This document shows positions 1 to 64,000 of a DNA stretch of 64,000 nucleotides, in pieces. The notes under the pieces are model-generated. The model did no database searches and was not told the origin of the DNA. It saw only the letters and a program-made list of their open reading frames with translations. Source of the DNA: Rhodoferax sp. Its GTDB lineage: Bacteria; Pseudomonadota; Gammaproteobacteria; Burkholderiales; Burkholderiaceae_C. The position numbers were made by a program, and so were the translations under genes. The DNA lies in assembly GCA_013791765.1 (NCBI GenBank), contig VMTC01000074.1:62001-126000 (forward strand). The letters run 5' to 3'. The first letter of the stretch is position 1, and every line of letters begins with the position of its first letter.

Positions 1-531
1 CAATTGGCGATGGATCGCAAATTCAGGGACTACCGTGGAACGGGCGCGATCCAGCCCGGATTCGCGGCCGATTCGATCCGTTCGCTGGGGCTGCGACTGG
101 GCAATATCGAAACTTCAGCGACCGTGGGTATCGAAGGGCGTATCGGCTGGAATCTGCCGAACGATTTTGGTACCTATCCCATCAGACCCGGCGCCGAAAA
201 CCGTCCACCATCCGCCGCTTCCATCCGTGGCGGCTCGGCCAATGCCGCGTTGACGGTTGACCGGCCGCGAGCAGGTGCTCACCTTTTTGGCACGCTCGAA
301 ACAAAACTCGTCCTGCATGATTTTTCGCTCGACGGAAATCTCTTTCAATCAAGTCACAGTGTGACCCGCAAGCCCTGGGTTGCCCAGGCGGCGGTCGGGG
401 TCAGCGTTCAGGGCATTGTCGCAGGACACGGCGTCAAGCTCGCCGTGATGCGTGTTTACCGCACACGGGAATATGAGGAACAGGGGCCCAATCAGGCTTA
501 CGGCTCTGTCGCGCTGAGCATTGAGTTCTAA
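1..531 (+). CDS. LpxR-like lipid A deacylase (DUF2219), C-terminal fragment
   Basis: The reading frame is open at the left edge of the window and ends at the TAA at 529-531, so only about the last 176 residues are present. The fragment resembles the C-terminal half of the LpxR/DUF2219 outer-membrane beta-barrel family, which removes 3'-linked acyl chains from lipid A. Supporting signs are the segment GNIETSATVGIEGRIGWNLP, the following NDFGTYPIRPG, alternating hydrophobic and polar beta-strand-like stretches, and a C-terminus ending in phenylalanine (SVALSIEF), the usual signature of an outer-membrane barrel. The catalytic residues of the family lie upstream of the window and cannot be checked. 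It is followed by a gap of about 100 bp and then a convergent gene. The family call is from remembered motifs and is moderately sure. Confidence 0.65.
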   Translation, partial: QLAMDRKFRDYRGTGAIQPGFAADSIRSLGLRLGNIETSATVGIEGRIGWNLPNDFGTYPIRPGAENRPPSAASIRGGSANAALTVDRPRAGAHLFGTLETKLVLHDFSLDGNLFQSSHSVTRKPWVAQAAVGVSVQGIVAGHGVKLAVMRVYRTREYEEQGPNQAYGSVALSIEF

Positions 532-638
532 AGCGTCGGGCCACGGCTCTGGCTTTCACGACTACGCCAGTGGCAGTTGCAGCATAAAAACCGGGATCAC
601 GTGTTTTGTTTCTTGAGAGAGCCTTGATGCGCGCACGC

Positions 639-1241
639 CTAATGGGGCGCCGCTTCCGGTCGCGCCATCAGCTTGTCGGTGTAGGCAATGGCGATGGCCG
701 AGAGCAAAAAAGTGATGTGAATGGCGGTTTGCGCAATCAGAACTTTTTCGTCATAGTTGGCGGCGTTGATGAAGGTCTTGAGCAGGTGAATCGAGCTGAT
801 GCCGATGATGGCCGTGCCGAGCTTGACTTTCAGCACCGACGCATTCACATGGCTGAGCCACTCGGGCTGGTCACGGTGGCCCTCCAGGTCCATGCGCGAC
901 ACAAAGGTTTCATAGCCACCAATGATCACCATGATCAGCAGGTTGGAGATCATGACCACGTCAATCAGCGCCAATACCACCAGCATGATGATGGTTTCAT
1001 TGAGCGAAGTGATGGCGACATCCGACTTGTAGCCAATGCTGCTGATCAGGGCCTGCAAGGCGGTCTGGCTGCCAAAAACAGCCTCCAGGAGGTGCACCAG
1101 TTCAACCCAGAAATGGAATACATACACGCCTTGCGCGGCAATCAGGCCTATGTAGAGCGGCAGTTGCAGCCAGCGGCTGGCAAAGATAAAGCTGGGGATT
1201 GGGCGCATGCGGCGTGACTGTTTAGGGGCGGGAGTGCTCAT
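639..1241 (-). CDS. UPF0114 (YqhA-type) membrane protein
   Basis: The product is about 200 residues and matches the YqhA/UPF0114 family (TIGR00645) in length and in motifs such as the N-terminal [23 protein letters not shown] membrane segment region (only partly quoted here), the segment [19 protein letters not shown] and the segment [17 protein letters not shown]. Three to four transmembrane helices are apparent. The start at 1241 (MSTPAPKQ) is chosen because family members begin a few residues before the first membrane helix; an in-frame ATG at 1349 would add an unrelated tail overlapping the acs promoter region. The function of the family is not established. The gene is transcribed divergently from acs, sharing a 183-bp intergenic region. 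Confidence 0.85.
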
Positions 1242-1424
1242 AGCTGGCGTCTTGAATTCAAAAGTTGCGCATTGTAGGGTGCGCCCACCCTGGCCGAAGG
1301 CCGATGGCTTGATAGTCATCAGGTTGCGAAGTGCTGTTGCTCTGCACAATGAATTGCGTCAGTGGCCTGTAAGTGCCAGGATTCACATTTACGCGTTGTA
1401 GTTTTAACAAGAGGAGACCTACCC

Positions 1425-3422
1425 ATGACATCACCATCCACCGCCGTCGAGTCCACATTGGTTGAAAACCGCGTTTTCCCGCCGAGCGAGGCGACCGTCA
1501 AGGCCGCGCGCATTTCCGGCATGGAAGGCTACAACGCGCTTTGCGCTGAAGCCGCGAACGACTTTGAGGGTTTCTGGGCCCGCTTGGCGCGTGAGAACGT
1601 GGTCTGGACCAAACCCTTCACCAAAACGCTGGACGAGTCCAATGTGCCGTTTTACAAGTGGTTTGAAGATGGTGAACTCAATGCCTCGGCCAACTGCCTG
1701 GACAAGCACATGGGCACGCCGGTCGAAAACAAGACCGCGGTGATTTTTGAGGCTGACGATGGTGCTGTCACCAAGACCAGCTACAAGGAATTGTTGGCCA
1801 AGGTCAGCCAGTTTGCCAACGCGCTCAAGGCGCATGGCATCCAAAAGGGTGATCGTGTCCTGATTTACATGCCAATGACGCTCGAAGGCGTGATTGCCAT
1901 GCAGGCCTGTGCGCGCATTGGTGCCACCCACAGTGTGGTGTTTGGCGGCTTTTCGGCCAAGGCGCTGCAAGAACGCATCATGGACGCAGGCGCCGTGGCC
2001 GTGGTCACCGCCAACTACCAGATGCGCGGCGGCAAGGAACTACCCTTGAAGTCGATCGTGGACGAGGGTTTGGGCCTTGGCGGCTGCGAGTCCATCAAGA
2101 CGGTGTTCGTCTACCAGCGCACCGCGACCGCCTGCAATATGGTGGCCGGGCGTGACGTGAGCTTCACCGAGGCGCTGGCCAGCCAGAGCACCGAATGCGC
2201 ACCGGTGCCTGTGGGCGCCGAGCATCCCTTGTTCATTCTGTTCACCTCGGGCTCCACGGGCAAACCCAAGGGCGTGCAGCATTCCACCGGCGGCTTTGTG
2301 CTTTGGGCCAAACTGACGATGGACTGGACCTTTGACTTGCAGCCGTCCGATGTGTTCTGGTGCACGGCAGACATCGGCTGGATCACGGGCCATGCCTATG
2401 TCGCCTACGGTCCGCTGGCGGCAGGAGCGACGCAGATCATTTTTGAAGGCATTCCGACCTACCCGAATGCGGCGCGTTTCTGGCAGATGATCGAGCGCCA
2501 CAAGTGCACCATCTTCTACACCGCACCCACGGCGATCCGTTCGCTGATCAAGTCGGCCGAGAGCGATGAAAAAGTCCATCCTTCCCGTTTTGACCTCTCC
2601 AGCCTGCGCCTTCTGGGCACCGTGGGTGAGCCGATCAACCCGGAGGCCTGGATGTGGTACTACAAAAACATCGGTGGCGAGCGCTGCCCGATCGTCGATA
2701 CCTTCTGGCAGACCGAAACCGGCGGCCACATGATCACGCCGCTGCCGGGCGCCACGCCGCTGGTTCCGGGTAGCTGCACCTTGCCACTGCCAGGCATCAT
2801 GGCCGCGATCGTGGACGAAGCCGGTCAAGACGTGCCCAACGGTTCCGGTGGCCTGCTGGTCGTCAAACGCCCCTGGCCGTCAATGATTCGCAACATCTGG
2901 AATGACCCTGAGCGCTTCAAGAAGAGCTATTTCCCCGAGGAATTGGGTGGCACGGTGTATCTGGCCGGCGACGGCGCGGTGCGCAGTGTGGATCGCGGCT
3001 ATTTCCGCATCACGGGCCGCATTGACGACGTGCTCAATGTTTCGGGCCATCGCATGGGCACCATGGAGATCGAGTCGGCCCTGGTCGCCAAAACCGACCT
3101 GGTGGCCGAAGCCGCCGTGGTGGGCCGCCCGGACGACCTCACTGGCGAGGCGATTTGTGCCTTTGTGGTGCTCAAGCGCCCGGTGCCCACGGGTGACGAA
3201 GCCAAGGCCATTGCCAAGGAGCTGCGTGACTGGGTCGCCAAAGAGATCGGCCCGATTGCCAAGCCCAAGGACATCCGCTTTGGCGAGAATCTGCCCAAGA
3301 CCCGTTCCGGCAAGATCATGCGCCGCCTGTTGCGCTCGCTGGCCAAGGGCGAGTCCATCACCCAGGACACCTCTACGCTGGAGAATCCGGCGATTCTGGA
3401 TCAGTTGGGTCAAACCTACTGA
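1425..3422 (+). CDS. acs: Acetyl-CoA synthetase (AMP-forming)
   Basis: The product is 665 residues and belongs to the AMP-forming acyl-CoA synthetases. It activates acetate with ATP and CoA to acetyl-CoA through an acetyl-AMP intermediate in the cytoplasm. The ACS N-terminal domain is followed by the P-loop [10 protein letters not shown] at residues 274-283, the [10 protein letters not shown] motif, the [14 protein letters not shown] hinge, and the C-terminal [11 protein letters not shown], whose lysine (about residue 630) is the conserved catalytic lysine that is acetylated in many homologues. The start at 1425 has a clear AAGAGGAG ribosome site; an upstream ATG at 1362 lacks one. The N-terminus is longer than in propionyl-CoA synthetase, and the whole length fits Acs best. 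The gene ends 18 bp before a family-Q repeat and a terminator. Its product can feed the phaCAB pathway in this window. Confidence 0.95.
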
Positions 3423-3440
3423 GGACGAACGGGTGCAATG

Positions 3441-3497
3441 TTATTAATAGCTGTATGTGCCCGTAATACGTGGGCTACAGCCTGAAATTGCATAAAT
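3441..3497 (+). repeat. Family Q tail repeat, copy 1
   Basis: This copy starts 18 bp after the acs stop and runs in the same direction as acs. It shares with the other five copies the blocks TAGCTG, ACGTGGGCTA and a following AGCCTGAAATTG-like end. It precedes the terminator at 3505-3531. I take it to be a member of a dispersed 3'-end repeat. Relatedness is seen by eye; no alignment was run. Confidence 0.75.
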
Positions 3498-3504
3498 ATC
3501 AACG

Positions 3505-3531
3505 AAAAAGGCCCGCTATGCGGGCATTTTT
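3505..3531 (+). terminator. Intrinsic terminator after acs
   Basis: The stem GCCCGC / GCGGGC with a TAT loop is preceded by five A and followed by ATTTTT. It is symmetric and could also serve the opposite strand, where the small gene at 3568-3855 ends. Confidence 0.85.
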
Positions 3532-3567
3532 AATCGCGTGGCGCGCCAAGGTTGGGTCGCCCACTGC

Positions 3568-3855
3568 TCAGGCGTGCGAAGCACGCGACGGATAGGGCAC
3601 AACCGAATCGGACTTCAGGCGAAGGGGCTCGCTGGCGGCGTCCTCGACTGGCTGGCCATTGCCTGATCGCAGGCCCGTGGCTTCACGTATTTCTGCTTCG
3701 ATTCGGGCAATCCGCTGCGTGTACATGGTGCTCAATGCCTGATGGTGCTCGGCGGCGGCCTCATGCTCAACCCGTTTCAAATGGGCTTCTTCCAGATATT
3801 CGCGGGACTTGCGAATGTGGGCATCAGCCTGCAGTTCAAATAGATAAAACCTCAT
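3568..3855 (-). CDS. Hypothetical helical protein
   Basis: The frame encodes about 95 residues starting MRFYLFELQADAHIRKSREY. The start at 3855 is preferred over 3876 because a GAGGATC ribosome site lies just upstream. The first two thirds are strongly charged and heptad-like (EYLEEAHLKRVEHEAAAEHH, then RIARIEAEIREA) and predict a coiled coil. The C-terminal third is low in structure. No membrane segment or signal peptide is visible. I do not recognise the family. It is convergent with acs and isolated from dnaB by a 1-kb gene-free stretch. Confidence 0.6.
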   Translation of the reverse strand: MRFYLFELQADAHIRKSREYLEEAHLKRVEHEAAAEHHQALSTMYTQRIARIEAEIREATGLRSGNGQPVEDAASEPLRLKSDSVVPYPSRASHA

Positions 3856-4102
3856 GATGATCCTCCCGGTGCGCATGGAAAATGCAGGTCGAACACAAGG
3901 CCAGGTGGCTCGTCACAGATCAACCCTGATGCGTCATTGATGATCCATTGAAATCTTGGCAATGATTTGCGTCTTGTCAATCATGGAGGCTGACAGGGGT
4001 GCGATTCAAAGTAATGTGGGCTTCCGATCAATGGTTCTTTTCCGAAGCACTCAGGTGCGTCTATTGGATTGGGGCAGACATCAAGGTGGTTGTTGAATCC
4101 CT

Positions 4103-4288
4103 GCCTATCCGGTTGGCACACCAGGGTGCGTACAAGCCACTTTGCTGGCCGGTACACAGACAAGGCGAGGCGCGTTTCGCGGAGGTCGCTGATCATGGGT
4201 TGTGCTAGAGAACTCCGCAGCGTTTCGTTTAAGGCCTTTAAGCGGCATCAACAAGACCATCAGGCGTTGGTGTGCCAACCGGATAGGC
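4103..4288. repeat. 186-bp element bounded by perfect 21-bp inverted repeats
   Basis: Bases 4103-4123 (starting GCCTATCCGGTTGGCACACC) are the exact reverse complement of 4268-4288. The same octamer GTTGAATC lies just outside both ends as a direct repeat (4092-4099 and 4292-4299). The 144 bp between the arms has no supported gene. This could be a miniature mobile element or a remnant; no transposase is nearby. Confidence 0.7.
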
Positions 4289-4302
4289 ATGGTTGAATCA
4301 GC

Positions 4303-4378
4303 CGGGCAATACGCTTTGCTACGTGTCCCCCGCCCGCTGCGCGGTCTCCTCCTTTACCTACGCAAAACGTATCACCCG
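4303..4378 (+). repeat. Family P palindromic element, copy 1
   Basis: The arms at 4303-4319 and 4362-4378 are inverted copies with three mismatches. The core between them reads CGTGTCCCCCGCCCGCTGCG followed by GGTCTCCTCCTTTACC, the conserved core of the family. It lies only 14 bp from the end of the 21-bp inverted-repeat element. Confidence 0.8.
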
Positions 4379-4526
4379 ACTGATTTTGCGAGCGCTCAGG
4401 TACGCTGGCAGGGGAGCAGTTAAAAGTTGCCTGAGTTGAATGTGGCGCGTATTGGTGTGAGCCCTTTACTGCAAAATTTTTGACCCAGGCAGCGTCAGGT
4501 ACGGTGATTGGGCTATGCGACCGGGC

Positions 4527-4600
4527 TTTGGGGTGAAAGGCGCGCGTCGGCAAGCGCTTGCATACCCCAGCTTCAATTTCGCGTGTGTTTTCGCCCCAAA
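4527..4600. repeat. Short inverted repeat
   Basis: TTTGGGGTGAAA at 4527-4538 pairs with TTTCGCCCCAAA at 4589-4600 with one G-T type mismatch, giving a 74-bp dyad with a 50-bp interior. Neither the family-P core nor a T-run is present. Confidence 0.5.
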
Positions 4601-4796
4601 ACCGCATGCGCATGGCCCAGTCGCCGGGCCGGGTTTAATGCGCAAAGCCGGGTTTGACGTGAGGACTTAATATCTTCAGGGTGCCATATCACTTTGAATC
4701 GCGCCCGGCTGACAGCACTTGACCATTGCGGCTTCCTGCCAACCCGATGCTGTTCGCTTCAGTTGCCCGTGGCCGCCGCTCCGCAATTTCCACAGT

Positions 4797-4805
4797 TTGT
4801 CCACA
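4797..4805 (+). promoter_or_regulatory. DnaA-box-like 9-mer upstream of dnaB
   Basis: TTGTCCACA differs at one base from the consensus TTATCCACA. A poorer match (ATTTCCACA) lies 11 bp upstream. They sit about 90 bp before the dnaB start. Two loose matches are weak evidence. Confidence 0.3.
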
Positions 4806-4893
4806 GCTTTTAAAGGGCTTGTGCCCAGCTTTTCATTCGACGCCGGGCTGGCGCTGGCGTAGTATCGACGGCTCAAAGGAAACCCCCACCCCC

Positions 4894-6300
4894 ATGTCAG
4901 CTGTACTTTCTGCTGTGCCTTTTGACTACGGTCAAGACGCCCAAGTTGCGCAATTGCGCATTCCGCCGCACTCCATCGAAGCCGAATCCAGCGTTCTGGG
5001 CGGGCTGTTGCTCGACAACGCCGCCTGGGACCGCGTCAACGACCTGCTGACCGAGCGTGATTTTTACCGTTACGAGCACCGCATGGTGTTCACGGCGCTT
5101 GGCGCCTTGATCAACGCGACCAAGCCGGCCGACGTGATCACGGTGTTCGAGCAACTGCAAAGCCAGGGCAAAGCCGAAGAAATCGGTGGCCTGGTCTACC
5201 TGAACTCGCTGGCCCAGTACGTGCCCAGCGCGGGCAATATCCGCCGCTACGCCGAGATCGTGCGCGAGCGCTCGATTCTGCGCAAGCTGGTGGCCGCCAG
5301 CGATGAAATCTCCACCAACGCCTTTAACCCCAAAGGTCGGGCGGTGGCGGCGATTCTGGACGAGGCCGAGCAAAAGATTTTCAACATCGGCGAAGAGGGC
5401 GCACGCACGCGCCAGGGTTTTCAGGCCATGGACTCGCTGGTGGTGGCGCTGCTGGACCGGGTGCAGGAGATGGCCGACAACCCGAACGACGTCACCGGGG
5501 TGCCGACCGGCTTTTATGACCTGGACCGCATGACCGCTGGTTTTCAGGCGGGCGATCTGGTGGTGCTGGCGGCGCGGCCGTCCATGGGCAAAACGGCGCT
5601 GGCGATCAACATCGCCGAGCATGTGGCGCTCAATGAAGGCCTGCCGGTGGCGGTGTTTTCCATGGAAATGGGCGCCGCGCAACTGGCGGTGCGGATTGTG
5701 GGCTCAATCGGGCGCATCAATCAGAGCCACTTGCGCACTGGCAAGTTGACCGATGAAGAATGGCCGCGTCTGACCGAGGCGATCGAGAAGCTGCGCACGA
5801 TTTCGCTGCACATCGACGAAACCGCGGGTTTGAACTCCAGCGAACTGCGTGCCAACGCGCGGCGCCTGTCGCGCCAGTGCGGCAAGCTCGGTTTGATCGT
5901 GGTTGACTATCTGCAGCTCATGAGTGGTTCGAGCAGCGACGGTGAAAACCGCGCCACCGAGCTGGGTGAAATTTCACGGGGACTGAAAATGCTGGCCAAA
6001 GAGCTGCAATGCCCGGTGATTGCGCTGTCGCAGCTCAACCGCAGCGTGGAAACGCGGCCCGACAAGCGCCCGATGATGAGCGACTTACGTGAGTCTGGCG
6101 CGATCGAGCAGGACGCCGACATCATCATGTTCATCTACCGCGACGAGTACTACACCAAGGACGCCTGCAAAGAGCCAGGCGTGGCCGAAATCATCATTGC
6201 CAAGCAGCGCAACGGCCCCACCGGCGTGGTCAAGCTGGCGTTCATCAATACGATCACGAAGTTTGAGTCGCTCGCCTCGGGTGGAAGTGGCGATTTCTGA
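4894..6300 (+). CDS. dnaB: Replicative DNA helicase DnaB
   Basis: The product is 468 residues, the normal length of DnaB, the hexameric 5'-3' helicase that unwinds the replication fork and binds DnaG primase. The N-terminal DnaB domain starts with IPPHSIEAESSVLGGLLLDN. The RecA-like domain has a Walker A loop ARPSMGKTA around residues 227-235, the B motif LIVVDYLQLM, and the DnaB motif DLRESGAIEQDADII near the C-terminus. The start at 4894 (MSAVLSAVPF) fits the family; an ATG 168 bp upstream would add a tail that does not look like DnaB. No intein is present. The downstream DUF454 gene overlaps its 3' end. The common rpsR-rplI-dnaB arrangement is absent, so dnaB stands alone here. Confidence 0.96.
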   Translation: MSAVLSAVPFDYGQDAQVAQLRIPPHSIEAESSVLGGLLLDNAAWDRVNDLLTERDFYRYEHRMVFTALGALINATKPADVITVFEQLQSQGKAEEIGGLVYLNSLAQYVPSAGNIRRYAEIVRERSILRKLVAASDEISTNAFNPKGRAVAAILDEAEQKIFNIGEEGARTRQGFQAMDSLVVALLDRVQEMADNPNDVTGVPTGFYDLDRMTAGFQAGDLVVLAARPSMGKTALAINIAEHVALNEGLPVAVFSMEMGAAQLAVRIVGSIGRINQSHLRTGKLTDEEWPRLTEAIEKLRTISLHIDETAGLNSSELRANARRLSRQCGKLGLIVVDYLQLMSGSSSDGENRATELGEISRGLKMLAKELQCPVIALSQLNRSVETRPDKRPMMSDLRESGAIEQDADIIMFIYRDEYYTKDACKEPGVAEIIIAKQRNGPTGVVKLAFINTITKFESLASGGSGDF

Positions 6301-6712
6301 GCCTGCGGCGGTCGCTGCTCAGCCGCGCTGGCTGCGCTGGCTCTGGCTGGTCTGCGGCGCCATTTGCCTGGCTACAGGTGTCATTGGCGTCGTGTTACCG
6401 CTATTGCCGACCACCCCGTTCATCTTGCTGGCGGCCTATTGCTTCGCCCGTGGCAGTAAGCGTTATGAGCATTGGCTACTGCAGCATCCACGCTTTGGCC
6501 CGATGGTGCGGGACTGGCGCGCCCACCGCGCCGTGCCCTTGCGTGCCAAACAGTTCGCCACGGTCATGATGATCCTGAGTTCGGCCCTTGCCTGGTGGTT
6601 CATGCCTGGGCCTGTGCGGTGGATCCCTGGGCTTTGCTGCGCCGCAGTGGCGGCCTGGTTATGGAGTCTGCCAGCGCCGCACGGCCGTGGTGCTGCACCG
6701 GCTGACGATTAA
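6281..6712 (+). CDS. YbaN-like DUF454 inner-membrane protein
   Basis: The product is about 143 residues and resembles the YbaN/DUF454 family of small inner-membrane proteins. The family pattern is visible in ICLATGVIGVVLPLLPTTPF, the following AAYCFARGSKRYEHWLLQHP, and GPMVRDWRAHRAVPLRAKQ. Two to three membrane helices are predicted. No ATG gives this frame a sensible start; GTG at 6281 (or 6287) is used, which overlaps the end of dnaB by 14-20 bp and implies translational coupling. The molecular role of the family is unknown. Confidence 0.85.
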   Translation: MEVAISEPAAVAAQPRWLRWLWLVCGAICLATGVIGVVLPLLPTTPFILLAAYCFARGSKRYEHWLLQHPRFGPMVRDWRAHRAVPLRAKQFATVMMILSSALAWWFMPGPVRWIPGLCCAAVAAWLWSLPAPHGRGAAPADD

Positions 6713-6725
6713 CGCCATCCATCAA

Positions 6726-6741
6726 CCATCCATTTGGATGG
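6726..6741. promoter_or_regulatory. Perfect palindrome upstream of the RHH gene
   Basis: CCATCC-ATTT-GGATGG is a perfect 6-4-6 dyad that ends 16 bp before the ATG of the ribbon-helix-helix gene. A further CCATCCAT direct repeat lies at 6715-6722. A site in this place suits autoregulation by the RHH protein, but this is inference. Confidence 0.45.
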
Positions 6742-6756
6742 TGCTAAGATGGTCGC

Positions 6757-7182
6757 ATGAATCAAGATAGCGCACTATTTCCCGCCAAGCACAAGCTGGC
6801 GGACTCGGAGAAGATCACCATCAACCTGGGGTTTGTCGACCTGGGGCAGGTGGACCTGATGGTGGCTGAGGGCTTTTACGGCAATCGCACCGACTTCATC
6901 CGCACGGCGATCCGCAATCAGCTCGCGACCCACTCGGATGCCGTGCGGCAGGTGGTGGCGCGCAAGATGCTGGTGCTGGGTCTGCAGCATTTCAGCGCGG
7001 ACGATTTGCGCGCGCTGCAGGCGGCGCGCCAGACGCTGCAGATTCGGGTCCTCGGCCTGGTGACGATTGCGCCTGAGGTGACACCTGAGTTGGCCCTGGC
7101 CACCATCGACTCGCTGGAAGTCCTGGGCGCGCTGCAGGCCAGCCCGGCGGTCAAGGCGGCGCTGGCCAGCCGCCGGCGCTGA
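6757..7182 (+). CDS. Ribbon-helix-helix (CopG-type) regulator
   Basis: The product is 141 residues. Residues 19-60 (EKITINLGFVDLGQVDLMVA, then EGFYGNRTDFIRTAIRNQL) have the beta-strand plus two-helix pattern of the ribbon-helix-helix fold, with the FYGNRTDFIRTAIR segment typical of the second helix region. The remaining 80 residues are helical and rich in Ala and Leu and may serve in oligomerisation. It is followed 43 bp later by an esterase gene in the same direction, so the two are likely cotranscribed. A perfect palindrome lies between its likely promoter and start. The target is unknown; autoregulation and control of the esterase are plausible. Confidence 0.75.
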   Translation: MNQDSALFPAKHKLADSEKITINLGFVDLGQVDLMVAEGFYGNRTDFIRTAIRNQLATHSDAVRQVVARKMLVLGLQHFSADDLRALQAARQTLQIRVLGLVTIAPEVTPELALATIDSLEVLGALQASPAVKAALASRRR

Positions 7183-7225
7183 TTTCATCCTGAATCCCTT
7201 TCAAGTTCAAACCCGAGATACCTTT

Positions 7226-8413
7226 ATGAACAACAAGCTTGCGGAACTGATGCGCAGCGCCACCCGCTTGACGCAAACCAAGCACTTGATGGAAGCGACC
7301 GAGGCCATCCAAAATGCCTTGCGTGGCACGGCCGCAGCCGGTGCCACGGCTGCGCGCGGCCCGGTGCCACCTTGGGCGAGCGCGGGATCCTTTGTGCTCC
7401 CTGGCGGAGCGAAGGCACCTTGGGGTGTGGATGACGTTGCCGTCAAGGGTGAACCGCATGCTCGGGCCGGGGTGCAGGGCGGCAGCGCTGAATTCACCAG
7501 CGGCGCACACACGCATGGCGCCTTGAGCTGCCGCTACAAGCTCTACCAACCGCCCGGCCAGGATGGCAAGGCGCTACCGCTGGTCGTGATGCTGCACGGC
7601 TGCACCCAGAATGCGGATGACTTCGCCGCCGGTACCGGCATGAACGAGCGGGCGCGGGATCAGGGCTTTTACGTGCTGTACCCCCAGCAGGGCGCACAAG
7701 CCAACCCCTCACGATGCTGGAACTGGTTCGAGCCGCAGCACCAGCAGCGCGGCCTGGGTGAGCCCGCCCTGATCGCGAGCCTGACGCAGGCCGTGATCCA
7801 ACAGCATGGCATTGATGCAAGCCGCGTCTATGTCGCCGGCTTGTCGGCCGGCGGCGCCATGGCGGTCATTGTGGCGGCGGCGTACCCGGAGCTGTTTGCG
7901 GCGGTCGGTGTTCATTCGGGCCTGCCGGGTGGCGCCGCCAGCAACATGGGGGAGGCGCTGATGGTGATGCAAAGCGGCCAGGTCGGTATTGTGATGCGTG
8001 CCACGGGCGCTCGGGCGGCGCGGGCCGCGAAAGCGCTGTTGCATCCGCAGGGAGCGGTGCCGACCATCGTGTTTCACGGCGACCAGGACCAGACGGTGCA
8101 TCCGCGCAACGGCGAGCAGGTGATTGCCGCTGCCTTGGGGGCTGGCGCCAGTGGGTCGAACGCGGCCGCGCACCCCGTGGGTCAGGCCAGCGTGGAGCAG
8201 GGTGTCTCGCTGCAGGGGCGGCGCTACACCCGCTCCACACGGCATGACGCGCAGGGCCAGGCGTTGACCGAGCACTGGCTGGTGCATGGGGCCGGGCACG
8301 CCTGGTCGGGTGGCCACGCCAGTGGTTCCTACACCGATGCGAGCGGCCCGAATGCCACGCTTGAAATGCTGCGTTTCTTTTTTGAGCACCCCAAGACGCG
8401 TGGCGGTGTTTAA
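7226..8413 (+). CDS. PHB-depolymerase-family esterase
   Basis: The product is 395 residues and belongs to the PHB depolymerase / LpqC esterase family of alpha/beta hydrolases. The oxyanion segment LVVMLHGCTQNADDFAAGTG is followed by the lipase-like box GLSAGG with the nucleophile Ser about residue 207. The Asp is in FHGDQDQTVHPRN and the His in VHGAGHAWSGG near the C-terminus. No classical signal peptide is seen; the first 90 residues are Ala-rich and precede the catalytic domain. Without a substrate-binding domain it is unclear whether it acts on PHB granules, oligomers or other esters. Its neighbours are the RHH gene upstream and a pirin gene downstream. The phaCAB operon 13 kb away makes a role in PHA turnover possible. 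Confidence 0.85.
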   Translation: MNNKLAELMRSATRLTQTKHLMEATEAIQNALRGTAAAGATAARGPVPPWASAGSFVLPGGAKAPWGVDDVAVKGEPHARAGVQGGSAEFTSGAHTHGALSCRYKLYQPPGQDGKALPLVVMLHGCTQNADDFAAGTGMNERARDQGFYVLYPQQGAQANPSRCWNWFEPQHQQRGLGEPALIASLTQAVIQQHGIDASRVYVAGLSAGGAMAVIVAAAYPELFAAVGVHSGLPGGAASNMGEALMVMQSGQVGIVMRATGARAARAAKALLHPQGAVPTIVFHGDQDQTVHPRNGEQVIAAALGAGASGSNAAAHPVGQASVEQGVSLQGRRYTRSTRHDAQGQALTEHWLVHGAGHAWSGGHASGSYTDASGPNATLEMLRFFFEHPKTRGGV

Positions 8414-8609
8414 GACAAATTTGCCCTCCAGTCCTTGTTTCTTAAGCCTGTTTAGCTATCGAAATTGCAGTGGCCTGGCATGTATTCATAATGAAGATTA
8501 AGTTTCAAATGCGTCAAGTATTCGAATAATTTGAACGATGTCGTCAAAGTGAGCTGATGCCAGTCGCCTCGAATGCGCCCAAAATCAAGGTCATTCAAGG
8601 AGTTTTGCT

Positions 8610-9311
8610 ATGTTGACAATTCGCAAATCGCAGGAACGCGGCCATGCAGACCACGGCTGGCTCAAATCGTTTCACAGTTTCTCCTTCGCCGGTTATTACG
8701 ATCCGCAGCACATGGGCTGGGGCAACTTGCGCGTGATCAATGAAGACTGGATCGCGCCCGGCAAGGGCTTTGGTACCCATGGCCATCGTGACATGGAGAT
8801 CGTCACCTACGTGCTCAGCGGTGCGCTGGCGCACCAGGACAGCATGGGCAACGTCAAGGCGATTCCGCCCGGTGATGTGCAGCGCATGAGCGCCGGCACC
8901 GGCGTGCAGCACAGCGAGTTCAACCACGCGCCCGATGCCACCACGCATTTGCTGCAAATCTGGATTGAGCCCAATGTGAAGGGTGTACAACCCAGTTACG
9001 AGCAAAAGACCATTGCGGATTCCGAAAAGCAGGGCCGCTTGCGCTTGGTCGCGTCCCCCGATGGTGCCCAGGGCTCGGTCCTGATTCATGCGGATGCGCG
9101 CTTGTATGCCGGGCTGTTTGACGCAGACCAAAGGGCCGAGCTCACGCTGGGCCCCAATCGAAAGAGCTACGTGCACCTGGTACGCGGTGAACTCGACGTC
9201 AATGGCCAACGGCTGACAACCGGTGACGCAGCGCTGCTGGCCGACGAAACCCAGCTTACGCTGGCGCACGGCAAGGACGCTGAAGTGCTGGTGTTTGACC
9301 TGTCCGCCTGA
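8610..9311 (+). CDS. Pirin family protein (YhaK-like bicupin)
   Basis: The product is 233 residues and has the pirin pattern: FHSFSFAGYYDPQHMGWGNL, the metal-ligand region GTHGHRDMEIVTYVLSGAL, and MSAGTGVQHSEFN. The three histidines and the glutamate that bind the metal in the first cupin domain are present. Homologues include E. coli YhaK and quercetinase-like YhhW; the substrate of this one is unknown. The start has a CAAGGAG ribosome site 8 bp upstream. A flavodoxin-like gene follows after 85 bp in the same direction, a combination that suggests a redox or electrophile stress role. Confidence 0.9.
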   Translation: MLTIRKSQERGHADHGWLKSFHSFSFAGYYDPQHMGWGNLRVINEDWIAPGKGFGTHGHRDMEIVTYVLSGALAHQDSMGNVKAIPPGDVQRMSAGTGVQHSEFNHAPDATTHLLQIWIEPNVKGVQPSYEQKTIADSEKQGRLRLVASPDGAQGSVLIHADARLYAGLFDADQRAELTLGPNRKSYVHLVRGELDVNGQRLTTGDAALLADETQLTLAHGKDAEVLVFDLSA

Positions 9312-9396
9312 TTTATTGCTTCTTTCTCGTATTTTTTCCCCTCGGGGGCTGCGCCGCAGACCTCCATTCTTCCCAAACTCATCAAGGAGATTTCAA

Positions 9397-9951
9397 ATGT
9401 CAAAAGTAGCCGTCGTTTTTCACTCAGGTTATGGTCACACCCTGCGGATGGCGCAAGCCGTGGCAGAGGGCGCGGGCGCCGAGTTGGTCGCCATCGACGC
9501 CGAAGGCAATCTGACGGACGCCCAGTGGGCCACGCTCAGTGCGGCTGACGCCATCGTCATGGGCTCGCCCACCTACATGGGCAGCGTGAGCTGGCAGTTC
9601 AAGAAGTTTGCCGATGCGTCCAGTAAGCCCTGGTACAGCCAGGCCTGGAAAGACAAGGTGTTTGCCGGCTTCACCAACAGCGCCACGATCAATGGCGACA
9701 AGCACTCAACGCTGCATTACCTGTTTACCCTGGCGATGCAGCACAGCGGCATCTGGGTTGGCACCGGCATGATGCCAAGCAATGCCAAGGCGGCGCAGCG
9801 CAACGACATCAACTACCTGGGCTCCTTCGCTGGTGCCATGGCCCAGTCGCCGTCCGATGCGTCACCCGCTGAAATGCTGCAAGGCGATTTGGAAACGGCC
9901 AAGTTGTTTGGCAAGCGCGTGGCTGAGGTGACGGCGAAGTTCAAGCCTTGA
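9397..9951 (+). CDS. Flavodoxin-fold NAD(P)H:quinone oxidoreductase (WrbA-like)
   Basis: The product is 184 residues with a flavodoxin-like FMN domain. The phosphate-binding stretch VVFHSGYGHTLRMAQAVAEG is at the N-terminus and the flavin-ring loop MGSPTYMGSVSWQFKKFAD lies around residues 57-76. The start at 9397 has a good AAGGAGA site. The family transfers electrons from NAD(P)H to quinones by two-electron reduction. It differs from WrbA in details and might be another NADPH-dependent FMN reductase. It is the second gene of a probable pair with the pirin. Confidence 0.85.
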   Translation: MSKVAVVFHSGYGHTLRMAQAVAEGAGAELVAIDAEGNLTDAQWATLSAADAIVMGSPTYMGSVSWQFKKFADASSKPWYSQAWKDKVFAGFTNSATINGDKHSTLHYLFTLAMQHSGIWVGTGMMPSNAKAAQRNDINYLGSFAGAMAQSPSDASPAEMLQGDLETAKLFGKRVAEVTAKFKP

Positions 9952-10030
9952 TGCAACTCGGCTCGGCGTTTGTTGGGCCGGCCATCGTTGCTCCCCCGTT
10001 GGGGGGGGTCACAACACGTCAAATTGCTTA

Positions 10031-10090
10031 AAAATATAAGCATATTAGGCCTCTAGCCCACGTCTTTATTGGATAAGCAGCTATCGTATT
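10031..10090 (-). repeat. Family Q tail repeat, copy 2
   Basis: Read on the minus strand it contains ATAGCTGCTTATCC, then GACGTGGGCTAGAGGCCTAA. It starts 5 bp after the stop of the exonuclease gene and has the same direction as that gene, so it would be the 3' untranslated end of its transcript. Confidence 0.8.
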
Positions 10091-10095
10091 GATAT

Positions 10096-11520
10096 CTAAT
10101 CGAGTGTTGGCTGCAGCTTCTTTGCCCAGTCGAGCAGCTCGATTTTTCCCGTGCCCGCCAGCGCCATGTGTTTGAGCAGCAACCGGTAGGTGTCCAGGTC
10201 AAATGCCAGCGTGCTGCGGCTGCCCAGGGCATCCGCGAGTTCAGACTCGTCATGCACGGTGGCCAGGTGGCACCACTGCTCAAAGATGTGAATGTCCGTG
10301 CGCCGGCTGTGGGCGTCGTACTCACGCAACCCGATTCTGCCGGCGTAGGGCCAGACCTGCAGCTTTTGCTGTGCCAGCGCCAGTTGCAACCGCAGGTGGT
10401 GCCGCTGCGGTGTCTCTTGGCCACAGCACACGCCTTGGCAGCGCCCGATCTGATGCGCAAAACAGCGGCCCTTGCCGGACTCCAGGCCGAGCGCCTGCAG
10501 GCACAAGCTGTGCTTGTCCGCCAGTTCGCGCAAACTGCTGATGGCCTGATTTTTGGAGCGGTAGACGCCATACATCTGGCCAAACTCTTGCGGTTGCAGC
10601 GACGCGCCGCGCACCAGGCTCAGCAGCGGCCGGGCCAGCGGGTCGTGCGCCAGGCGCCAGGCGCACAGCGTGCTCTCGCGGCGCAGTTGGCGGTTGTAGA
10701 CCGGCTGTTTTTCCTTCACCAGCCGGGCCTCCAGCAGCAGCGCGCCAAGCTCACCGGCGGTTTCAACCCACTGCACGCGCCGAATCTCCTGGGCCATGCG
10801 CATCTCGCGCGCTGACCGGCTGGACGCCTGAAAGTGCGACATCACCCGGCTGCGCAGCTTGACGCTCTTGCCAATGTACAGGGGCAGCGGCCCTTCACCG
10901 TAAAAGATGTAGACCCCGGCGGTCTCCGGGATGTCAGCCACCGGGGTTTCCAGTTGCGGCGGCAGTGCTGCGCTGCTCTGCAGCAGCGCCAGTGCCTGCT
11001 GCTGCAGCAATTGCGCGCCGTGTTCCTGGCGGGCAATCAAGAGCCAGGCTTGCATCACCTCGACATCGCCCATGGCGCGGTGCCGCTCCAGCGTGCTGAT
11101 GCCGTGGCGTTGCATCAGGGCGTCCAGGCCATGGCCCTTGTGCTGCGGGTATAAGAGGCGCGACAGGCGCACCGTGCACAGGGTTTTGACACGCAGCGCC
11201 ACGTCCAGGCGGGCCAGTTCATGGAGCAAAAAGCCGTGGTCAAAGCGCACGTTGTGGGCCACCAGCACGGCACCGCCCAGCAGTTCGAGCAAGCGCGGGG
11301 CGACCGCCTCGAAGCTGGGGGCGCTGCGCACCATGGCGTTGCTGATGCCGGTGAGTCGCTGGATGAACGGAGATATTGAGCAGCCCGGGTTGACCAGCGT
11401 GCTCCAGCGCGCCACTTCCTGCCCGTTTTCAATGCGCACGGCGGCAATCTCGGTGATGCGATCAATCACCGGGTTGCCGCCGGTGGTTTCCAGGTCAAGT
11501 AAGACGTAGCAGGGCAGCAC
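10096..11520 (-). CDS. DnaQ-like exonuclease fused to a GIY-YIG (UvrC/Cho-like) nuclease
   Basis: The product is 474 residues with two nuclease modules. The first 170 residues are a DEDD exonuclease like the epsilon subunit of DNA polymerase III: DLETTGG (Asp9, Glu11), the middle motif NVRFDHGFL, and HRAMGDVEV with the last His and Asp. From about residue 200 a GIY-YIG domain follows (GVYIFYGEGPLPLYIGKSVK), with a Cys-rich region near 365 (CFAHQIGRCQGVCCG) as in UvrC and Cho. Such DnaQ-GIY-YIG fusions are known in proteobacteria and are thought to act in DNA repair; the exact substrate is not settled. It is not likely to be the replicative proofreading subunit. Confidence 0.9.
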   Translation of the reverse strand: MLPCYVLLDLETTGGNPVIDRITEIAAVRIENGQEVARWSTLVNPGCSISPFIQRLTGISNAMVRSAPSFEAVAPRLLELLGGAVLVAHNVRFDHGFLLHELARLDVALRVKTLCTVRLSRLLYPQHKGHGLDALMQRHGISTLERHRAMGDVEVMQAWLLIARQEHGAQLLQQQALALLQSSAALPPQLETPVADIPETAGVYIFYGEGPLPLYIGKSVKLRSRVMSHFQASSRSAREMRMAQEIRRVQWVETAGELGALLLEARLVKEKQPVYNRQLRRESTLCAWRLAHDPLARPLLSLVRGASLQPQEFGQMYGVYRSKNQAISSLRELADKHSLCLQALGLESGKGRCFAHQIGRCQGVCCGQETPQRHHLRLQLALAQQKLQVWPYAGRIGLREYDAHSRRTDIHIFEQWCHLATVHDESELADALGSRSTLAFDLDTYRLLLKHMALAGTGKIELLDWAKKLQPTLD

Positions 11521-11523
11521 GGC

Positions 11524-11637
11524 TTAGCAAAACATCAGCGCCAGCCAGGCTGGGTCGTCGAGCACATTGAGCAGCACGAAGCCGCCGATGCGGTAGAACC
11601 AGAACTCTGCCGCCAGCAGAACTTCAGGCGATGTCAA
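11524..11637 (-). CDS. Possible 37-residue small ORF
   Basis: A TTG-initiated frame starting within the last codons of the Nudix gene encodes a short hydrophobic peptide (VLLAAEFWFYRIGGFVLLN is its core). It stops 4 bp before the exonuclease start. The codon use looks coding-like and the position would couple the two neighbours. I do not recognise it, no ribosome site is clear, and it may be nothing. Confidence 0.25.
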   Translation of the reverse strand: MTSPEVLLAAEFWFYRIGGFVLLNVLDDPAWLALMFC

Positions 11638-12169
11638 GGATGTGAATCCCAAAGTGGCCCTTGCTTCGGTCGGCAAAGTAGTGTTCCAGCGTTTCCTTGA
11701 CAGTTCTGAAGGCGATCTCGTCCCAGGGAATCTCGTTCTCGGCAAACAGCCGCGCTTCGAGGGTCTCGAAACCGGGGTCGAACACGTCACTGAGCAGGCG
11801 CGCCAGGTAAAACACATGGACTTGCCCCACGCGGGGCACGTTCAGCAGCGAGAAAAAACCTTCCAGGGCAAACTGCGCGCCCGACTCTTCCAGCGTTTCG
11901 CGCGCCGCGCCTTCGGCCACCGTTTCGCCCATCTCCATGAAGCCCGCTGGCAGCGTCCATTTGCCAAAACGCGGCTCAATATTGCGCTTGCACAGCAAGA
12001 CCTTGTCGCCCCAATAAGGCACGGTGCCCACCACGTTGAGCGGGTTCTCGTAGTGAATGGTGTGGCAGGCCAGGCAGACCGCACGCTCTTTGGTGTCGCC
12101 ATCGTCGGGCACCCGGTAGACCACGGCGGTGCCACAGTTCTTGCAGTGTTTGATGGGGGGGCGCAGCAT
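11624..12169 (-). CDS. Nudix hydrolase with N-terminal zinc ribbon
   Basis: The product is 181 residues. A zinc ribbon is formed by Cys9/Cys12 (CKNC) and Cys32/Cys35 (CLAC). The Nudix box runs from about residue 76 (GFMEMGETVAEGAARETLEE then SGA), with all the conserved Gly, Glu and Arg residues. The arrangement recalls the NADH pyrophosphatase branch, but the NudC-specific downstream motif is not evident, so the substrate (NADH, ADP-ribose or another nucleoside diphosphate) is open. It lies between a TRAP transporter gene and the exonuclease gene, all on the minus strand. Confidence 0.88.
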   Translation of the reverse strand: MLRPPIKHCKNCGTAVVYRVPDDGDTKERAVCLACHTIHYENPLNVVGTVPYWGDKVLLCKRNIEPRFGKWTLPAGFMEMGETVAEGAARETLEESGAQFALEGFFSLLNVPRVGQVHVFYLARLLSDVFDPGFETLEARLFAENEIPWDEIAFRTVKETLEHYFADRSKGHFGIHILDIA

Positions 12170-12191
12170 GCAGACAGTGTAATTTGAAAAG

Positions 12192-13283
12192 TCAGGTCTT
12201 CTTTAGCTTGGTCTTGACGGGCGGAGTCACCGGGGCTGGTTCGGCTGCCAGCTTGCTGTGTTTGGCTATCAAGTTGCGCGCCGTGCTCAGCAATTGCTGA
12301 CCATCCAAGCCGCGCTGGTTCATGTCTTGCACCCATTGCACTTCAACCAAAGACGCTTTGCGCTTGAATTCCTGCGCATCCGCGGGCCCGATGGTGTATA
12401 TCGTGTTGCCGCGTGCCAGCGCGGCCTGCCGACCGGCGTCATCACCGGCTTGTTGCGTGCGGCCGAGCCAGCCCGAGGTCTGCAGGCCTGAGTTGTTGTC
12501 GATGATTTGTCTCAGATCAGGCGGCAGCGATTGGTACTTGGCCTTGTTCATCGCCAGCACGAAGGTGGCGGTGTAGAGCGCGCCACTGGCCGGCTCAAAC
12601 TGGCTGTGGAAGCGGGTAAGTTCCTGCACTTTGACCGAGGGCACCACCTCCCAGGGCAGCACCGCGCCGTCAATCGTGCCTTTGGACAGCGCGTCGGGAA
12701 TCGCCGGCAGCGGCATACCCACGGGTATGGCGCCCAGATAGCCCAGCATCTTCGTGACCTGGCGGGTGGGGCCGCGCATTTTCAGGCCCTTGAGGTCGGC
12801 GGCAGTCTTGATCTGCTTATTCTTGGTGTGCAAGACACCGGGGCCATGCACCTGCAGCGCCAGCACCTGCGTGTCCTTGAACTCTTCAAACGCCATGGTT
12901 TGCATGAACTCCCAGCAGGCGCGTGAAGTGGCCTCGGCGTTGCTCATCATGAACGGCAGTTCGAACACCTCGATCCGGGGGAATCGGCCCGCCGTGTAAC
13001 CCGGAATCGTCCAGATGATGTCCACCACGCCGTCTTTGGCCTGGTCGTACAGTTGCGCCGGGCTGCCGCCGAGTTGCATGGCCGGGTAGGCCTCAAACTG
13101 GATGCGGCCGTTTGACTCCTGGCTGATTCTGTCCATCCAGACCTTGTGCATGTTCTGCCAGACGTTGGACTGCGCTGCCATGAAGGTGTGGAACTTGAGC
13201 GTGACGGTGGCGTTTGCACGGCTGAGAGCAGGCGTGGCCAGCGCCAGGGCGGCGCTGGTTTTGAGCAGGGTGCGTCTTTGCAT
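12192..13283 (-). CDS. dctP: TRAP transporter substrate-binding protein DctP
   Basis: The product is 363 residues and begins with an export signal (MQRRTLLKTSAALALATPAL) whose paired arginines suggest the Tat route. The mature part matches the DctP family of periplasmic solute receptors: TLKFHTFMAAQSNVWQNMHK, the EAYPAMQLGG stretch, and LKGLKMRGPTRQVTKMLGYL, which holds the conserved Arg that binds the substrate carboxylate. It closes the minus-strand operon ABM-FAH-dctQ-dctM-dctP, separated from dctM by 18 bp. The Lys/Pro-rich tail after residue 340 is unusual. The substrate is likely an organic acid. Confidence 0.93.
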   Translation of the reverse strand: MQRRTLLKTSAALALATPALSRANATVTLKFHTFMAAQSNVWQNMHKVWMDRISQESNGRIQFEAYPAMQLGGSPAQLYDQAKDGVVDIIWTIPGYTAGRFPRIEVFELPFMMSNAEATSRACWEFMQTMAFEEFKDTQVLALQVHGPGVLHTKNKQIKTAADLKGLKMRGPTRQVTKMLGYLGAIPVGMPLPAIPDALSKGTIDGAVLPWEVVPSVKVQELTRFHSQFEPASGALYTATFVLAMNKAKYQSLPPDLRQIIDNNSGLQTSGWLGRTQQAGDDAGRQAALARGNTIYTIGPADAQEFKRKASLVEVQWVQDMNQRGLDGQQLLSTARNLIAKHSKLAAEPAPVTPPVKTKLKKT

Positions 13284-13301
13284 GATGAGAGATTGAAGGT
13301 G

Positions 13302-14645
13302 TCAGGTGATGAATTTAACCAGCCACAATGAGATGCCGGGAAAGAACAAAAGAAGGAGTGTACGCAACACATCGCTGACCAAGAACGGTAGCACGCCGCG
13401 GTAGCTCTCCGCAATCGGCACCCCGGGCGCCAGGCTGTTGACGACGTACACATTGAGCCCCACCGGCGGCGCCAGCAGGCCGAAGCCGACCGTCATCAAC
13501 ACCATGATGCCAAACCAGATGCCGACCGACTCGGGCGGCATGCCAAAGTCAAGCCCGATCACCAGCGGGAAGAAGATGGGGATGGTCATGAGGAGCATGG
13601 ACAGCTCGTCCATCACCGATCCCAGCACCACATAAAACAGCAAAATGATCGACACGATCCACAAGGGCGGCAAGCCCCAGCCTTGCACCACGGCCGCAAG
13701 CTGGTTGGGCATTTGGGTCAGCGCCAGCGCCGAATTCATCAGGTCCGCGCCCAGAAAGACCAAGAAGATCATGGCCGAGCCTTGCGCCGTGGCGTAAAAG
13801 CAGTATTTGAGCTTTGCAAAATCAAGCTCGCCCTTGAGCATCGCCACCACCAAGGTGGCCGCCGCCCCCACAGCAGCGCCCTCGGTCGGGGTGAACCAGC
13901 CGCCGTAAATGCCGCCAAAAACGGTTGCAAAAACCAGTGCAATCGGCACAACGCCACGCAGGGCTTGCGCCGCGAGCGGGTGGCCGCCAGTCTCGCTGCG
14001 TTTGGGCTGGCGCGCGGTCTTGCCCGGCGCGTGGCCCGGCACCAGGCGCACATAGACGGCGATGGCGAACATGTAGCCCAGCATGGCGATGAGCCCCGGC
14101 ACAAAAGCGGCCGCAAACAGTTTGGCAATATTTTGCTCGGCCAAAATGGCATAGATCACCAGCGGCACCGAGGGCGGTATCAAGATGCCCAGTGTGCCCC
14201 CTGCGGCCAAAGCGCCGGTGGCCAATCGGCCAGAATAGCCGTGGCGCCTCAGCTCGGGCAGCGCCACCGAGGTGATGGTGGCCGCCGTGGCCACCGACGA
14301 GCCGCAAATGGCGCCAAACGCGGCGCTGGCCAGCACGGTGGCCATCGCCAAGCCGCCCTGGAAACGCGACATCACGGCACTGGCAAAGCCAAACAGCGCC
14401 TTGGAGATACCGCCCTGCGTGGCGAAGTGACCCATCAAAATGAACAGGGGAATGACCGAGAGTTCGTAGTTGGCAAAGCGGGCAAAGGCCAGGCTGTTGA
14501 GAGCGTTGCTGAACGGTCCCCAACCCGCCTGCGTGACGTAGCCGACACCACCGGCGACAAACATGGCCACTGCAATCGGCACGCGCAGCGCCATCAGCGT
14601 GAGCATCAGGGCAAAAATGCTGGTGGCTACCCATAGCGGGCTCAT
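13302..14645 (-). CDS. dctM: TRAP transporter large permease DctM
   Basis: The product is 447 residues with about 12 membrane helices, the size and pattern of the DctM subunit that carries the ion-coupled transport path. Family signatures include GSSVATAATITSVALPELRR, LATGALAAGGTLGILIPPS and PTEGAAVGA. The start overlaps the stop of dctQ by 4 bp (ATGA type), showing tight coupling. It works with DctP in the periplasm and DctQ in the membrane. The substrate cannot be read from the sequence. Confidence 0.95.
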   Translation of the reverse strand: MSPLWVATSIFALMLTLMALRVPIAVAMFVAGGVGYVTQAGWGPFSNALNSLAFARFANYELSVIPLFILMGHFATQGGISKALFGFASAVMSRFQGGLAMATVLASAAFGAICGSSVATAATITSVALPELRRHGYSGRLATGALAAGGTLGILIPPSVPLVIYAILAEQNIAKLFAAAFVPGLIAMLGYMFAIAVYVRLVPGHAPGKTARQPKRSETGGHPLAAQALRGVVPIALVFATVFGGIYGGWFTPTEGAAVGAAATLVVAMLKGELDFAKLKYCFYATAQGSAMIFLVFLGADLMNSALALTQMPNQLAAVVQGWGLPPLWIVSIILLFYVVLGSVMDELSMLLMTIPIFFPLVIGLDFGMPPESVGIWFGIMVLMTVGFGLLAPPVGLNVYVVNSLAPGVPIAESYRGVLPFLVSDVLRTLLLLFFPGISLWLVKFIT

Positions 14646-15211
14646 AGGTGCCCGTCCGGTGTGATTGGCTCTGTGGCATTTAAGTTGTCACCGGCCAGCC
14701 CCTGCAAGCCAGCGCCAGTGCCGTGCAAACTCTGCATCAGGGCAATCAGCGCAGTCAAAGCCAATGGTGGCACCATGCTGGCGTACACCAGCCATTCGGG
14801 AAAATCCAGCAGCATGGTGCCGGAGTGGGTTTGCAGCGCGTTAAGCGCGCCCACGCCGGTGCGCCAGGCCAGCAGCGCCATCACCCCGGCCAGCAGCAGC
14901 GAGCCCAGACGGTCCAGCAGCAGTGTGGTCTTGACGCTGGCTCTAGCGGTGAAAAAATCCACGGCGATGTTGCCGCGCTGCTGTTGGCACCAGGGCAGAA
15001 ACAACGCAATGGCTGCGCCGCTGGCGACGCCTGTCAGTTCAAAGTCACCCGCCAGGCTTAAGCCGAGCGTGTTGCGCCCGATCAGGCTGGCGCAGGTCAG
15101 CAGCGCGATGGCGCTCAAAAGGCAGCCACCCAGGATGGCGCACAACTTGGCCAGAAAAGCGAGAAGGCGCAAATGATTTTTCCGCAAAGCTGGGGCGCTA
15201 TTGAACCTCAA
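14642..15211 (-). CDS. dctQ: TRAP transporter small permease DctQ
   Basis: The product is 189 residues with four predicted membrane helices, as expected of DctQ. The conserved stretch SLAGDFELTGVASGAAIALF and the following LPWCQQQRGNIAVDFF correspond to the typical 'E-x-x-x-x-P-W...G-x-I-x-V-D-x-F' pattern of the family. Its start overlaps the end of the upstream hydrolase gene by 14 bp and its end overlaps dctM by 4 bp. It presumably bridges DctM and helps docking of the loaded receptor. Confidence 0.9.
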   Translation of the reverse strand: MRFNSAPALRKNHLRLLAFLAKLCAILGGCLLSAIALLTCASLIGRNTLGLSLAGDFELTGVASGAAIALFLPWCQQQRGNIAVDFFTARASVKTTLLLDRLGSLLLAGVMALLAWRTGVGALNALQTHSGTMLLDFPEWLVYASMVPPLALTALIALMQSLHGTGAGLQGLAGDNLNATEPITPDGHL

Positions 15212-15899
15212 CCGTGAGCATGATGCTGCCCAGACCGGTGATTGCGCCCTGAAGCGTATCGCCCGCCACCACGGCGCCCACCCCTTCGGGCGTGCCGGTG
15301 TAGATCAGATCGCCCGCTTGCAGCGTCCAGGCGGCGGACAGCTGCTCAATGACTTCGGCCACATTCCAGATCAGCTTGGAGACCTGGCTGCGCTGGCGCT
15401 CCTGGCCATTGACCTGCAGATAGATTTCAGCCTGGGCGATGTCGCCCGCCTTTGCGGCCGGGGTAATCGGGCCGATCGGGGCCGAGGCGTCAAAGCCCTT
15501 GCCGATGCACCAGGGGCGACCCTGCTTTTTCATCTCGTTTTGCAGGTCGCGCCGGGTCATGTCCAGCCCTACTGCGTAGCCAAAGATGTGCTGCGCGGCG
15601 TCCACCGCCTTGATGTTCTTGCCACCGGTGCCAATGGCCACCACCAGCTCGATTTCATGGTGCAGGTTGTGGGTCAGGCTCGGGTAGGGCAGGCGGGCGG
15701 TCTCGCCCGGGTTGACCAGCAGCACGGCATCAAACGGTTTCATGAAGAAGAAAGGCGCCTCGCGCCCGCTATGGCCCATCTCTTTGGCATGGTCTTCGTA
15801 GTTACGGCCGACGCAATAAATGCGGTGCACCGGGAAGCGCGCGGTGCGGCCCAGCACCGGCACAGACACGATCGGGGCTGGTTCAAAAACATAAGACAT
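15198..15899 (-). CDS. Fumarylacetoacetase-family hydrolase (fumarylpyruvate hydrolase-like)
   Basis: The product is about 233 residues and fits the short FAH family that includes NagK fumarylpyruvate hydrolase. Signatures are HRIYCVGRNYEDHAKEMG, the metal-binding segments HHEIELVVAIG and GLDMTRRDLQ, and DLIYTGTPEGVGAV. The start MSYVFEP at 15899 matches homologues; an in-frame ATG at 15920 would add seven residues. The family cleaves C-C bonds in acylpyruvates from gentisate or related ring-cleavage routes. No ring-cleavage dioxygenase is nearby, so the exact substrate is open. It is cotranscribed with the ABM gene upstream and the TRAP genes downstream. Confidence 0.88.
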   Translation of the reverse strand: MSYVFEPAPIVSVPVLGRTARFPVHRIYCVGRNYEDHAKEMGHSGREAPFFFMKPFDAVLLVNPGETARLPYPSLTHNLHHEIELVVAIGTGGKNIKAVDAAQHIFGYAVGLDMTRRDLQNEMKKQGRPWCIGKGFDASAPIGPITPAAKAGDIAQAEIYLQVNGQERQRSQVSKLIWNVAEVIEQLSAAWTLQAGDLIYTGTPEGVGAVVAGDTLQGAITGLGSIMLTVEVQ

Positions 15900-15924
15900 G
15901 GCTGGGTGGCTCGCTGTCATGGGC

Positions 15925-16236
15925 TTATGCGACTGCTTCTGATTTGGCGACCAACTCGAAGTGCTCAACGCTCGGCGGACGTGCAAAAAATGGCCCGACG
16001 ATCGCGCGCCACTCGGTAAAGGCCGCAGACTCCCTGAAACCCACCGTGTGGTCTTCCAGCGTGCGCCAGAAAATTTGCAGGACGTAGCGCTCGGAATTTT
16101 CAATGCAGCGATTGAACTTGAAGCCCTCAAATCCTTTGGCGTGGGCAATCACGGTGTGCAGGCCGCGCTGGATCGCTTCTTCGAAGGCGGAATTTTGGCC
16201 AGGCTGGATCGAGAAGTCGGCAAGCTCAAGAATCAT
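15925..16236 (-). CDS. Antibiotic biosynthesis monooxygenase (ABM) domain protein
   Basis: The product is 103 residues (MILELADFSIQPGQNSAFEE...) with the ferredoxin-like ABM fold pattern: a first strand, the Gly-containing helix AFEEAIQRGLHTVIAHAKGF, the strand YVLQIFWRTLEDH and a closing strand HFELVAKS. The start at 16236 is preferred because the family starts here; an upstream ATG at 16290 gives a Pro-rich, unrelated tail. ABM proteins act as cofactor-free monooxygenases or isomerase-like enzymes of small aromatic or keto compounds, and many have unknown roles. It is the first gene of the operon with the FAH hydrolase and the DctPQM transporter. Confidence 0.82.
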   Translation of the reverse strand: MILELADFSIQPGQNSAFEEAIQRGLHTVIAHAKGFEGFKFNRCIENSERYVLQIFWRTLEDHTVGFRESAAFTEWRAIVGPFFARPPSVEHFELVAKSEAVA

Positions 16237-16562
16237 GAAGGTCTCCGGTTGGGGGCGGTTTTGCGGGGCTTTGAGTCTAACTTCTCCCACTGGCGCTGCG
16301 CTACCGCCCAGGCATCAGCTTGTCTTTTCGGGCGTGACATGGCTCGCCCATTGAGTGCCGCCGTGTGCCTGCGCTATGAAAACAGCCGCCAACCGGCAAC
16401 ACCATTGAAAGCTGCATAATGCAGCGGCCAAGCGCTTTGTCCTACAAGGGGAAACGTCAGTGGCCGCAGTTCTTGTGAAAATGTTTGACACCACCCAGGG
16501 GCGGCTCAAAAGCAAGGATAAAGGTGGATGCTGAAGGGTTTGGTCACTACAAGGAAGCAAAC
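16237..16562. other. Divergent intergenic region with a perfect 15-bp palindrome
   Basis: This region between the ABM gene and the Ala/Gln-rich gene holds no supported gene. GCTGCATAATGCAGC at 16411-16425 is a perfect 7-1-7 palindrome, 138 bp upstream of the next start. It resembles the TGC/GCA palindromes at phaP but has a wider spacer. The Ala/Gln-rich gene has a strong AAGGAAG ribosome site at 16551-16557. Confidence 0.5.
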
Positions 16563-17090
16563 ATGGGTAAGGCACAGGCAGCACTAGAGGCCGCGAATGA
16601 GGCGTGGCGGCTGACGCAGGACGCACTGCGAAACGGCGCGGCGGACCGGGACGCCGCGGCGATATTGGGCGATGCGGACAAGGCACTGATAGCGTCACAG
16701 AACGCAGCGCTGACAGCGCTTACAGCGTCGCAGGTGACGGAACAGGCGGTACTGACAGCATCTCAGGCATCGCAGCAGTCGGCACAGGTGACGGCGCCGC
16801 AAGGACTGACAGCGCAACAGGCAACGGCGCAGTCAGCACTGAACGTGGCGCAGGAAACGGCGCGCGCGGCGGAAGCGGCGGCGCAGTCAGTGACCGATGC
16901 CGCGGCATTGGCTATGCAAATAGCCGGCCAGGCAGCAGCACAGGCGGTGGCCCAAGAAAAAGCACAGGCAGTAGCACTGGAAGCGGCGCAGACAGCCGAA
17001 GACGCGGCGCTGTTCGCGGCACAGGCGGTGGCACTGGCCGAGAAGGCGACAAACGCCAACGAAGAAGATCTGCTGCGCGTGGTCGGCTGA
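16563..17090 (+). CDS. Ala/Gln-rich repetitive protein of unknown function
   Basis: The frame encodes 175 residues beginning MGKAQAALEAANEAWRLTQD. The ATG at 16563 has an AAGGAAG site 6 bp upstream, which is why it is preferred over 16485. The protein is almost only Ala, Gln, Thr, Ser, Val, Leu and Glu with loose repeats such as LTASQ, TAQQATAQSA and AAQSVTDAAALA. It predicts one long, continuous amphipathic helix or coiled coil. There is no signal peptide or membrane helix. Ala codons are mainly GCG and GCA instead of the GCC common in the neighbours, so its origin or selection may differ. Phasin-like or granule-associated proteins have such composition, but no phasin motif is visible. It is convergent with a diguanylate cyclase. 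I do not recognise the family. Confidence 0.6.
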   Translation: MGKAQAALEAANEAWRLTQDALRNGAADRDAAAILGDADKALIASQNAALTALTASQVTEQAVLTASQASQQSAQVTAPQGLTAQQATAQSALNVAQETARAAEAAAQSVTDAAALAMQIAGQAAAQAVAQEKAQAVALEAAQTAEDAALFAAQAVALAEKATNANEEDLLRVVG

Positions 17091-17179
17091 GGTCGAAGGA
17101 AAACCTCACAAATTGCCGTCTGAGGATGGGCTTGAAATAGCCACTTGTTTTAAACCCATTCTGGGCCAGCGCACTAGGT

Positions 17180-18034
17180 TCAAACTTGCGAAGTGGCCGC
17201 GATATTTGCAAATGCGTAGCCGGACTTGCTCCGTTTGGCTTGGTACATCGCCGTATCGGCACTTTGGGTCAAGGCTTGTGCGGTGCTGCCATCTTTGGGG
17301 AAAATGGAGATGCCAATGCTTGGCGTGATGATGAGTTCGCCGACTCTGACTTTGCAAGGCACTTGAACCGCCTCGATGATCTTCTTCGCAATGACGCTGG
17401 CGTCATCTTCGTTGTTCATGTCCATGAGCAGGTACAAAAATTCGTCGCCACCATGGCGGCTGACCGTATCCTCGCCCCGTGTGTTTTCTTCAAGTCGAGC
17501 AGCAACGATGCGCAAGACCTCATCGCCTATGTCGTGTCCGTATAAATCATTGATGGCTTTGAAATTGTTCAGGTCCATGAACATCACGGCCAATGTCCAG
17601 CCATGTCGCGCTGCTTGCACCAACCCATGTTCCAGTCGATCATTGAACAGCGCCCGGTTCGGCAGGCCAGTCAAAGAGTCGTGCAGGGCAGCATGGAGGG
17701 TCTCTTCTTGCTGCTTCAAGACCGTCGCTAATTCACGTTCCAACAGGTGGCGTTCCTTGACTTCATCCTGCAGCGCTTGATTCACGTTGGCCAACTTCAC
17801 GGACGCTTCTTGCACCTTGGTTTCAACGGCCTCGCTTTGCTCAAGCGCCTCTTCTATCTTGGGCAAGTGCTCCTGAGTCGCCAACTCATGTTGAAAAACT
17901 TTGTTGACGCTCGCAAGTTCATCGGCGGATTCCTTGACGATCTCTTTGACGTGCTTACTCTCCTTGAGTACTTGGGTCAAAGATTTGACGGATTTGGCGC
18001 TTTTTTTCAATTTGACATTGCGATCGGTTTTCAT
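17180..18034 (-). CDS. Diguanylate cyclase (coiled coil plus GGDEF)
   Basis: The product is 284 residues. Residues 1-110 are charged and heptad-like (Lys/Glu-rich), predicting a long coiled coil for dimerisation. The catalytic domain spans about 115-280, with DSLTGLPNRALFNDRLEHGL, the metal-binding FMDLNNFKAINDLYGHDIGD and an intact GGDEF motif at 195-199. An RxxD inhibitory site (RGED, 186-189) lies exactly five residues before it, so product inhibition by c-di-GMP is expected. No sensor, receiver or membrane segment is visible; the input would come through the coiled coil or a partner. It makes c-di-GMP from two GTP in the cytoplasm. Confidence 0.93.
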   Translation of the reverse strand: MKTDRNVKLKKSAKSVKSLTQVLKESKHVKEIVKESADELASVNKVFQHELATQEHLPKIEEALEQSEAVETKVQEASVKLANVNQALQDEVKERHLLERELATVLKQQEETLHAALHDSLTGLPNRALFNDRLEHGLVQAARHGWTLAVMFMDLNNFKAINDLYGHDIGDEVLRIVAARLEENTRGEDTVSRHGGDEFLYLLMDMNNEDDASVIAKKIIEAVQVPCKVRVGELIITPSIGISIFPKDGSTAQALTQSADTAMYQAKRSKSGYAFANIAATSQV

Positions 18035-18294
18035 TGGTTGGAGTCCATTTCGAAGAAGATCTTTTCAATCAATTTCGTTAGCCACTGAAGAATGCTCGGG
18101 ATTGGAGGCGAAACCGTCCCAATTCATGCGCCGCGCAATCAGTCAGTCGCTCGGTGAACTGCCATATTGAGAGGTGTGCCCGTCTGCAGGTACTGTGGCC
18201 TCAGTTCGACCAAGCGTCTGTTCGGTAGCACACTAAATCACTGAATCCACCCGATTTGCAGGGCGGCGCCAAGGCCTGCGGTATGCTGCACCCC

Positions 18295-20025
18295 ATGCAA
18301 ACACAAAACTTTATTCCTGGCAAAGACGCCTCGCTCGAATCCACCATCAACAACCACCAGACCAAGCTGCAAGCGCTTGGTTTTCACATTGAGGAGCGCA
18401 GCTGGCTCAATCCGGTGGACGGCATCTGGTCCGTGCATATCCGCGATCGCGATTGCCCGCTCATGTTCACCAACGGCAAAGGCGCAACCCGGCTGGCTTG
18501 CCTGGCCAGCGCCCTGGGCGAATTTTTCGAGCGGCTTTCGACCAATTATTTCTGGACCCATTTCTACCTGGGCCCCGACGTGGCTGATCGGCCCTACGTG
18601 CATTACCCGCAAGAGCGCTGGTTTGCGCTGCCTGAGGACGGCAGTTGGCCGACCGAGCTGCTCAACCCCGATTTGCACCAGTTTTACAACCCGGAAGGCA
18701 CTATTGAGGCCAGCAGCCTGGTCGAGTTCAACTCCGGCAACTTTGATCGCGGTATTTGCGCCATTCCCTATGTGCGTCAGCGCGATGGGGCTGTGACCTA
18801 CTTCCCGGTCAACGTGATTGGCAATTTGTACGTCAGCAACGGCATGTCGGCCGGTAACACCCAGGCTGAGGCGCGCACGCAAGCCCTGTCGGAAATTTTT
18901 GAGCGCCACATCAAGGCCCGCATCATCAGCGAAGGCATTTGTCTGCCCGATGTGCCCGAAAACGTGCTGGCGCGTTACCCGCGCATTGCCGCTGGGATTG
19001 CGGCCCTGCGAGCCGCCGGATTCGGTATTTTGGTGAAAGACGCCTCGCTGGGCGGCCAGTACCCAGTGATGAACGTGACGCTGTTGCACCCCGAAGACCA
19101 AGGGTGCTTTGCCAGCTTTGGCGCGCATCCGCGCTTTGAAATTGCGCTGGAGCGGGCGCTGACGGAGTTGCTGCAGGGCCGCGCGCTCGATTCGCTGGCG
19201 GGCTTTCCGGCGCCGGGCTTTGACCTGGAGGAAGTCGCGAGCTCCACCAACATCGAAATTCATTTCGTCGATTCCAGCGGCGTCATTCACTGGAAGTTTT
19301 TGGGCGATGTGCCCGACTACGCGTTTGTGGACTGGAACTTCAGCAATACCACGGCCGAGGATTACGCCTGGGCGGTGGATCGCATTCACAAGGACAAGCG
19401 CGAAATCTACATAGCCGATTTCACCCACCTGGGCGTTTATGCCTGTCGCATTCTGGTGCCGGGCATGTCCGAAATTTACCCGGTCGATGACCTCGCGTTT
19501 GAAAACAACAGCGTGGCCAACAGCATCCGTGAAGCCATTTTGAATCTGTCGGATCTCGACGATGAAGAGTGCTCCGACCTGCTCGATACCTTGAACGAAT
19601 CGGCGCTGGCCGATCAGCGCCCTGTCGCCGGGGTGATTGGCCTGGCCGCCGATGCGGGCTCGTTCTGGAGCGACTTGCGCGTGGGCGAGCTCAAGACCCT
19701 GCTGGCCTTGGCCATTGGCGACGAAGCGGCCACGCTCGAGGGCTGTGACTGGATCAAGAACTTCGGCCAGATCAACCCGCAGCGTCGGGCGGTGTATGCA
19801 TGCATCGAGAGCATCATTAACCTGGCCGACATGGGCGATACCGGGCCGTATCTGGATGCCTTGCGCCAGCTGTACGGTGCCGGGGCCGTGGCGCAGGCGC
19901 ACGCGCTGATCATGCAGACCGACCGCTTCATGGGCCTGAGTGCGCCGGGCTTGGCGTTAGAGGGCTGTGAGATGCACCACAAGTTGTTGGCGGCCTATGA
20001 CAAGGTGCGAACGGCTCACGCTTGA
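18295..20025 (+). CDS. ycaO: YcaO, ATP-dependent ribosomal S12 methylthiotransferase accessory protein
   Basis: The product is 576 residues, close to the 586 of E. coli YcaO, and its N-terminus (QTQNFIPGKDASLESTINNH) aligns with the E. coli start, which fixes the start at 18295. The YcaO ATP-binding core includes FTNGKGATRLACLASALGEF and FERLSTNYFW, AEARTQALSEIFERHIKAR, and the later EIALERALTELLQGR. The C-terminal part with the helical repeats of the E. coli protein is also present. E. coli YcaO takes part in beta-methylthiolation of S12 with RimO. No precursor peptide, cyclodehydratase partner or RiPP exporter is nearby, so a RiPP role is unlikely. The next gene starts 11 bp downstream. Confidence 0.92.
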   Translation: MQTQNFIPGKDASLESTINNHQTKLQALGFHIEERSWLNPVDGIWSVHIRDRDCPLMFTNGKGATRLACLASALGEFFERLSTNYFWTHFYLGPDVADRPYVHYPQERWFALPEDGSWPTELLNPDLHQFYNPEGTIEASSLVEFNSGNFDRGICAIPYVRQRDGAVTYFPVNVIGNLYVSNGMSAGNTQAEARTQALSEIFERHIKARIISEGICLPDVPENVLARYPRIAAGIAALRAAGFGILVKDASLGGQYPVMNVTLLHPEDQGCFASFGAHPRFEIALERALTELLQGRALDSLAGFPAPGFDLEEVASSTNIEIHFVDSSGVIHWKFLGDVPDYAFVDWNFSNTTAEDYAWAVDRIHKDKREIYIADFTHLGVYACRILVPGMSEIYPVDDLAFENNSVANSIREAILNLSDLDDEECSDLLDTLNESALADQRPVAGVIGLAADAGSFWSDLRVGELKTLLALAIGDEAATLEGCDWIKNFGQINPQRRAVYACIESIINLADMGDTGPYLDALRQLYGAGAVAQAHALIMQTDRFMGLSAPGLALEGCEMHHKLLAAYDKVRTAHA

Positions 20026-20035
20026 CGTCAAAAGC

Positions 20036-20857
20036 ATGCGCCCGAACGCTGTTGATCAGGGTGGGTCTAGCGTGAATTTTCATCCCGACTGGCTGGTGCC
20101 CCAGTGGTCGGCGCCGACCCATGTGCATACGCTGTGCACCACGCGCGCGGGGGGCGAGTCGCTGGCGCCGTATGACGGGTTCAATCTGGGTGATCACGTC
20201 GGTGACGATGCGGGCGCGGTTGCGGCCAACCGGCGCCAACTGGCGCAGGCGATGGGTGCGCAGCCGGTGTTCTTGTCACAGGTTCACGGGGTGCAGGTTC
20301 AAGAGATATCCGAACACTCCCTGCAGGGCACACCGGCCGACGGCTGCATCACGCGCGAGCCCGGCGTGGCCTGCACCATCATGGTGGCTGATTGCCTGCC
20401 AGTGCTTTTGACCAATGCGCAGGGCACTCTGGTGGCGGCGGCGCATGCCGGTTGGCGCAGTTTGGCGGGGCAGGGCGGGCGTGGCATTCTTGAGCAAGTT
20501 ATAGAGCCTTTTAAGGCTATAGCCCTCGTAGATAACGCGCATGCAGCTACTGAAATAATAGCATGGCTGGGTCCTTGCATTGGGCCGAAAGAGTTCGAAG
20601 TCGGCGCTGAGGTACGGGCCGCGTTTGTGGCGCAGGACAGTCAAGCGCATACCTTGTTCCAAGCGCATGGCGACGGCAAATGGCTGGCGGACCTGGCGGG
20701 CTTGGCCCGGTTGCGCTTGCAGGCGCTGGGTGTGAGCCAGATTTACGGCAACGACAGTACACGCCCCTGGTGCACGGTCAGTAACCCCTCACGGTTTTTT
20801 TCGTACCGGCGCGACGGCGTCAGTGGCCGCATGGCCGCCTGCATCTGGTTGGACTGA
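20036..20857 (+). CDS. pgeF: YfiH/PgeF-type multicopper laccase-domain protein (purine nucleoside phosphorylase activity)
   Basis: The product is about 273 residues of the YfiH/DUF152 family, which cleaves purine nucleosides and also helps cell-wall precursor fidelity. The metal ligands are in SQVHGVQV, MVADCLPVLLTN and HAGWRSLAGQG, and GPCIGPKEFEVG follows. The ATG at 20036 is used; GTG at 20072 (VNFHPDWLVPQW) is equally possible because homologues begin near there. Residues about 154-175 are encoded by a reverse-oriented family-Q repeat (20495-20560), which lengthens the loop between the HAGWR motif and AWLGPCIG without breaking the frame. It follows ycaO by 10 bp. Both catalytic motifs flanking the insert are intact. 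Confidence 0.88.
   Translation: MRPNAVDQGGSSVNFHPDWLVPQWSAPTHVHTLCTTRAGGESLAPYDGFNLGDHVGDDAGAVAANRRQLAQAMGAQPVFLSQVHGVQVQEISEHSLQGTPADGCITREPGVACTIMVADCLPVLLTNAQGTLVAAAHAGWRSLAGQGGRGILEQVIEPFKAIALVDNAHAATEIIAWLGPCIGPKEFEVGAEVRAAFVAQDSQAHTLFQAHGDGKWLADLAGLARLRLQALGVSQIYGNDSTRPWCTVSNPSRFFSYRRDGVSGRMAACIWLD
20495..20560 (-). repeat. Family Q repeat, copy 3, inside the pgeF-like gene
   Basis: On the minus strand it reads TAGCTGCATGCGCGTTATCT, then ACGAGGGCTATAGCC, matching the other copies. It lies wholly within the coding frame, on the opposite strand to the gene, and is 66 bp long (22 codons), so the frame is kept. Confidence 0.75.
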
Positions 20858-21076
20858 GGCATCAAGCTTCGTCTGGGCCCACTCTGCGGCCTCTTTCGCC
20901 TTGATGGCGCGGCGCCGGGACGGAGCGCCCATCAAGTAGACGACCAAAGCCACCGGAGCGAGTCCATAAAGCGCGAATGTGATGATGGCGCCAAGCAAAG
21001 TGCCGTTGGGATGGTTGGCTTCAACCACCGCCATCATCAGCGCAACATAAAGCCAGGCCAGGGGAACGATGTACAT
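20789..21076 (-). CDS. Small two-helix membrane protein
   Basis: The product is 95 residues. Two hydrophobic helices (MYIVPLAWLYVALMMAVVEA and TLLGAIITFALYGLAPVALV) are joined by a short loop and followed by a basic segment (GAPSRRRAIKAKEAAEW) and a polar tail. This suggests an inner-membrane protein with a cytoplasmic tail. Its last 23 codons overlap the 3' end of the pgeF-like gene on the other strand. I recall similar small proteins beside yfiH in Burkholderiales but know no function. Confidence 0.7.
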   Translation of the reverse strand: MYIVPLAWLYVALMMAVVEANHPNGTLLGAIITFALYGLAPVALVVYLMGAPSRRRAIKAKEAAEWAQTKLDASVQPDAGGHAATDAVAPVRKKP

Positions 21077-21178
21077 AAATGAGTCAGTTACTATCAGTTT
21101 GGAGAATGTCAGGTTTTAGACGGTTCAGTCTAGGATACTAGAGTGGCTAAAAAAGGCGAACAACGTAGAGGACAACAC

Positions 21179-22903
21179 ATGACGCAGGAAATTCCTGAAA
21201 TTCTGGCCCAATCAGCCCAGCAATTTCAACAGACTTTGGGCGAGGGTTGGCGCAACGCCTTTCAGTCGTTCCAAAACATGGATTTGGGCCAGGCAGCCAA
21301 GGGCTTGCTGCCCCACAATGGCCCGGCGCCCAAGATCAGTTTTGCGCCCGAAAAATTGCAGGAACTGCAGCAGCAGTACCTGCAGGCGGCGACAAAGCTG
21401 TGGGGCCAAAGCCTGCACGGTACCACCGAACCCAAGGACCGACGTTTTGCCGACAAGGCCTGGGAAAGCAATCCGATGGCGGCCTTTTCTGCCGCCGCCT
21501 ACCTGCTCAACACCCGTACCCTCATGGGCCTGGCCGACGCCGTGCAGGCCGATGCCAAGACCCGCGCGCGCATCCGCTTCGCCGTGGAACAGTTGACAGC
21601 CGCAGCGGCGCCGAGCAACTTTTTAGCTTTCAATGCCGAGGCGCAGCAAAAGGCGATTGAGACCCAGGGCGAGAGCATTGCCAAAGGCGTGACCAACCTG
21701 ATTCACGACATGCGCCAGGGCCATGTGTCGATGACCGATGAAAGCATTTTTGAAGTCGGCAAAAACGTCGCCACCACCGAGGGCGCGGTGGTGTTCGAAA
21801 ACGACTTGTTCCAGTTGATCGAGTACAAGCCTTTGACCGACACGGTATATGAAAAGCCTTTCTTGCTGGTGCCACCGTGCATCAACAAGTTTTATATTCT
21901 GGACCTGCAACCCGACAACTCGCTCATTCGCTACGCTGCGGCGCAGGGCAATCGCACCTTCGTCGTGAGCTGGCGCAACCCGGACGCCTCGCTCGCGCAC
22001 AAGACCTGGGACGATTACATTGAAGACGCCGTGATCAAAGCCATCACGGTCACGCAAGACATCACCGGCGCCAAGAGTATCAATGCGCTGGGTTTTTGTG
22101 TTGGCGGCACCATGCTGGGCACGGCCCTGGCGGTGCTGGCCGCGCGCGGTCAAAAGCCAGTCGCGAGTGCCACCTTTTTGACCTCCTTGCTCGATTTCAC
22201 CGACACCGGCATTCTGGATGTCTTCATTGATGAGGCCTTTGTCAAGTACCGCGAGCAGGAGATGGGCCAGGGTGGCCTGATGAAGGGCAAAGACCTGTCC
22301 AGCACTTTCAGCTTCTTGCGCCCCAACGACCTGGTATGGAACTACGTGGTGGGCAACTACCTCAAGGGCGAAACCCCGCCGCCCTTTGACCTCTTGTACT
22401 GGAACAGTGATTCGACCAACCTGCCAGGTCCCTATTACGCCTGGTACCTGCGCAACACCTACCTGGAAAACAAGCTGGTCAAACCCGGTGCGGCCATCGT
22501 CTGTGGTGAAAAGGTTGACCTGCGCATGGTAGATATGCCGGTTTACATCTATGGCTCGCGTGAAGACCACATCGTGCCAATCGGTGGCGCCTACGCATCG
22601 ACCCAGGTACTGCCGGGCAAGAAGCGTTTTGTGATGGGCGCCTCTGGCCACATCGCGGGCGTGATCAATCCCCCGGCCAAAAACAAGCGCAGCCACTGGC
22701 TGCGCGAGGATGGCAAGTTCCCCAAAACCCATGCCGAATGGCTTGCAGACGCCACCGAGCAGTCGGGCAGTTGGTGGACGGACTGGTCCCAGTGGCTGGT
22801 CAGCCATGCGGGCAAGCAGATTCCCGCGCCCAAGACCTATGGCAAAGCCAAGTACAAGGCCATCGAAGCTGCACCGGGGCGCTACGTCAAGGCCAGGGCC
22901 TGA
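21179..22903 (+). CDS. phaC: Class I poly(3-hydroxyalkanoate) synthase
   Basis: The product is 574 residues, the usual length of class I PHA synthases that polymerise 3-hydroxybutyryl-CoA at the granule surface. The nucleophile Cys is about residue 307 in GFCVGGTML. The other triad members are Asp about 463 in SREDHIVP and His about 491 in ASGHIAGVINP. The N-terminal region (WRNAFQSFQNMDLGQ) and the strong Trp-rich stretches are as in the Cupriavidus enzyme. The start at 21179 has a GAGGAC site; an upstream frame at 21143 would add a basic tail. It is first in phaC-phaA-phaB, with a 47-bp gap before phaA. Confidence 0.97.
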   Translation: MTQEIPEILAQSAQQFQQTLGEGWRNAFQSFQNMDLGQAAKGLLPHNGPAPKISFAPEKLQELQQQYLQAATKLWGQSLHGTTEPKDRRFADKAWESNPMAAFSAAAYLLNTRTLMGLADAVQADAKTRARIRFAVEQLTAAAAPSNFLAFNAEAQQKAIETQGESIAKGVTNLIHDMRQGHVSMTDESIFEVGKNVATTEGAVVFENDLFQLIEYKPLTDTVYEKPFLLVPPCINKFYILDLQPDNSLIRYAAAQGNRTFVVSWRNPDASLAHKTWDDYIEDAVIKAITVTQDITGAKSINALGFCVGGTMLGTALAVLAARGQKPVASATFLTSLLDFTDTGILDVFIDEAFVKYREQEMGQGGLMKGKDLSSTFSFLRPNDLVWNYVVGNYLKGETPPPFDLLYWNSDSTNLPGPYYAWYLRNTYLENKLVKPGAAIVCGEKVDLRMVDMPVYIYGSREDHIVPIGGAYASTQVLPGKKRFVMGASGHIAGVINPPAKNKRSHWLREDGKFPKTHAEWLADATEQSGSWWTDWSQWLVSHAGKQIPAPKTYGKAKYKAIEAAPGRYVKARA

Positions 22904-22950
22904 TTTCCCCCGTCTTTAGCAAGCAATTTTTTACACTTCAGGAGATAGAT

Positions 22951-24129
22951 ATGGAAGACATCGTGATCGTTTCAGCCGCCCGTACCGCAGTGGGCAAATT
23001 TGGTGGCAGCCTGGCGAAGGTGCCTGCGCCCGAACTCGGCGCCGCCGTCATCAAGGCCCTTCTGGAGCGCACCGGTCTGGGAGTTGACCAGATCGGTGAA
23101 GTCATCATGGGCCAGGTGCTGACCGCAGGCTCGGGTCAAAACCCGGCACGCCAGTCGCTGATCAAGAGCGGCATTGCCAAGGAAACCCCGGCGCTCACCA
23201 TCAACGCCGTGTGCGGCTCGGGCCTGAAAGCGGTGATGCTGGCGGCGCAGTCCATAGCCTATGGCGACAGCGAGATCGTGATCGCTGGTGGCCAGGAAAA
23301 TATGAGCGCCTCGCCGCATGTACTGATGGGTTCGCGCGACGGCCAGCGCATGGGTGACTGGAAAATGATCGACTCCATGATCGTGGACGGTCTGTGGGAC
23401 GTGTACAACCAGTACCACATGGGCATTACCGCCGAGAACGTCAACAAGCACTACGCCATCACACGCGACATGCAGGATGCGCTCGCCCTGGCCAGCCAGA
23501 AAAAGGCCGCTGCCGCGCAAGACGCGGGCAAGTTCAAGGACGAGATCGTGCCTTTCAGCATCGCCCAGAAGAAGGGAGACCCGATCGTGTTTTCGGCCGA
23601 TGAATTCATCAACCGCAAGACCAACGCCGAGGTCTTGGCCGGGCTGCGCCCCGCTTTTGACAAGGCCGGCAGCGTGACGGCCGGCAATGCGTCCGGCATC
23701 AACGACGGCGCTGCTGCCGTGATGGTGATGACGGCCAAGAAAGCTGCAGCGCTGGGTCTCACGCCGATGGGTCGCATCGCCAGCTTTGCCACCAGTGGCT
23801 TGGATCCGGCCCTGATGGGCATGGGGCCGGTGTCGGCTTCGCGCAAAGCTTTGGCGCGCGCCGGCTGGAACGCCGCTGACCTCGACCTGCTCGAGATCAA
23901 CGAAGCCTTTGCGGCGCAGGCCTGTGCCGTCAACCAGGAAATGGCTTGGGACACATCCAAAATCAACGTCAACGGCGGTGCCATTGCCATTGGCCACCCG
24001 GTGGGTGCATCCGGCTGCCGCATTTTGGTCACTTTGCTGCATGAAATGCAGCGCCGTGATGCCAAGAAAGGCATTGCTTCTTTGTGCATCGGCGGCGGCA
24101 TGGGCGTGGCGCTGACGATCGAGCGTTAA
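22951..24129 (+). CDS. phaA: Acetyl-CoA acetyltransferase (beta-ketothiolase)
   Basis: The product is 392 residues, the standard length of biosynthetic thiolases that condense two acetyl-CoA to acetoacetyl-CoA. The acyl-accepting Cys88 is in NAVCGSGLKAV, the His is in GHPVGASGCR, and the second catalytic Cys379 is in LCIGGGMG. The start at 22951 has an AGGAGATAGAT leader and matches the family (EDIVIVSAARTAVGKFGGSL). It lies between phaC and phaB. A strong hairpin follows the stop. Confidence 0.97.
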   Translation: MEDIVIVSAARTAVGKFGGSLAKVPAPELGAAVIKALLERTGLGVDQIGEVIMGQVLTAGSGQNPARQSLIKSGIAKETPALTINAVCGSGLKAVMLAAQSIAYGDSEIVIAGGQENMSASPHVLMGSRDGQRMGDWKMIDSMIVDGLWDVYNQYHMGITAENVNKHYAITRDMQDALALASQKKAAAAQDAGKFKDEIVPFSIAQKKGDPIVFSADEFINRKTNAEVLAGLRPAFDKAGSVTAGNASGINDGAAAVMVMTAKKAAALGLTPMGRIASFATSGLDPALMGMGPVSASRKALARAGWNAADLDLLEINEAFAAQACAVNQEMAWDTSKINVNGGAIAIGHPVGASGCRILVTLLHEMQRRDAKKGIASLCIGGGMGVALTIER

Positions 24130-24135
24130 GGACCA

Positions 24136-24187
24136 GCGGGCAACACCAGCGCATGCCTCAATCGGCGCCCGCGTTGGTGTTTCCCGC
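24136..24187. promoter_or_regulatory. Hairpin between phaA and phaB
   Basis: Bases 24136-24152 (GCGGGCAACACCAGCGC) pair with 24171-24187 with two mismatches across an 18-nt loop. No T-run follows, so this is more likely an mRNA-stability or partial-termination element than a full terminator. It starts 6 bp after the phaA stop. Confidence 0.55.
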
Positions 24188-24264
24188 AATGCAATGTTCA
24201 CAATTGTTCGTTATAGTCATTTGCGTCACTAAAAATCAAATCGTTCAATTCAAGGAGAATAAAT

Positions 24265-25002
24265 ATGAGTCAAAAAGTAGCTTACGTGACCGGCGGCATG
24301 GGCGGCATCGGTACCGCCATTTGCCAGCGCCTGAACAAGGAAGGTTTCAAGGTCATCGCCGGCTGCGGCCCGACCCGCGACCATGTCAAATGGCTGGCTG
24401 AGCAACTCGCGCTGGGCTTCACGTTCCACGCATCGGTGGGCAACGTCGGCAATTGGGATTCCACCGTCGAGGCTTTTGCCAAGACCAAGGCTGAGCACGG
24501 TAGCATTGATTTGCTGGTGAACAACGCCGGCATCACGCGTGACCGCATGTTCATCAAGATGACAGTTGAAGAGTGGGACGCCGTGATCGAAACCAACCTG
24601 AACTCCATGTTCAATGTCACCAAGCAAGTGGTGGCTGACATGGTGGAAAAAGGCTGGGGCCGCATCATCAATATTTCTTCAGTCAATGGCGCTAAGGGCC
24701 AGGCCGGTCAGACCAACTACTCGGCGGCCAAGGCCGGCATGCACGGCTTCACCATGGCCTTGGCGCAAGAACTGGCCACCAAGGGCGTCACGGTCAACAC
24801 CGTGAGCCCGGGCTACATCGGCACCGACATGGTCAACGCGATTCGTCAGGACGTGCTTGACAAGATCATTGCCACCGTGCCGGTCAAGCGGCTGGGCCAT
24901 CCTGGCGAGATTGCTTCCATCATTGCGTGGATTGCCTCGGACGATGGTGGCTATTCCACCGGCGCCGATTTCTCGGTGAATGGCGGCCTGCACATGGGCT
25001 AA
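24265..25002 (+). CDS. phaB: Acetoacetyl-CoA reductase (NADPH)
   Basis: The product is 245 residues of the short-chain dehydrogenase family. It reduces acetoacetyl-CoA to (R)-3-hydroxybutyryl-CoA, the monomer for PhaC. The cofactor loop TGGMGGIGTAIC is at the N-terminus, NNAG at about residue 88, and the catalytic Ser in NISSVNG with Tyr152 and Lys156 in NYSAAKAG. The C-terminal VNGGLHMG ending matches PhaB of Cupriavidus. An AAGGAG site lies 8 bp upstream. A perfect terminator follows, marking the end of the phaCAB operon. Confidence 0.96.
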   Translation: MSQKVAYVTGGMGGIGTAICQRLNKEGFKVIAGCGPTRDHVKWLAEQLALGFTFHASVGNVGNWDSTVEAFAKTKAEHGSIDLLVNNAGITRDRMFIKMTVEEWDAVIETNLNSMFNVTKQVVADMVEKGWGRIINISSVNGAKGQAGQTNYSAAKAGMHGFTMALAQELATKGVTVNTVSPGYIGTDMVNAIRQDVLDKIIATVPVKRLGHPGEIASIIAWIASDDGGYSTGADFSVNGGLHMG

Positions 25003-25030
25003 GGCAGCCCGACTTAGCTTGCTGCACCTT

Positions 25031-25064
25031 CACCCCAAGCGCAGTGCTGCGCTTGGGGTGTTTT
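25031..25064 (+). terminator. Intrinsic terminator after phaB
   Basis: A perfect 13-bp stem (CACCCCAAGCGCA with TGCGCTTGGGGTG) with a 4-nt loop is followed by TTTT. On the other strand it lies 14 bp after the nasA stop and could also end that operon, though without a T-run there. Confidence 0.93.
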
Positions 25065-25077
25065 CAGTTCCGGGGCC

Positions 25078-27900
25078 TCACGACGCGCGATTCGCCGAGC
25101 CCATTGGGGGGCTATCGCGCAGCATGCGTTGCAGTTGGGGCAGGCATGAGCCGCAATTGGTGCCGCACTTCAGCGCCGACTGCAGCCAGCCCAGCCGCTC
25201 CTGCGCGGTGCCCACGGTGCCGCGCAACTGCGCTTGAATCGCCACGTCGCTCACATTGAAACAGGCGCAGACCTGCGTGCCGCGGGGCGCAACCTGTACC
25301 GGCGGCTGCGCGCCCGGCACCAGCAGGGCGCGGCCATAGGCGTGGGCGGGCAGCTCGTCCTTGAGCAAGGTCGTGATCCAGCTTTGGGCACGGGTGTCGC
25401 CCGCCAGCATGAAGGCTTGCAGCGTGGTGTGCATATCGCCGTGTTGCAGCAGCGCGGCGCGCCGTTGCCCGCGCTTCTTGTCGGCGTAACGCAAGACATG
25501 GGGGCTGTCCAGGTTCAGCAGGGACTCAATCTGGGCCAGCAGCGCCTCACCCGGTGACTCATGGGCGCTGGCGCGAAACAGCAAGCCGCTGCGTTCCTGG
25601 CCGACTGCATCCAGGCCCGAGTTGTTGCTGAAAGGCACGCAACTCGCAAAGTCAAACTCGCGCATCAACTGCTGCAATTGCTGGCGTGCCCACTGCAAGT
25701 GGCTGTCGGGCAGCCAGGCCATGGCCAGCAGCGACCAGGGTAGTTCTGCCTTGAGGACTTTGACCGCAGCGTGTTTGAATTCTGGCTGTTTGGAGTCGGG
25801 GCAAAAGGCCAAGGTGGTCAAGGCGTTGACGCCCGCCAGGCGTTGGCCGCTGGCGCTGCGGCCGCTCAAGAATTCCTCACCCCAATGCATCGGCAGGAAG
25901 ACCTGACTCAAGCCCAAATCGGCACTGGCCTGCAGCGGCACGAGGATGGAGCCGCGCTTGCTGGTGACATACACCAGGTCGCCTTCTTTGAGCAGGCGGC
26001 GCGCCATGTCTTGCGGGTGCATCTGCAGCGCGGGCTCGGGCACATGACCAAACAGGCGCCCCAGCGTGCCGGTGCGGCTCATGCCATGCCATTGGTCACG
26101 CAGACGCCCGGTGCCCAGTGAAAACGGGTAGCGCGCTTCACGCGCTTCGGCCACGGGCGTGTAGGTCGTGTTGACAAAACGGGCACGGCCGTCAGGTGTG
26201 GGGAAGATTCCGTCCTGGTACAGCCGTGCCAGGCCCTGGGTTTGGCCCTCTCTCAAGGGCCACTGCTGGGGCGATTGTTCCAGCATGGCGTAGGTCATGC
26301 CGGTGATGTTGAGGTCGCGCCCGCGCGTGGATTCACGGTGTTCGTTCCAGATCGATTCGGGGCTGGGGTAGGGGAAAAGGGTGTTGGCTCGAAGGCGCTG
26401 GCCAAAATCGACGGCGATTTGCCAGTCGTGTCGCGCTTCGCCCGGTGCCGCCACGGCGGCGCGCACGCGCGAGATGCGCCGCTCGCTGTTGGTGACGGTG
26501 CCTTCTTTTTCGCCCCAGGTGGTGGCGGGCAGCAGCAAGTCCGCAAACGCACAGGTGGCGGTGCTGGCAAAGGCTTCCTGCACGACGACGAACTCGGCGC
26601 GTTCCAGGGCGCGGCGCACGGTGGCCTGATCCGGCATGCTTTGAGCTGGGTTGGTGCAGGCGATCCACAAGGCTTTGATCTCGCCGTCGGCGGCGGCCTG
26701 AAACATCTCGACTGCGGTCTTGCCGGGTTTGGAAGGAACCGAGGGCACACCCCAGAGCGCGGCGACTTCGGCGCAGTGCACCGGGTTGCTCAGATCACGG
26801 TGGCCTGACATCAAATTTGCCATGCCACCGACCTCGCGCCCGCCCATGGCGTTGGGCTGCCCGGTGAGTGACAACGGCCCGGAACCGATCTTGCCAATCT
26901 GGCCGGTAGCCAGATGCAGGTTGATCAGCGCAGCATTCTTGGCGCTGCCACTGCTGGACTGGTTCAGGCCCTGACAGTACAGGCTGAGCGTGGGGCTTCG
27001 ATGGGCCGGGTCGCCCGCATCAAGGCCGGCAAACAGGCGCGCTGCTGTGAGCAGATCCGCCAGCGTGATGCCGCAGGTTTGCGCGACCATGGACGGCGTG
27101 TAGTCGCGCACGGTGGCTTTGAGCGCCTCAAAGCCGCTGGTGTGGGCGGCTATATAGGCGCTGTCAAACCAGCCTTCCCATAACATGATGTGCAGCATGC
27201 CGTTAAACAGCATCACGTCGGTGCCGGGCTGGATCGGCAAGAACAGGTCGGCAATTTCAGCGGTGTCGGTGCGGCGCGGGTCGCACACCACAATTTTCAG
27301 ATCCGGGCGGGCCTGGCGCGCGGCCTCAATACGGCGAAACAGAACCGGGTGGGCGTAAGCGGGGTTGGCGCCGACGATAAAAATCGTGCCAGCGTGGTTC
27401 ACGTCATCAAAACAGGCTGGTGGCGCGTCCGAGCCCAGGGTCTGCTTGTAGCCCGTCACCGCGCTGCTCATGCACAGGCGCGAGTTGCTGTCGATGTTGT
27501 TGCTGCCGATCAGCCCCTTGGCGAGTTTGTTGAAGACGTAATAGTCTTCGGTCAGCAACTGGCCCGAGATGTAAAAACCGACCGCATCGGGGCCATGGGT
27601 CTGGATGATTTGGGTAAATTTCTGTGCCGCCGTGTCGAGCGCGGCATCCCATTTGACGCGCTGAAGCGGCTGGTCACGCGCCAAACGCTGCATCGGGTGC
27701 AGCAGTCTGCTCTGTTGCGTGATGGCGGCGCTGGCGCTGAGGTGCAGGGTGGAGCCCTTGGTGCAGAGCCGCCCGAAATTGGCGGGGTGCTGCGGGTCGC
27801 CGCGCACGCCGGTGATTTCATTGCCCTGAGACGTGATGATGACGCCGCAGCCGACGCCGCAGTACGGGCAGGTGGATTTGGTTTCTTTGAGCTGTTTCAT
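25078..27900 (-). CDS. nasA: Assimilatory nitrate reductase, catalytic subunit
   Basis: The product is 940 residues, a bis-MGD molybdoenzyme that reduces nitrate to nitrite in the cytoplasm. The [4Fe-4S] motif is near the N-terminus with Cys11, Cys14, Cys18 and Cys46 (STCPYCGVGCG then RLCTKGS). Downstream are the MGD-binding stretches (DSNSRLCMSSAVTGYKQTLG) and the molydopterin dinucleotide domain near 600-730. A C-terminal BFD-like [2Fe-2S] domain is present, with Cys pairs in VCACFNVSD and CGTNCGSCLP, as in Klebsiella NasA. It is last in nrtA-nrtB-nrtD-nirB-nirD-nasA; the 335 bp before it hold two palindromic elements. No Tat signal is present, consistent with a cytoplasmic assimilatory role. 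No separate nasC-type reductase gene is seen. Confidence 0.94.
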   Translation of the reverse strand: MKQLKETKSTCPYCGVGCGVIITSQGNEITGVRGDPQHPANFGRLCTKGSTLHLSASAAITQQSRLLHPMQRLARDQPLQRVKWDAALDTAAQKFTQIIQTHGPDAVGFYISGQLLTEDYYVFNKLAKGLIGSNNIDSNSRLCMSSAVTGYKQTLGSDAPPACFDDVNHAGTIFIVGANPAYAHPVLFRRIEAARQARPDLKIVVCDPRRTDTAEIADLFLPIQPGTDVMLFNGMLHIMLWEGWFDSAYIAAHTSGFEALKATVRDYTPSMVAQTCGITLADLLTAARLFAGLDAGDPAHRSPTLSLYCQGLNQSSSGSAKNAALINLHLATGQIGKIGSGPLSLTGQPNAMGGREVGGMANLMSGHRDLSNPVHCAEVAALWGVPSVPSKPGKTAVEMFQAAADGEIKALWIACTNPAQSMPDQATVRRALERAEFVVVQEAFASTATCAFADLLLPATTWGEKEGTVTNSERRISRVRAAVAAPGEARHDWQIAVDFGQRLRANTLFPYPSPESIWNEHRESTRGRDLNITGMTYAMLEQSPQQWPLREGQTQGLARLYQDGIFPTPDGRARFVNTTYTPVAEAREARYPFSLGTGRLRDQWHGMSRTGTLGRLFGHVPEPALQMHPQDMARRLLKEGDLVYVTSKRGSILVPLQASADLGLSQVFLPMHWGEEFLSGRSASGQRLAGVNALTTLAFCPDSKQPEFKHAAVKVLKAELPWSLLAMAWLPDSHLQWARQQLQQLMREFDFASCVPFSNNSGLDAVGQERSGLLFRASAHESPGEALLAQIESLLNLDSPHVLRYADKKRGQRRAALLQHGDMHTTLQAFMLAGDTRAQSWITTLLKDELPAHAYGRALLVPGAQPPVQVAPRGTQVCACFNVSDVAIQAQLRGTVGTAQERLGWLQSALKCGTNCGSCLPQLQRMLRDSPPMGSANRAS

Positions 27901-27952
27901 GAGGGTTCAAGCTCCTGCGTTTGGGTCTGCATCTGCGTCTGAGTCTGTGGAC

Positions 27953-28046
27953 GCCCAAGACACTGGGGTGGGTGGCGACGCGAATGTCCCCCGTCCTTCG
28001 TCCTCCTCCTTGACTTCGTTATGCCACTCACCCCAGTGTCTTGGGC
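27953..28046 (+). repeat. Family P palindromic element, copy 2
   Basis: The 24-bp arms at 27953-27976 and 28023-28046 are inverted copies with one mismatch. The core reads TGTCCCCCGTCCTTCGTCCT then CCTCCTTGACTTC. It lies between nirD and nasA. The right arm recurs once more as a direct repeat at 28057-28080 (23 of 24 identical), without its own core. Confidence 0.88.
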
Positions 28047-28130
28047 TGCGTGCGTGGCCACTCACCCCAGTGTCTTTGGCGGCGAGCATCGCGGGTTGCC
28101 GCAGCTTGCACGCCGACAACGCCCGCAAGA

Positions 28131-28220
28131 TCAGGTCGCTGTGGCGCTCGGCGCAGCGGCGTAAAGGAGGAGGACGAAGGACGGGGGACAGCCGCGCAGC
28201 CGAGCGCCACGGCGGCCTGA
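28131..28220 (-). repeat. Family P palindromic element, copy 3 (inverted)
   Basis: The arms at 28131-28152 and 28199-28220 are inverted copies with two mismatches. The core between them is the same as in copy 2 but on the minus strand (plus strand reads AAAGGAGGAGGACGAAGGAC, then GGGGGACAG). The arm sequence is unrelated to that of copy 2, only 85 bp away. Confidence 0.88.
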
Positions 28221-28235
28221 TCCACCCACGGCGCG

Positions 28236-28583
28236 TCATGCAGCCTCGCCCACGCCCACAGACGCCAACTCCTGCAAGTCCAAATGCACCGCATCACCCT
28301 CCACCAAGACGCTAAACCTCTGCACACAACCCGCGTCCGGCGCCTGGGCACAGCCCGTGTCCAGGCCAATGGTCCAGTTGTGCAGCGGGCAGGCCACGCT
28401 GGTGCCGAACACAATGCCCTGGCTTAAGGGGCCGCCTTTGTGCGGGCAGCGGTCCAGCAGCGCAAAGACCTCGTTTTGCGCGTTGCGAAAAACCGCCACA
28501 TCGGGGCCCTGTGGCCGTTGGATGCAACGCGATCCCAGCACGGGGATGTCGGTGACCTGGCAGATTTTCTTCCATTGGCTCAT
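28236..28583 (-). CDS. nirD: Nitrite reductase (NADH) small subunit
   Basis: The product is 115 residues and fits NirD, the Rieske-fold subunit of assimilatory nitrite reductase. It keeps a full Rieske ligand set: Cys46 and His48 in CPHKGG, and Cys65 and His68 in CPLHNW, suggesting that it binds a [2Fe-2S] cluster; many enteric NirD proteins lack these residues. It follows nirB on the minus strand after a 146-bp gap that contains family-Q copy 4. It works with NirB to reduce nitrite to ammonium. Confidence 0.92.
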   Translation of the reverse strand: MSQWKKICQVTDIPVLGSRCIQRPQGPDVAVFRNAQNEVFALLDRCPHKGGPLSQGIVFGTSVACPLHNWTIGLDTGCAQAPDAGCVQRFSVLVEGDAVHLDLQELASVGVGEAA

Positions 28584-28599
28584 GATGATTCCTGGTTAC

Positions 28600-28662
28600 T
28601 ATTATTTAGATAGCTGCTAACGCTTATGAGACGAGGGCTGGAGCCTGATTTGGCATAAATTA
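28600..28662 (+). repeat. Family Q repeat, copy 4
   Basis: The plus strand reads ATAGCTGCTAACGCTTATGA then GACGAGGGCTGGAGCC and TGATTTGGCATAAAT. It fills much of the nirB-nirD gap and is opposite in direction to both genes. Confidence 0.75.
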
Positions 28663-28729
28663 TTGGAAAATCGAACGCCCTGAGACTGCGACCGATTTGC
28701 GGTGTCGATCTCGCACAACGTATCCAGGT

Positions 28730-31381
28730 TCATGCCGGCACCGCCAGTTTGTCAAACTGACGCAAATCCACCTCGGCCCGGCTGAACTCAAACCACGGAT
28801 CGGGCTCGCCGTCCAGGCTGAACTGCAGCCGCGCCCACAGCGCCTGGCGGTTCTCTTGGTCTTCCAGAATCTTCTTCTTGACATGCTCCATGCCGACCCG
28901 CTTGAGGTAATGCACGGTGCGCTCCAGGTACCAGCCTTCCTCCCGGTAGAGTTGCATGAAGGCGCCGGTGTACTCCAGCACTTCGTCGGCGGTTTTGAGC
29001 TTGGTGAAATAGTGCGCCACCTCGGTCTTGATGCCGCCGTTGCCGCCAATGTGCATCTCCCAGCCGCTGTCGACACCGATGATGCCGACGTCCTTGATGC
29101 CGGCCTCGGCGCAATTGCGCGGGCAACCACTCACCGCAAACTTCACCTTGTGCGGCGCGTACATGCGCCACATGGCGCGTTCCAGGTCCTTGCCCATCTG
29201 CGTGCTGTCCTGCGTGCCCATGCGGCACCACTCCGAGCCGACGCAGGTCTTGACGGTGCGCAGCGCTTTGGCATAGGCGTGGCCGCTGGGCATGCCGATG
29301 TCTTTCCAGACGTTCACCAGGTCTTCCTTTTTGACGCCTAGCAGGTCAATGCGCTGCCCGCCGGTGACCTTGACGGTGGGAATCTGGTATTTGTCCACCG
29401 CGTCCGCAATGCGGCGCAGCTCACTGGCCGTGGTCTCTCCGCCCCACATGCGCGGAATCACCGAGTAGGTGCCGTCTTTTTGGATGTTGGCGTGGCTGCG
29501 CTCGTTGATGAACCTGCTTTGCGGATCGTCCCTGGCCTCCTTGGGCCAGCTGCTGATCAGGTAGTAGTTCACGGCGGGGCGGCAGGAGGCACAGCCGTTG
29601 GGCGTTTTCCATTCCATGAAGTTGAAGACACTGGCGATGCTGAGCAGCTTATTGGCGACGATCGCATCGCGCACCGCCTGGTGCCCGTGCTCGGTGCAGG
29701 CGCACAGGGCTTTCATCTTCGGTGTGGCCGAGTAGTCACCACCCGCCGTGAACATCAACAGCTGCTCGACCAGCCCGGTGCACGAGCCGCACGAGGCGCT
29801 GGCCTTGGTGTGCTTGCGCACTTCGTCGAGCGTGAACAGTCCTTTTTCCTTGATGGTCTTGCAGATCGTTCCTTTGGTGACACCGTTGCAGCCACACACT
29901 TCGTCGCTGTCGAGCATGCTGGCGGCCTTGTTGTGACCCTGGACGCCGGCGTCGCCAATATTGGATTCGCCAAACATCAGCTTGTCGCGGATGTCGGCCA
30001 CTGAGCGGCCATCGCGCAGCAGCTTGAAGTACCAGCTACCGTCGATCGTGTCGCCATACAGGCAGGCACCCACCAGCTTGTCGTCCTTGATGACGAGCTT
30101 TTTGTAGACACCAGCAAAGGGGTCGCTCAGCACCAGCTCTTCAGTGCCATCGCCACCCAGAAAGTCGCCGGCTGAAAACAGATCGATGCCGGTGACCTTG
30201 AGCTTGGTTGAGGTGAGCGAGCCAACATAGCGCCCGATGCCGAACTGCGCCAGGTGATTCGCCGCCACCTTGGCCTGCTCGAACAGCGGCGCCACCAGGC
30301 CATAGGCAATGCCCCGGTGCGCCGCGCATTCGCCGACCGCATAAATGCGCGCGTCGGTGATGGTCTGCAGCGTGTCGTTGACCACGATGCCTTTGTTGCA
30401 GTGCAGGCGCATGCTCTCTGCCAGCTCGGTATTGGGGCGAATGCCCACCGCCATCACGACCAGTTCGGCCGGAACAACGCTACCATCTTGGAAGCGCACG
30501 GCGCACACCCGGTCTGGGCTGCAGGCCAATTTGGCTTGTAAATCTAACGCGCTGTCGGCCTGCGCTTGGGTGCCTCCTGCGGCAGCTGCATCCACTTGTA
30601 GCCTGGGCGGCAAAGCGTTCTGCTCCGTGTCCCCCGCCCGCTGCGCGGGCTCCTCCTTGACCTGCGCAGTACGCTTTGCCGCCCAGGCTACAAGGTCGGC
30701 GGGTTTGAGCAGCGCCTGCGTCTGGGCGCCCATCAGAAACTTGAGGCCACGCTCTTCCAGTGACTTTTGCAGCAGCTTGCCGGCCACCACGTCGAGCTGG
30801 CGCTCCATCAAGGTGGGCATGACGTGCACCACGCTCACGCTCATGCCACGGCGCATCAGGCCGTTGGCTGCCTCCAGGCCCAAGAGGCCGCCACCAATGA
30901 CGACCGCGTGCTTGAAGTTTTTGGCCGCGTCGATCATGGCGTTGGTGTCGGCAATGTCGCGGTAGGCGATCACGCCTTCCAGGTCTTTGCCGGGCACGGG
31001 CAGGATGAAGGGCTTGGAGCCGGTGGCCATCAAGAGCCGGTCGTAGCCGGCACTGATTTTTTCACCGGCCGCATTCTCGCCATGCACGACACGGCGAATG
31101 CGGTCCACCTCGGTGACCTTGCAGCCAGCGTGCAGTGTGATGTGGTTGTCGGTGTACCACTCCCACGAGTTCAAGATGATCTCGTCCATGGTCTGCTCGC
31201 CAGCGAGCACCGGCGAGAGCAGGATGCGGTTGTAGTTGGGGTGCGGCTCGGCGCCGAAGACCGTCATGTCGTACAGGTCGGGCGCAATTTTCAACAACTC
31301 TTCGAGCGTGCGCACACCGGCCATGCCGTTGCCGATCATCACGAGCTTCATCTTGGTTTTAGGGGCTACGCGCATGTCCAT
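28730..31381 (-). CDS. nirB: Nitrite reductase (NADH) large subunit with a palindromic insert
   Basis: The product is 883 residues, longer than common NirB proteins (about 800-860 as I recall). It reduces nitrite to ammonium with NADH. The N-terminal FAD/NAD region starts VMIGNGMAGVRTLEEL; a BFD-like [2Fe-2S] domain (CGCNGVTKG then SCGSCTGLVEQLL) follows; the siroheme/[4Fe-4S] ligands are in CVGSEWC and SGCPRNCAE near the C-terminus. The start at 31381 has an AAGGAGAA site. Residues about 230-262 are encoded by a perfect-armed family-P palindrome (30596-30694) placed in frame between the NAD-domain motifs LMGAQTQALL and AVRFQDGSVVPAELVVMAVG. That segment is low in complexity, presumably a surface loop. 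All catalytic motifs are intact, so the enzyme is probably active. Confidence 0.95.
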   Translation of the reverse strand: MDMRVAPKTKMKLVMIGNGMAGVRTLEELLKIAPDLYDMTVFGAEPHPNYNRILLSPVLAGEQTMDEIILNSWEWYTDNHITLHAGCKVTEVDRIRRVVHGENAAGEKISAGYDRLLMATGSKPFILPVPGKDLEGVIAYRDIADTNAMIDAAKNFKHAVVIGGGLLGLEAANGLMRRGMSVSVVHVMPTLMERQLDVVAGKLLQKSLEERGLKFLMGAQTQALLKPADLVAWAAKRTAQVKEEPAQRAGDTEQNALPPRLQVDAAAAGGTQAQADSALDLQAKLACSPDRVCAVRFQDGSVVPAELVVMAVGIRPNTELAESMRLHCNKGIVVNDTLQTITDARIYAVGECAAHRGIAYGLVAPLFEQAKVAANHLAQFGIGRYVGSLTSTKLKVTGIDLFSAGDFLGGDGTEELVLSDPFAGVYKKLVIKDDKLVGACLYGDTIDGSWYFKLLRDGRSVADIRDKLMFGESNIGDAGVQGHNKAASMLDSDEVCGCNGVTKGTICKTIKEKGLFTLDEVRKHTKASASCGSCTGLVEQLLMFTAGGDYSATPKMKALCACTEHGHQAVRDAIVANKLLSIASVFNFMEWKTPNGCASCRPAVNYYLISSWPKEARDDPQSRFINERSHANIQKDGTYSVIPRMWGGETTASELRRIADAVDKYQIPTVKVTGGQRIDLLGVKKEDLVNVWKDIGMPSGHAYAKALRTVKTCVGSEWCRMGTQDSTQMGKDLERAMWRMYAPHKVKFAVSGCPRNCAEAGIKDVGIIGVDSGWEMHIGGNGGIKTEVAHYFTKLKTADEVLEYTGAFMQLYREEGWYLERTVHYLKRVGMEHVKKKILEDQENRQALWARLQFSLDGEPDPWFEFSRAEVDLRQFDKLAVPA
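30596..30694 (+). repeat. Family P palindromic element, copy 4, in frame inside nirB
   Basis: The 23-bp arms at 30596-30618 and 30672-30694 are perfect inverted copies. The core carries CGTGTCCCCCGCCCGCTGCG and GGGCTCCTCCTTGACC. The element is 99 bp, exactly 33 codons, and is translated as part of NirB (the core gives QVKEEPAQRAGDTE). No stop codon occurs in the used frame. Confidence 0.92.
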
Positions 31382-31461
31382 GGGGTTCTCCTTGTTGTCT
31401 CTAAATGGTTGAGGACAGAGCTTGTTCACTGCGTGTAACTCTTGGTCTGTCCCGCATGGTC

Positions 31462-32283
31462 TCAGGCGGCCTTTTCCACATGCGCTTGGCGCGTGTAGAG
31501 GAAGTCAATGACGGCTTTGCGGTAGTGCAGGTACTGCGTGCTCTCGGCCAGTTCGACCCGGTTGCGCGGACGCGGCAATTCGACGCTGAGCACTTCGCCG
31601 ATGGTGGCTGCCGGTCCGTTGGTCAGCATCACAATCCGGTCCGACAGCAGCACCGCTTCGTCCACATCGTGCGTCACCATGACCACGGTGCTGTGCGTGC
31701 GGGCCACGATCTCCAGCAACTCGTCCTGCAGCTTGGCGCGGGTCAGGGCGTCCAGCGCGCCAAAGGGCTCGTCCATGAGCAGCACTTTGGGCTCCATCGC
31801 CAGGGCGCGGGCAATGCCGACGCGCTGCTTCATGCCGCCCGATATTTCACCGGGGCGTTTTTGTGCGGCAGACGTGAGGCCCACCATCGCCAGCACCGCG
31901 TCAGTGCGGGCCTTGAGCTGGGCCTTGTTCTCTGACGCAGCGCCCGTGCTGCGGTTGGCGGCGCCAAAAACGCGTTCGACGCCCAGATAAACGTTCTCGA
32001 AACAGGTGAGCCAGGGCAAGAGCGAATGGTTCTGGAACACCACCGCACGCTCCGGGCCGGGCCCGGCGATTTCGCGGTTCGCGCACAGCAGGTGGCCTTG
32101 CGTCGGCATGGTAAGGCCCGCAATCAGGTTGAGCAGGGTGGACTTGCCGCAGCCCGAGTGGCCGATGAGCGTCACAAACTCGCCCTTGGCAACGGTCAGG
32201 TTGATGCCTTGTAAGGCGCAAAACGGGCCCTTTTTGGTCTTGAAGCTTTGTTCGACGTTTGAGATTTCGATGAATTTTTTCAT
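31462..32283 (-). CDS. nrtD: Nitrate ABC transporter ATP-binding protein
   Basis: The product is 273 residues of the NrtD/TauB type. Walker A is GHSGCGKST, the signature is [14 protein letters not shown], and Walker B is VLLMDEP, followed by the D-loop ALD and the switch His in VTHDVDEA. The start at 32283 (MKKFIEI) has a GAGGACC site; the longer frame to 32418 would be read through a palindromic element and is not used. It energises nitrate uptake with NrtB and NrtA. It lies between nrtB, after a 181-bp gap holding family-P copy 5, and nirB. Confidence 0.94.
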
Positions 32284-32338
32284 GGTGGTCCTCATTTGAT
32301 TTTTCAAAGATCTCGGCGGATGTAAGGAGTGGTGCGGC

Positions 32339-32426
32339 CGGCAAGCATGGGCGTGCAACTCCGTTCGTGTCCCCCGCCCTTCGGGCTCCTCCTTGACCTC
32401 ACTGCGTTGCACACCCACGCTTGCCG
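32339..32426 (+). repeat. Family P palindromic element, copy 5
   Basis: The 20-bp arms at 32339-32358 and 32407-32426 are inverted copies with two mismatches (left arm CGGCAAGCATGGGCGTGCAA). The core reads CGTGTCCCCCGCCCTTCGGG then CTCCTCCTTGACC. It lies in the nrtB-nrtD gap. Confidence 0.9.
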
Positions 32427-32464
32427 ACCTGAGGCGTTGTGGCAGTCCTGCACGCGCGCCCCAC

Positions 32465-33415
32465 TCACGACTTCACCTCTTCAAAGCTGAAGGCGGTGGC
32501 CACCTTGATCAGCGCATATTCCAGAATCAGCCCGACGATGCCAATCACGAAAATGGCGATGATGATGTTCTTGACGTTCAGGTTGTTCCACTCGTCCCAA
32601 ACCCAGAAGCCAATGCCAACGCCACCCGTGAGCATTTCGGCCGCCACAATCACCAGCCAGGCCGTGCCCACCGCCAGACGCACGCCGGTCAGCATGTAGG
32701 GCAGCACCGAGGGGAACAGGATCTTGGTGACGATCTTCCACTCGCTCAGGTTCAGCACGCGCGCCACGTTCATGTAGTCTTGCGGCACCCGCTGCACACC
32801 CACGGCGGTGTTGATGATCATGGGCCAGATCGAGCAGATGAAGATGGTCCAGACGGCAGCCGGGTTCGCGCCCTTGAACACCAGCAGGCCAATCGGCAGC
32901 CAGGCCAGCGGTGAGACCGGTCGCAACAGGCTGATCAGCGGGTTGAACATGCGGCTCAAGAACTCAAAGCGGCCAATCGCAAAACCGACCGGAATGCCCA
33001 CCGCCGCGGCCAGACCAAAACCCACCGCCACGCGCTCCAGCGACGCCAGAATGTTCCAGCCCACGCCCTGGTCGTTGGGTCCATTGCGGTAAAACGGATC
33101 GCTGAATATGACCACCGCCTGCTTGAAGGTATCAAGCGGCGAGGGGATGCTGCTGGCAGTGCTGATGGACACCAGCGCCCACACGCCAAGCAGCAGCAGC
33201 AGGCCAAGAACCGGCGGCAGTGCCTGCAGCCAAAAGCCACGCCAGTCGTAAGGCGCGCGCGGGTGCATTGCCAATGCCTTCACGACTTTTTGCGCTCCAG
33301 CCCCCGTGGAGTCCAGGTCTATAGAGACTGGTCTGCTGGTATTTGGCGCTACGGTAGAGGGCGCAGAGCCTGAACCGCCAGGCCCCGGTGGTGAATGAAA
33401 AATGGCGCTGACCAT
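32465..33415 (-). CDS. nrtB: Nitrate ABC transporter permease
   Basis: The product is 316 residues with six membrane helices, of the NrtB/SsuC type. The EAA loop is visible in [20 protein letters not shown], then [20 protein letters not shown]. The start at 33415 has a GAGGAG site; an ATG 15 bp upstream is less good. The first 45 residues are Pro/Gly/Ser-rich and cytoplasmic. It moves nitrate (possibly nitrite) across the inner membrane with NrtD and the NrtA receptor. It lies 23 bp after nrtA. Confidence 0.93.
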
Positions 33416-33438
33416 GGTGCTTCTCCTCAATGGTTGTG

Positions 33439-34683
33439 TTAGGCGTGAACCTTGAACCCGTCGGCGTACTTCTTCGGGTCCTTGCCGTCCCAGACCACGC
33501 CGTCGATCAACTTGCTGGTGCGCATCAGCTCTTTGGGCTCAGGCGTCTTGCTGGCTGTGGCTGCGTCCTTGTAAAGGTCGATCTGGTTGATCTGCTTGGC
33601 CACTGCCAGGTAATCCGGGTGGTCCTTGAGCAAGCCCCAGCGCTTGTGCTGCGTCAGAAACCACATGCCGTCTGACAGGTAGGGGAAGTTGACCGCGCCG
33701 CCGTCATAGAACTTCATGTGGTTGGGGTCGTCCCAGGTTTTGCCCATGCCGTTCTGGTAGCGGCCCAGAATGCGCTGGTTGATGGCGTCCACGCTGGTGT
33801 TCACGTAAGATTTTTCGGCGATGGTTTCAGCCATCTTGTTTTTGTTCAGCAGGCTGGCGTCAATCCATTTGCTGGCTTCCAGAATGGCGGCGGTCACGGC
33901 GCGCGCCGTGTTGGGGTATTTCTTCACAAACTCACCGGTAGTGCCCAGCACTTTTTCAGGGTGGTCCTTCCAGACATCCTGGCTGGTGGCGGCCGACACG
34001 CCGATCTTGTCAATGATGGCGCGGTGGTTCCAGGGCTCGCCCACGCTGAAGCCGTCCATGTTGCCGACCCGCATGTTGGCCACCATTTGCGGCGGCGGCA
34101 CGACGATGGATTTCACGTCCTTGAACGGGTTGATTCCTGCCGAGGCCAGCCAGTAGTACAGCCACATGGCGTGTGTGCCGGTGGGGAAAGTTTGTGCAAA
34201 GGTGTATTCGCGCGGCTCTTTTTTCATCAGCGCCACCAGCCCCTCAAGATTGGTGGCCCCCTTGTCGGCAATTTTCTTGGACAAGGTCAAGCCCTGTCCG
34301 TTGCGGTTGAGGGTCATCAGCACCGCCATGTCCTTCTTGGCCCCGCCCACGCCCAGATGCACGCCGTAGATCAGGCCGTAGAGCACGTGGGCAAAGTCGA
34401 GTTCGCCGGTGGAGAGTTTGTCGCGCACGCCAGCCCAGCTGGCTTCCTTGCTCGGGATGATCTTGACGCCGTATTTCTTGTCAATGCCCAGCACGCTAGC
34501 CATCACCACGCTGGCGCAGTCGGTCAGCGGGATGAATCCGATCTTGACCTCTGATTTTTCCGGGGCATCTGAGCCGCCAGCATAGACGGCGGCGCGCAGC
34601 GCCGGGCTGATGCCGATGGCGCCAACGGCAGCGGTCTGCAGCACTGCGCGGCGGTTGAGGCTGGATTTGAGAAAGTCAGTCAT
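33439..34683 (-). CDS. nrtA: Nitrate ABC transporter substrate-binding protein
   Basis: The product is 414 residues and belongs to the NrtA/CmpA family of periplasmic nitrate/bicarbonate receptors. The N-terminus has a twin-arginine export signal (LNRRAVLQTAAVGAIGIS). The family pattern is in KIGFIPLTDCASVVMAS, the GELDFAHVLYGLIYGVHLGV stretch and GNMDGFSVGEPWN. It is the first gene after the regulated leader. Downstream genes (permease, ATPase, nitrite and nitrate reductases) fix the substrate as nitrate rather than bicarbonate or a sulfonate. Confidence 0.94.
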   Translation of the reverse strand: MTDFLKSSLNRRAVLQTAAVGAIGISPALRAAVYAGGSDAPEKSEVKIGFIPLTDCASVVMASVLGIDKKYGVKIIPSKEASWAGVRDKLSTGELDFAHVLYGLIYGVHLGVGGAKKDMAVLMTLNRNGQGLTLSKKIADKGATNLEGLVALMKKEPREYTFAQTFPTGTHAMWLYYWLASAGINPFKDVKSIVVPPPQMVANMRVGNMDGFSVGEPWNHRAIIDKIGVSAATSQDVWKDHPEKVLGTTGEFVKKYPNTARAVTAAILEASKWIDASLLNKNKMAETIAEKSYVNTSVDAINQRILGRYQNGMGKTWDDPNHMKFYDGGAVNFPYLSDGMWFLTQHKRWGLLKDHPDYLAVAKQINQIDLYKDAATASKTPEPKELMRTSKLIDGVVWDGKDPKKYADGFKVHA

Positions 34684-34704
34684 GGCACAACTCCTGGTAG
34701 ATAG

Positions 34705-34773
34705 AAAAAAAAGGCGTCCTCACCCGGCTGACAAGCGATTGATTGATCGCTGCCTGCGGGTGGGGACGCCTTT
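34705..34773 (-). terminator. Leader terminator before nrtA
   Basis: On the minus strand the arm AAAGGCGTCCCCACCCG pairs with CGGGTGAGGACGCCTTT after a loop of about 30 nt, and is followed by a run of U (A at 34705-34712 on the plus strand). It sits between two hexaloop hairpins and the nrtA start, the expected place for an attenuator controlled by an ANTAR protein. Confidence 0.88.
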
Positions 34774-34787
34774 GTCCTGGTTTGAAC

Positions 34788-34815
34788 CGACTTCGCCCGC
34801 CGTTGGAAGAAGTCG
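34788..34815 (-). promoter_or_regulatory. Leader hairpin 2 with hexaloop AACGGC
   Basis: An 11-bp stem with one mismatch and one wobble closes a six-base loop AACGGC. It has A at loop position 1 and G at position 4, the pattern known for ANTAR-protein RNA targets. It lies 3 nt after hairpin 1 and 14 nt before the terminator. Confidence 0.75.
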
Positions 34816-34818
34816 ATT

Positions 34819-34840
34819 GCGAGACCCTCTTCGGTCTTGC
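34819..34840 (-). promoter_or_regulatory. Leader hairpin 1 with hexaloop GAAGAG
   Basis: The stem GCAAGACC / GGTCTCGC (one mismatch) closes the six-base loop GAAGAG. G is at position 4 but position 1 is G, not A. The hairpin begins at the predicted transcription start. Together with hairpin 2 it forms the tandem two-hairpin target of NasT/NasR-type antiterminators. Confidence 0.65.
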
Positions 34841-34849
34841 TTCTATCTA

Positions 34850-34865
34850 TGCAAGGTGTGTGCCA
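34850..34865 (-). promoter_or_regulatory. Sigma54 (-24/-12) promoter for the nrt-nir-nas operon
   Basis: The minus strand reads TGGCACACACCTTGCA, a full match to the TGGCAC-N5-TTGCA consensus of RpoN promoters. The expected start is about 34840, at the first base of leader hairpin 1. Nitrogen control through NtrC is therefore likely. Confidence 0.85.
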
Positions 34866-34889
34866 GATTTATGACCTATTCAAATTAAT

Positions 34890-34945
34890 TAATATTGATA
34901 GCAATAAGTCCAATAGATACGTGGGCTAGAGGCCAATTTTGTCAT
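34890..34945 (+). repeat. Family Q repeat, copy 5
   Basis: It shares ATAGATACGTGGGCTAGAGG and CCAATTTTGTC with the other copies; the left half (TTGATAGCAATAAGTCC) is more diverged. It sits between the putative NtrC site and the sigma54 promoter. Confidence 0.65.
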
Positions 34946-34969
34946 CATTTGTTGGCAAAACGGGGCAGG

Positions 34970-34984
34970 GCACCAGTTTTGTGC
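34970..34984. promoter_or_regulatory. Putative NtrC enhancer site
   Basis: GCACCAGTTTTGTGC fits the NtrC consensus GCACCA-N3-TGGTGC with one mismatch. A further half-site GCACCA lies at 34987-34992. It is about 105 bp upstream of the sigma54 promoter, a normal distance for an enhancer. Confidence 0.55.
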
Positions 34985-34995
34985 AGCGCACCAAA

Positions 34996-35643
34996 TCAGG
35001 CCAACAAATCCGCCACATCGAGCATGCGCTGCGCCACATCGGCCAGTTTCAGGCCTTTGTCCATGGCGGTCTTGCGCATTTTCTTGAAGGCCGCGTCTTC
35101 GCTCAAGCCCTGGCGCTGCATCAACAGGCCCTTGGCGCGCTCGATCAGCTTGCGGTCCTTGAGCTCCGCGCTGACCTCAATCAGTTCACTTTGGGTGCTG
35201 GCCAGTGTTTGCAGCAGCGCTTGCTCATGCGCAAAGCGGGCCAGCGCCACGTCCAGAATCGGGCGAATGCGCTCGGGCGACAAGCCCGCCACGATGTAGG
35301 CCGAGACGCCAGCAGCGACCGCATTTTTCACGTCGCGGGGGTCGCCGTCATTGGTGAACATCACAATGGCGCGGCGCGCGTCGCGCGTGGCCATCACCAC
35401 ATGTTCCAGCGCGTCGCGCGCATCGCTTTCGGCATCCACGATGATAAGGTCGGGTTGCAACTGGGCAATGCGCTCGGCCAGGAACACGTCGGCGGGCAGA
35501 CTGGCGACCAGGTTGAAGCCGTTTTCCAGCAGGCCAATGCGCAAGCTGCGCGAGCGCTCGCCTTGAGAAACAGCTTGCTCATCTTCAGGATTGGCAATGT
35601 CCAGATCGGGGGCAACAACGACGATACGCAGTGGGGGAGTCAT
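34996..35643 (-). CDS. nasT: ANTAR-domain response regulator NasT
   Basis: The product is 215 residues: a receiver-like domain (about 1-120, IVVVAPDLDIANPEDEQAVS, then LIIVDAESDARDALEHV) and a C-terminal ANTAR RNA-binding domain (about 145-205, ELSAELKDRKLIERAKGLL-type pattern, here EVSAELKDRKLIERAKGLLM followed by QRQGLSEDAAFKKMRKTAMD). This AmiR/NasR-type architecture binds tandem hexaloop hairpins and prevents termination. The gene lies directly upstream of the nrt operon leader, which has such hairpins. No nasS sensor gene is seen next to it, which is unusual because NasS often pairs with NasT. Confidence 0.92.
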   Translation of the reverse strand: MTPPLRIVVVAPDLDIANPEDEQAVSQGERSRSLRIGLLENGFNLVASLPADVFLAERIAQLQPDLIIVDAESDARDALEHVVMATRDARRAIVMFTNDGDPRDVKNAVAAGVSAYIVAGLSPERIRPILDVALARFAHEQALLQTLASTQSELIEVSAELKDRKLIERAKGLLMQRQGLSEDAAFKKMRKTAMDKGLKLADVAQRMLDVADLLA

Positions 35644-35700
35644 GCGGTAAATTAATGCAAGATTCGCGCCACTGCGCAGGGCTTCAAACCAGGACGGCTG

Positions 35701-37353
35701 TCAGGGTGCGATCTTGCGCTTGAGCGCCCGGGCAATCGGCTGCGGCAGATTGGCCAGCGACTGCAACAAATGCGGCAACACACGCAGTTTTAGCCCGGTC
35801 AAGCTCGGGGGCACGATGGCCTCAATGAGGTGCGGGCCCGGTGTGCGCAGTGCGTGCTCGAATGCCGCCAGAAACTCCTCGGTGGTCGTGGCGCGCCTGG
35901 AGGCCACCCCCATGCCTTCACCCAGGCGCACAAAATCAATCGGCGGCGTGCGCAGGTCGAGTTGGGCTTTGGCCTTGTCGCTGGCGCCGACCGCGCCCAC
36001 GCGCTGCAACTCGACGTTGAGGATGGCGTAGGAGCGGTTGTTGAAAATGATGTTGATGACATCAAGCTTCTCGCGCGCTTGTGTCCACAAAGCCTGGAGG
36101 GTGTACATGGCCGAGCCATCACCGGCCAGCGCAATCACCTTGCGATCCGGGCAGGCAATGGCCGCGCCCACGGCGCTCGGCAGGCCCTGGCCAATGGCGC
36201 CGCCCGTGAGCGTGAGCACATCGTGGCGCGGCGCGCCTGCGGTGTACATCGCCAGCATGATGCCGGAGGTCTGCGCTTCGTCCACGAGGATGGCGTTCTC
36301 CGGCATGAGCTGGCCAATGGCCTTGCAGACCTTGTCGGCGGTGAATTTGCCGCGCGGCAGCCCCGGGCGCTTCGGTACTTGCAGGACGGGTGTGGCTTGA
36401 TCGGCTTTGAGAGCCTTGGACAACTTGTCCAGACTACCGGTCACGTCCTGCGTGTACAACGCCAGGGTGTGCAGCTGGCAGCCATCGGGCACCAGGTAGC
36501 TCTTTTTGCCGGGGTAGGCGAAGAATGACACCGGCGCCTTGGCATCGACCAGGATCAGGTGGTCCAGCCCGGCCAACTGCACCGACGCCAGTTCGGCCAG
36601 ATAAGCAATACGCTCCACCGGCGGCAAGCCGGCCCCGCGCTCCAGGCGCGTGGGGAAGACCTCGGCAAACAGCTTGGCACCGGTTTGGGCGGCAATGCGG
36701 GCCAGCACCATCAGGGCGGGGGCACGCAGGGCGCGGCCCCCCAGCAGGATGGCCTTTTTGCCTTGGCCCTGCAGCGCTTGGGCAATGGCTGCCACGGTGG
36801 CGTCGTCCACCGCCATGGGCGCAGTGATGACGGGTGGCGCTGCGGGCACGCCGCCTTCGCCCCACGACACATCGGCCGGCAGGATCAGCGTGGCGACCTG
36901 CCCCGGAAGGCCCATGCTGGCGCCAATGGCCTCGGCCGCGTCTTTGCACAGGTCCTGCGTGCTTTTGGCGGTGCGGACCCAGGGCGACACATTGCGCGCC
37001 ACGGTTTCAATATCCGACTGCAACTGTGCGTCGTACTGCACGTGGTGGGTGGCATGGTCACCCACGATGTTGAGGATCGGCACCCGGCCCTTGCGTGCGT
37101 TGTGCAGGTTGGCCAGGCCGTTGCCCAGGCCGCAACCCAGGTGCAAGAGCGTGGCGGCGGGCTTGTCCGCCATGCGGCCGTAACCGTCGGCGGCGCCAGT
37201 GGCCACGCCCTCAAACAAGGCCAGCACCGCGCGCATTTTGGGCACGCCATCAAGCGCGGCCACGAAGTGCATCTCGGAGGTGCCGGGGTTGGTGAAGCAC
37301 ACTTCGATGCCAGCGTCGGCCAGGGTGTGCAAAAGGGCTTGGGCTCCGTTCAT
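35701..37353 (-). CDS. TPP-dependent enzyme, acetolactate synthase large-subunit family
   Basis: The product is 550 residues of the thiamine diphosphate enzyme superfamily. The catalytic Glu lies in LALFEGVATGAADGYGRM, preceded by CFTNPGTSEMHFVAALDG. The cofactor-binding motif is LAGDGSAMYTLQALWTQ ... INIIFNNRSY. It is of the type annotated as 'acetolactate synthase large subunit' (IlvX-like), but lacks a small subunit gene nearby and differs from biosynthetic IlvB, so benzoylformate-decarboxylase or related activity is possible. It is the second gene after an FAD-dependent dehydrogenase (41-bp gap), so a catabolic pair is likely. The substrate is unknown. Confidence 0.85.
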   Translation of the reverse strand: MNGAQALLHTLADAGIEVCFTNPGTSEMHFVAALDGVPKMRAVLALFEGVATGAADGYGRMADKPAATLLHLGCGLGNGLANLHNARKGRVPILNIVGDHATHHVQYDAQLQSDIETVARNVSPWVRTAKSTQDLCKDAAEAIGASMGLPGQVATLILPADVSWGEGGVPAAPPVITAPMAVDDATVAAIAQALQGQGKKAILLGGRALRAPALMVLARIAAQTGAKLFAEVFPTRLERGAGLPPVERIAYLAELASVQLAGLDHLILVDAKAPVSFFAYPGKKSYLVPDGCQLHTLALYTQDVTGSLDKLSKALKADQATPVLQVPKRPGLPRGKFTADKVCKAIGQLMPENAILVDEAQTSGIMLAMYTAGAPRHDVLTLTGGAIGQGLPSAVGAAIACPDRKVIALAGDGSAMYTLQALWTQAREKLDVINIIFNNRSYAILNVELQRVGAVGASDKAKAQLDLRTPPIDFVRLGEGMGVASRRATTTEEFLAAFEHALRTPGPHLIEAIVPPSLTGLKLRVLPHLLQSLANLPQPIARALKRKIAP

Positions 37354-37394
37354 TGGGTCTCCTCAGAATTTTTGTAGGGAAATGCTCACAGGCC

Positions 37395-39014
37395 TCAGAG
37401 ACCGCGACCGGCAATGATGGAACGCGCCGCAGCACGCGCCGTGAGAATGCAGCCGGGCAGAAAGGTGCCTTCCAGCGAACGTTTGCCACTGGCACCGCCG
37501 CCGCCAAAGCCCGCCGCCTCGCCCACGCAGTACAAGCCCGGCATGGCTTGGCCTGCAGTATTGAGCACGCGGCTTTGCAGATCGGTCTGCAGGCCGCCCA
37601 GACTTTTGCGGGTAATGAGTTGCATCTGGATGGCAATATACGGCCCGGCGCCGGGCTTTTGCAGGGGCGCCGGTTTGCAGGTGCGCAGTTTGTCCGGCCC
37701 CCAGTGGCGCGCGTGCTCGATGCGGCGAATCTGGTCGTCGTTGACCACGGAATCACCGCGCGAGAAGTTGGCATCGAACGTGTCGGCGGTGGCTTGCAGC
37801 ACCTCGGGTTTCACGTCCTGCGTGCCGGCCAACGCGTTCATCTTGGCGGCCAATCCGGCCAGCGTGTCATCCACCAAAAAGTGCTTGCTCTGGGCGGCCA
37901 TTTGCTTGACCAGACGGTGGTTGCCCAGCAGGGTTTCCTTGAGGAACAGGGCGAACTGCAAATCGCGGATGCGCTGGTTGTGCTCGGCACCAGAGATGGC
38001 GAACTCCTTGACGGCGATGCGCCAGTTCATCAGATGGCAGGTGTAGGGCTTGTCTTGCGCTGCGACGCGCTGGCACAAGTCGTGGGTGTCAAAGCTGGTG
38101 ACCAGCGGCTGTGGGCCGATGCGCTCCCCCTTGTGGTTAAGCCACAGCGCTGATTTGCAGGGAATGGTCGACAGCCCATGGCCCTCGAAGTGCGGCTGCG
38201 GGTGGGGAAAGCCGGCGGCATAGTTCCACATTTCGCCCGCATGGGTGATGTTCCCGCCCAACCCTGCCACCAGGTGGTGCAGCTTGCCATCGGCAAACGG
38301 GTGGGCACCGTTCAACATGGTGGCCGGCAGAGGGCGGCTCTTGACCCAATTGGCGCGCGCCTCTGCGTGGCTGCCGTTGATGCCGCCCATGGCCAGCACC
38401 ACCGCCTGCGCGCTGAAACGCACCTCCTCGCCCGTGGCTTGGTTGATGCCGGTAGCACCAGTGACTGTGCCGTTCTGTGCGTCCAACGCGGTGATGCGAT
38501 GACGGCTGAGCAGCGTCAAACGCTGGCCCGTGCTGGCCTGTTGCATCACTTCGATCATGCGCAACGTGAGGTGGCGCGAGGTGCCCCACACCACGTGGTA
38601 ACGCGGCAGGGTGTTGCCGTCGCCTTGCATGCCACGCTCTACCCAGTTGACGGCTGGCATGAACTTCAGGCCGTGGTCGATCACCCAGTCGTACACCTGT
38701 TCGCGCGAGTGCTGCACGTAATAGCTGGCCCACTGGCGCGGCAGCACATCGTCCGCACCGAGTTCGCCAAAGCGCAGCCAATCGGCCAGGGCTAATTCGG
38801 GTGAATCCTTGAGCTTCATGCGCCGCTGCAGCGGCGTATCCACCAGCGCCATGCCGCCAACGGCCCACAGCGCCAGACCGCCCAGGCGCTCGGGTGTGTC
38901 GCGGTCTACCAGCGTGACGCTTTTGCCCGCACGCAAACACTCGATGGCTGCCACGATACCGGCCAGGCCACCGCCAATCACCAGCACATCGGATTGAACA
39001 TAGGGGGAAGTCAT
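37395..39014 (-). CDS. FAD-dependent dehydrogenase (fumarate-reductase/ketosteroid-dehydrogenase type)
   Basis: The product is 539 residues with an N-terminal Rossmann FAD motif VLVIGGGLAGIVAAIECLRA and a second FAD contact near the C-terminus (LYCVGEAAGFGGGGASGKRS). The body fits the FAD_binding_2 family that includes 3-ketosteroid dehydrogenases and flavocytochrome fumarate reductases. It has no heme or signal peptide, so it is cytoplasmic. The gene is divergent from a disrupted AraC regulator gene and upstream of the TPP enzyme. The pair may degrade a cyclic ketone or keto acid; this is inference from context. Confidence 0.85.
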   Translation of the reverse strand: MTSPYVQSDVLVIGGGLAGIVAAIECLRAGKSVTLVDRDTPERLGGLALWAVGGMALVDTPLQRRMKLKDSPELALADWLRFGELGADDVLPRQWASYYVQHSREQVYDWVIDHGLKFMPAVNWVERGMQGDGNTLPRYHVVWGTSRHLTLRMIEVMQQASTGQRLTLLSRHRITALDAQNGTVTGATGINQATGEEVRFSAQAVVLAMGGINGSHAEARANWVKSRPLPATMLNGAHPFADGKLHHLVAGLGGNITHAGEMWNYAAGFPHPQPHFEGHGLSTIPCKSALWLNHKGERIGPQPLVTSFDTHDLCQRVAAQDKPYTCHLMNWRIAVKEFAISGAEHNQRIRDLQFALFLKETLLGNHRLVKQMAAQSKHFLVDDTLAGLAAKMNALAGTQDVKPEVLQATADTFDANFSRGDSVVNDDQIRRIEHARHWGPDKLRTCKPAPLQKPGAGPYIAIQMQLITRKSLGGLQTDLQSRVLNTAGQAMPGLYCVGEAAGFGGGGASGKRSLEGTFLPGCILTARAAARSIIAGRGL

Positions 39015-39108
39015 GCAACAGGGCTCCTCGGTTGAAGCGCAAGGGCTGAATTAAAGGCGCAACGATAGCCGCTTATCATGGCGAACCCCTTGACTTCAGG
39101 AGCCATCC

Positions 39109-40122
39109 ATGTTGACCGCACAAGCCAGTGTTTCCATAAGCTGGATCAACACCGTGCTCGCTGCCGCCGAACGCCATGGCTTGAGCCGTACGCAAGTGCT
39201 GGCCCACGCGGGGGTGGGTGCCCAGCAATTGGCCGACTAGCGCTGGCCCATCGACGACATCACCCGGCTGTGGCGCGCTTGCGCCGAGCTGACCCAGGAC
39301 CCCGGCTTTGGCCTCAACGCTGGTAGCCTGGTGGGGCCGGCCAGCTTCAACGTGGTGAGCTTCATCTTTCAGTCATCGTCCACGCTGCGCGAGGCGATTG
39401 CGCTGGTGCAAAAGTTTCAGCGACTGATCAGCGACGGCGGGCGCTTCCAGCTCTTGAGCGGCGACTTGACAAGCTGGCTGATTTACCACCCCCAGCAAGG
39501 CGAGCTGGCCTTTAGACCGCACCAGATCGAAGCCGTGCTGGCGGCGGTGGTGAGCTTCAGCCGCTGGGTCAGTGACCACGCTTTTGTTCCGGCGCGGGTG
39601 CAGTTCAGCCACAAGCAACTGGGGCAGCTGGCGGGCTACCAAACGGTGTTTCAAACCGGGGTGGATTTCAACCAGGCGTTCAGCGGCCTGCAACTGGACA
39701 ACACCTTGCTGGACCGAGCCCTGCCGCAGGCCGACACGCAGCTGGCCGCCATGCACCGCGAATATGCGGCGGCGCGCCTGTCCGCCCTGAGCGCCACCCC
39801 GAACTTCTCGGCCCAGGTGCGCCACTGGCTGGGGGCGAACCTGGCGAGCGGGGTGCTGGAGCGTTCGGCCGCCGCCGAGCAGTTTGGCTTGAGCGACCGG
39901 ATGTTTGCCCGCCGTCTGCAGAGCCAGGGCCTGAGTTACACCGATGTGGTGGATGCTGTGCGCAAGGAGGCCGCGTGCACTGCGGTGGCCGACACCGATG
40001 ACACCTTTGTCGACATTTCCCAGCGCCTGGGCTTCTCGCAGGCCAGTGCGTTCAATCGGGCCTTCAAACGCTGGACGGGAAGTAGCCCCGGCGAGTGGCG
40101 GACTACGCGGCAAAGTCAATAA
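39109..40122 (+). pseudogene. AraC family regulator gene interrupted by an amber codon
   Basis: The frame starts at ATG 39109 (MLTAQASVSISWINTVLAAA...) and is homologous in style to AraC regulators with an arabinose-binding-like N-terminal domain. It is interrupted at codon 44 by TAG (39238-39240) and then continues in the same frame without further damage to 40122 (RWPIDDITRLWRACAELTQD directly after the stop). The C-terminal part has a complete double helix-turn-helix (SAAAEQFGLSDRMFARRLQS, and DISQRLGFSQASAFNRAFKR). Apart from the one codon nothing looks decayed, so this is a recent mutation, a sequencing error or a read-through gene. The divergent FAD dehydrogenase is the probable target. 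It would be about 337 residues. Confidence 0.85.
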
Positions 40123-40130
40123 GTTTTGCA

Positions 40131-40190
40131 GTAATTTTTATAGCTGCTTACTCAGTATCCGTGCGGGCTAGAGGCTTTTTTTGCTTGTAA
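40131..40190 (+). repeat. Family Q tail repeat, copy 6
   Basis: It reads TATAGCTGCTTACTCAGTAT then CGTGCGGGCTAGAGGC and TTTTTTTGCTTG. It starts 8 bp after the AraC stop, in the gene's direction. The T-run at its end might also help termination. Confidence 0.8.
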
Positions 40191-40249
40191 TTCAGGCGCA
40201 CCTACAGGTGAGACCAAGCGCTCTACCAAGGAGTTCGCGATGATGCGCT

Positions 40250-40660
40250 TTAGCGCAGGCCGGTGCCGCTGGCCTGGTCTGCGCGCTCAATCAGCTCGAT
40301 CTTGTAGCCATCAGGGTCGGTGACAAAGGCAATGACCGTGCTGCCGCCTTTAACGGGACCAGCTTCACGCGTGACCTGGCCGCCGGCGGCCCGGATCTGT
40401 TCACAAGCAGCGCGGCAGTCAGGCACGGCGAGCGCCAGGTGGCCAAAGGCGCTGCCCATCTCGTAGGACTCGACGCCCCAGTTGTAGGTGAGCTCAATCT
40501 CGGCATGCTCCGGGTTGCTGCCAAAGCCGACGAAAGCCAGCGAATACTTGTATTCAGGGTTTTCCGAAGTGCGTAAGAGCTTCATGCCCAAGACCTGGGT
40601 GTAGAAGTCGATCGATCGTTGCAGGTTGCCAACGCGCAGCATGGTGTGGAGGAATCTCAT
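40250..40660 (-). CDS. gloA: Lactoylglutathione lyase (glyoxalase I)
   Basis: The product is 136 residues and fits GloA, which converts the hemithioacetal of methylglyoxal and glutathione to lactoylglutathione. The metal ligands His5 ([10 protein letters not shown]), Glu in HAEIELTYN, His in AFGHLALAV and Glu in KIELIE are present. The start at 40660 matches the family; an upstream ATG at 40696 is less likely. The gene is single, minus-strand, and lies downstream of the phaP terminator. Confidence 0.95.
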
Positions 40661-40737
40661 ACTTTGGATTATGTCGCAACGCCCGGGCGCTGCCACCTCA
40701 CGGTGGCTTGGACCGGTTGCCAGAAGGGCGAGGACCC

Positions 40738-40771
40738 AAAAAAAAGGGCTGATCTTGCGACCAGCCCTTAA
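40738..40771 (-). terminator. Intrinsic terminator after phaP
   Basis: On the minus strand AAGGGCTG pairs with CAGCCCTT, extended by TC/GA over a mismatch, with a 4-nt loop, and is followed by a run of U (A at 40738-40745). It lies about 170 bp after the phaP stop. Confidence 0.85.
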
Positions 40772-40944
40772 GGAGTCCCTGAACCAGTAGGTTTCGAAAG
40801 GACCCGAGGAGACAACCAGTAAGAAACTACTTGTTTCTCAAAAATCTAACTTGGGTCAAGTATCTCAGGGTTTGCCCTAAGTTTTGTAGAGATATCGCTC
40901 CAGAAGGGAGTTTTATCTTCAACTGACTTCACCCGAATGTGGAA

Positions 40945-41487
40945 TTAACGCTTTTTGCCAGCGGGCTTGGCGGAATTCACAGCGGTCGCGGAGACAGCGT
41001 TGAAGTTGGCTTCGGCCACTTCGGTGGCTTGTTGCACAGCTTTTTGCACTGATTCCAGCGCATTGCTGGCCGCAGCGACGGCACTTTTCATGACTGCAAC
41101 AGCAGACTCGGAGCCAGCCGGTGCATTTTTGGCGGCGTCTTCGACCATGCCCATAAACTTTTGTTGTGCTTCGGCAGCCTGGCCTTCGAAAGCCTTGCTC
41201 ATTTCAGCGGTGGAGCCGGTGGCGATGTCATACAGATGACGGCTGTAGGCAGCGGTCTTTTCAGCCAGCGGTTGCATCAGGCTCGACTGCAGGGCCAGCA
41301 GCTCTTGTGCGTCTTTGGCGCTCAGCAAGGCCTTGGCAGTTTCGCTGGTTTCGGCCAGAGCAGCTTTGGAGGCGGTCATGTTCAGTTCAACGATGCGCTC
41401 CATGCCTTCAAAGGCCTTGGTGGTCAGGCCCAACAGGGTTTCGACGTTCGCTTTTTGTGAAGCCAGGACTTGTTCGACGGTCAACAT
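40945..41487 (-). CDS. phaP: Phasin (PHA granule-associated protein)
   Basis: The product is 180 residues with the PhaP pattern: [20 protein letters not shown], then [20 protein letters not shown], and a long amphipathic helical body ending in an Ala/Lys-rich tail (SAKPAGKKR). Phasins coat PHB granules and control their size. The start at 41487 has an AAAGGAAA site. A longer frame to 42075 is ignored because it runs through the promoter. The promoter shows TATAAT and two palindromes like those bound by PhaR. The gene is 16 kb from phaCAB but belongs to the same process. Confidence 0.96.
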
Positions 41488-41554
41488 AATGATTTTCCTT
41501 TGAGAGTGAAGATAAAAAAGTATCTGCCCCGAAACCCAGTCTGGACTTGGTCGA

Positions 41555-41569
41555 TGTTGCAGTGCAGCA
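41555..41569. promoter_or_regulatory. PhaR-like operator 1 at the phaP promoter
   Basis: TGTTGCAGTGCAGCA is an imperfect palindrome (YTGC-N3-GCAR) located just downstream of the -10 box, around the expected start. A related palindrome lies 40-55 bp upstream. The TGC/GCA pattern recalls the sites of the repressor PhaR. Confidence 0.5.
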
Positions 41570-41577
41570 TGATTTGA

Positions 41578-41605
41578 ATTATAGGGAGATACCAAGCCGG
41601 TGCAA
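41578..41605 (-). promoter_or_regulatory. Sigma70-like promoter of phaP
   Basis: The minus strand has TTGCAC (41600-41605), a 16-bp spacer and a perfect TATAAT (41578-41583). It is about 90 bp upstream of the phaP start codon. Confidence 0.65.
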
Positions 41606-41611
41606 GTGATT

Positions 41612-41628
41612 TTTGCTGCGTTGCAACA
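41612..41628. promoter_or_regulatory. PhaR-like operator 2 at the phaP promoter
   Basis: TTTGCTGCGTTGCAACAA (about 41611-41628) contains YTGC-N3-GCAR with matching TTG/CAA flanks, a 17-bp dyad. It lies just upstream of the -35 box. Confidence 0.5.
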
Positions 41629-41735
41629 ATTTAGTACAAGAATTCTAAAAAGCGCTGTGCCTGGCTGCTCATCATGCATTTGGCTTGAGCGCGGGTGACT
41701 CACTGCGGCGCTTGGCACTGGCAAAATCAGGCCCC

Positions 41736-42182
41736 ATGACTGAAGCCAAATCTGACAAGCCTCAACCCGCGCCACGCAGTGCCTACAAGGTGTTTCGCAG
41801 CATCGGCACGCGCTGGATGGACAACGATGCCTACGGTCACGTGAACAACGTGGTTTATTACAGCTGGTTCGACACGGCGGTGAACGCCTACCTGATCGAA
41901 CATGGTGTGCTTGACATTCACCAGGGCGACACCATCGGCCTGGTGATTGAAACCCAGTGCAACTACTTTTCACCGCTGGCCTTTCCGCAGACGGTAGAGG
42001 CCGGCATTCGCGTGGCGCGCTTGGGCGGCTCCAGCGTGCGCTATGAAGTAGGCCTGTTTGCGCAGGGTGAGCCATTGACCGCTGCCCGGGGTCACTTTAT
42101 CCACGTCTATGTCGACAAGCAAAGCCGGCGCCCGACTCCCTTGCCGCTCAATCTCAAAACTGTTTTGGAAACACTGCTATGA
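41736..42182 (+). CDS. Acyl-CoA thioesterase (hotdog fold, YbgC/4HBT-type)
   Basis: The product is 148 residues. The 4HBT-type catalytic segment [20 protein letters not shown] contains the Asp and the His-Val-Asn-Asn loop. The start at 41736 is an ATG; the upstream TTG at 41685 lies in the phaP promoter. It hydrolyses an acyl-CoA thioester of unknown chain type. It overlaps the nitroreductase gene by 4 bp (ATGA), so they are cotranslated. The gene is divergent from phaP. Confidence 0.87.
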
Positions 42183-42904
42183 CATCAATCAGCCTGGACG
42201 CTGCCGACGTGAGTGCCGCACTCGTGGACGCTGCTATCACCTCGCGCATGTCGGCGCGGGCCTTCACGCAAGCGCCGGTGTCGCGCCAAACCCTGACGGA
42301 CTTGCTGCAGGTCGCCAGCCGCGCACCGTCTGGCACCAACACCCAACCCTGGAAGGTGTATGTGCTGCAGGGCGAGAGCCGCGCTGCGTTGTGCGAGCAG
42401 GTTTGCGCCGCGCATGACGCCGTGCGGGCCAGCCCAGCATTGCTGAGTGAGTACCGCGAAGAATATGACTATTACCCCGAGAAATGGGTCAGTCCCTACA
42501 TTGACCGGCGCCGTGAAAACGGCTGGGGCCTGTACAACTTGCTGGGCATCGGCAAGGGCGACAAGGACAAGATGCACTTGCAGCATCAGCGCAATTACAG
42601 GTTCTTCGACGCGCCGGTCGGCCTGATGTTCACGCTGGACCGCGTCATGGGCCGTGGCTCACTGCTGGACTACGGCATGTTTCTGCAAAACATCATGGTC
42701 GCGGCGCGCGCCCGTGGCCTGCACACCTGCCCGCAGGCGGCGTGGAACGGTTTTGCCAAGATTATCTTGCCGCACATCGGCGCGCAAGCGGACGAAATGC
42801 TGGTCTGCGGCATGGCGCTGGGTTACGCCGATGGGGACGATGTGGTCAACACCTTTCACACGCCGCGCGCGGCGGTGGCAGAGTTCACGCACTGGCTGGC
42901 GTGA
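42179..42904 (+). CDS. Nitroreductase family protein
   Basis: The product is 241 residues of the FMN-dependent nitroreductase family. The FMN contact SARAFTQAPVSRQTLTDLLQ is followed by VASRAPSGTNTQPWKVYVL, and the C-terminal MLVCGMALGYADGDD also fits. It probably reduces quinones or nitroaromatics with NAD(P)H. It is translationally coupled to the thioesterase gene and convergent with the Mrp operon. Confidence 0.9.
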   Translation: MTSISLDAADVSAALVDAAITSRMSARAFTQAPVSRQTLTDLLQVASRAPSGTNTQPWKVYVLQGESRAALCEQVCAAHDAVRASPALLSEYREEYDYYPEKWVSPYIDRRRENGWGLYNLLGIGKGDKDKMHLQHQRNYRFFDAPVGLMFTLDRVMGRGSLLDYGMFLQNIMVAARARGLHTCPQAAWNGFAKIILPHIGAQADEMLVCGMALGYADGDDVVNTFHTPRAAVAEFTHWLA

Positions 42905-42929
42905 AGTGGCGCGGCAGCGGTGCCTGGCG

Positions 42930-44615
42930 TCAGACGTAATACAGAATCAGGTAGCCCAGTAACAGCACCAGCACCCACAGCGCCATGCTTCGGGTGGACC
43001 AGGTTCGGGCAAATCGGCCATCCTGGCGGTGTTGGTGCATGACCACGGTCAGCACCTCTGAGCCCACATCCAGCAGGCCGCGCATCAGCCGGTGCCAGGT
43101 GTTCACGAGGGGCAGCCCCACATTAAGCTGCAGTGCGGGTAGCAATCTGCGCCAGATCCAGTCGGTATCGAGCGTGATCGTCAGTGTGCGTTTGAGGTAG
43201 GGCAGCAGCATAAAAAACGCCAGGCCAGAGAACAGCAGCAACTGCAATTGCGTGAGCACATGCGCCCCGGTATAGGGCACGTAATTCACGGCAAAGGGAA
43301 GCAAGGCATAAAGGGGCTCGGGCCAGACCCCGAGCGCGATGCACAGAAATGCAAAAGCGACCATGGCCCAGCGCATGCTTGCCGGTGGCTCGGCCGGACG
43401 CAGGCCCGAATCCTTCTGGAAAAAAACAAACCACGGGTATTTGATGCCGGCATGCAGGAGCGCGCCCGCTGAAGCCGCGACGAGGAGCAGCCACACCGGC
43501 AGCAGATGCCCGTTGAGCGCGGCCTGGGACACCATGGACTTGGAGACAAAGCCCGAGGTGAGAGGGAAAGCCGAGATCGACAGCGCGCCAACCATGGCGC
43601 AGGTCGCAGTCAAGGGCATGGTGCGGAACAACCCACCCAACTCAGAACACTTGCGCCTACCCGTCATCAGCATCACCGAGCCGGCCGACATGAGGAGCAA
43701 GGCCACATAGATCACGCCTGCAAACGCCTGTGCGGCCGCGCCGTTCAGTGCCATCTCGGTGCCGATACCCACGCCCACCATCATCAGCCCGCCCTGGTTG
43801 ACGATGGTGTAGGCAAGGATACGCCGGATGTCGTTTTCCAGCAGGCCGTAGACGATGCCGTAGAACGCCATGAACAAGCCAACCCAAATCAGCAGTTCGG
43901 TCCCCGGAAAACCTCGAATCAGCACATAGACCGCCGTCTTGGTGGTGAACGCCGACAGAAACACGGTGCCGCTCCAGGACGCTTGCGGGTAAGCATCCGG
44001 CAACCAGGCCGACAGCGGCGGTGCGCCCGCGTTGACCAGGAAACCCATCAGGATCAGCCAGTGCGCTGGCGAGTCCAGTACCATGCGCGTGAAGGCGACA
44101 TCGCCGGTTTGCACAATATGGCCGGTGACGCCGGCAAACAGCAGCACGCCGCCCAAAAGGTGGATCATCAGGTAGCGTTGTGCGGCGCGGTAGGACTCAT
44201 CAGTGCCCTGGCTCCACAGCACCAGCGTCGAGCCAATCGCCATCAGTTCCCAAAAAGCGAACACCGTGACCAAATCACCCGCGAGCGCCACGCCGATGGC
44301 GGAGCCGGCATAGACAAACGCTGCTGGCACTTCGATGCGGCTCTTTTGACTCAGCGCGAACAGGCCGCCGCCAGCGGCCATCAACGAGAAGATGGTGGCG
44401 AACAGCCTTGAGAGCTTGTCGCCTTGCAGCGGCGTGATGGTGTAGTCAAGAAAGCGCAGTTGCCAGGCCGGGCCGTCCGGTACTTGCCACACCAACGCCA
44501 GTACGAGCAGCGGCAAAGCCACCACCGCGATGGAACGCAGCGTGCCGCGCAGCAAGGGCAGCAGCAGGGCGCCGACGATGAGCACCAAACCGGGGTGAAT
44601 CACAAGCTCAGTCAT
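42930..44615 (-). CDS. Mrp-type antiporter module, third MrpD/NuoL-like subunit
   Basis: The product is 561 residues with about 14 membrane helices of the proton-pumping complex I / Mrp family. The conserved Glu is in FAFWELMAIGS and the conserved Lys in SAFTTKTAVYVLIRG. A C-terminal extension with two more membrane segments and the basic stretch MHQHRQDGRFARTWSTRS is unusual. It is last in the ten-gene operon and overlaps the small gene before it by 8 bp. It resembles NuoL/HyfB-like modules more than classic MrpD. The role would be ion or proton translocation. Confidence 0.85.
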   Translation of the reverse strand: MTELVIHPGLVLIVGALLLPLLRGTLRSIAVVALPLLVLALVWQVPDGPAWQLRFLDYTITPLQGDKLSRLFATIFSLMAAGGGLFALSQKSRIEVPAAFVYAGSAIGVALAGDLVTVFAFWELMAIGSTLVLWSQGTDESYRAAQRYLMIHLLGGVLLFAGVTGHIVQTGDVAFTRMVLDSPAHWLILMGFLVNAGAPPLSAWLPDAYPQASWSGTVFLSAFTTKTAVYVLIRGFPGTELLIWVGLFMAFYGIVYGLLENDIRRILAYTIVNQGGLMMVGVGIGTEMALNGAAAQAFAGVIYVALLLMSAGSVMLMTGRRKCSELGGLFRTMPLTATCAMVGALSISAFPLTSGFVSKSMVSQAALNGHLLPVWLLLVAASAGALLHAGIKYPWFVFFQKDSGLRPAEPPASMRWAMVAFAFLCIALGVWPEPLYALLPFAVNYVPYTGAHVLTQLQLLLFSGLAFFMLLPYLKRTLTITLDTDWIWRRLLPALQLNVGLPLVNTWHRLMRGLLDVGSEVLTVVMHQHRQDGRFARTWSTRSMALWVLVLLLGYLILYYV

Positions 44616-44877
44616 TGTCGTGGCCGTAATAGGAGTCGGGCCGCTTGAGCAGGAGCGCCAGGCCTTTGGCGACCACCATCATGGCGACACAGCCCAGGAA
44701 GCCGAACCAGGCGTTGAAGCCAAAGATCGACTCGATTGCAAAGTGCGGATGCATGGGCACCAGAAATTCGGCCAACACCGACAGCACCAGCAGCAGCAGA
44801 AAACCACGCCACAAGCGCTTGACGTTGCGGGGCTGATCCAGCCAGTGGGGCTTCTCAATCATCGCTTTCATCCTCAC
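44608..44877 (-). CDS. Small two-helix membrane protein of the Mrp operon
   Basis: The product is 89 residues with two predicted helices (GFLLLLVLSVLAEFLVPM and AWFGFLGCVAMMVVAKGLAL) and a charged tail. The start at 44877 overlaps the stop of the upstream mrpD-like gene by 4 bp; ATG 44865 is an alternative. It overlaps the next gene by 8 bp. Its firm position between two antiporter modules suggests a structural subunit. I do not recognise a named family. Confidence 0.75.
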   Translation of the reverse strand: MRMKAMIEKPHWLDQPRNVKRLWRGFLLLLVLSVLAEFLVPMHPHFAIESIFGFNAWFGFLGCVAMMVVAKGLALLLKRPDSYYGHDND

Positions 44878-46340
44878 GGGCTAATCATCTGCCGCGCCAA
44901 CTCCAATGGCACGTCAGGGAAGAAGAACAGCAGGACGGTGCCCGCAGCGGTGGTGGTGAGCGCAATCACCATCAGCAACGGCGCCTCGCCATGCGGGTGG
45001 CCGTGAGGGTCAGCGGGTGGCGCCACGAAGAAGGCGCGGTAGATGATGGGCAGGAAGTAGCCCGCATTGAGCAGCGTGCTCACCACAATCACAGTCACAG
45101 CCAGCCAGTGCTGCGTGGCCATCGCGCCCGACAACATGTACCACTTGGAGATAAAACCGGCGGCAGGTGGCAGCCCGATCATCGACAACGCGGCGATCGC
45201 AAAGGCGCCCATGGTCCAGGGCATGCGCCGGCCGATGCCGTCGAGTTGGCTAACCTCGGTTTTATGCGAAGCGGTGTAGACCGCACCCGCAGCAAAGAAG
45301 AGCGTGATTTTCCCCACTGCGTGCACCGCAATGTGCAAGACGGCGCCGATCAGGGACAGGGGTGCCAGCAGGGCGGCCGCCATGATCACATAAGACAGCT
45401 GGCTGACCGTGGAGTAGGCCAGCCGGCGCTTCAGGTTGTTGGCTTTCAGTGCCACCACCGAGGCCGCAATGATGGTGAAGCCAGCCACCGCCACCAGCCA
45501 GTGGGCTGCACCCGCCGTTGCCAGGGTGTCAAAACCAAAGACGTAAACGATCACTTTGACCACGCTGAACACGCCGGCCTTGACCACCGCGACCGCATGC
45601 AGCAACGCAGAAACCGGCGTGGGTGCCACCATGGCGGCTGGCAGCCAGCGGTGGAATGGCATCAGCGCCGCTTTGCCGATGCCAAAGACGCACAGTGCAA
45701 GCAATAAGGCGAGTTCGGTGGGCCCGAGCTTGTCGGCCAGAATGCCCCCGACCGTGAAGTCCGTGGTGCCGGCGATATACCAGATGAAGACCAGCGCCGG
45801 CAACAGGAGCACCGTGGATGTGCTGAGCAGCAGGCCCAGATAGACGCGCCCGCCGTCTCGCGCTTTCTCGGTGCCGTGGTGCGTGACCAGTGGGTAAGTG
45901 CTGAGTGTCAGAAATTCATAAAAGATGAACAGCGTGAACAGGTTGCTGGAGAAGGCGATGCCCATGGTGGACGCAATCGCGAGCGCGAAGCAAACATAAA
46001 AACGGGTTTGATTGGCCTCCTTGTTTGAACGCATGTAGCCCATCGAGTACAGCGAGTTCACGATCCACAAGCCTGAGGCAATCAACGCAAACAGCATCCC
46101 CAGGGGCTCGACCTTGAAGGCAATCTGCAGGCCCGGCAGTAGGCTGAACAAGACCAGACCCGGTCGTGCTCCGCTCAGAACGACCGGCAGCAGCGACAGC
46201 ACGCAGGCCAGCAACGCCGCCGCCGTGACCAGCGTGATGCCTTCGCGCAGGTTGGGCACGCGCCGCGCCAATGGGATCAACAAGGCCCCGACCAGTGGCA
46301 CCGCCATGCCAGCGAGGATGGCCTGTTCGGCGGTCAGCAT
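44874..46340 (-). CDS. Mrp-type antiporter module, second MrpD-like subunit
   Basis: The product is 488 residues with about 14 membrane helices. The Glu is in FIFYEFLTLSTYPLVTHHGT and the Lys in LLHAVAVVKAGVFSVVKV, with the His/Lys-rich broken-helix region HIAVHAVGKITLFFAAGA. A His-rich loop (PPADPHGHPHGEAP) lies near the C-terminus. Its start shares one base with the stop of the preceding mrpD. It is likely an additional proton or Na+ channel module and may substitute for the N-terminal part of MrpA. Confidence 0.88.
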   Translation of the reverse strand: MLTAEQAILAGMAVPLVGALLIPLARRVPNLREGITLVTAAALLACVLSLLPVVLSGARPGLVLFSLLPGLQIAFKVEPLGMLFALIASGLWIVNSLYSMGYMRSNKEANQTRFYVCFALAIASTMGIAFSSNLFTLFIFYEFLTLSTYPLVTHHGTEKARDGGRVYLGLLLSTSTVLLLPALVFIWYIAGTTDFTVGGILADKLGPTELALLLALCVFGIGKAALMPFHRWLPAAMVAPTPVSALLHAVAVVKAGVFSVVKVIVYVFGFDTLATAGAAHWLVAVAGFTIIAASVVALKANNLKRRLAYSTVSQLSYVIMAAALLAPLSLIGAVLHIAVHAVGKITLFFAAGAVYTASHKTEVSQLDGIGRRMPWTMGAFAIAALSMIGLPPAAGFISKWYMLSGAMATQHWLAVTVIVVSTLLNAGYFLPIIYRAFFVAPPADPHGHPHGEAPLLMVIALTTTAAGTVLLFFFPDVPLELARQMISP

Positions 46341-47824
46341 CAGCGCCGCCCACCCAATAGTGCGGCTGCCGCATCAGACGCCGTGCCGATGGTGAATGAG
46401 GTGTCGAGCCCGAAGTACACAATTGCAATTACCAAAATGGCGGTCGGAATGCTCATCAGCCAAGGTGTGGCAGCAACCTCAGCCGTGTCTTTGCGCGGCT
46501 CCTGGAGGTACGCTGCTTCAACAAAGCGCCAGACGTAAACCGCCGCCAACAAGGACGACAGCACAATCATGAACACCAGCCACCACTGGCCTTTTTCGAG
46601 TGCTGCCAGCAGCAAATACCATTTGCTGACGAAGCCTGCCGTGCCCGGCACCCCGATCAAGGACAGACCGCCGATCACAATGCCAAAGCTGGTCAGTGGC
46701 ATGCGCTTGCCCAGGCCCTGCACGCGCGCCAGCGTGGTGCCCCCCATGCCAAGCGCCACGCAGCCCAATAGCATGTAGATCGCGCCCTTGGTCACGCCGT
46801 GGTTGAACAGGTGGACGATGCTGGCCGTCAGGCCGCTGACGGAGTCAAATGACATGCCAAGAATGATGTAGCCGATTTGCGCCACGCTGGAGTAGGCGAA
46901 CAACCGTTTCAGGTCGGTCTGGAAGATGGCAATGGTGCTTGCGGCAAACATGCCGGCCAAGGCCAGCAGCAGCATCATTTGCTCCATCGGCAGCTTGGCG
47001 AATACGGCGGACTCGCCGAACACCGAGAAATAGAAACGCAGCAACACATACACCGCAACCTTGGTGGCAGTGGCCGCCAGGAAGGCCGATACTGCCGAGG
47101 GGGCAAAGGTGTAGGCGTTGGGCAACCACTGGTGCAGCGGGAACAGCGCCAGCTTGAGCGATACACCCACCGTGATGAATGCCAGCGCCGCCAGCACCGG
47201 CCGCGTGCCCTGCACGGTGGCGATGCGCAGCCCCATGTCGGCCAGGTTCAGCGTGCCGGTCATCAGGTACAGCAAGCCGATGCCGATGACCAGGAAGGTG
47301 GCGCCGATCGAACCCATCAGCAGGTACTGGTAAGCGGCAAACAGCGCGCGCCGATCGCGCCCAAGCGCAATCAGTACATAGGCCGACAGCGACGAGACTT
47401 CCAGGAATACGAAAATATTGAAAGCGTCGCCCGTGATCGCAATGCCCAGCAGCCCGGTCAGGCACAGCACGAACATGGTGTAGAAAAGGTAGTGCTGCTG
47501 CGGTGGTACTTCGGCTTCAATGCTGGCGCGGCTGTAAGGCAGCACCAGCGCGGCAATGCCCGACACCAGGATCAGTATGAATGAGTTCAGCCGATCGACG
47601 CGGTACTCAATGCCCCAGGGTGCTGGCCAACTGCCGATGGCATAGCTGAGGGTGCCACTCTCGGCTACTTGAAGCCACAGCAGAACGGCGATCGCCAGAG
47701 CAGCCCAACTGGCGATCAGCGCCACGGCAAACGCCACGCTGCGCCGACGCAGCAGCACCGTGAGCGGCGCCGCGATCAGCGGAATGACGACCTGCAAGGC
47801 AGGCAGATGGGAGAGCAAGTTCAT
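46340..47824 (-). CDS. mrpD: Na+/H+ antiporter subunit MrpD
   Basis: The product is 494 residues with about 14 membrane helices. The Glu is in FVFLEVSSLSAYVLIALGRD, and the Lys in AATATKVAVYVLLRFYF. The motif HLFNHGVTKGAIYMLLGCVA is typical. It follows mrpC with a 4-bp overlap, as in normal Mrp operons, so it is the best candidate for the true MrpD. It acts as an ion translocation module in the membrane complex. Confidence 0.93.
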   Translation of the reverse strand: MNLLSHLPALQVVIPLIAAPLTVLLRRRSVAFAVALIASWAALAIAVLLWLQVAESGTLSYAIGSWPAPWGIEYRVDRLNSFILILVSGIAALVLPYSRASIEAEVPPQQHYLFYTMFVLCLTGLLGIAITGDAFNIFVFLEVSSLSAYVLIALGRDRRALFAAYQYLLMGSIGATFLVIGIGLLYLMTGTLNLADMGLRIATVQGTRPVLAALAFITVGVSLKLALFPLHQWLPNAYTFAPSAVSAFLAATATKVAVYVLLRFYFSVFGESAVFAKLPMEQMMLLLALAGMFAASTIAIFQTDLKRLFAYSSVAQIGYIILGMSFDSVSGLTASIVHLFNHGVTKGAIYMLLGCVALGMGGTTLARVQGLGKRMPLTSFGIVIGGLSLIGVPGTAGFVSKWYLLLAALEKGQWWLVFMIVLSSLLAAVYVWRFVEAAYLQEPRKDTAEVAATPWLMSIPTAILVIAIVYFGLDTSFTIGTASDAAAALLGGRR

Positions 47825-48216
47825 GGCTCTAATCCATCGCGCTCTGGTTTTGCGTCCAATTGCAGTATTTCATCTTCTTCGATGCTCTCGTAGGCCTCGC
47901 GAATGCGCACCACCAGCGCCAGGCCCAGGGCCAATGTGGCGACACCCACCACGATGGCCGTGAGAATGAGGACGTGCGGTAGGGGGTTTGAATAGACCGT
48001 GAATGCGTCGCTCAGAATCGGCGCTGTGCCACCGATCAACTTGGCTGGTGCGACGTAAAGCAGATAAACCGAGGTCTGGAAGATGCCCAGACCCACCAGC
48101 TTCTTGATCAGGTTGCTGCGCGAGATGACGATGAACAGGCCTGCGACCATCAGAAAGACGGTGATGAAGTAGGTAAAGTGACCAGCCAGTGTCATTGAGG
48201 TCGTGGCGCCCGTCAT
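47821..48216 (-). CDS. mrpC: Na+/H+ antiporter subunit MrpC (NuoK-like)
   Basis: The product is 131 residues with three membrane helices. It matches MrpC/NuoK with LIKKLVGLGIFQTSVYLLYV and the motif PLPHVLILTAIVVGVATLAL. It overlaps mrpB upstream and mrpD downstream by 4 bp each. Confidence 0.92.
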   Translation of the reverse strand: MTGATTSMTLAGHFTYFITVFLMVAGLFIVISRSNLIKKLVGLGIFQTSVYLLYVAPAKLIGGTAPILSDAFTVYSNPLPHVLILTAIVVGVATLALGLALVVRIREAYESIEEDEILQLDAKPERDGLEP

Positions 48217-48641
48217 TCGTCGTCCACCTTGCTGCGGTCAGCGAACATATAAAAGATTTTCAGCATCACGCCCGACACCGTGGTGGCAACGCCCACTTCG
48301 ACCCAGAAGATGCCGCGATGTTGGCCGTGCACCGGGTTCGGGTCGAGCACAAAATAATCGAGGTAGTTACCGCCCAGAACCAAACCGGCCACACCGACCC
48401 CTGCATAAATCAAGACACCTATGGCCATCATCGATTCCACCAGCGGCTCGGGCACGACCTTGCGGGCATCGGCCAAACCGTAGATCAGCGCGTAGAAAAT
48501 GACGGCCGCTGCCAGAATGACGCCCGCCTGGAAGCCGCCGCCCGGGCCAAAGTCACCGTGAAATTGCACGTACAAGGCAAACAGCAGAATGAAGGGAATC
48601 AGCAGCTTCGCGATGACGCGCAGGATCAAATCGCTTTTCAT
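48213..48641 (-). CDS. mrpB: Na+/H+ antiporter subunit MrpB (MnhB-like)
   Basis: The product is 142 residues with four membrane helices. MnhB features are FALYVQFHGDFGPGGGFQAG and VILAAAVIFYALIYG. It overlaps both neighbours by 4 bp. In the Mrp complex it corresponds to the NuoJ-like region. Confidence 0.92.
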   Translation of the reverse strand: MKSDLILRVIAKLLIPFILLFALYVQFHGDFGPGGGFQAGVILAAAVIFYALIYGLADARKVVPEPLVESMMAIGVLIYAGVGVAGLVLGGNYLDYFVLDPNPVHGQHRGIFWVEVGVATTVSGVMLKIFYMFADRSKVDDE

Positions 48642-49147
48642 GGCTTGCGGCCCTTGCGACGGCGCCGCAAAAGCGCCACCACACCGGCGCCGGCCGTGAA
48701 GACCACCGTGGTCTCGCCCAGCGTGTCATAGCCACGGTAGCTGGCCAATACCGCCGTGACCGCGTTGGGCACGTCGACCTCCTGCTTGATCTCATTGAGG
48801 TAACGCGGTGCCACATGCGTATGGATGGGTGCCTGGGGGTCGGAGAACTCGGGCAGGCCGAGCGTGCCGTAGACCAGCATGCCACCCACCGACAGCGACA
48901 CGAGCAGGGGGATCAGGGGTTTGCTGGGGGGGCGGGCTTCCTCGCTCTTGCACAAGTAAAGGGCACCGAGCAAGAGCACGGTTGAGATGCCTGCCCCGAC
49001 CGCTGCCTCCGTCATGGCCACGTCCACCGCATCCATGGCAACCAGCACGGTGGCCATGAAAAAACTGTAGATGCCCCCGAGCACGATCACGCTAAACAGA
49101 TTGCGGTTGCGAACGATGACCCACACGGTGATGGCCATCAGCACCAT
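48638..49147 (-). CDS. DUF4040 protein, C-terminal MrpA-like module (MbhE-like)
   Basis: The product is 169 residues. The first half (IVLGGIYSFFMATVLVAMDA then VDVAMTEAAVGAGISTVLLL) is the DUF4040 region of MrpA, and the second half (PNAVTAVLASYRGYDTLGET then TVVFTAGAGVVALLR) matches the MbhE / MrpB-N part found at the end of MrpA. There is no large MrpA N-terminal domain in the gene or beside it. ATG 49147 is the only ATG in reach; the start is a little uncertain. It lies 14 bp after mrpG. Confidence 0.88.
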   Translation of the reverse strand: MVLMAITVWVIVRNRNLFSVIVLGGIYSFFMATVLVAMDAVDVAMTEAAVGAGISTVLLLGALYLCKSEEARPPSKPLIPLLVSLSVGGMLVYGTLGLPEFSDPQAPIHTHVAPRYLNEIKQEVDVPNAVTAVLASYRGYDTLGETTVVFTAGAGVVALLRRRRKGRKP

Positions 49148-49161
49148 CAGGACGTTGATGA

Positions 49162-49491
49162 CTAGGGTTTCGATGGGGTGTTCTCCTCTTCCGCGAGCAG
49201 CGGCTTGAGCCCGCGCACCATGCCGGCGCGGGCCAGTGCGTGCGTTGCAGTCGGGCTGACAAACAAGATCAGCAAGCCGATCATGAACAGCTTGACCGCC
49301 ACCAGCGTGGCACCGGCCTGCAACATCAAGCCCAGCAAAATCAACCCGGCGCCCAGGGTTTCAATCACACTGGCGGCGTGCATGCGGGTATAAAAATCGG
49401 GCATGCGCAGCAAACCTACCGCGCCGATCACACAAAAAATGCCGCCCACGACCAGGCAGACCCAACTGATGCCATCGACCAAGACACTCAT
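49162..49491 (-). CDS. mrpG: Na+/H+ antiporter subunit MrpG
   Basis: The product is 109 residues with three membrane helices. The MrpG pattern GAVGLLRMPDFYTRMHAASV and IETLGAGLILLGLML is clear. It overlaps mrpF by 4 bp. Confidence 0.93.
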   Translation of the reverse strand: MSVLVDGISWVCLVVGGIFCVIGAVGLLRMPDFYTRMHAASVIETLGAGLILLGLMLQAGATLVAVKLFMIGLLILFVSPTATHALARAGMVRGLKPLLAEEENTPSKP

Positions 49492-49775
49492 GCGGCAGGC
49501 TCTTCGTCGTCGCCCGCGTCACCCAGGTCACCACGGCGGAAATACTTCAACACCGCAATCGTGCCGATGATGTTGAGCAGTCCGTAGACGATGGCCAGGT
49601 CCAGAAATTCAGGGCGCCCATTCAGAAAACCCAGCACCGCCAACAGCAGCATGGCGACCGTGCCAATGGTGTTCCCAGCTTGGGCGCGGTCGAACACAGT
49701 GGGGCCCAAAGCCGCGCGCACTAACGCGAGCGTGAGTGTGATCAAGAGCGCCAGAGTGGCTGCAGCAAACATCAA
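49488..49775 (-). CDS. mrpF: Na+/H+ antiporter subunit MrpF
   Basis: The product is 95 residues with three membrane helices. The motifs ALGPTVFDRAQAGNTIGTVA and FLDLAIVYGLLNIIGTIAVL match MrpF. The C-terminus is acidic (GDAGDDEEPAA). It overlaps mrpE and mrpG by 4 bp. Confidence 0.92.
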   Translation of the reverse strand: MMFAAATLALLITLTLALVRAALGPTVFDRAQAGNTIGTVAMLLLAVLGFLNGRPEFLDLAIVYGLLNIIGTIAVLKYFRRGDLGDAGDDEEPAA

Positions 49776-50248
49776 GCCTTGCCCTCAGAAGCGGTGACCA
49801 AACGATCCATTTCACTGCCCACAACGCCGCCAGCAGAACTTCGCGTGAGCCCATGGACCAGGAACTCGCCCGCGTGCGCCTCAATGGTGATGGTGCCGGG
49901 TGTCAGGGTGATGGAATTGGCGTGCAGTACCAGGCCGACAATCGTCTTTTGGCTTGGCTTGAAACGTACCAGGGTCGGGCTGATCGGGAGCTTGGGGTTC
50001 ACAATGATTTTGCTGACATCCCACCCTGATTTGATGATTTCCTTGACGAGCCACGGCCAGTAAAGCAGCGCCTTGGGAGCCAGATGAACGGGGTGACCCT
50101 CGGAGTCGACGACGTCCATTCGGCGCGCGAACCACACCACAGCCAGTGCACAGCCGACACCCGCTGACAACAAAAAAGGCGTGAAGAAACCCGACAGCAA
50201 AAGCCAGAACAGGTACAGGGAGACGAAAAGACTGACGGAGTGGAGCAC
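49772..50248 (-). CDS. mrpE: Na+/H+ antiporter subunit MrpE
   Basis: The product is 158 residues with two membrane helices and a C-terminal soluble domain. The motifs LLYWPWLVKEIIKSGWDVSK and LHANSITLTPGTITIEAHAG are those of MrpE. It is the first gene of the operon mrpE-F-G-(MrpA-C)-B-C-D-D'-small-D''. The promoter would lie in the 207-bp gap to the divergent hydroxyacid dehydrogenase gene. Confidence 0.92.
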   Translation of the reverse strand: MLHSVSLFVSLYLFWLLLSGFFTPFLLSAGVGCALAVVWFARRMDVVDSEGHPVHLAPKALLYWPWLVKEIIKSGWDVSKIIVNPKLPISPTLVRFKPSQKTIVGLVLHANSITLTPGTITIEAHAGEFLVHGLTRSSAGGVVGSEMDRLVTASEGKA

Positions 50249-50455
50249 GTCGTTTTTGGCGGTGAGTTAAAGTATTTTGCATTGTAGACACGTCTTTCAT
50301 GCGGTTTCGCAGAGGGCGCTTGGGGTCGTCAGTTTCTGGACAGCATCCCTAGGTCTTGTCCGCGCTGGACAGCAGGCGTGGGCTGCAGATGGTTCAGAAT
50401 GTGCGGCTGCTGCTGCAAACCGAATTCGCTTTTGACCTGAACCGAGGAGCGCCAA

Positions 50456-51451
50456 TTGAACCCCCGTATTCTTCTTGCCCGTGCCATTTTTCCTGAAGTA
50501 CTTGATCGCCTGGCCCAGCATTTTGATGTGACAAGCAACCAATGCGATGAGTCCTGGACGCAGCTTGAGTTCATTGAGCGGCTGCAAGGCCATCAAGGTG
50601 TTTTCACCACGGGTGGCGAGCGCATTGACGCCGCGCTGCTGGCCGCCTGCCCTGATCTGAAAATCTGCGCCAACATGGCCGTGGGTTACAACAACTTCGA
50701 CCTTGAGGCCATGACCACCGCCGGTGTGCTGGCCACCAATGCGCCTGAGGTGTTGACCGAGACCACGGCTGATTTCGGCTTTGCCCTGCTGATGGCGACC
50801 GCGCGGCGTATGGCGCAGGCTGAGCATTTCTTGCGCGCTGGCCTGTGGACCCGTTGGCGTTACGACCTGTTTGCTGGTGCTGAAGTTCATGGCAGCACGC
50901 TGGGCATTTTGGGTATGGGTCGCATCGGCCAGGGCATCGCCAAACGAGGTGCGCTGGGCTTTGGCATGCAGGTGATTTACCACAACCGCTCGCGGCTGGA
51001 TGTGGCCACTGAGCTTGACTGCAGGGCGCGTTACGTCAGTAAACAGCAATTGCTCAACACTGCAGACCATCTGGTGTTGGTGTTGCCGTACTCGGCCGCT
51101 TCGCACCATGCCATTGGCGCACCGGAGCTGGCACAGATGAAGCCCAGCGCGACGCTGGTCAACATCGCGCGCGGCGGCATCGTCGATGACGCCGCACTGG
51201 CCGCGGCCCTGCGCAACAAAACCATTGCCGCCGCCGGGCTTGATGTGTTTGAGGGTGAACCCGCTGTGCACCCTGATTTGCTGCTGCTTCCCAATGTGGT
51301 TCTGACCCCGCACATCGCCAGCGCCACGCTGCCCACGCGCCTGGCGATGGCCAATCTGGCGGCCGACAACCTGGTCGGGTTTCTGACCCAAGGTAAGGCT
51401 CTCACGCCGTTAAATGCCGAGGTGATGGTGAAACAACAAGTCTTGTGTTGA
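50456..51451 (+). CDS. D-2-hydroxyacid dehydrogenase (glyoxylate/hydroxypyruvate reductase type)
   Basis: The product is 331 residues. The start is TTG at 50456, supported by a GAGGAGC site and by the fit of NPRILLARAIFPEVLDRLAQ to the family N-terminus; no ATG is available. The NAD motif is LGILGMGRIGQGIAKRG, and the catalytic residues are Arg in NIARGGIVDD, Glu in GLDVFEGEPAV and His in TPHIASATLP. It most resembles GhrB / D-glycerate dehydrogenases. It likely reduces glyoxylate or hydroxypyruvate with NAD(P)H. The gene is divergent from the Mrp operon. Confidence 0.92.
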   Translation: MNPRILLARAIFPEVLDRLAQHFDVTSNQCDESWTQLEFIERLQGHQGVFTTGGERIDAALLAACPDLKICANMAVGYNNFDLEAMTTAGVLATNAPEVLTETTADFGFALLMATARRMAQAEHFLRAGLWTRWRYDLFAGAEVHGSTLGILGMGRIGQGIAKRGALGFGMQVIYHNRSRLDVATELDCRARYVSKQQLLNTADHLVLVLPYSAASHHAIGAPELAQMKPSATLVNIARGGIVDDAALAAALRNKTIAAAGLDVFEGEPAVHPDLLLLPNVVLTPHIASATLPTRLAMANLAADNLVGFLTQGKALTPLNAEVMVKQQVLC

Positions 51452-51571
51452 AGTATCAACGGCTTGCGGTGGGTATTGATGATGCAATGATGCGGGCCTG
51501 CAAGCCAGCCACTTAAGATGCGGATCGCTTCGCTGTAGTTTCGGGCGAAAAACCGTACGGGACTCACTGAC

Positions 51572-53539
51572 TCAGGCAAGCAGGCTCGCCTCGACACGCG
51601 CCAGCGCCTCAGGCGGCCCAAACAGAACGAGCGTGTCGCCACCTTCGATCAGCGTGTCCGGGGCGGGCTGCAGCCGCCGCTGTCCGGCCCGAACCAACGC
51701 GGTGATTACCACTCCATCCACCGGCAAGGCCGACAGCGATTGCCTGCGGTAGATGCTTTCCTCGGGCAGGCGCAGCGCGTGCAGCCGGTCGGCGTCGGGG
51801 TTGTCGTCACTGGACGCATGGGTGGCGTCGCCGGGAAAGAGTTCGCGCAGCTGGCGGTAGTGGCCGGCGCGCTGCGACCGCACCTGCCGCAGCACGCGTG
51901 CCAGTGGCACACCGAGCGTCAACAGGGCCTGCGACGCGATCATCAGCCCGGCCTCCAGCGTCTCGGGAAATACCTCAGTGGCGCCGGCGGCGCGCAATGC
52001 GTCGACTGCGCTGAGGTCGCGCGTGCGCACCATGACTGGTAGCCCGGGGTGGTGCGCGCGGATTTGCTGCAATGTCTTTAGTGCCGCCGCGCTGTCGTCG
52101 TGCGTGATGACTACCAGCCGCGCCGCTGCCAGGCCCAGCGCTTCGAGCAGTTCGATCTGCGCGCCGTCGCCGTAATGCACCTGCTGGCCGGCTAGGCGCG
52201 CCTCGCGCACTCGCTCGGCGTCGAGGTCCAGCGCCGCCCAGGGTTGGCCCTCGGCCTCAAGGAGGTGGCCCAGGCTCTGGCCGATGCGGCCGTAGCCGGC
52301 CAGCAGCACGTGCCCGGCTAGCGGCGCCGCCGACGGCAGATCGGGCTGTGGCCCCGGACCGGTCGGTATCGGCGTCCGCGGCGCCAGGCGCAAGGCCAGC
52401 GCATGGTTGAATCGGATTAGCAGCGGACCGCCGAGCATCGAGAACAGCACCGACGCCAGCACGATCTGCGCCAGCGTCTCGCTGAGCACCTGGGCCTGCA
52501 GCCCGAGCGCCAGCAGAGCGAAGCCGAACTCGCCACCCACCGCGAGCAGCATCCCGGTGCGCCAGGCGGTAAGCCAGTCGACGCCGGCCCGGCGCACGAT
52601 CCCGGCCACAAGCAGGCACTTGACGACCAGCAGCAGCGCGGCGCCGAGCAATCCCCAGGGCCACACGCGCGCCAGCGCAGCCGGATCGACTAGCATGCCG
52701 ATGCCGACGAAGAACAGGCCCAGCAGCACGTCGCGCAGCGGTCGGATCGTCGTCTCGACCTGGTGGCGGAACTCGGTGTCGCCGAGCACCATGCCGGCGA
52801 GGAAGGCCCCGAAGGCCATCGACAGCCCCAGGCCATGCGTCGTGGCGCCGGCGGCGAGAGTAACGAACAGCACCGTCAACGTGAACAGCTCGGCTGAACG
52901 CCGCGCCGCGACGACGTGGAACAGCGGACGCAGCAGCCAACGGCCGACGAATACGACCAGGACCAGGGCCAGTGCCGCCTTCGCCAGTGCCCATGCCAGT
53001 GCTGTGCCGAGCGCGACGGCGCCCGCCGTGGCGAGCACCGGGATGACGACTACGAAGGGCACCGCCGTTACATCCTGGAATACCGACATTGCCACGCCGA
53101 GCCGGGCATGGCGCCCGTGCTCCTCGGACTGCTCGGCCAGTTGTCGGCTGATGATCGTTGTCGACGACTGCGCGAACACCGCGCCGACGACGAAGGCGGC
53201 GGCCGGCGCCAGCCCGGCAGCCCAGCCGATAAGGCTGACGGCAACGGTCGTCAACGCCACCTGCGCGGTGCCCAGCCCGAGCACCATGTGGCGTAGCGCA
53301 TGTATCTGCGGCAGCGAGAAGTTCAGCCCTATCGTAAACAGCAGGAAGACGATGCCGAACTCGGCGAGTGCCAGCAGCGGCGGTGCATCGACCACTGGCC
53401 CTGCGGTGTGCGGCCCGAGCAGCACGCCGATCAGCAGATAAGCCAGGACGGAAGGAATGCGCAAGCGCTGAAAAAACAAAACGATAACCACTGCGCTGCC
53501 TAGCAGCAGCAGTATCTGGGCTAAGGGCGATCCAGGCAT
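51572..53539 (-). CDS. CPA2 family K+/H+ antiporter (KefB/KefC-like) with TrkA domains
   Basis: The product is 655 residues. An N-terminal Na+/H+ exchanger domain with about 12 helices (LAEFGIVFLLFTIGLNFSLP, then VFQDVTAVPFVVV) is followed by a TrkA-N NAD-binding domain (HVLLAGYGRIGQSLGHLLEA) and a TrkA-C domain (SLSALPVDGVVITALVRAG). It exports K+ in exchange for H+, gated by nucleotide binding. The start at 53539 is preferred over 53575. Base use is more extreme in GC than its neighbours and it is followed by a gene-poor gap, which might indicate recent acquisition. Confidence 0.92.
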   Translation of the reverse strand: MPGSPLAQILLLLGSAVVIVLFFQRLRIPSVLAYLLIGVLLGPHTAGPVVDAPPLLALAEFGIVFLLFTIGLNFSLPQIHALRHMVLGLGTAQVALTTVAVSLIGWAAGLAPAAAFVVGAVFAQSSTTIISRQLAEQSEEHGRHARLGVAMSVFQDVTAVPFVVVIPVLATAGAVALGTALAWALAKAALALVLVVFVGRWLLRPLFHVVAARRSAELFTLTVLFVTLAAGATTHGLGLSMAFGAFLAGMVLGDTEFRHQVETTIRPLRDVLLGLFFVGIGMLVDPAALARVWPWGLLGAALLLVVKCLLVAGIVRRAGVDWLTAWRTGMLLAVGGEFGFALLALGLQAQVLSETLAQIVLASVLFSMLGGPLLIRFNHALALRLAPRTPIPTGPGPQPDLPSAAPLAGHVLLAGYGRIGQSLGHLLEAEGQPWAALDLDAERVREARLAGQQVHYGDGAQIELLEALGLAAARLVVITHDDSAAALKTLQQIRAHHPGLPVMVRTRDLSAVDALRAAGATEVFPETLEAGLMIASQALLTLGVPLARVLRQVRSQRAGHYRQLRELFPGDATHASSDDNPDADRLHALRLPEESIYRRQSLSALPVDGVVITALVRAGQRRLQPAPDTLIEGGDTLVLFGPPEALARVEASLLA

Positions 53540-54201
53540 CAGGATGGTTCCGACAGCCGAATGTTTAACAGGCAATCCGCCGCCCGCCTAGCACTGACCC
53601 GGCCCACCACTCGATACATTCGGCCCTGTGAGCGCTTTGCCAAGCCGATCATAAGGATTATGACGATGGCCACCACAACGGTGTTGGTAGGCGGCGCAAC
53701 AGCAACGGGTTCACCTACGCACAGGCGATTCATCCGGGTGAGCCCGGGGATGGCCTGCCTAAGGCGCGCAAGAACAGACTCAAAAGCCCAGGCGATGACG
53801 CTCTGGTTCGAGTGAGTGGCAGCGTCGCCAGGAGCCAGGAGCCGACCAGCGTGTTTGCCTGAGCTCGCGACGAGAACGCCAAAGCCCGCCGGGCCGCTGC
53901 TGTCCAGTCATGGATTTTTGTGTCGAACATCAGATGCCTTTAACTTGAAAGGCTTCAACTTAGATTCCTCAATCGGGTGCGTAACGCGCTCACCCAATAA
54001 ATGAACCATGTCGAAGGTCGAAACGCCAATGTTAACAAGCCCTTAGTGAAGAAACCAAGCACTCAACTGAATCCAGGCTCAAGGTCTCAATATAAATTCT
54101 ACAGAAGCCATCGCGTTGTGATTGGTCAATAGAAGCAGCCCGATTGGTGTCGTGACGCGCTCAGGGTAAGCTGGCAAATTCATAAATCAGCCCAAACTGA
54201 C
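53540..54201. other. Gene-poor stretch
   Basis: Short frames here have no recognisable motif. One minus-strand frame (53539-53733) would encode a single hydrophobic helix (NTVVVAIVIILMIGLA) but has no ribosome site I trust, and a plus-strand frame (53561-53815) is Arg- and Thr-rich. Both look like chance or remnant frames. No repeat stands out. Confidence 0.5.
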
Positions 54202-55269
54202 TTAGAGGCCTTCCGGCTGCCGCTGGTTATCTGCCGCCCATTCACGCCAGAGTGCCAGCAAAATCGCCAGGATCACCGGCCCGACAAACAGGCCGATGAG
54301 CCCGAAGGCCACCAGCCCACCCAGTACGCCGAATAGAACCAAAAGAAATGGAATCTTGGCCACGCCGCTGATCACCAAGGGGCGCACCAGGTTGTCCACC
54401 CAACTCACGGCCAGCGCCCCCCAGAGTAGCAGGCCGACACCCGCGCTGACCTGACCCTTGATCAATAACCATACCCCAATGGAGCCCCAGATCGCGGGGG
54501 CGCCGAAGGGGATCAGGGCCACCACGGCTGTCGCTGCACCCCAGAATACAGGCGCCCGTACGCCGACAATCCAGTAGCCCAGACCCGCCAGCAGCCCTTG
54601 TGCCAGAGCCGCCAGCAGCAGGCCATAAACCACGGCGCGCGTGGTGTCGCCAACCGCCTGGAAATAGGCCTGTACACGATTACCGAGTAGGCCGTGCAGG
54701 ACGGCGCGCAATTGTGCCAGCAGGCGCTCGCCATCGCGGAACAAGAAGAAAGACGTCAACAAGGCAAAACCCAGGCGCAGCGCATTCAAACCCAGATCAC
54801 CAACCAGGCGCATGGCGCGCCCGCCCCATTGGTCGGCCAGGTCCGAGATCGGCGCACCCCAGGCGGTGCGGTCACCGCTGAGCGCGCTCAAGCGCTCTTG
54901 CAGCCACGGCCCCAGCCACGCAATACTGAGGATGGATTCCGGCAAGCGCACGCCGCCCTCCAAAAGCGCAGCGGCTTCACGCACCGCCGCGACGCCTTCG
55001 CTGCGCAACAACAAGCCGGCCCACAAGAGCGACAAGCCCAGCACCAGGGTCAAAACCAGTGTCATGGCCAAGGCCGACCAGGTCCGGCGGCCGCCCAGCC
55101 AGGCCAGCACGCGCAAATGCAGCGGCCACGACACGTAAGTCAATATGGCGGCCCAGGCGATGGCGGCCATAAATGGCTGCATCACTACAAAACCGGCCAG
55201 GAGCAAGCCGCCGAGCAAGCCGGCAAGCACGGTGCGGCGTAACCAGAGCGGTGTTTGTGGTTCGGTCAT
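54202..55269 (-). CDS. AI-2E family transporter (YdiK/PerM-like)
   Basis: The product is 355 residues with about eight membrane helices, of the UPF0118/AI-2E exporter family. The pattern GFVVMQPFMAAIAWAAILTY, and later PFGAPAIWGSIGVWLLIKGQ, NLVRPLVISG and GLIGLFVGPVILAILLAL, is typical. Members export AI-2 or act as Na+/H+ antiporters; the substrate of this one is unknown. The gene stands alone, minus strand. Confidence 0.9.
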   Translation of the reverse strand: MTEPQTPLWLRRTVLAGLLGGLLLAGFVVMQPFMAAIAWAAILTYVSWPLHLRVLAWLGGRRTWSALAMTLVLTLVLGLSLLWAGLLLRSEGVAAVREAAALLEGGVRLPESILSIAWLGPWLQERLSALSGDRTAWGAPISDLADQWGGRAMRLVGDLGLNALRLGFALLTSFFLFRDGERLLAQLRAVLHGLLGNRVQAYFQAVGDTTRAVVYGLLLAALAQGLLAGLGYWIVGVRAPVFWGAATAVVALIPFGAPAIWGSIGVWLLIKGQVSAGVGLLLWGALAVSWVDNLVRPLVISGVAKIPFLLVLFGVLGGLVAFGLIGLFVGPVILAILLALWREWAADNQRQPEGL

Positions 55270-55282
55270 GGTGGGTTAGCGC

Positions 55283-55433
55283 CTGTCCATGAATAAGCTG
55301 TGCATTTGGCTGCCGGATTTGGGATGCAATGCTACGCGCAAAGCGTGCCGTGCAGCTCTGCTGAACAAGCGATTTGCAACGACGCAGTGCGCCCAAAGGT
55401 GGTGAGCCAAATGTGCATGCTATTTGTGGACAG
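55283..55433. repeat. MITE-like 151-bp inverted-repeat element
   Basis: The 29-bp ends 55283-55311 and 55405-55433 are inverted copies at about 22 of 29 positions, with identical outer CTGTCCA and inner CATTTGGCT blocks. The interior has no gene. A further partial copy of the inner block (AGCCAAATGTGC) lies at about 55456-55467. It is between the transporter gene and the UspA gene. Confidence 0.55.
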
Positions 55434-55621
55434 ACCCTTAGGTGAGGGAAAACAAGCCAAATGTGCGCTCTTTGGCTGAAGGAAAAACAGCGAGGCCTCG
55501 CTTTGCGCTCATTGAGTTGAGGATCATCAAACGCGACCCGGAGAAATCATAGAGCATCCGATAAGACGTTCTTGATTCGCGGTGAATCAAGGGCTTGGAA
55601 CCCTTGAGGAGATCAACGAGC

Positions 55622-56452
55622 ATGACGCCGATTCACAACATTGTGGTAGCTACCGATTTCTCGCCCGGTGCAACTGCGGCGGTGGACCGGGCGGTGCAGG
55701 TGGCGCGCACGCATGGTGCGGTGCTGCGCCTGCTGCATGTGTTTGATGTCAGCGCGTGGCGCGGCTTGCGGGGGGTCTTTGACCCGCAACGTCTGGCCAG
55801 GGAGCCACCGCCCGATGTACAGATCAGGCGCCGCCTCAATGACTTGTCAGCGTCGCTGGCCACGCAGACCGGGCTGCAGGTTGAAGCGCATTTCAGCGTG
55901 GGCGAGGCAGACGGGGCCGTCCGGGCGTATGTGGCAGCGCATGAAACCGCGCTGCTGGTTATCGGTTCACGCGCCGAACCGTCTATTTTGGGGTTGGGCA
56001 GCACGGCGTCCCGGCTGGTGCGCGCGCCGCATTGCCCGGTGCTGATGGTGCGTTGCGCTCTGGTGAAAGCCTATGCCACGGTGCTTGCGGCGGTGGATCT
56101 AAGTGCGCAGGCCAAGCGCGCGGCCACCGTTGCCATTGCCTTGTTTCCGGCAGCACAGCACCATTTGGCGCTGGCGCTTGGCCCTGGAGCGCATGAGTCA
56201 GCCCACGCCCAGGCGCTGCACGACCTGAACCAAGTCGCCCGGAGCTTGAGCGGGACAGCCCAGCATCCGGTGCTCGCCGAGGTGCTCGATGACGTGCCCG
56301 CACGCGCCATTCTTGAGCGCGCTGCGGCATTTTCGGCTGACTGCGTGGTGGTTGGGCACCATGGGGGAAACGGGGGCGCCCAGTCTCAACTCGGCAGTAT
56401 GGCGCAGCAAGTTTTGCAGCACACCTTGCGCGATGTTCTTGTAGTGCAATGA
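55622..56452 (+). CDS. Universal stress protein, tandem UspA domains
   Basis: The product is 276 residues with two UspA domains. The first (about 3-145) has VVATDFSPGATAAVDRAVQV and the ATP-type loop VIGSRAEPSILGLGSTASRL. The second is weaker but keeps VVVGHHGGNGGAQSQLGSMA. The start at 55622 has a GAGGAG site 11 bp upstream. Its stop overlaps the nfeD start by 4 bp, so it heads the plus-strand operon usp-nfeD-slipin-patatin-gntP. Confidence 0.9.
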   Translation: MTPIHNIVVATDFSPGATAAVDRAVQVARTHGAVLRLLHVFDVSAWRGLRGVFDPQRLAREPPPDVQIRRRLNDLSASLATQTGLQVEAHFSVGEADGAVRAYVAAHETALLVIGSRAEPSILGLGSTASRLVRAPHCPVLMVRCALVKAYATVLAAVDLSAQAKRAATVAIALFPAAQHHLALALGPGAHESAHAQALHDLNQVARSLSGTAQHPVLAEVLDDVPARAILERAAAFSADCVVVGHHGGNGGAQSQLGSMAQQVLQHTLRDVLVVQ

Positions 56453-57933
56453 AACAGGCGTTAGCTATGGTGGTCATGGGACTTGCCCTGTTGGTAGCCG
56501 GGCAGGCGTGCGCGGTCACGTCGGATAAGCCGGAGCAGGGTGCTGTTGCTGTCTCTGTGCCGCTACTGACGGTGAGTGGCCCGATCGGACCCGCCACAGC
56601 CGACTATATTGCGCGCGGTTTGCACAAGGCGGCCAATAACCGCGCACCGCTGGTGGTGCTGCAAATTGACACGCCAGGTGGGCTGGACAGTTCGACGCGC
56701 CAGATCGTCAAGGACATTTTGGCCTCGAGTGTGCCGGTGGCGGTCTGGGTGGCGCCGAGCGGCGCGCGCGCGGCCAGCGCGGGTGCCTATATTGTTTATG
56801 CCAGCCATATGGCGGTCATGGCGCCGGGCACCAACCTCGGGGCAGCCACACCGGTGCAGATGGGCGGCTTGCCTGGCTCGCCACAGCAGCCTGAGCCAGA
56901 GCCCGCGCCTGCGACTCCTGCTCCTGCTGCTGCTCCTGCACAAGGCGCGGCAAGTGAGCCCCAAGACGCCAAAAAAACGGTGCGCCCAGCGGCCGATGCC
57001 ATGACCCGCAAAATTGTGCATGACGCGGCGGCCTACCTGCGCTCATTGGCCCAGATGCGTGGGCGCAATGCTGAGTGGGCTGATCGTGCCGTGCGTGATG
57101 GTGTCAGCTTGTCTGCAGAAGAAGCAAACAGCCAGCGGGTTATCGATTTCATCGCCGCCGATCTGCCAACACTTTTGCAGCAGGCGCACGGACGCGCCGT
57201 GCAGATGAGCGACGGTGTGCAGCGCAGCGTGAGTACTCGCGGTTCTAGTGTTGTCGTCGTGGCGCCCGACTGGCGCACCAGGCTGCTTGGCATCATCACC
57301 GACCCAACTGTGGCTTACCTGTTGCTGTTGCTTGGCATCTACGGCATCTATTTTGAACTGACGTCGCCGGGTTTCGGTGTGCCCGGTGTCGCGGGTTCGA
57401 TCTCGCTGCTGTTGGGTATGTTTGCGTTGCAGATGCTGCCAGTGAGCTACGCCGGTGTCGCGTTGATTGTGCTTGGCTTTGTGATGCTGGCGGCCGAGGC
57501 GTTGCTGCCAAGCTTTGGTGCGTTGGGCGTTGGCGGCACCATTGCCTTCGTCATCGGCTCGGTCATGCTGATTGATACGGACACGCCCGGCTTCGGTTTG
57601 CCAATGGGTTTGATCGCCACCGTGGCAGTGGTAAATGCCTTGTTCGTACTGGTTGTGTTTCGGATGGCGGTCAAATCCAAGAAGCGGCCGGTTGTCAGCG
57701 GGTCAGAGGAACTGATTGGCGCAATCGGCGAGGTTCTTGAGACCCGGCCTCATGACCCGTGGATGCGTCTGCACGGCGAGCGCTGGCGTGTGCGATGCAA
57801 CACGCCGCTGCAGCGGGGTCAGCGTGTGCGGGTGAGCGCACGCGAGGGATTGGTTTTGCAGGTAGAGCCCCTGGCGCCTGCGTCCACCGTTGAGGCTGCG
57901 GCAAGCGGACCATTGGGGGCTTCAGGCCCGTAG
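56449..57933 (+). CDS. NfeD1-type membrane serine protease (ClpP-class) with NfeD domain
   Basis: The product is 494 residues. A signal peptide (MKQALAMVVMGLALLVAG) is followed by a ClpP-like protease domain with Ser110 in GARAASAGAY and Lys188 in MTRKIVHDA as the Ser-Lys pair. An inserted Pro/Ala-rich loop lies at about 145-185. Four or five membrane helices follow (from about 285) and then an OB-fold NfeD domain (RLHGERWRVRCNTPLQRGQR). Archaeal and bacterial homologues cleave the C-terminus of the adjacent stomatin; here the slipin gene lies 21 bp downstream, so the partnership is likely. The protein acts at the inner membrane. Confidence 0.94.
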   Translation: MKQALAMVVMGLALLVAGQACAVTSDKPEQGAVAVSVPLLTVSGPIGPATADYIARGLHKAANNRAPLVVLQIDTPGGLDSSTRQIVKDILASSVPVAVWVAPSGARAASAGAYIVYASHMAVMAPGTNLGAATPVQMGGLPGSPQQPEPEPAPATPAPAAAPAQGAASEPQDAKKTVRPAADAMTRKIVHDAAAYLRSLAQMRGRNAEWADRAVRDGVSLSAEEANSQRVIDFIAADLPTLLQQAHGRAVQMSDGVQRSVSTRGSSVVVVAPDWRTRLLGIITDPTVAYLLLLLGIYGIYFELTSPGFGVPGVAGSISLLLGMFALQMLPVSYAGVALIVLGFVMLAAEALLPSFGALGVGGTIAFVIGSVMLIDTDTPGFGLPMGLIATVAVVNALFVLVVFRMAVKSKKRPVVSGSEELIGAIGEVLETRPHDPWMRLHGERWRVRCNTPLQRGQRVRVSAREGLVLQVEPLAPASTVEAAASGPLGASGP

Positions 57934-57954
57934 CGTCACAACAAGGAGAACTCT

Positions 57955-58734
57955 ATGTACTGGCAATTCGGATACGGCTTCATCCCCATTTTGTTGATCA
58001 TGCTGGTGGTCGCGTCGGTGCGCATCCTGCGTGAGTATGAGCGCGCCGTGGTATTCCAGTTGGGGCGCTTCTGGCAGGTCAAGGGGCCTGGTCTCATTAT
58101 TCTGATCCCTGGCATCCAGCAGATGGTCCGCGTGGACTTGCGCACCGTGGTCATGGATGTGCCCGAGCAGGATGTGATCACGCGCGACAACGTGTCGGTC
58201 AAGGTCAATGCCGTGGTCTATGCGCGCGTTGTTGATCCGCAACTGGCCGTCATCCAGGTCGAGAACTACTTGATGGCCACGTCGCAATTAGCGCAGACGA
58301 CCTTGCGCGCTATCCTGGGCAAGCACGAACTCGACCAGTTGCTCGCCGAGCGCGAAAAGATCAACCAGGACTTGCAGCAGGTGCTCGATGTGCAAACCGA
58401 TGCCTGGGGCATCAAGGTTGCCAACGTGGAGATCAAACATGTTGACCTGAATGAAAGCATGGTTCGCGCAATTGCCAAACAGGCCGAAGCCGAGCGGGAA
58501 CGCCGGGCCAAGGTCATTCATGCCAAAGGTGAGTTGGAGGCGTCCGTCAAGTTGCTGGAAGCTGCGCAAAAGCTGGCCCAGGCCCCGCAGGCGATGCAGT
58601 TGCGCTATCTGCAGACGCTCACGGCGATTGCGGGGGAGAAGAGCTCCACCATCATTTTCCCGATGCCTATCGACCTGATTTCGTCAGTGCTGGATCGCCT
58701 GACCGATCGACCGAAGTCTGGGGAACCTGGCTGA
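57955..58734 (+). CDS. Slipin (stomatin-like SPFH protein)
   Basis: The product is 259 residues. One N-terminal hairpin-like membrane segment ([19 protein letters not shown]) is followed by an SPFH domain ([32 protein letters not shown]) and a coiled-coil tail. The motif [20 protein letters not shown] is characteristic. It is paired with the NfeD protease gene upstream. Function: scaffold of membrane microdomains. A GAGAAC-type site and a short gap indicate cotranslation with nfeD. Confidence 0.95.
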
Positions 58735-58747
58735 GCCGCCACGAGGC

Positions 58748-59797
58748 ATGAGTTCGCGGCGCGTCAAACACATCGAACTGGCACTGCAGGGCGGTGGTGC
58801 CCATGGCGCATTCACCTGGGGGGTGCTGGACCGCCTGCTGGAGGATGAACGCATTGGAATCGATGCCATCAGCGGTACCAGCGCCGGTGCCATGAACGCC
58901 GTGGTGCTGGTCGACGGCTTGATGACCAGTGGGCGTGACGGCGCGCGCGAGGCGTTGCGGCGCTTCTGGAGCCGAGTGAGTAACGCGGCGGGGCAAAGTG
59001 CCTTGCTGACCGATGCCTGGTCGACGTTCTTTGGCAACTGGCCCATGCAGGGCTCGCCCTTGCAACTGTATCTGGACTGGGTCGGCCGATCAATGTCTCC
59101 CTACCAGTTCAACCCGATGGACCTTAATCCGCTACGCGACATAGTCGCCGCAGAGGTTGATTTTGAACGGGTGCGCGCCTGTGACAAGGTGCGTTTGTTC
59201 GTTTCGGCCACTAACGTGCGTACCGGTCGGCTCCGCGAGTTTCGTCAGTCAGACTTATCCGCTGACGTTGTGATGGCGTCAGCTTGCCTGCCACTGGTCT
59301 TTCGCGCGGTCGAAATCGACGGCGAGGCGTATTGGGACGGAGGTTACCTGGGCAATCCATCGCTGTTGCCGCTCATTGCCGAAAGCCCGGCGCATGACTT
59401 GCTTCTGGTGCAAATCAACCCATCCCGCCGAGACACGCTGCCCACCATGCCGCAAGACATCTTGGATCGCCTCAATGAGATCACCTTCAACAGCAGCCTG
59501 GTCAAGGAGTTGCGTTCGCTGGCCCTTATCCAGCAGTTTCTGCGCCAGGAGGAGGCGCCCCCCGCGCATGGGCGTGCACCGTTGTTCAGACAGATTGCGG
59601 CGTTGCGCATGCACCGGATTGAGGATGAAACCGAACTTGCCGGGCTCGGCGCCAGCAGCAAGGCCAATACTGGCTGGTCATTCTTGCGCCGTCTGCATCG
59701 CATTGGCTACGGCGTGACAGAAGACTGGTTGCAACGCAACTTCACTCACTTGGGGCGGCGCTCTACTCTGGACTTGTCACACTATCTGAACGAGTAA
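58748..59797 (+). CDS. Patatin-like phospholipase
   Basis: The product is 349 residues. The oxyanion motif LALQGGGAHGAFTWGVLDRL, the nucleophile Ser45 in GTSAGAMNAV and the catalytic Asp197 in WDGGYLG are all present. The patatin fold lacks a signal peptide, suggesting a cytoplasmic acyl hydrolase. It lies 13 bp after the slipin gene and may act on lipids at the same membrane sites. Confidence 0.94.
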   Translation: MSSRRVKHIELALQGGGAHGAFTWGVLDRLLEDERIGIDAISGTSAGAMNAVVLVDGLMTSGRDGAREALRRFWSRVSNAAGQSALLTDAWSTFFGNWPMQGSPLQLYLDWVGRSMSPYQFNPMDLNPLRDIVAAEVDFERVRACDKVRLFVSATNVRTGRLREFRQSDLSADVVMASACLPLVFRAVEIDGEAYWDGGYLGNPSLLPLIAESPAHDLLLVQINPSRRDTLPTMPQDILDRLNEITFNSSLVKELRSLALIQQFLRQEEAPPAHGRAPLFRQIAALRMHRIEDETELAGLGASSKANTGWSFLRRLHRIGYGVTEDWLQRNFTHLGRRSTLDLSHYLNE

Positions 59798-59849
59798 ACT
59801 CAAATCCCGTGACCCCAGCTCTATATTCCTCTCGCTTGCCCGCCACGCC

Positions 59850-61316
59850 ATGAATCTGAGCATCCTGGCTATCTTGTTGTCTCTGGCATTGCTGATGTAC
59901 CTGGCTTACCGCGGGGTCAGTGTGCTGATACTCGCACCACTTATGGCCCTGCTGGCGGTACTGGGCAGCCCGGGCACGCCCCTGCTGGCCAGTTATACCC
60001 AGGTGTTCATGAAGGCACTGGGCGGCTTCATTGCCTTGTACTTTCCGCTGTTTCTGCTTGGGGCCCTGTTTGGCCGACTGATGGAGTCCTCGGGCGCAGC
60101 GCGGGTGATTGCCCTGCGCATCGTGGACTGGCTGGGTGCAGACCGGGCGGTACTGGCCATCGTACTGGCCTGCGCGGTGCTGACCTATGGCGGTGTGTCG
60201 CTGTTTGTGGTGGCCTTTGCCGTCTATCCACTGGCCGTCGCCTTGTTTCAGGCGGCCGACGTGCCCAAACGCCTGATGCCAGCCACCATCGCCCTGGGTG
60301 CGTTCACCTTCACCATGACCGCGTTACCTGGCACGCCCGCCATTCAGAACGCCATTCCGATGCCATTCTTTGGCACCACGCCATTTGCCGCGCCCGGACT
60401 GGGCGTGATTGGCGGGGCGATCATGTTGGTGCTCGGGGTCTGGTGGTTGGGCCGGCGCGTGCGCCAGGCCGCAGCCGCAGGGGAGGGTTACGGCGTGCAG
60501 GCCGACGATGTGATGCAACTGGAACGCAGCGTGCGTCCGCACGCGCTGGGTGAAGGCTATGACGTGGTCGAATTGGGGCCGCAAAGAAACGGTGACGCTG
60601 CGCCAGTCGTCTTGCCAGGTTTTGCCGTCGCGTTGGCTCCGATTGTGGCGGTGGTGGCGCTGAACTGGCTGTTCAGCACCCAGCTGTTGCCACGCCTGGA
60701 CAGTAGTTACCTGGACAGCGAGTTGTATGGAGCCACGCGGCTGGACGCGGTGCGTGGCGTCTGGGCCATCATCGCGGCGCTGACCCTGTCCATCCTGTTG
60801 TTGATTGGCCTGGCGTGGCGCAGTCTGCCCAACCTGCGCCAGGACCTTGACGCCGGTGCCAACGCAGCGGTGCTGCCAATCTTCAATACCGCTTCCCAGG
60901 TCGGCTACGGCGCGGTGATTGCGTCTCTGGTCGGGTTTGCGCTGATTCGTGATGCGGTGCTGGGTATTGCGCCCGGACAGCCGCTCATCTCACTGTCCAT
61001 CGCGGTGAACCTGCTGGCGGGTATCACCGGATCGGCGTCGGGCGGCATGAGCATTGCCTTGCAGACCCTGGGCAGCGCCTACCTGCAAATGGGCCGCGAT
61101 GCAGGCATCTCACCCGAGCTGTTGCACCGCGTCACCTCGATTGCCACGGGCGGCCTGGACGCCTTGCCCCACAACGGTGCTGTGATCACACTGCTGGCGA
61201 TCTGCAAGTTGACACATCGGCAGTCCTACGTCGACATTCTGGTCGTGGCGGTCATCACGCCACTCGCTGCACTGGCGGCAGTGGTGCTTCTTGGCACGCT
61301 GTTGGGCTCGTTCTGA
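59850..61316 (+). CDS. GntP family permease
   Basis: The product is 488 residues with about 12 membrane helices. GntP-type signatures include GALFGRLMESSGAARVIALR, LTYGGVSLFVVAFAVYPLAV and LTALPGTPAIQNAIPMPFFG-like segment here TMTALPGTPAIQNAIPMPFF. The family transports gluconate and related organic acids with protons. It is the last gene of the plus-strand set (52 bp after patatin). Its substrate is not clear. Confidence 0.9.
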   Translation: MNLSILAILLSLALLMYLAYRGVSVLILAPLMALLAVLGSPGTPLLASYTQVFMKALGGFIALYFPLFLLGALFGRLMESSGAARVIALRIVDWLGADRAVLAIVLACAVLTYGGVSLFVVAFAVYPLAVALFQAADVPKRLMPATIALGAFTFTMTALPGTPAIQNAIPMPFFGTTPFAAPGLGVIGGAIMLVLGVWWLGRRVRQAAAAGEGYGVQADDVMQLERSVRPHALGEGYDVVELGPQRNGDAAPVVLPGFAVALAPIVAVVALNWLFSTQLLPRLDSSYLDSELYGATRLDAVRGVWAIIAALTLSILLLIGLAWRSLPNLRQDLDAGANAAVLPIFNTASQVGYGAVIASLVGFALIRDAVLGIAPGQPLISLSIAVNLLAGITGSASGGMSIALQTLGSAYLQMGRDAGISPELLHRVTSIATGGLDALPHNGAVITLLAICKLTHRQSYVDILVVAVITPLAALAAVVLLGTLLGSF

Positions 61317-61326
61317 GCTATTTTGG

Positions 61327-61366
61327 GACAGACCGCAGGCTGCGTAGCAGACCAGCTCTGTCCTCA
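61327..61366. terminator. Hairpin between convergent genes
   Basis: GGACAGA and TCTGTCC form the outer 7-bp stem around a 24-nt interior that can pair further. No T-run follows. It separates the gntP-type gene from the minus-strand UspA gene, so it may act as a weak bidirectional terminator. Confidence 0.4.
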
Positions 61367-61386
61367 ACTGATCAGGGGGTGTTCGC

Positions 61387-62274
61387 TTATCGCGCGACCA
61401 CCAGCACATCCGAGCGCGCCTGGCTCAACACGTGTTTGGTCACGCTGCCCAGCAGCAGTTCTTCGGTCATGCCCATGCCGTGTTTTCCAAGCACGATCAG
61501 GTCGGCACCTTGCTCTTCTTCCTGTTCCAGAATGCAGTGTGACGGGTTGCCGAAGACCACCAGGGGACGCCACTTTCCCGGTGCAAGTTTGGCATCGATC
61601 GCCACCTCATGGAGGCGGGCCAGCGCTTCACGCCGGATCGTCTCACGGTGCTGCAGGATGGTGGCCTCCTCTACGCCGGCAAAGCGCATCTTGCCTTCAA
61701 AAGGCAGCTCGCAGGCGTGCAACAGAATCAGTTGCACCTGCGGGCTGATGTCCAGTGTGAGCTCGATGGCAAAGGGTGTCAACGGGGAAAAATCGACCGG
61801 AACCAGCACACTGCGGTAGGACTCGTGCGGTGCCTGCTTCACCACAAGAATGGGCCGCACGGTCTTGCGCAGCAGGCGTTCGGCGGTTGCGCCCAGCAGC
61901 CAGTGGCGCATGAAACCAGCGCCACGTGCCCCCACCACCAGCAGGTTGGCGCCAGCCGAGTCGGCCTGCGCAGCAATGGCGCTCGGCACTGATCCTTCCA
62001 CCACGTGGAAGTTGACGGTGGTGCCACAGCTTGCATGCATCTGCGCTGCCAGCTGTGTTAGCGCCTCGTTCGCCTGCGATTGAAAGCGTCCTTCCATTGC
62101 CGCGCTTTGTTCGCCCAGCAGGCGCCGCAGATCGGCCAATGCGTTTTTTTCCACCACATACACAAGGTCCAGTTTGGTCCCCGGTCTATTGGCCAGCATT
62201 GCCGCACGCTGGGCAGCATGGCGCGAGGATGCAGATAAATCGGTGGCAACGAGCAGTGAGAGCGGTGAATTCAT
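61387..62274 (-). CDS. Universal stress protein, tandem UspA domains
   Basis: The product is 295 residues with two full UspA domains. Loops that bind ATP are visible in LLVVGARGAGFMRHWLLGAT and in LIVLGKHGMGMTEELLLGSV, followed by TKHVLSQARSDVLVVA. Its start overlaps the stop of the K+/H+ antiporter gene by 4 bp. The coupling suggests that Usp helps control the antiporter. Confidence 0.94.
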   Translation of the reverse strand: MNSPLSLLVATDLSASSRHAAQRAAMLANRPGTKLDLVYVVEKNALADLRRLLGEQSAAMEGRFQSQANEALTQLAAQMHASCGTTVNFHVVEGSVPSAIAAQADSAGANLLVVGARGAGFMRHWLLGATAERLLRKTVRPILVVKQAPHESYRSVLVPVDFSPLTPFAIELTLDISPQVQLILLHACELPFEGKMRFAGVEEATILQHRETIRREALARLHEVAIDAKLAPGKWRPLVVFGNPSHCILEQEEEQGADLIVLGKHGMGMTEELLLGSVTKHVLSQARSDVLVVAR

Positions 62275-63944
62275 GGTGTCTCCTTGAGGTCTGGCACTTC
62301 AGCTGATGCGATGCGGGCAGCTAGATCGAGAGCGGCAAAGTCAGCGGCCTGATTGAATGGCAGGATAACTTCTACCTCGCCAAGCATCCGCAAATTCTCC
62401 GATTCTGCTTCGTCACGGGCGACGATGGCGATCCGCCCCCGGTAATGGTGTTCGGCCAGGGCACTGATCAGGGCGCGATTGGCGCCGGTGTCGGGCAGGC
62501 TGCTGACGATCCAGGGCAAGTCTTTGAGCGGCAAGCTTTCGATGAATTCTGGCGCCTCGCAGTCGCCGAAACGCGCGTCCAGGCCGGTGCGTTGCTGGGC
62601 TTTGATCACCTCCGGGTCAAAATCAACACCCAGCACGCGCATGTTCTGCTCCCGCAGCTTCAATGCCAGCCTGCTGCCATAACGACCCAGACCAAACACA
62701 AGGATGTCAGGCCGCTCGGTTTGAGCCGGTGCGTTTTCTACCGCCAACTCGCGAAACGGCGTGCGACGCTCGAACGGACCCAGCCAGGGCGCCAGCCAGC
62801 CATACAGTCGGTGCGAGTAAAGGATCATGTAGGACGACAGGGCGATGGTGATCAGGCCGACCAGCGTGGTCAGCCCCAGCGCGCCTGCGCCAATGTGGCC
62901 CAAGCTGATGCCCATGGCCACAAAGATGATGGAAAACTCCGATATTTGTGCCACCGTCAGGCCGGCCAAAAAGCTGGTGCGCTTGCGGTAGCCCATGTAG
63001 CCCATGATGGCCATCACGATGAGCGGGTTGCCAATCAAGACAAAGAGCGACAGCACCAGCGCCGTGCCCGTCTCCTCGCCCAGCGTGGAGAAGTCCAGCT
63101 TGGCGCCGAGGTCGATAAAAAAGAATAGCAATAAAAAGTCGCGGATGCTGGTCAGGCGTGCGCTGATGGCTTCGCGGTAGGCCGTTGAGGCGAGCGAGAA
63201 ACCTGCAACGAAAGCGCCAGCCTCCTTGCTGAAACCCGCATACTCACCCAGTGCTGCCAACGCCGTGCCCCAGGCGATGGCAAAGATCAGCAGCAACTCC
63301 TGCGAGCGCGCCAGCGTGTCCGCCACCAGCGGCAACACATAGCGCATCAAGAAGTAGAGCAGCACGGCCGCGCCGCCCAGGCGCGCCAACAAGCTCAGTG
63401 CCAGGGTCATGCCACCAACCGCCTCGGAGCCGATGCCGCCAAGCCCGCTCATGAGCATCATGGCAATCACCACGGCCAGATCCTGCACGATCAGGAAGCC
63501 GACCGCAATGCGGCCGTGCAAGGAGTCGAGCTCACGCTTGTCAGACAGCAGCTTGACGATGATGATGGTGCTGGAGAAGGTCAGGGCGATGGCTATATAA
63601 AGTGCATCGAGCCATCCCTTGCCCAGCGCCAGCACGATCAGGAAGCCAAACAGTATGGTGAAGCTCAATTGCCCCAGACCGGTCGCCAACGCCACTGGGC
63701 CAATCTGGCGGACGTGGCGCAAGTCGAGCTTGAGGCCCACCACGAACAGCAGCACGGTGATGCCAATCTGCGCCAGCAGGTTGATCTGGTCGTGCGCGCC
63801 GACCCAGCCAAATGCTGCTGGACCGACCGCGATGCCGACGATGATGTAGGCCATCAGCAATGGCTGACGCAGGCGCACCGCAATCGCGCCGACCACGGCC
63901 GACAGCATCAGCAGCAGGGCAAATTCGTGGTAGGTGTCATTCAT
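62271..63944 (-). CDS. CPA2 family cation/proton antiporter (YbaL/KefB-like) with TrkA-N
   Basis: The product is 557 residues. The exchanger domain with about 12 helices (LLAQIGITVLLFVVGLKLDL, VGFLIVQDLAVVIAMML) is followed by a TrkA-N domain from about 410 (DILVFGLGRYGSRLALKLRE, QNMRVLGVDFDPEVIKAQQR). There is no TrkA-C domain, unlike the larger antiporter at 51.6-53.5 kb. It exchanges K+ or Na+ for protons and is gated by a nucleotide. It is translationally coupled to the UspA gene. The start at 63944 has a CAGCGGAAACGCC leader with no strong site. Confidence 0.92.
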   Translation of the reverse strand: MNDTYHEFALLLMLSAVVGAIAVRLRQPLLMAYIIVGIAVGPAAFGWVGAHDQINLLAQIGITVLLFVVGLKLDLRHVRQIGPVALATGLGQLSFTILFGFLIVLALGKGWLDALYIAIALTFSSTIIIVKLLSDKRELDSLHGRIAVGFLIVQDLAVVIAMMLMSGLGGIGSEAVGGMTLALSLLARLGGAAVLLYFLMRYVLPLVADTLARSQELLLIFAIAWGTALAALGEYAGFSKEAGAFVAGFSLASTAYREAISARLTSIRDFLLLFFFIDLGAKLDFSTLGEETGTALVLSLFVLIGNPLIVMAIMGYMGYRKRTSFLAGLTVAQISEFSIIFVAMGISLGHIGAGALGLTTLVGLITIALSSYMILYSHRLYGWLAPWLGPFERRTPFRELAVENAPAQTERPDILVFGLGRYGSRLALKLREQNMRVLGVDFDPEVIKAQQRTGLDARFGDCEAPEFIESLPLKDLPWIVSSLPDTGANRALISALAEHHYRGRIAIVARDEAESENLRMLGEVEVILPFNQAADFAALDLAARIASAEVPDLKETP

Positions 63945-64000
63945 GGCGTTTCCGCTGTGGGTGTAGCTCAGAGCATCCGTTTGCGCCGCTTTGACATTGT

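Follow-up and report, generated by a model that had tools for sequence, protein, structure and literature searches.

The stretch of Rhodoferax DNA analysed here (64,000 nucleotides, hereafter the window) contains a palindrome inside the reading frame of a gene which, from its Pfam domains (Pyr_redox_2, Fer2_BFD and NIR_SIR), we take to be nirB, encoding the large subunit of nitrite reductase (ORF 28730-31429, minus strand; likely ATG start at 31381). The locus raises the question of whether these codons are a native segment of NirB or a copy of a dispersed repeat and, if the latter, how a palindrome keeps its symmetry inside a coding sequence. The sequence-only reading had placed a 99-bp element with perfect 23-bp arms at 30596-30694. 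The palindrome is real, but it occupies 30595-30694 (minus strand, LVAWAAKRTAQVKEEPAQRAGDTEQNALPPRLQ), one base more on the left, and its inverted arms are 30 bp long (30595-30624 on the left and 30665-30694 on the right, in the plus-strand view), with the outer 24 bp perfectly complementary and two mismatches further in. Between them lies an asymmetric core of 40 bp (30625-30664, plus strand; CCGTGTCCCCCG-hairpin-CTCCTCCTTGACCTG), which stands in the KEEP orientation relative to nirB. On the minus strand this orientation places AAGGAGGAG, presumably a Shine-Dalgarno-like stretch, in the coding sequence, and the flipped orientation would place its complement there. The folding energy computed for the RNA of positions 30591-30694 is -70.5 kcal/mol.

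The NirB reading frame is open through the element, as had been proposed, and the 33 codons of 30596-30694 encode residues 230-262 when counted from the ATG at 31381, in agreement with the earlier count, or residues 246-278 when counted from the far GTG. Pfam matches flank the insert on either side and support the identity of the gene; Pyr_redox_2 is matched in two stretches of NirB, the better of which ends at residue 245, the start of the insert. A single structure prediction, made from a 30-row alignment with three rows covering the insert, gave a NirB fragment with a mean pLDDT of 73.9 and weakly suggests that the insert (fragment residues 222-254) is positioned between strands of the NAD domain. 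In this model residues 219-235 are helical and residues 238-268 have pLDDT values below 50; alignment with the solved relatives 1xhc and 3klj runs to fragment residue 210-212 and resumes at 292-295.

The placement in a loop of the NAD domain was borne out by comparison with element-free relatives. Among the best 80 of 378 NirB loci from named genomes (including Rhodoferax, Polaromonas, Acidovorax and Hydrogenophaga; the nearest are Rhodoferax and other Comamonadaceae), all 80 loops were readable, and the element is present in two and absent from 78, so that the 33 codons are indeed missing from most homologues. Both carriers, Rhodoferax sp. STC_134 (L041, loop of 122 aa) and a Comamonadaceae metagenome genome (L042, 126 aa), have it in frame, and the loop of the window copy has 130 aa. 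Of the 78 element-free loops, 71 have 70-75 residues and seven have 78-100, and the two most similar ones (L049 and L068) have 74 aa versus 122-130 aa with the element. About 15-23 residues were gained on top of the element, and the nirB site therefore yields no exact boundary. The complete 150-residue NirB query including the insert was matched in three of 89 genus genomes (its own, G047 and G012), the last two of which may represent the species of L041 and L042. The possibility that NirB has these 33 codons as a regular conserved segment, to which their occurrence in the window and two related loci might point, is ruled out by their absence from 78 of the best 80 of 378 loci, and the same DNA is found in unrelated genes; we give it essentially no credence. 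The comparison supports the insert as one copy of a dispersed palindromic family. One of the seven longer loops, that of Hydrogenophaga L061, holds another inverted repeat at the same place; this second family (CCGTTCGGGCTGAGCCTGTCGAAG arm, peptide VRAEPVEA...) is in frame at two sites, the NirB loop of L061 (4001-6511) and the HrpA loop of L269, a relative from the genus.

A BLAST search of the element against its own genome returned 42 matches, most of them to a subfamily with other arms. Out of 32 rows of this subfamily, 26 allowed scoring of either side, and none of these had a two-sided coding signal. Copies with unrelated self-complementary arms have GTGTCCCCCG, a variable hairpin and CTCCTCCTTGAC in common with few changes. 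Within the family, the core pattern GTGTCCCCCG-N4-24-CTCCTCCTTKAC was found in 50 of 200 genomes, representing 40 of 141 genera (none for the reversed-pattern control). Of 300 genomes sampled from the order, three have it (its own, a second from this family and one from a different family); in a separate control, the reversed pattern with one mismatch matched once, in G043. The nirB-type subfamily was detected by pattern in at least 44 of the 89 genus genomes. One viral contig carries the exact core pattern, and no match was found among 72,556 plasmid records at E 1e-5.

The window itself holds further copies. Two elements of the same superfamily, with arms unrelated to those of the nirB copy, form an inverted pair (27948-28047, plus strand, and 28128-28227, minus strand), the first of them lying between the ORFs 25078-27900 and 28236-28583. 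Another, also with other arms, is found at 32331-32430 (plus strand) between genes that we take to encode an ABC-type ATPase and a permease. Inverted pairs some 100-200 bp apart recur (window 27948-28227, L035, L039, L040 and L081) and resemble REP doublets, with arms that differ between the two members. A copy of the subfamily abundant in the own genome (GAATCAGCCGGGC-type arms) is located at 4287-4390 (plus strand). In this subfamily (the window copy and L002-L034) conserved flanks continue far past the arms, to roughly 190 bp overall, and many copies lie near contig ends, which suggests that they may break assembly.

The strong folding and the arm covariation described below would also fit a functional RNA or a terminator-like structure under selection, with the copies in genes being incidental, as would the position of the copies between genes: in six of six loci with oppositely directed coding signals on the two sides, the genes converge on the element. 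However, no Rfam family reached its cut-off in the 64-kb window, the five matches obtained by E-value in seven loci (four miRNA models and one IRES model) were weak and fell far under the cut-off, and presence among orthologues is patchy. A role as RNA thus seems an unlikely explanation of the family, and a dispersed repeat that also enters genes is preferred.

The sequence-only reading had expected the core inside further genes, and about 12 gene families of Comamonadaceae were found to carry it in frame, as judged from open frames and Pfam matches, with one element subfamily adding 31-33 residues. Twenty loci were chosen because a long open frame runs through the element. A further 80 were drawn from the listed pattern matches without selection for coding, excluding those 20 and most contig-end sites, and an in-gene call required a reading frame without stops over 25 or more codons to each side, together with coding-like codon use; 13 of 83 sites in these 80 loci passed and 70 did not. 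The Pfam-supported hosts comprise an N6_N4 methylase, a UvrD helicase with a PDDEXK nuclease (RecB-like), a DUF3418 helicase (HrpA), a CobB-type protein, an amine oxidase, a Pyr_redox protein, a Mur ligase (Mpl type), YjeF/NnrE and a nitroreductase-domain protein, the gene names beyond those of Pfam being assumed. In other genera of the family the element also occurs in MutL and MutS (in-frame copies in L365 and L368) and again in the methylase and the Mur ligase. The insert lies within a single Pfam domain match in the RecB-like protein, amine oxidase, Pyr_redox, Mur ligase, NnrE and MutS, and between domains in HrpA, CobB and MutL. It follows the only domain match of the methylase and precedes that of the nitroreductase protein, so that these two host calls rest on open frame and codon use.

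The frame read by the host genes is mostly AERSA...NALPP, and for many of these copies the query that detected them was itself in that frame; two of the 13 in-gene calls (L183 and L226) use another frame. Two sites were not counted as host families, L183 (42 codons from the ORF end) and L170 (AMMECR1, at the N-terminus). The inner length equals 1 mod 3 in 31 of 31 genic copies versus 35 of 66 others. As proof of targeting this statistic was rejected as circular, since the genic call itself demanded an open frame. The inner lengths (37 or 40 nt) and the open frames would let the subfamily persist inside genes.

Element-free orthologues were read for NirB, HrpA, CobB, the RecB-like protein and NnrE, and in all five the element is absent from orthologues at the same site. 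The clean case is NnrE, in which one of 25 loci has 31 extra codons and the other 24 all have 71 aa. It is also the only clean empty site, with a net gain of 93 bp and, by hand reckoning, a possible 2-bp AA repeat. For HrpA, 28 loops were read in 30 loci, of which five carry the element and 23 do not; the loop has 80-83 aa with the element versus 40-41 aa in the eight bare loops. The remaining 15 hold something else, and 10 of 12 tested contain other inverted repeats scoring above all 30 shuffles. Those of L256-L263 and L265 are in frame and of the PSPQPSPGGRG or the GGGGTCAGA...TCTGACCCC type. With several in-frame inverted repeats, the HrpA loop looks like a general insertion hot spot. For CobB, 29 loops were read in 30 loci and 19 are element-free, including L293 and L301, which matched a loose core pattern with the element peptide absent. 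The loop has 102 aa with the element, and the element-free loops have 74-77 aa in 14 of the 19 and 85-91 aa in the other five.

Comparison of occupied orthologous sites revealed the coding core in both directions at the same site, a finding new here that goes beyond the earlier view of the locus. It was observed in four gene families: HrpA (four KEEP and one opposite in the 28 loops read), CobB (two KEEP and eight opposite in the 29 loops read), the RecB-like protein (L313 and L316 opposed to L314 and L315) and the Mur ligase (L369 and L372 opposed to L178). NirB (three loci) and the methylase (seven loci) have the KEEP direction only. In one pair per family, core identity rose from 48% in direct to 86% in inverted alignment for HrpA (L254-L255), from 45% to 88% for CobB (L281-L282), from 46% to 92% for the RecB-like protein (L313-L315) and from 52% to 87% for the Mur ligase (L178-L369); the pairs L282-L283, L316-L315 and L313-L316 yielded no result. 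In the HrpA, CobB and RecB-like pairs the surroundings are collinear, with 77-90% identity of the arms and 67-90% of the 60-nt flanks in direct alignment. Depending on orientation, the central peptide takes forms of QVKEEPAQRAGDTEQ or PCPPPALRAPPLPAQ, neither of which has stops. All orientation differences are between species, and none was seen within one species.

Opposite cores could have arisen by separate insertions into the same permissive loop, one per direction. The HrpA loop does accept varied repeats, as the 10 of 12 other loops testing above shuffles show, and the CobB tree requires many changes: its labels need eight, a number as low in 45 of 200 shuffles, and they are no more clustered than chance. 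In this tree 11 of 25 inner branches are open and L281, a KEEP copy, falls together with two loci lacking the element, so that repeated insertion, loss or exchange may have occurred at this site. In the HrpA tree the labels cluster (2 of 200 shuffles), but the placement of L254 and L255 is poorly supported. Against separate insertions, HrpA L254 and L255 have opposite cores and both have RGGSHEATPGVG-AGRSA outside the core, CobB L281 and L282 likewise both have GACGG-TGGGTGGC outside opposite cores, and the two orientations occur in four gene families. Independent arrivals are accordingly judged improbable, and inversion of the core in place is the favoured reading.

The arms change in a coupled manner. 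In the ten CobB orthologues that carry the element, both members had changed in 12 of 26 arm pairs (20 cells), and pairing is kept in 92.3% of cells; none of 500 shuffles reached either value, and slid pairings had at most one such pair. Such covariation could result from selection on RNA or DNA structure instead. Template switching reportedly also maintains RNA hairpins (PMC8794818). In yeast coding genes it yields both arm homogenisation and spacer inversion (PMC8604942), and both features were seen here, between species only. The yeast cases differ in that the spacer inversions involved 2-5 substituted bases, not about 40 (PMC8604942), which counts against template switching here, where the spacer of about 40 bp belongs to a dispersed repeat present in several genes.

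Alternatively, the core might be inverted by a dedicated enzyme, either a transposase or a site-specific recombinase, that recognises the folded hairpin. This would agree with the pattern of conservation, which is restricted to bases of the core that the predicted fold leaves mostly unpaired: the paired parts vary widely, and most of GTGTCCCCCG and CTCCTCCTTGAC is constant even in copies whose arms are unrelated. A search of the own genome for Y1_Tnp, however, gave two genes with no core in their loci of about 3 kb, and thus neither a linked recombinase nor a RAYT link. Template switching accounts for arm homogenisation without such an enzyme, and enzymatic inversion of the core is considered doubtful beside it. 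Terminal inverted repeats are present, as in a MITE. By eye, the ends of the 119 listed copies of all subfamilies showed neither a convincing target duplication nor a common GTAG or CGTC end tag; the window copy has a GTAG within its arm.

Protein-coding palindromes are reportedly present in Wolbachia and M. jannaschii. The Rickettsia palindromic elements (RPEs) are described as palindromes of about 100-150 bp that are both intergenic and in frame in many unrelated genes (PMC2229807, PMC10969869). In-frame palindromes had been thought to be known from Rickettsia alone, but they are documented also in Thauera, O. terrae, R. conorii and others (PMC3733652, section 15), and thus the kind was already known. 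The proposed resemblance to RPEs holds in that the palindrome is in frame in several unrelated genes and missing from orthologues at the same site, so that the element behaves like an RPE. It need not be one: the hosts of RPEs are Rickettsia and those here Comamonadaceae, and here one core is common to copies with unrelated arms. A further possible difference is that this core occurs in both orientations at one site.

REPs, 20-40 bp long (PMC3733652), are found inside genes, many of them for DNA synthesis or repair, with Thauera among the species (PMC3733652, section 15). GTAG- and CGTC-tagged REPs and BIMEs are likewise palindromic, often dimeric, often at gene 3' ends and sometimes in genes, and their bias toward DNA-repair genes is echoed here by the MutS, MutL, RecB-like and HrpA hosts. 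In contrast to them, the element here is a longer single unit, with no conserved GTAG or CGTC end tag and no RAYT link found in its own genome. Coding MITEs (ERIC/RU and others) are also small inverted-repeat elements, which may form in-frame fusions (PMC10969869); the present family is distinguished from them by highly variable arms around a fixed core, and target duplication was not demonstrated. Neither this Comamonadaceae palindrome family nor the inversion of a coding core in any dispersed bacterial palindrome was described in the literature covered (titles, abstracts and passages, with few subscription journals).

Taken together, the element is probably a dispersed in-gene palindrome of Comamonadaceae, whose core is inverted in place by template switching. 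The repeat, presumably non-autonomous and moved through an enzyme, would insert as a unit of about 93-96 bp, and one arm subfamily would persist in genes, in loops or linkers, as 31-33 extra residues that are probably translated and near-neutral for the host enzyme. Template switching between the arms during replication, the likely agent, would keep them complementary and occasionally invert the core in place, so that the central 13-14 residues switch from one peptide to the other without a change of frame. A bolder version, in which the element is a self-inverting coding cassette whose 40-bp core is flipped by replication in living genes, exchanging this peptide block in conserved enzymes maybe so often that it is polymorphic within populations, is offered tentatively as a possibility.

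Protein-coding palindromes are now extended to Comamonadaceae and linked to a specific mutational process. A single mechanism would account for both near-perfect palindromes despite sequence drift and the one-step swap of a protein block without a frameshift, and the survival of selfish palindromes inside conserved genes becomes a directly testable question.
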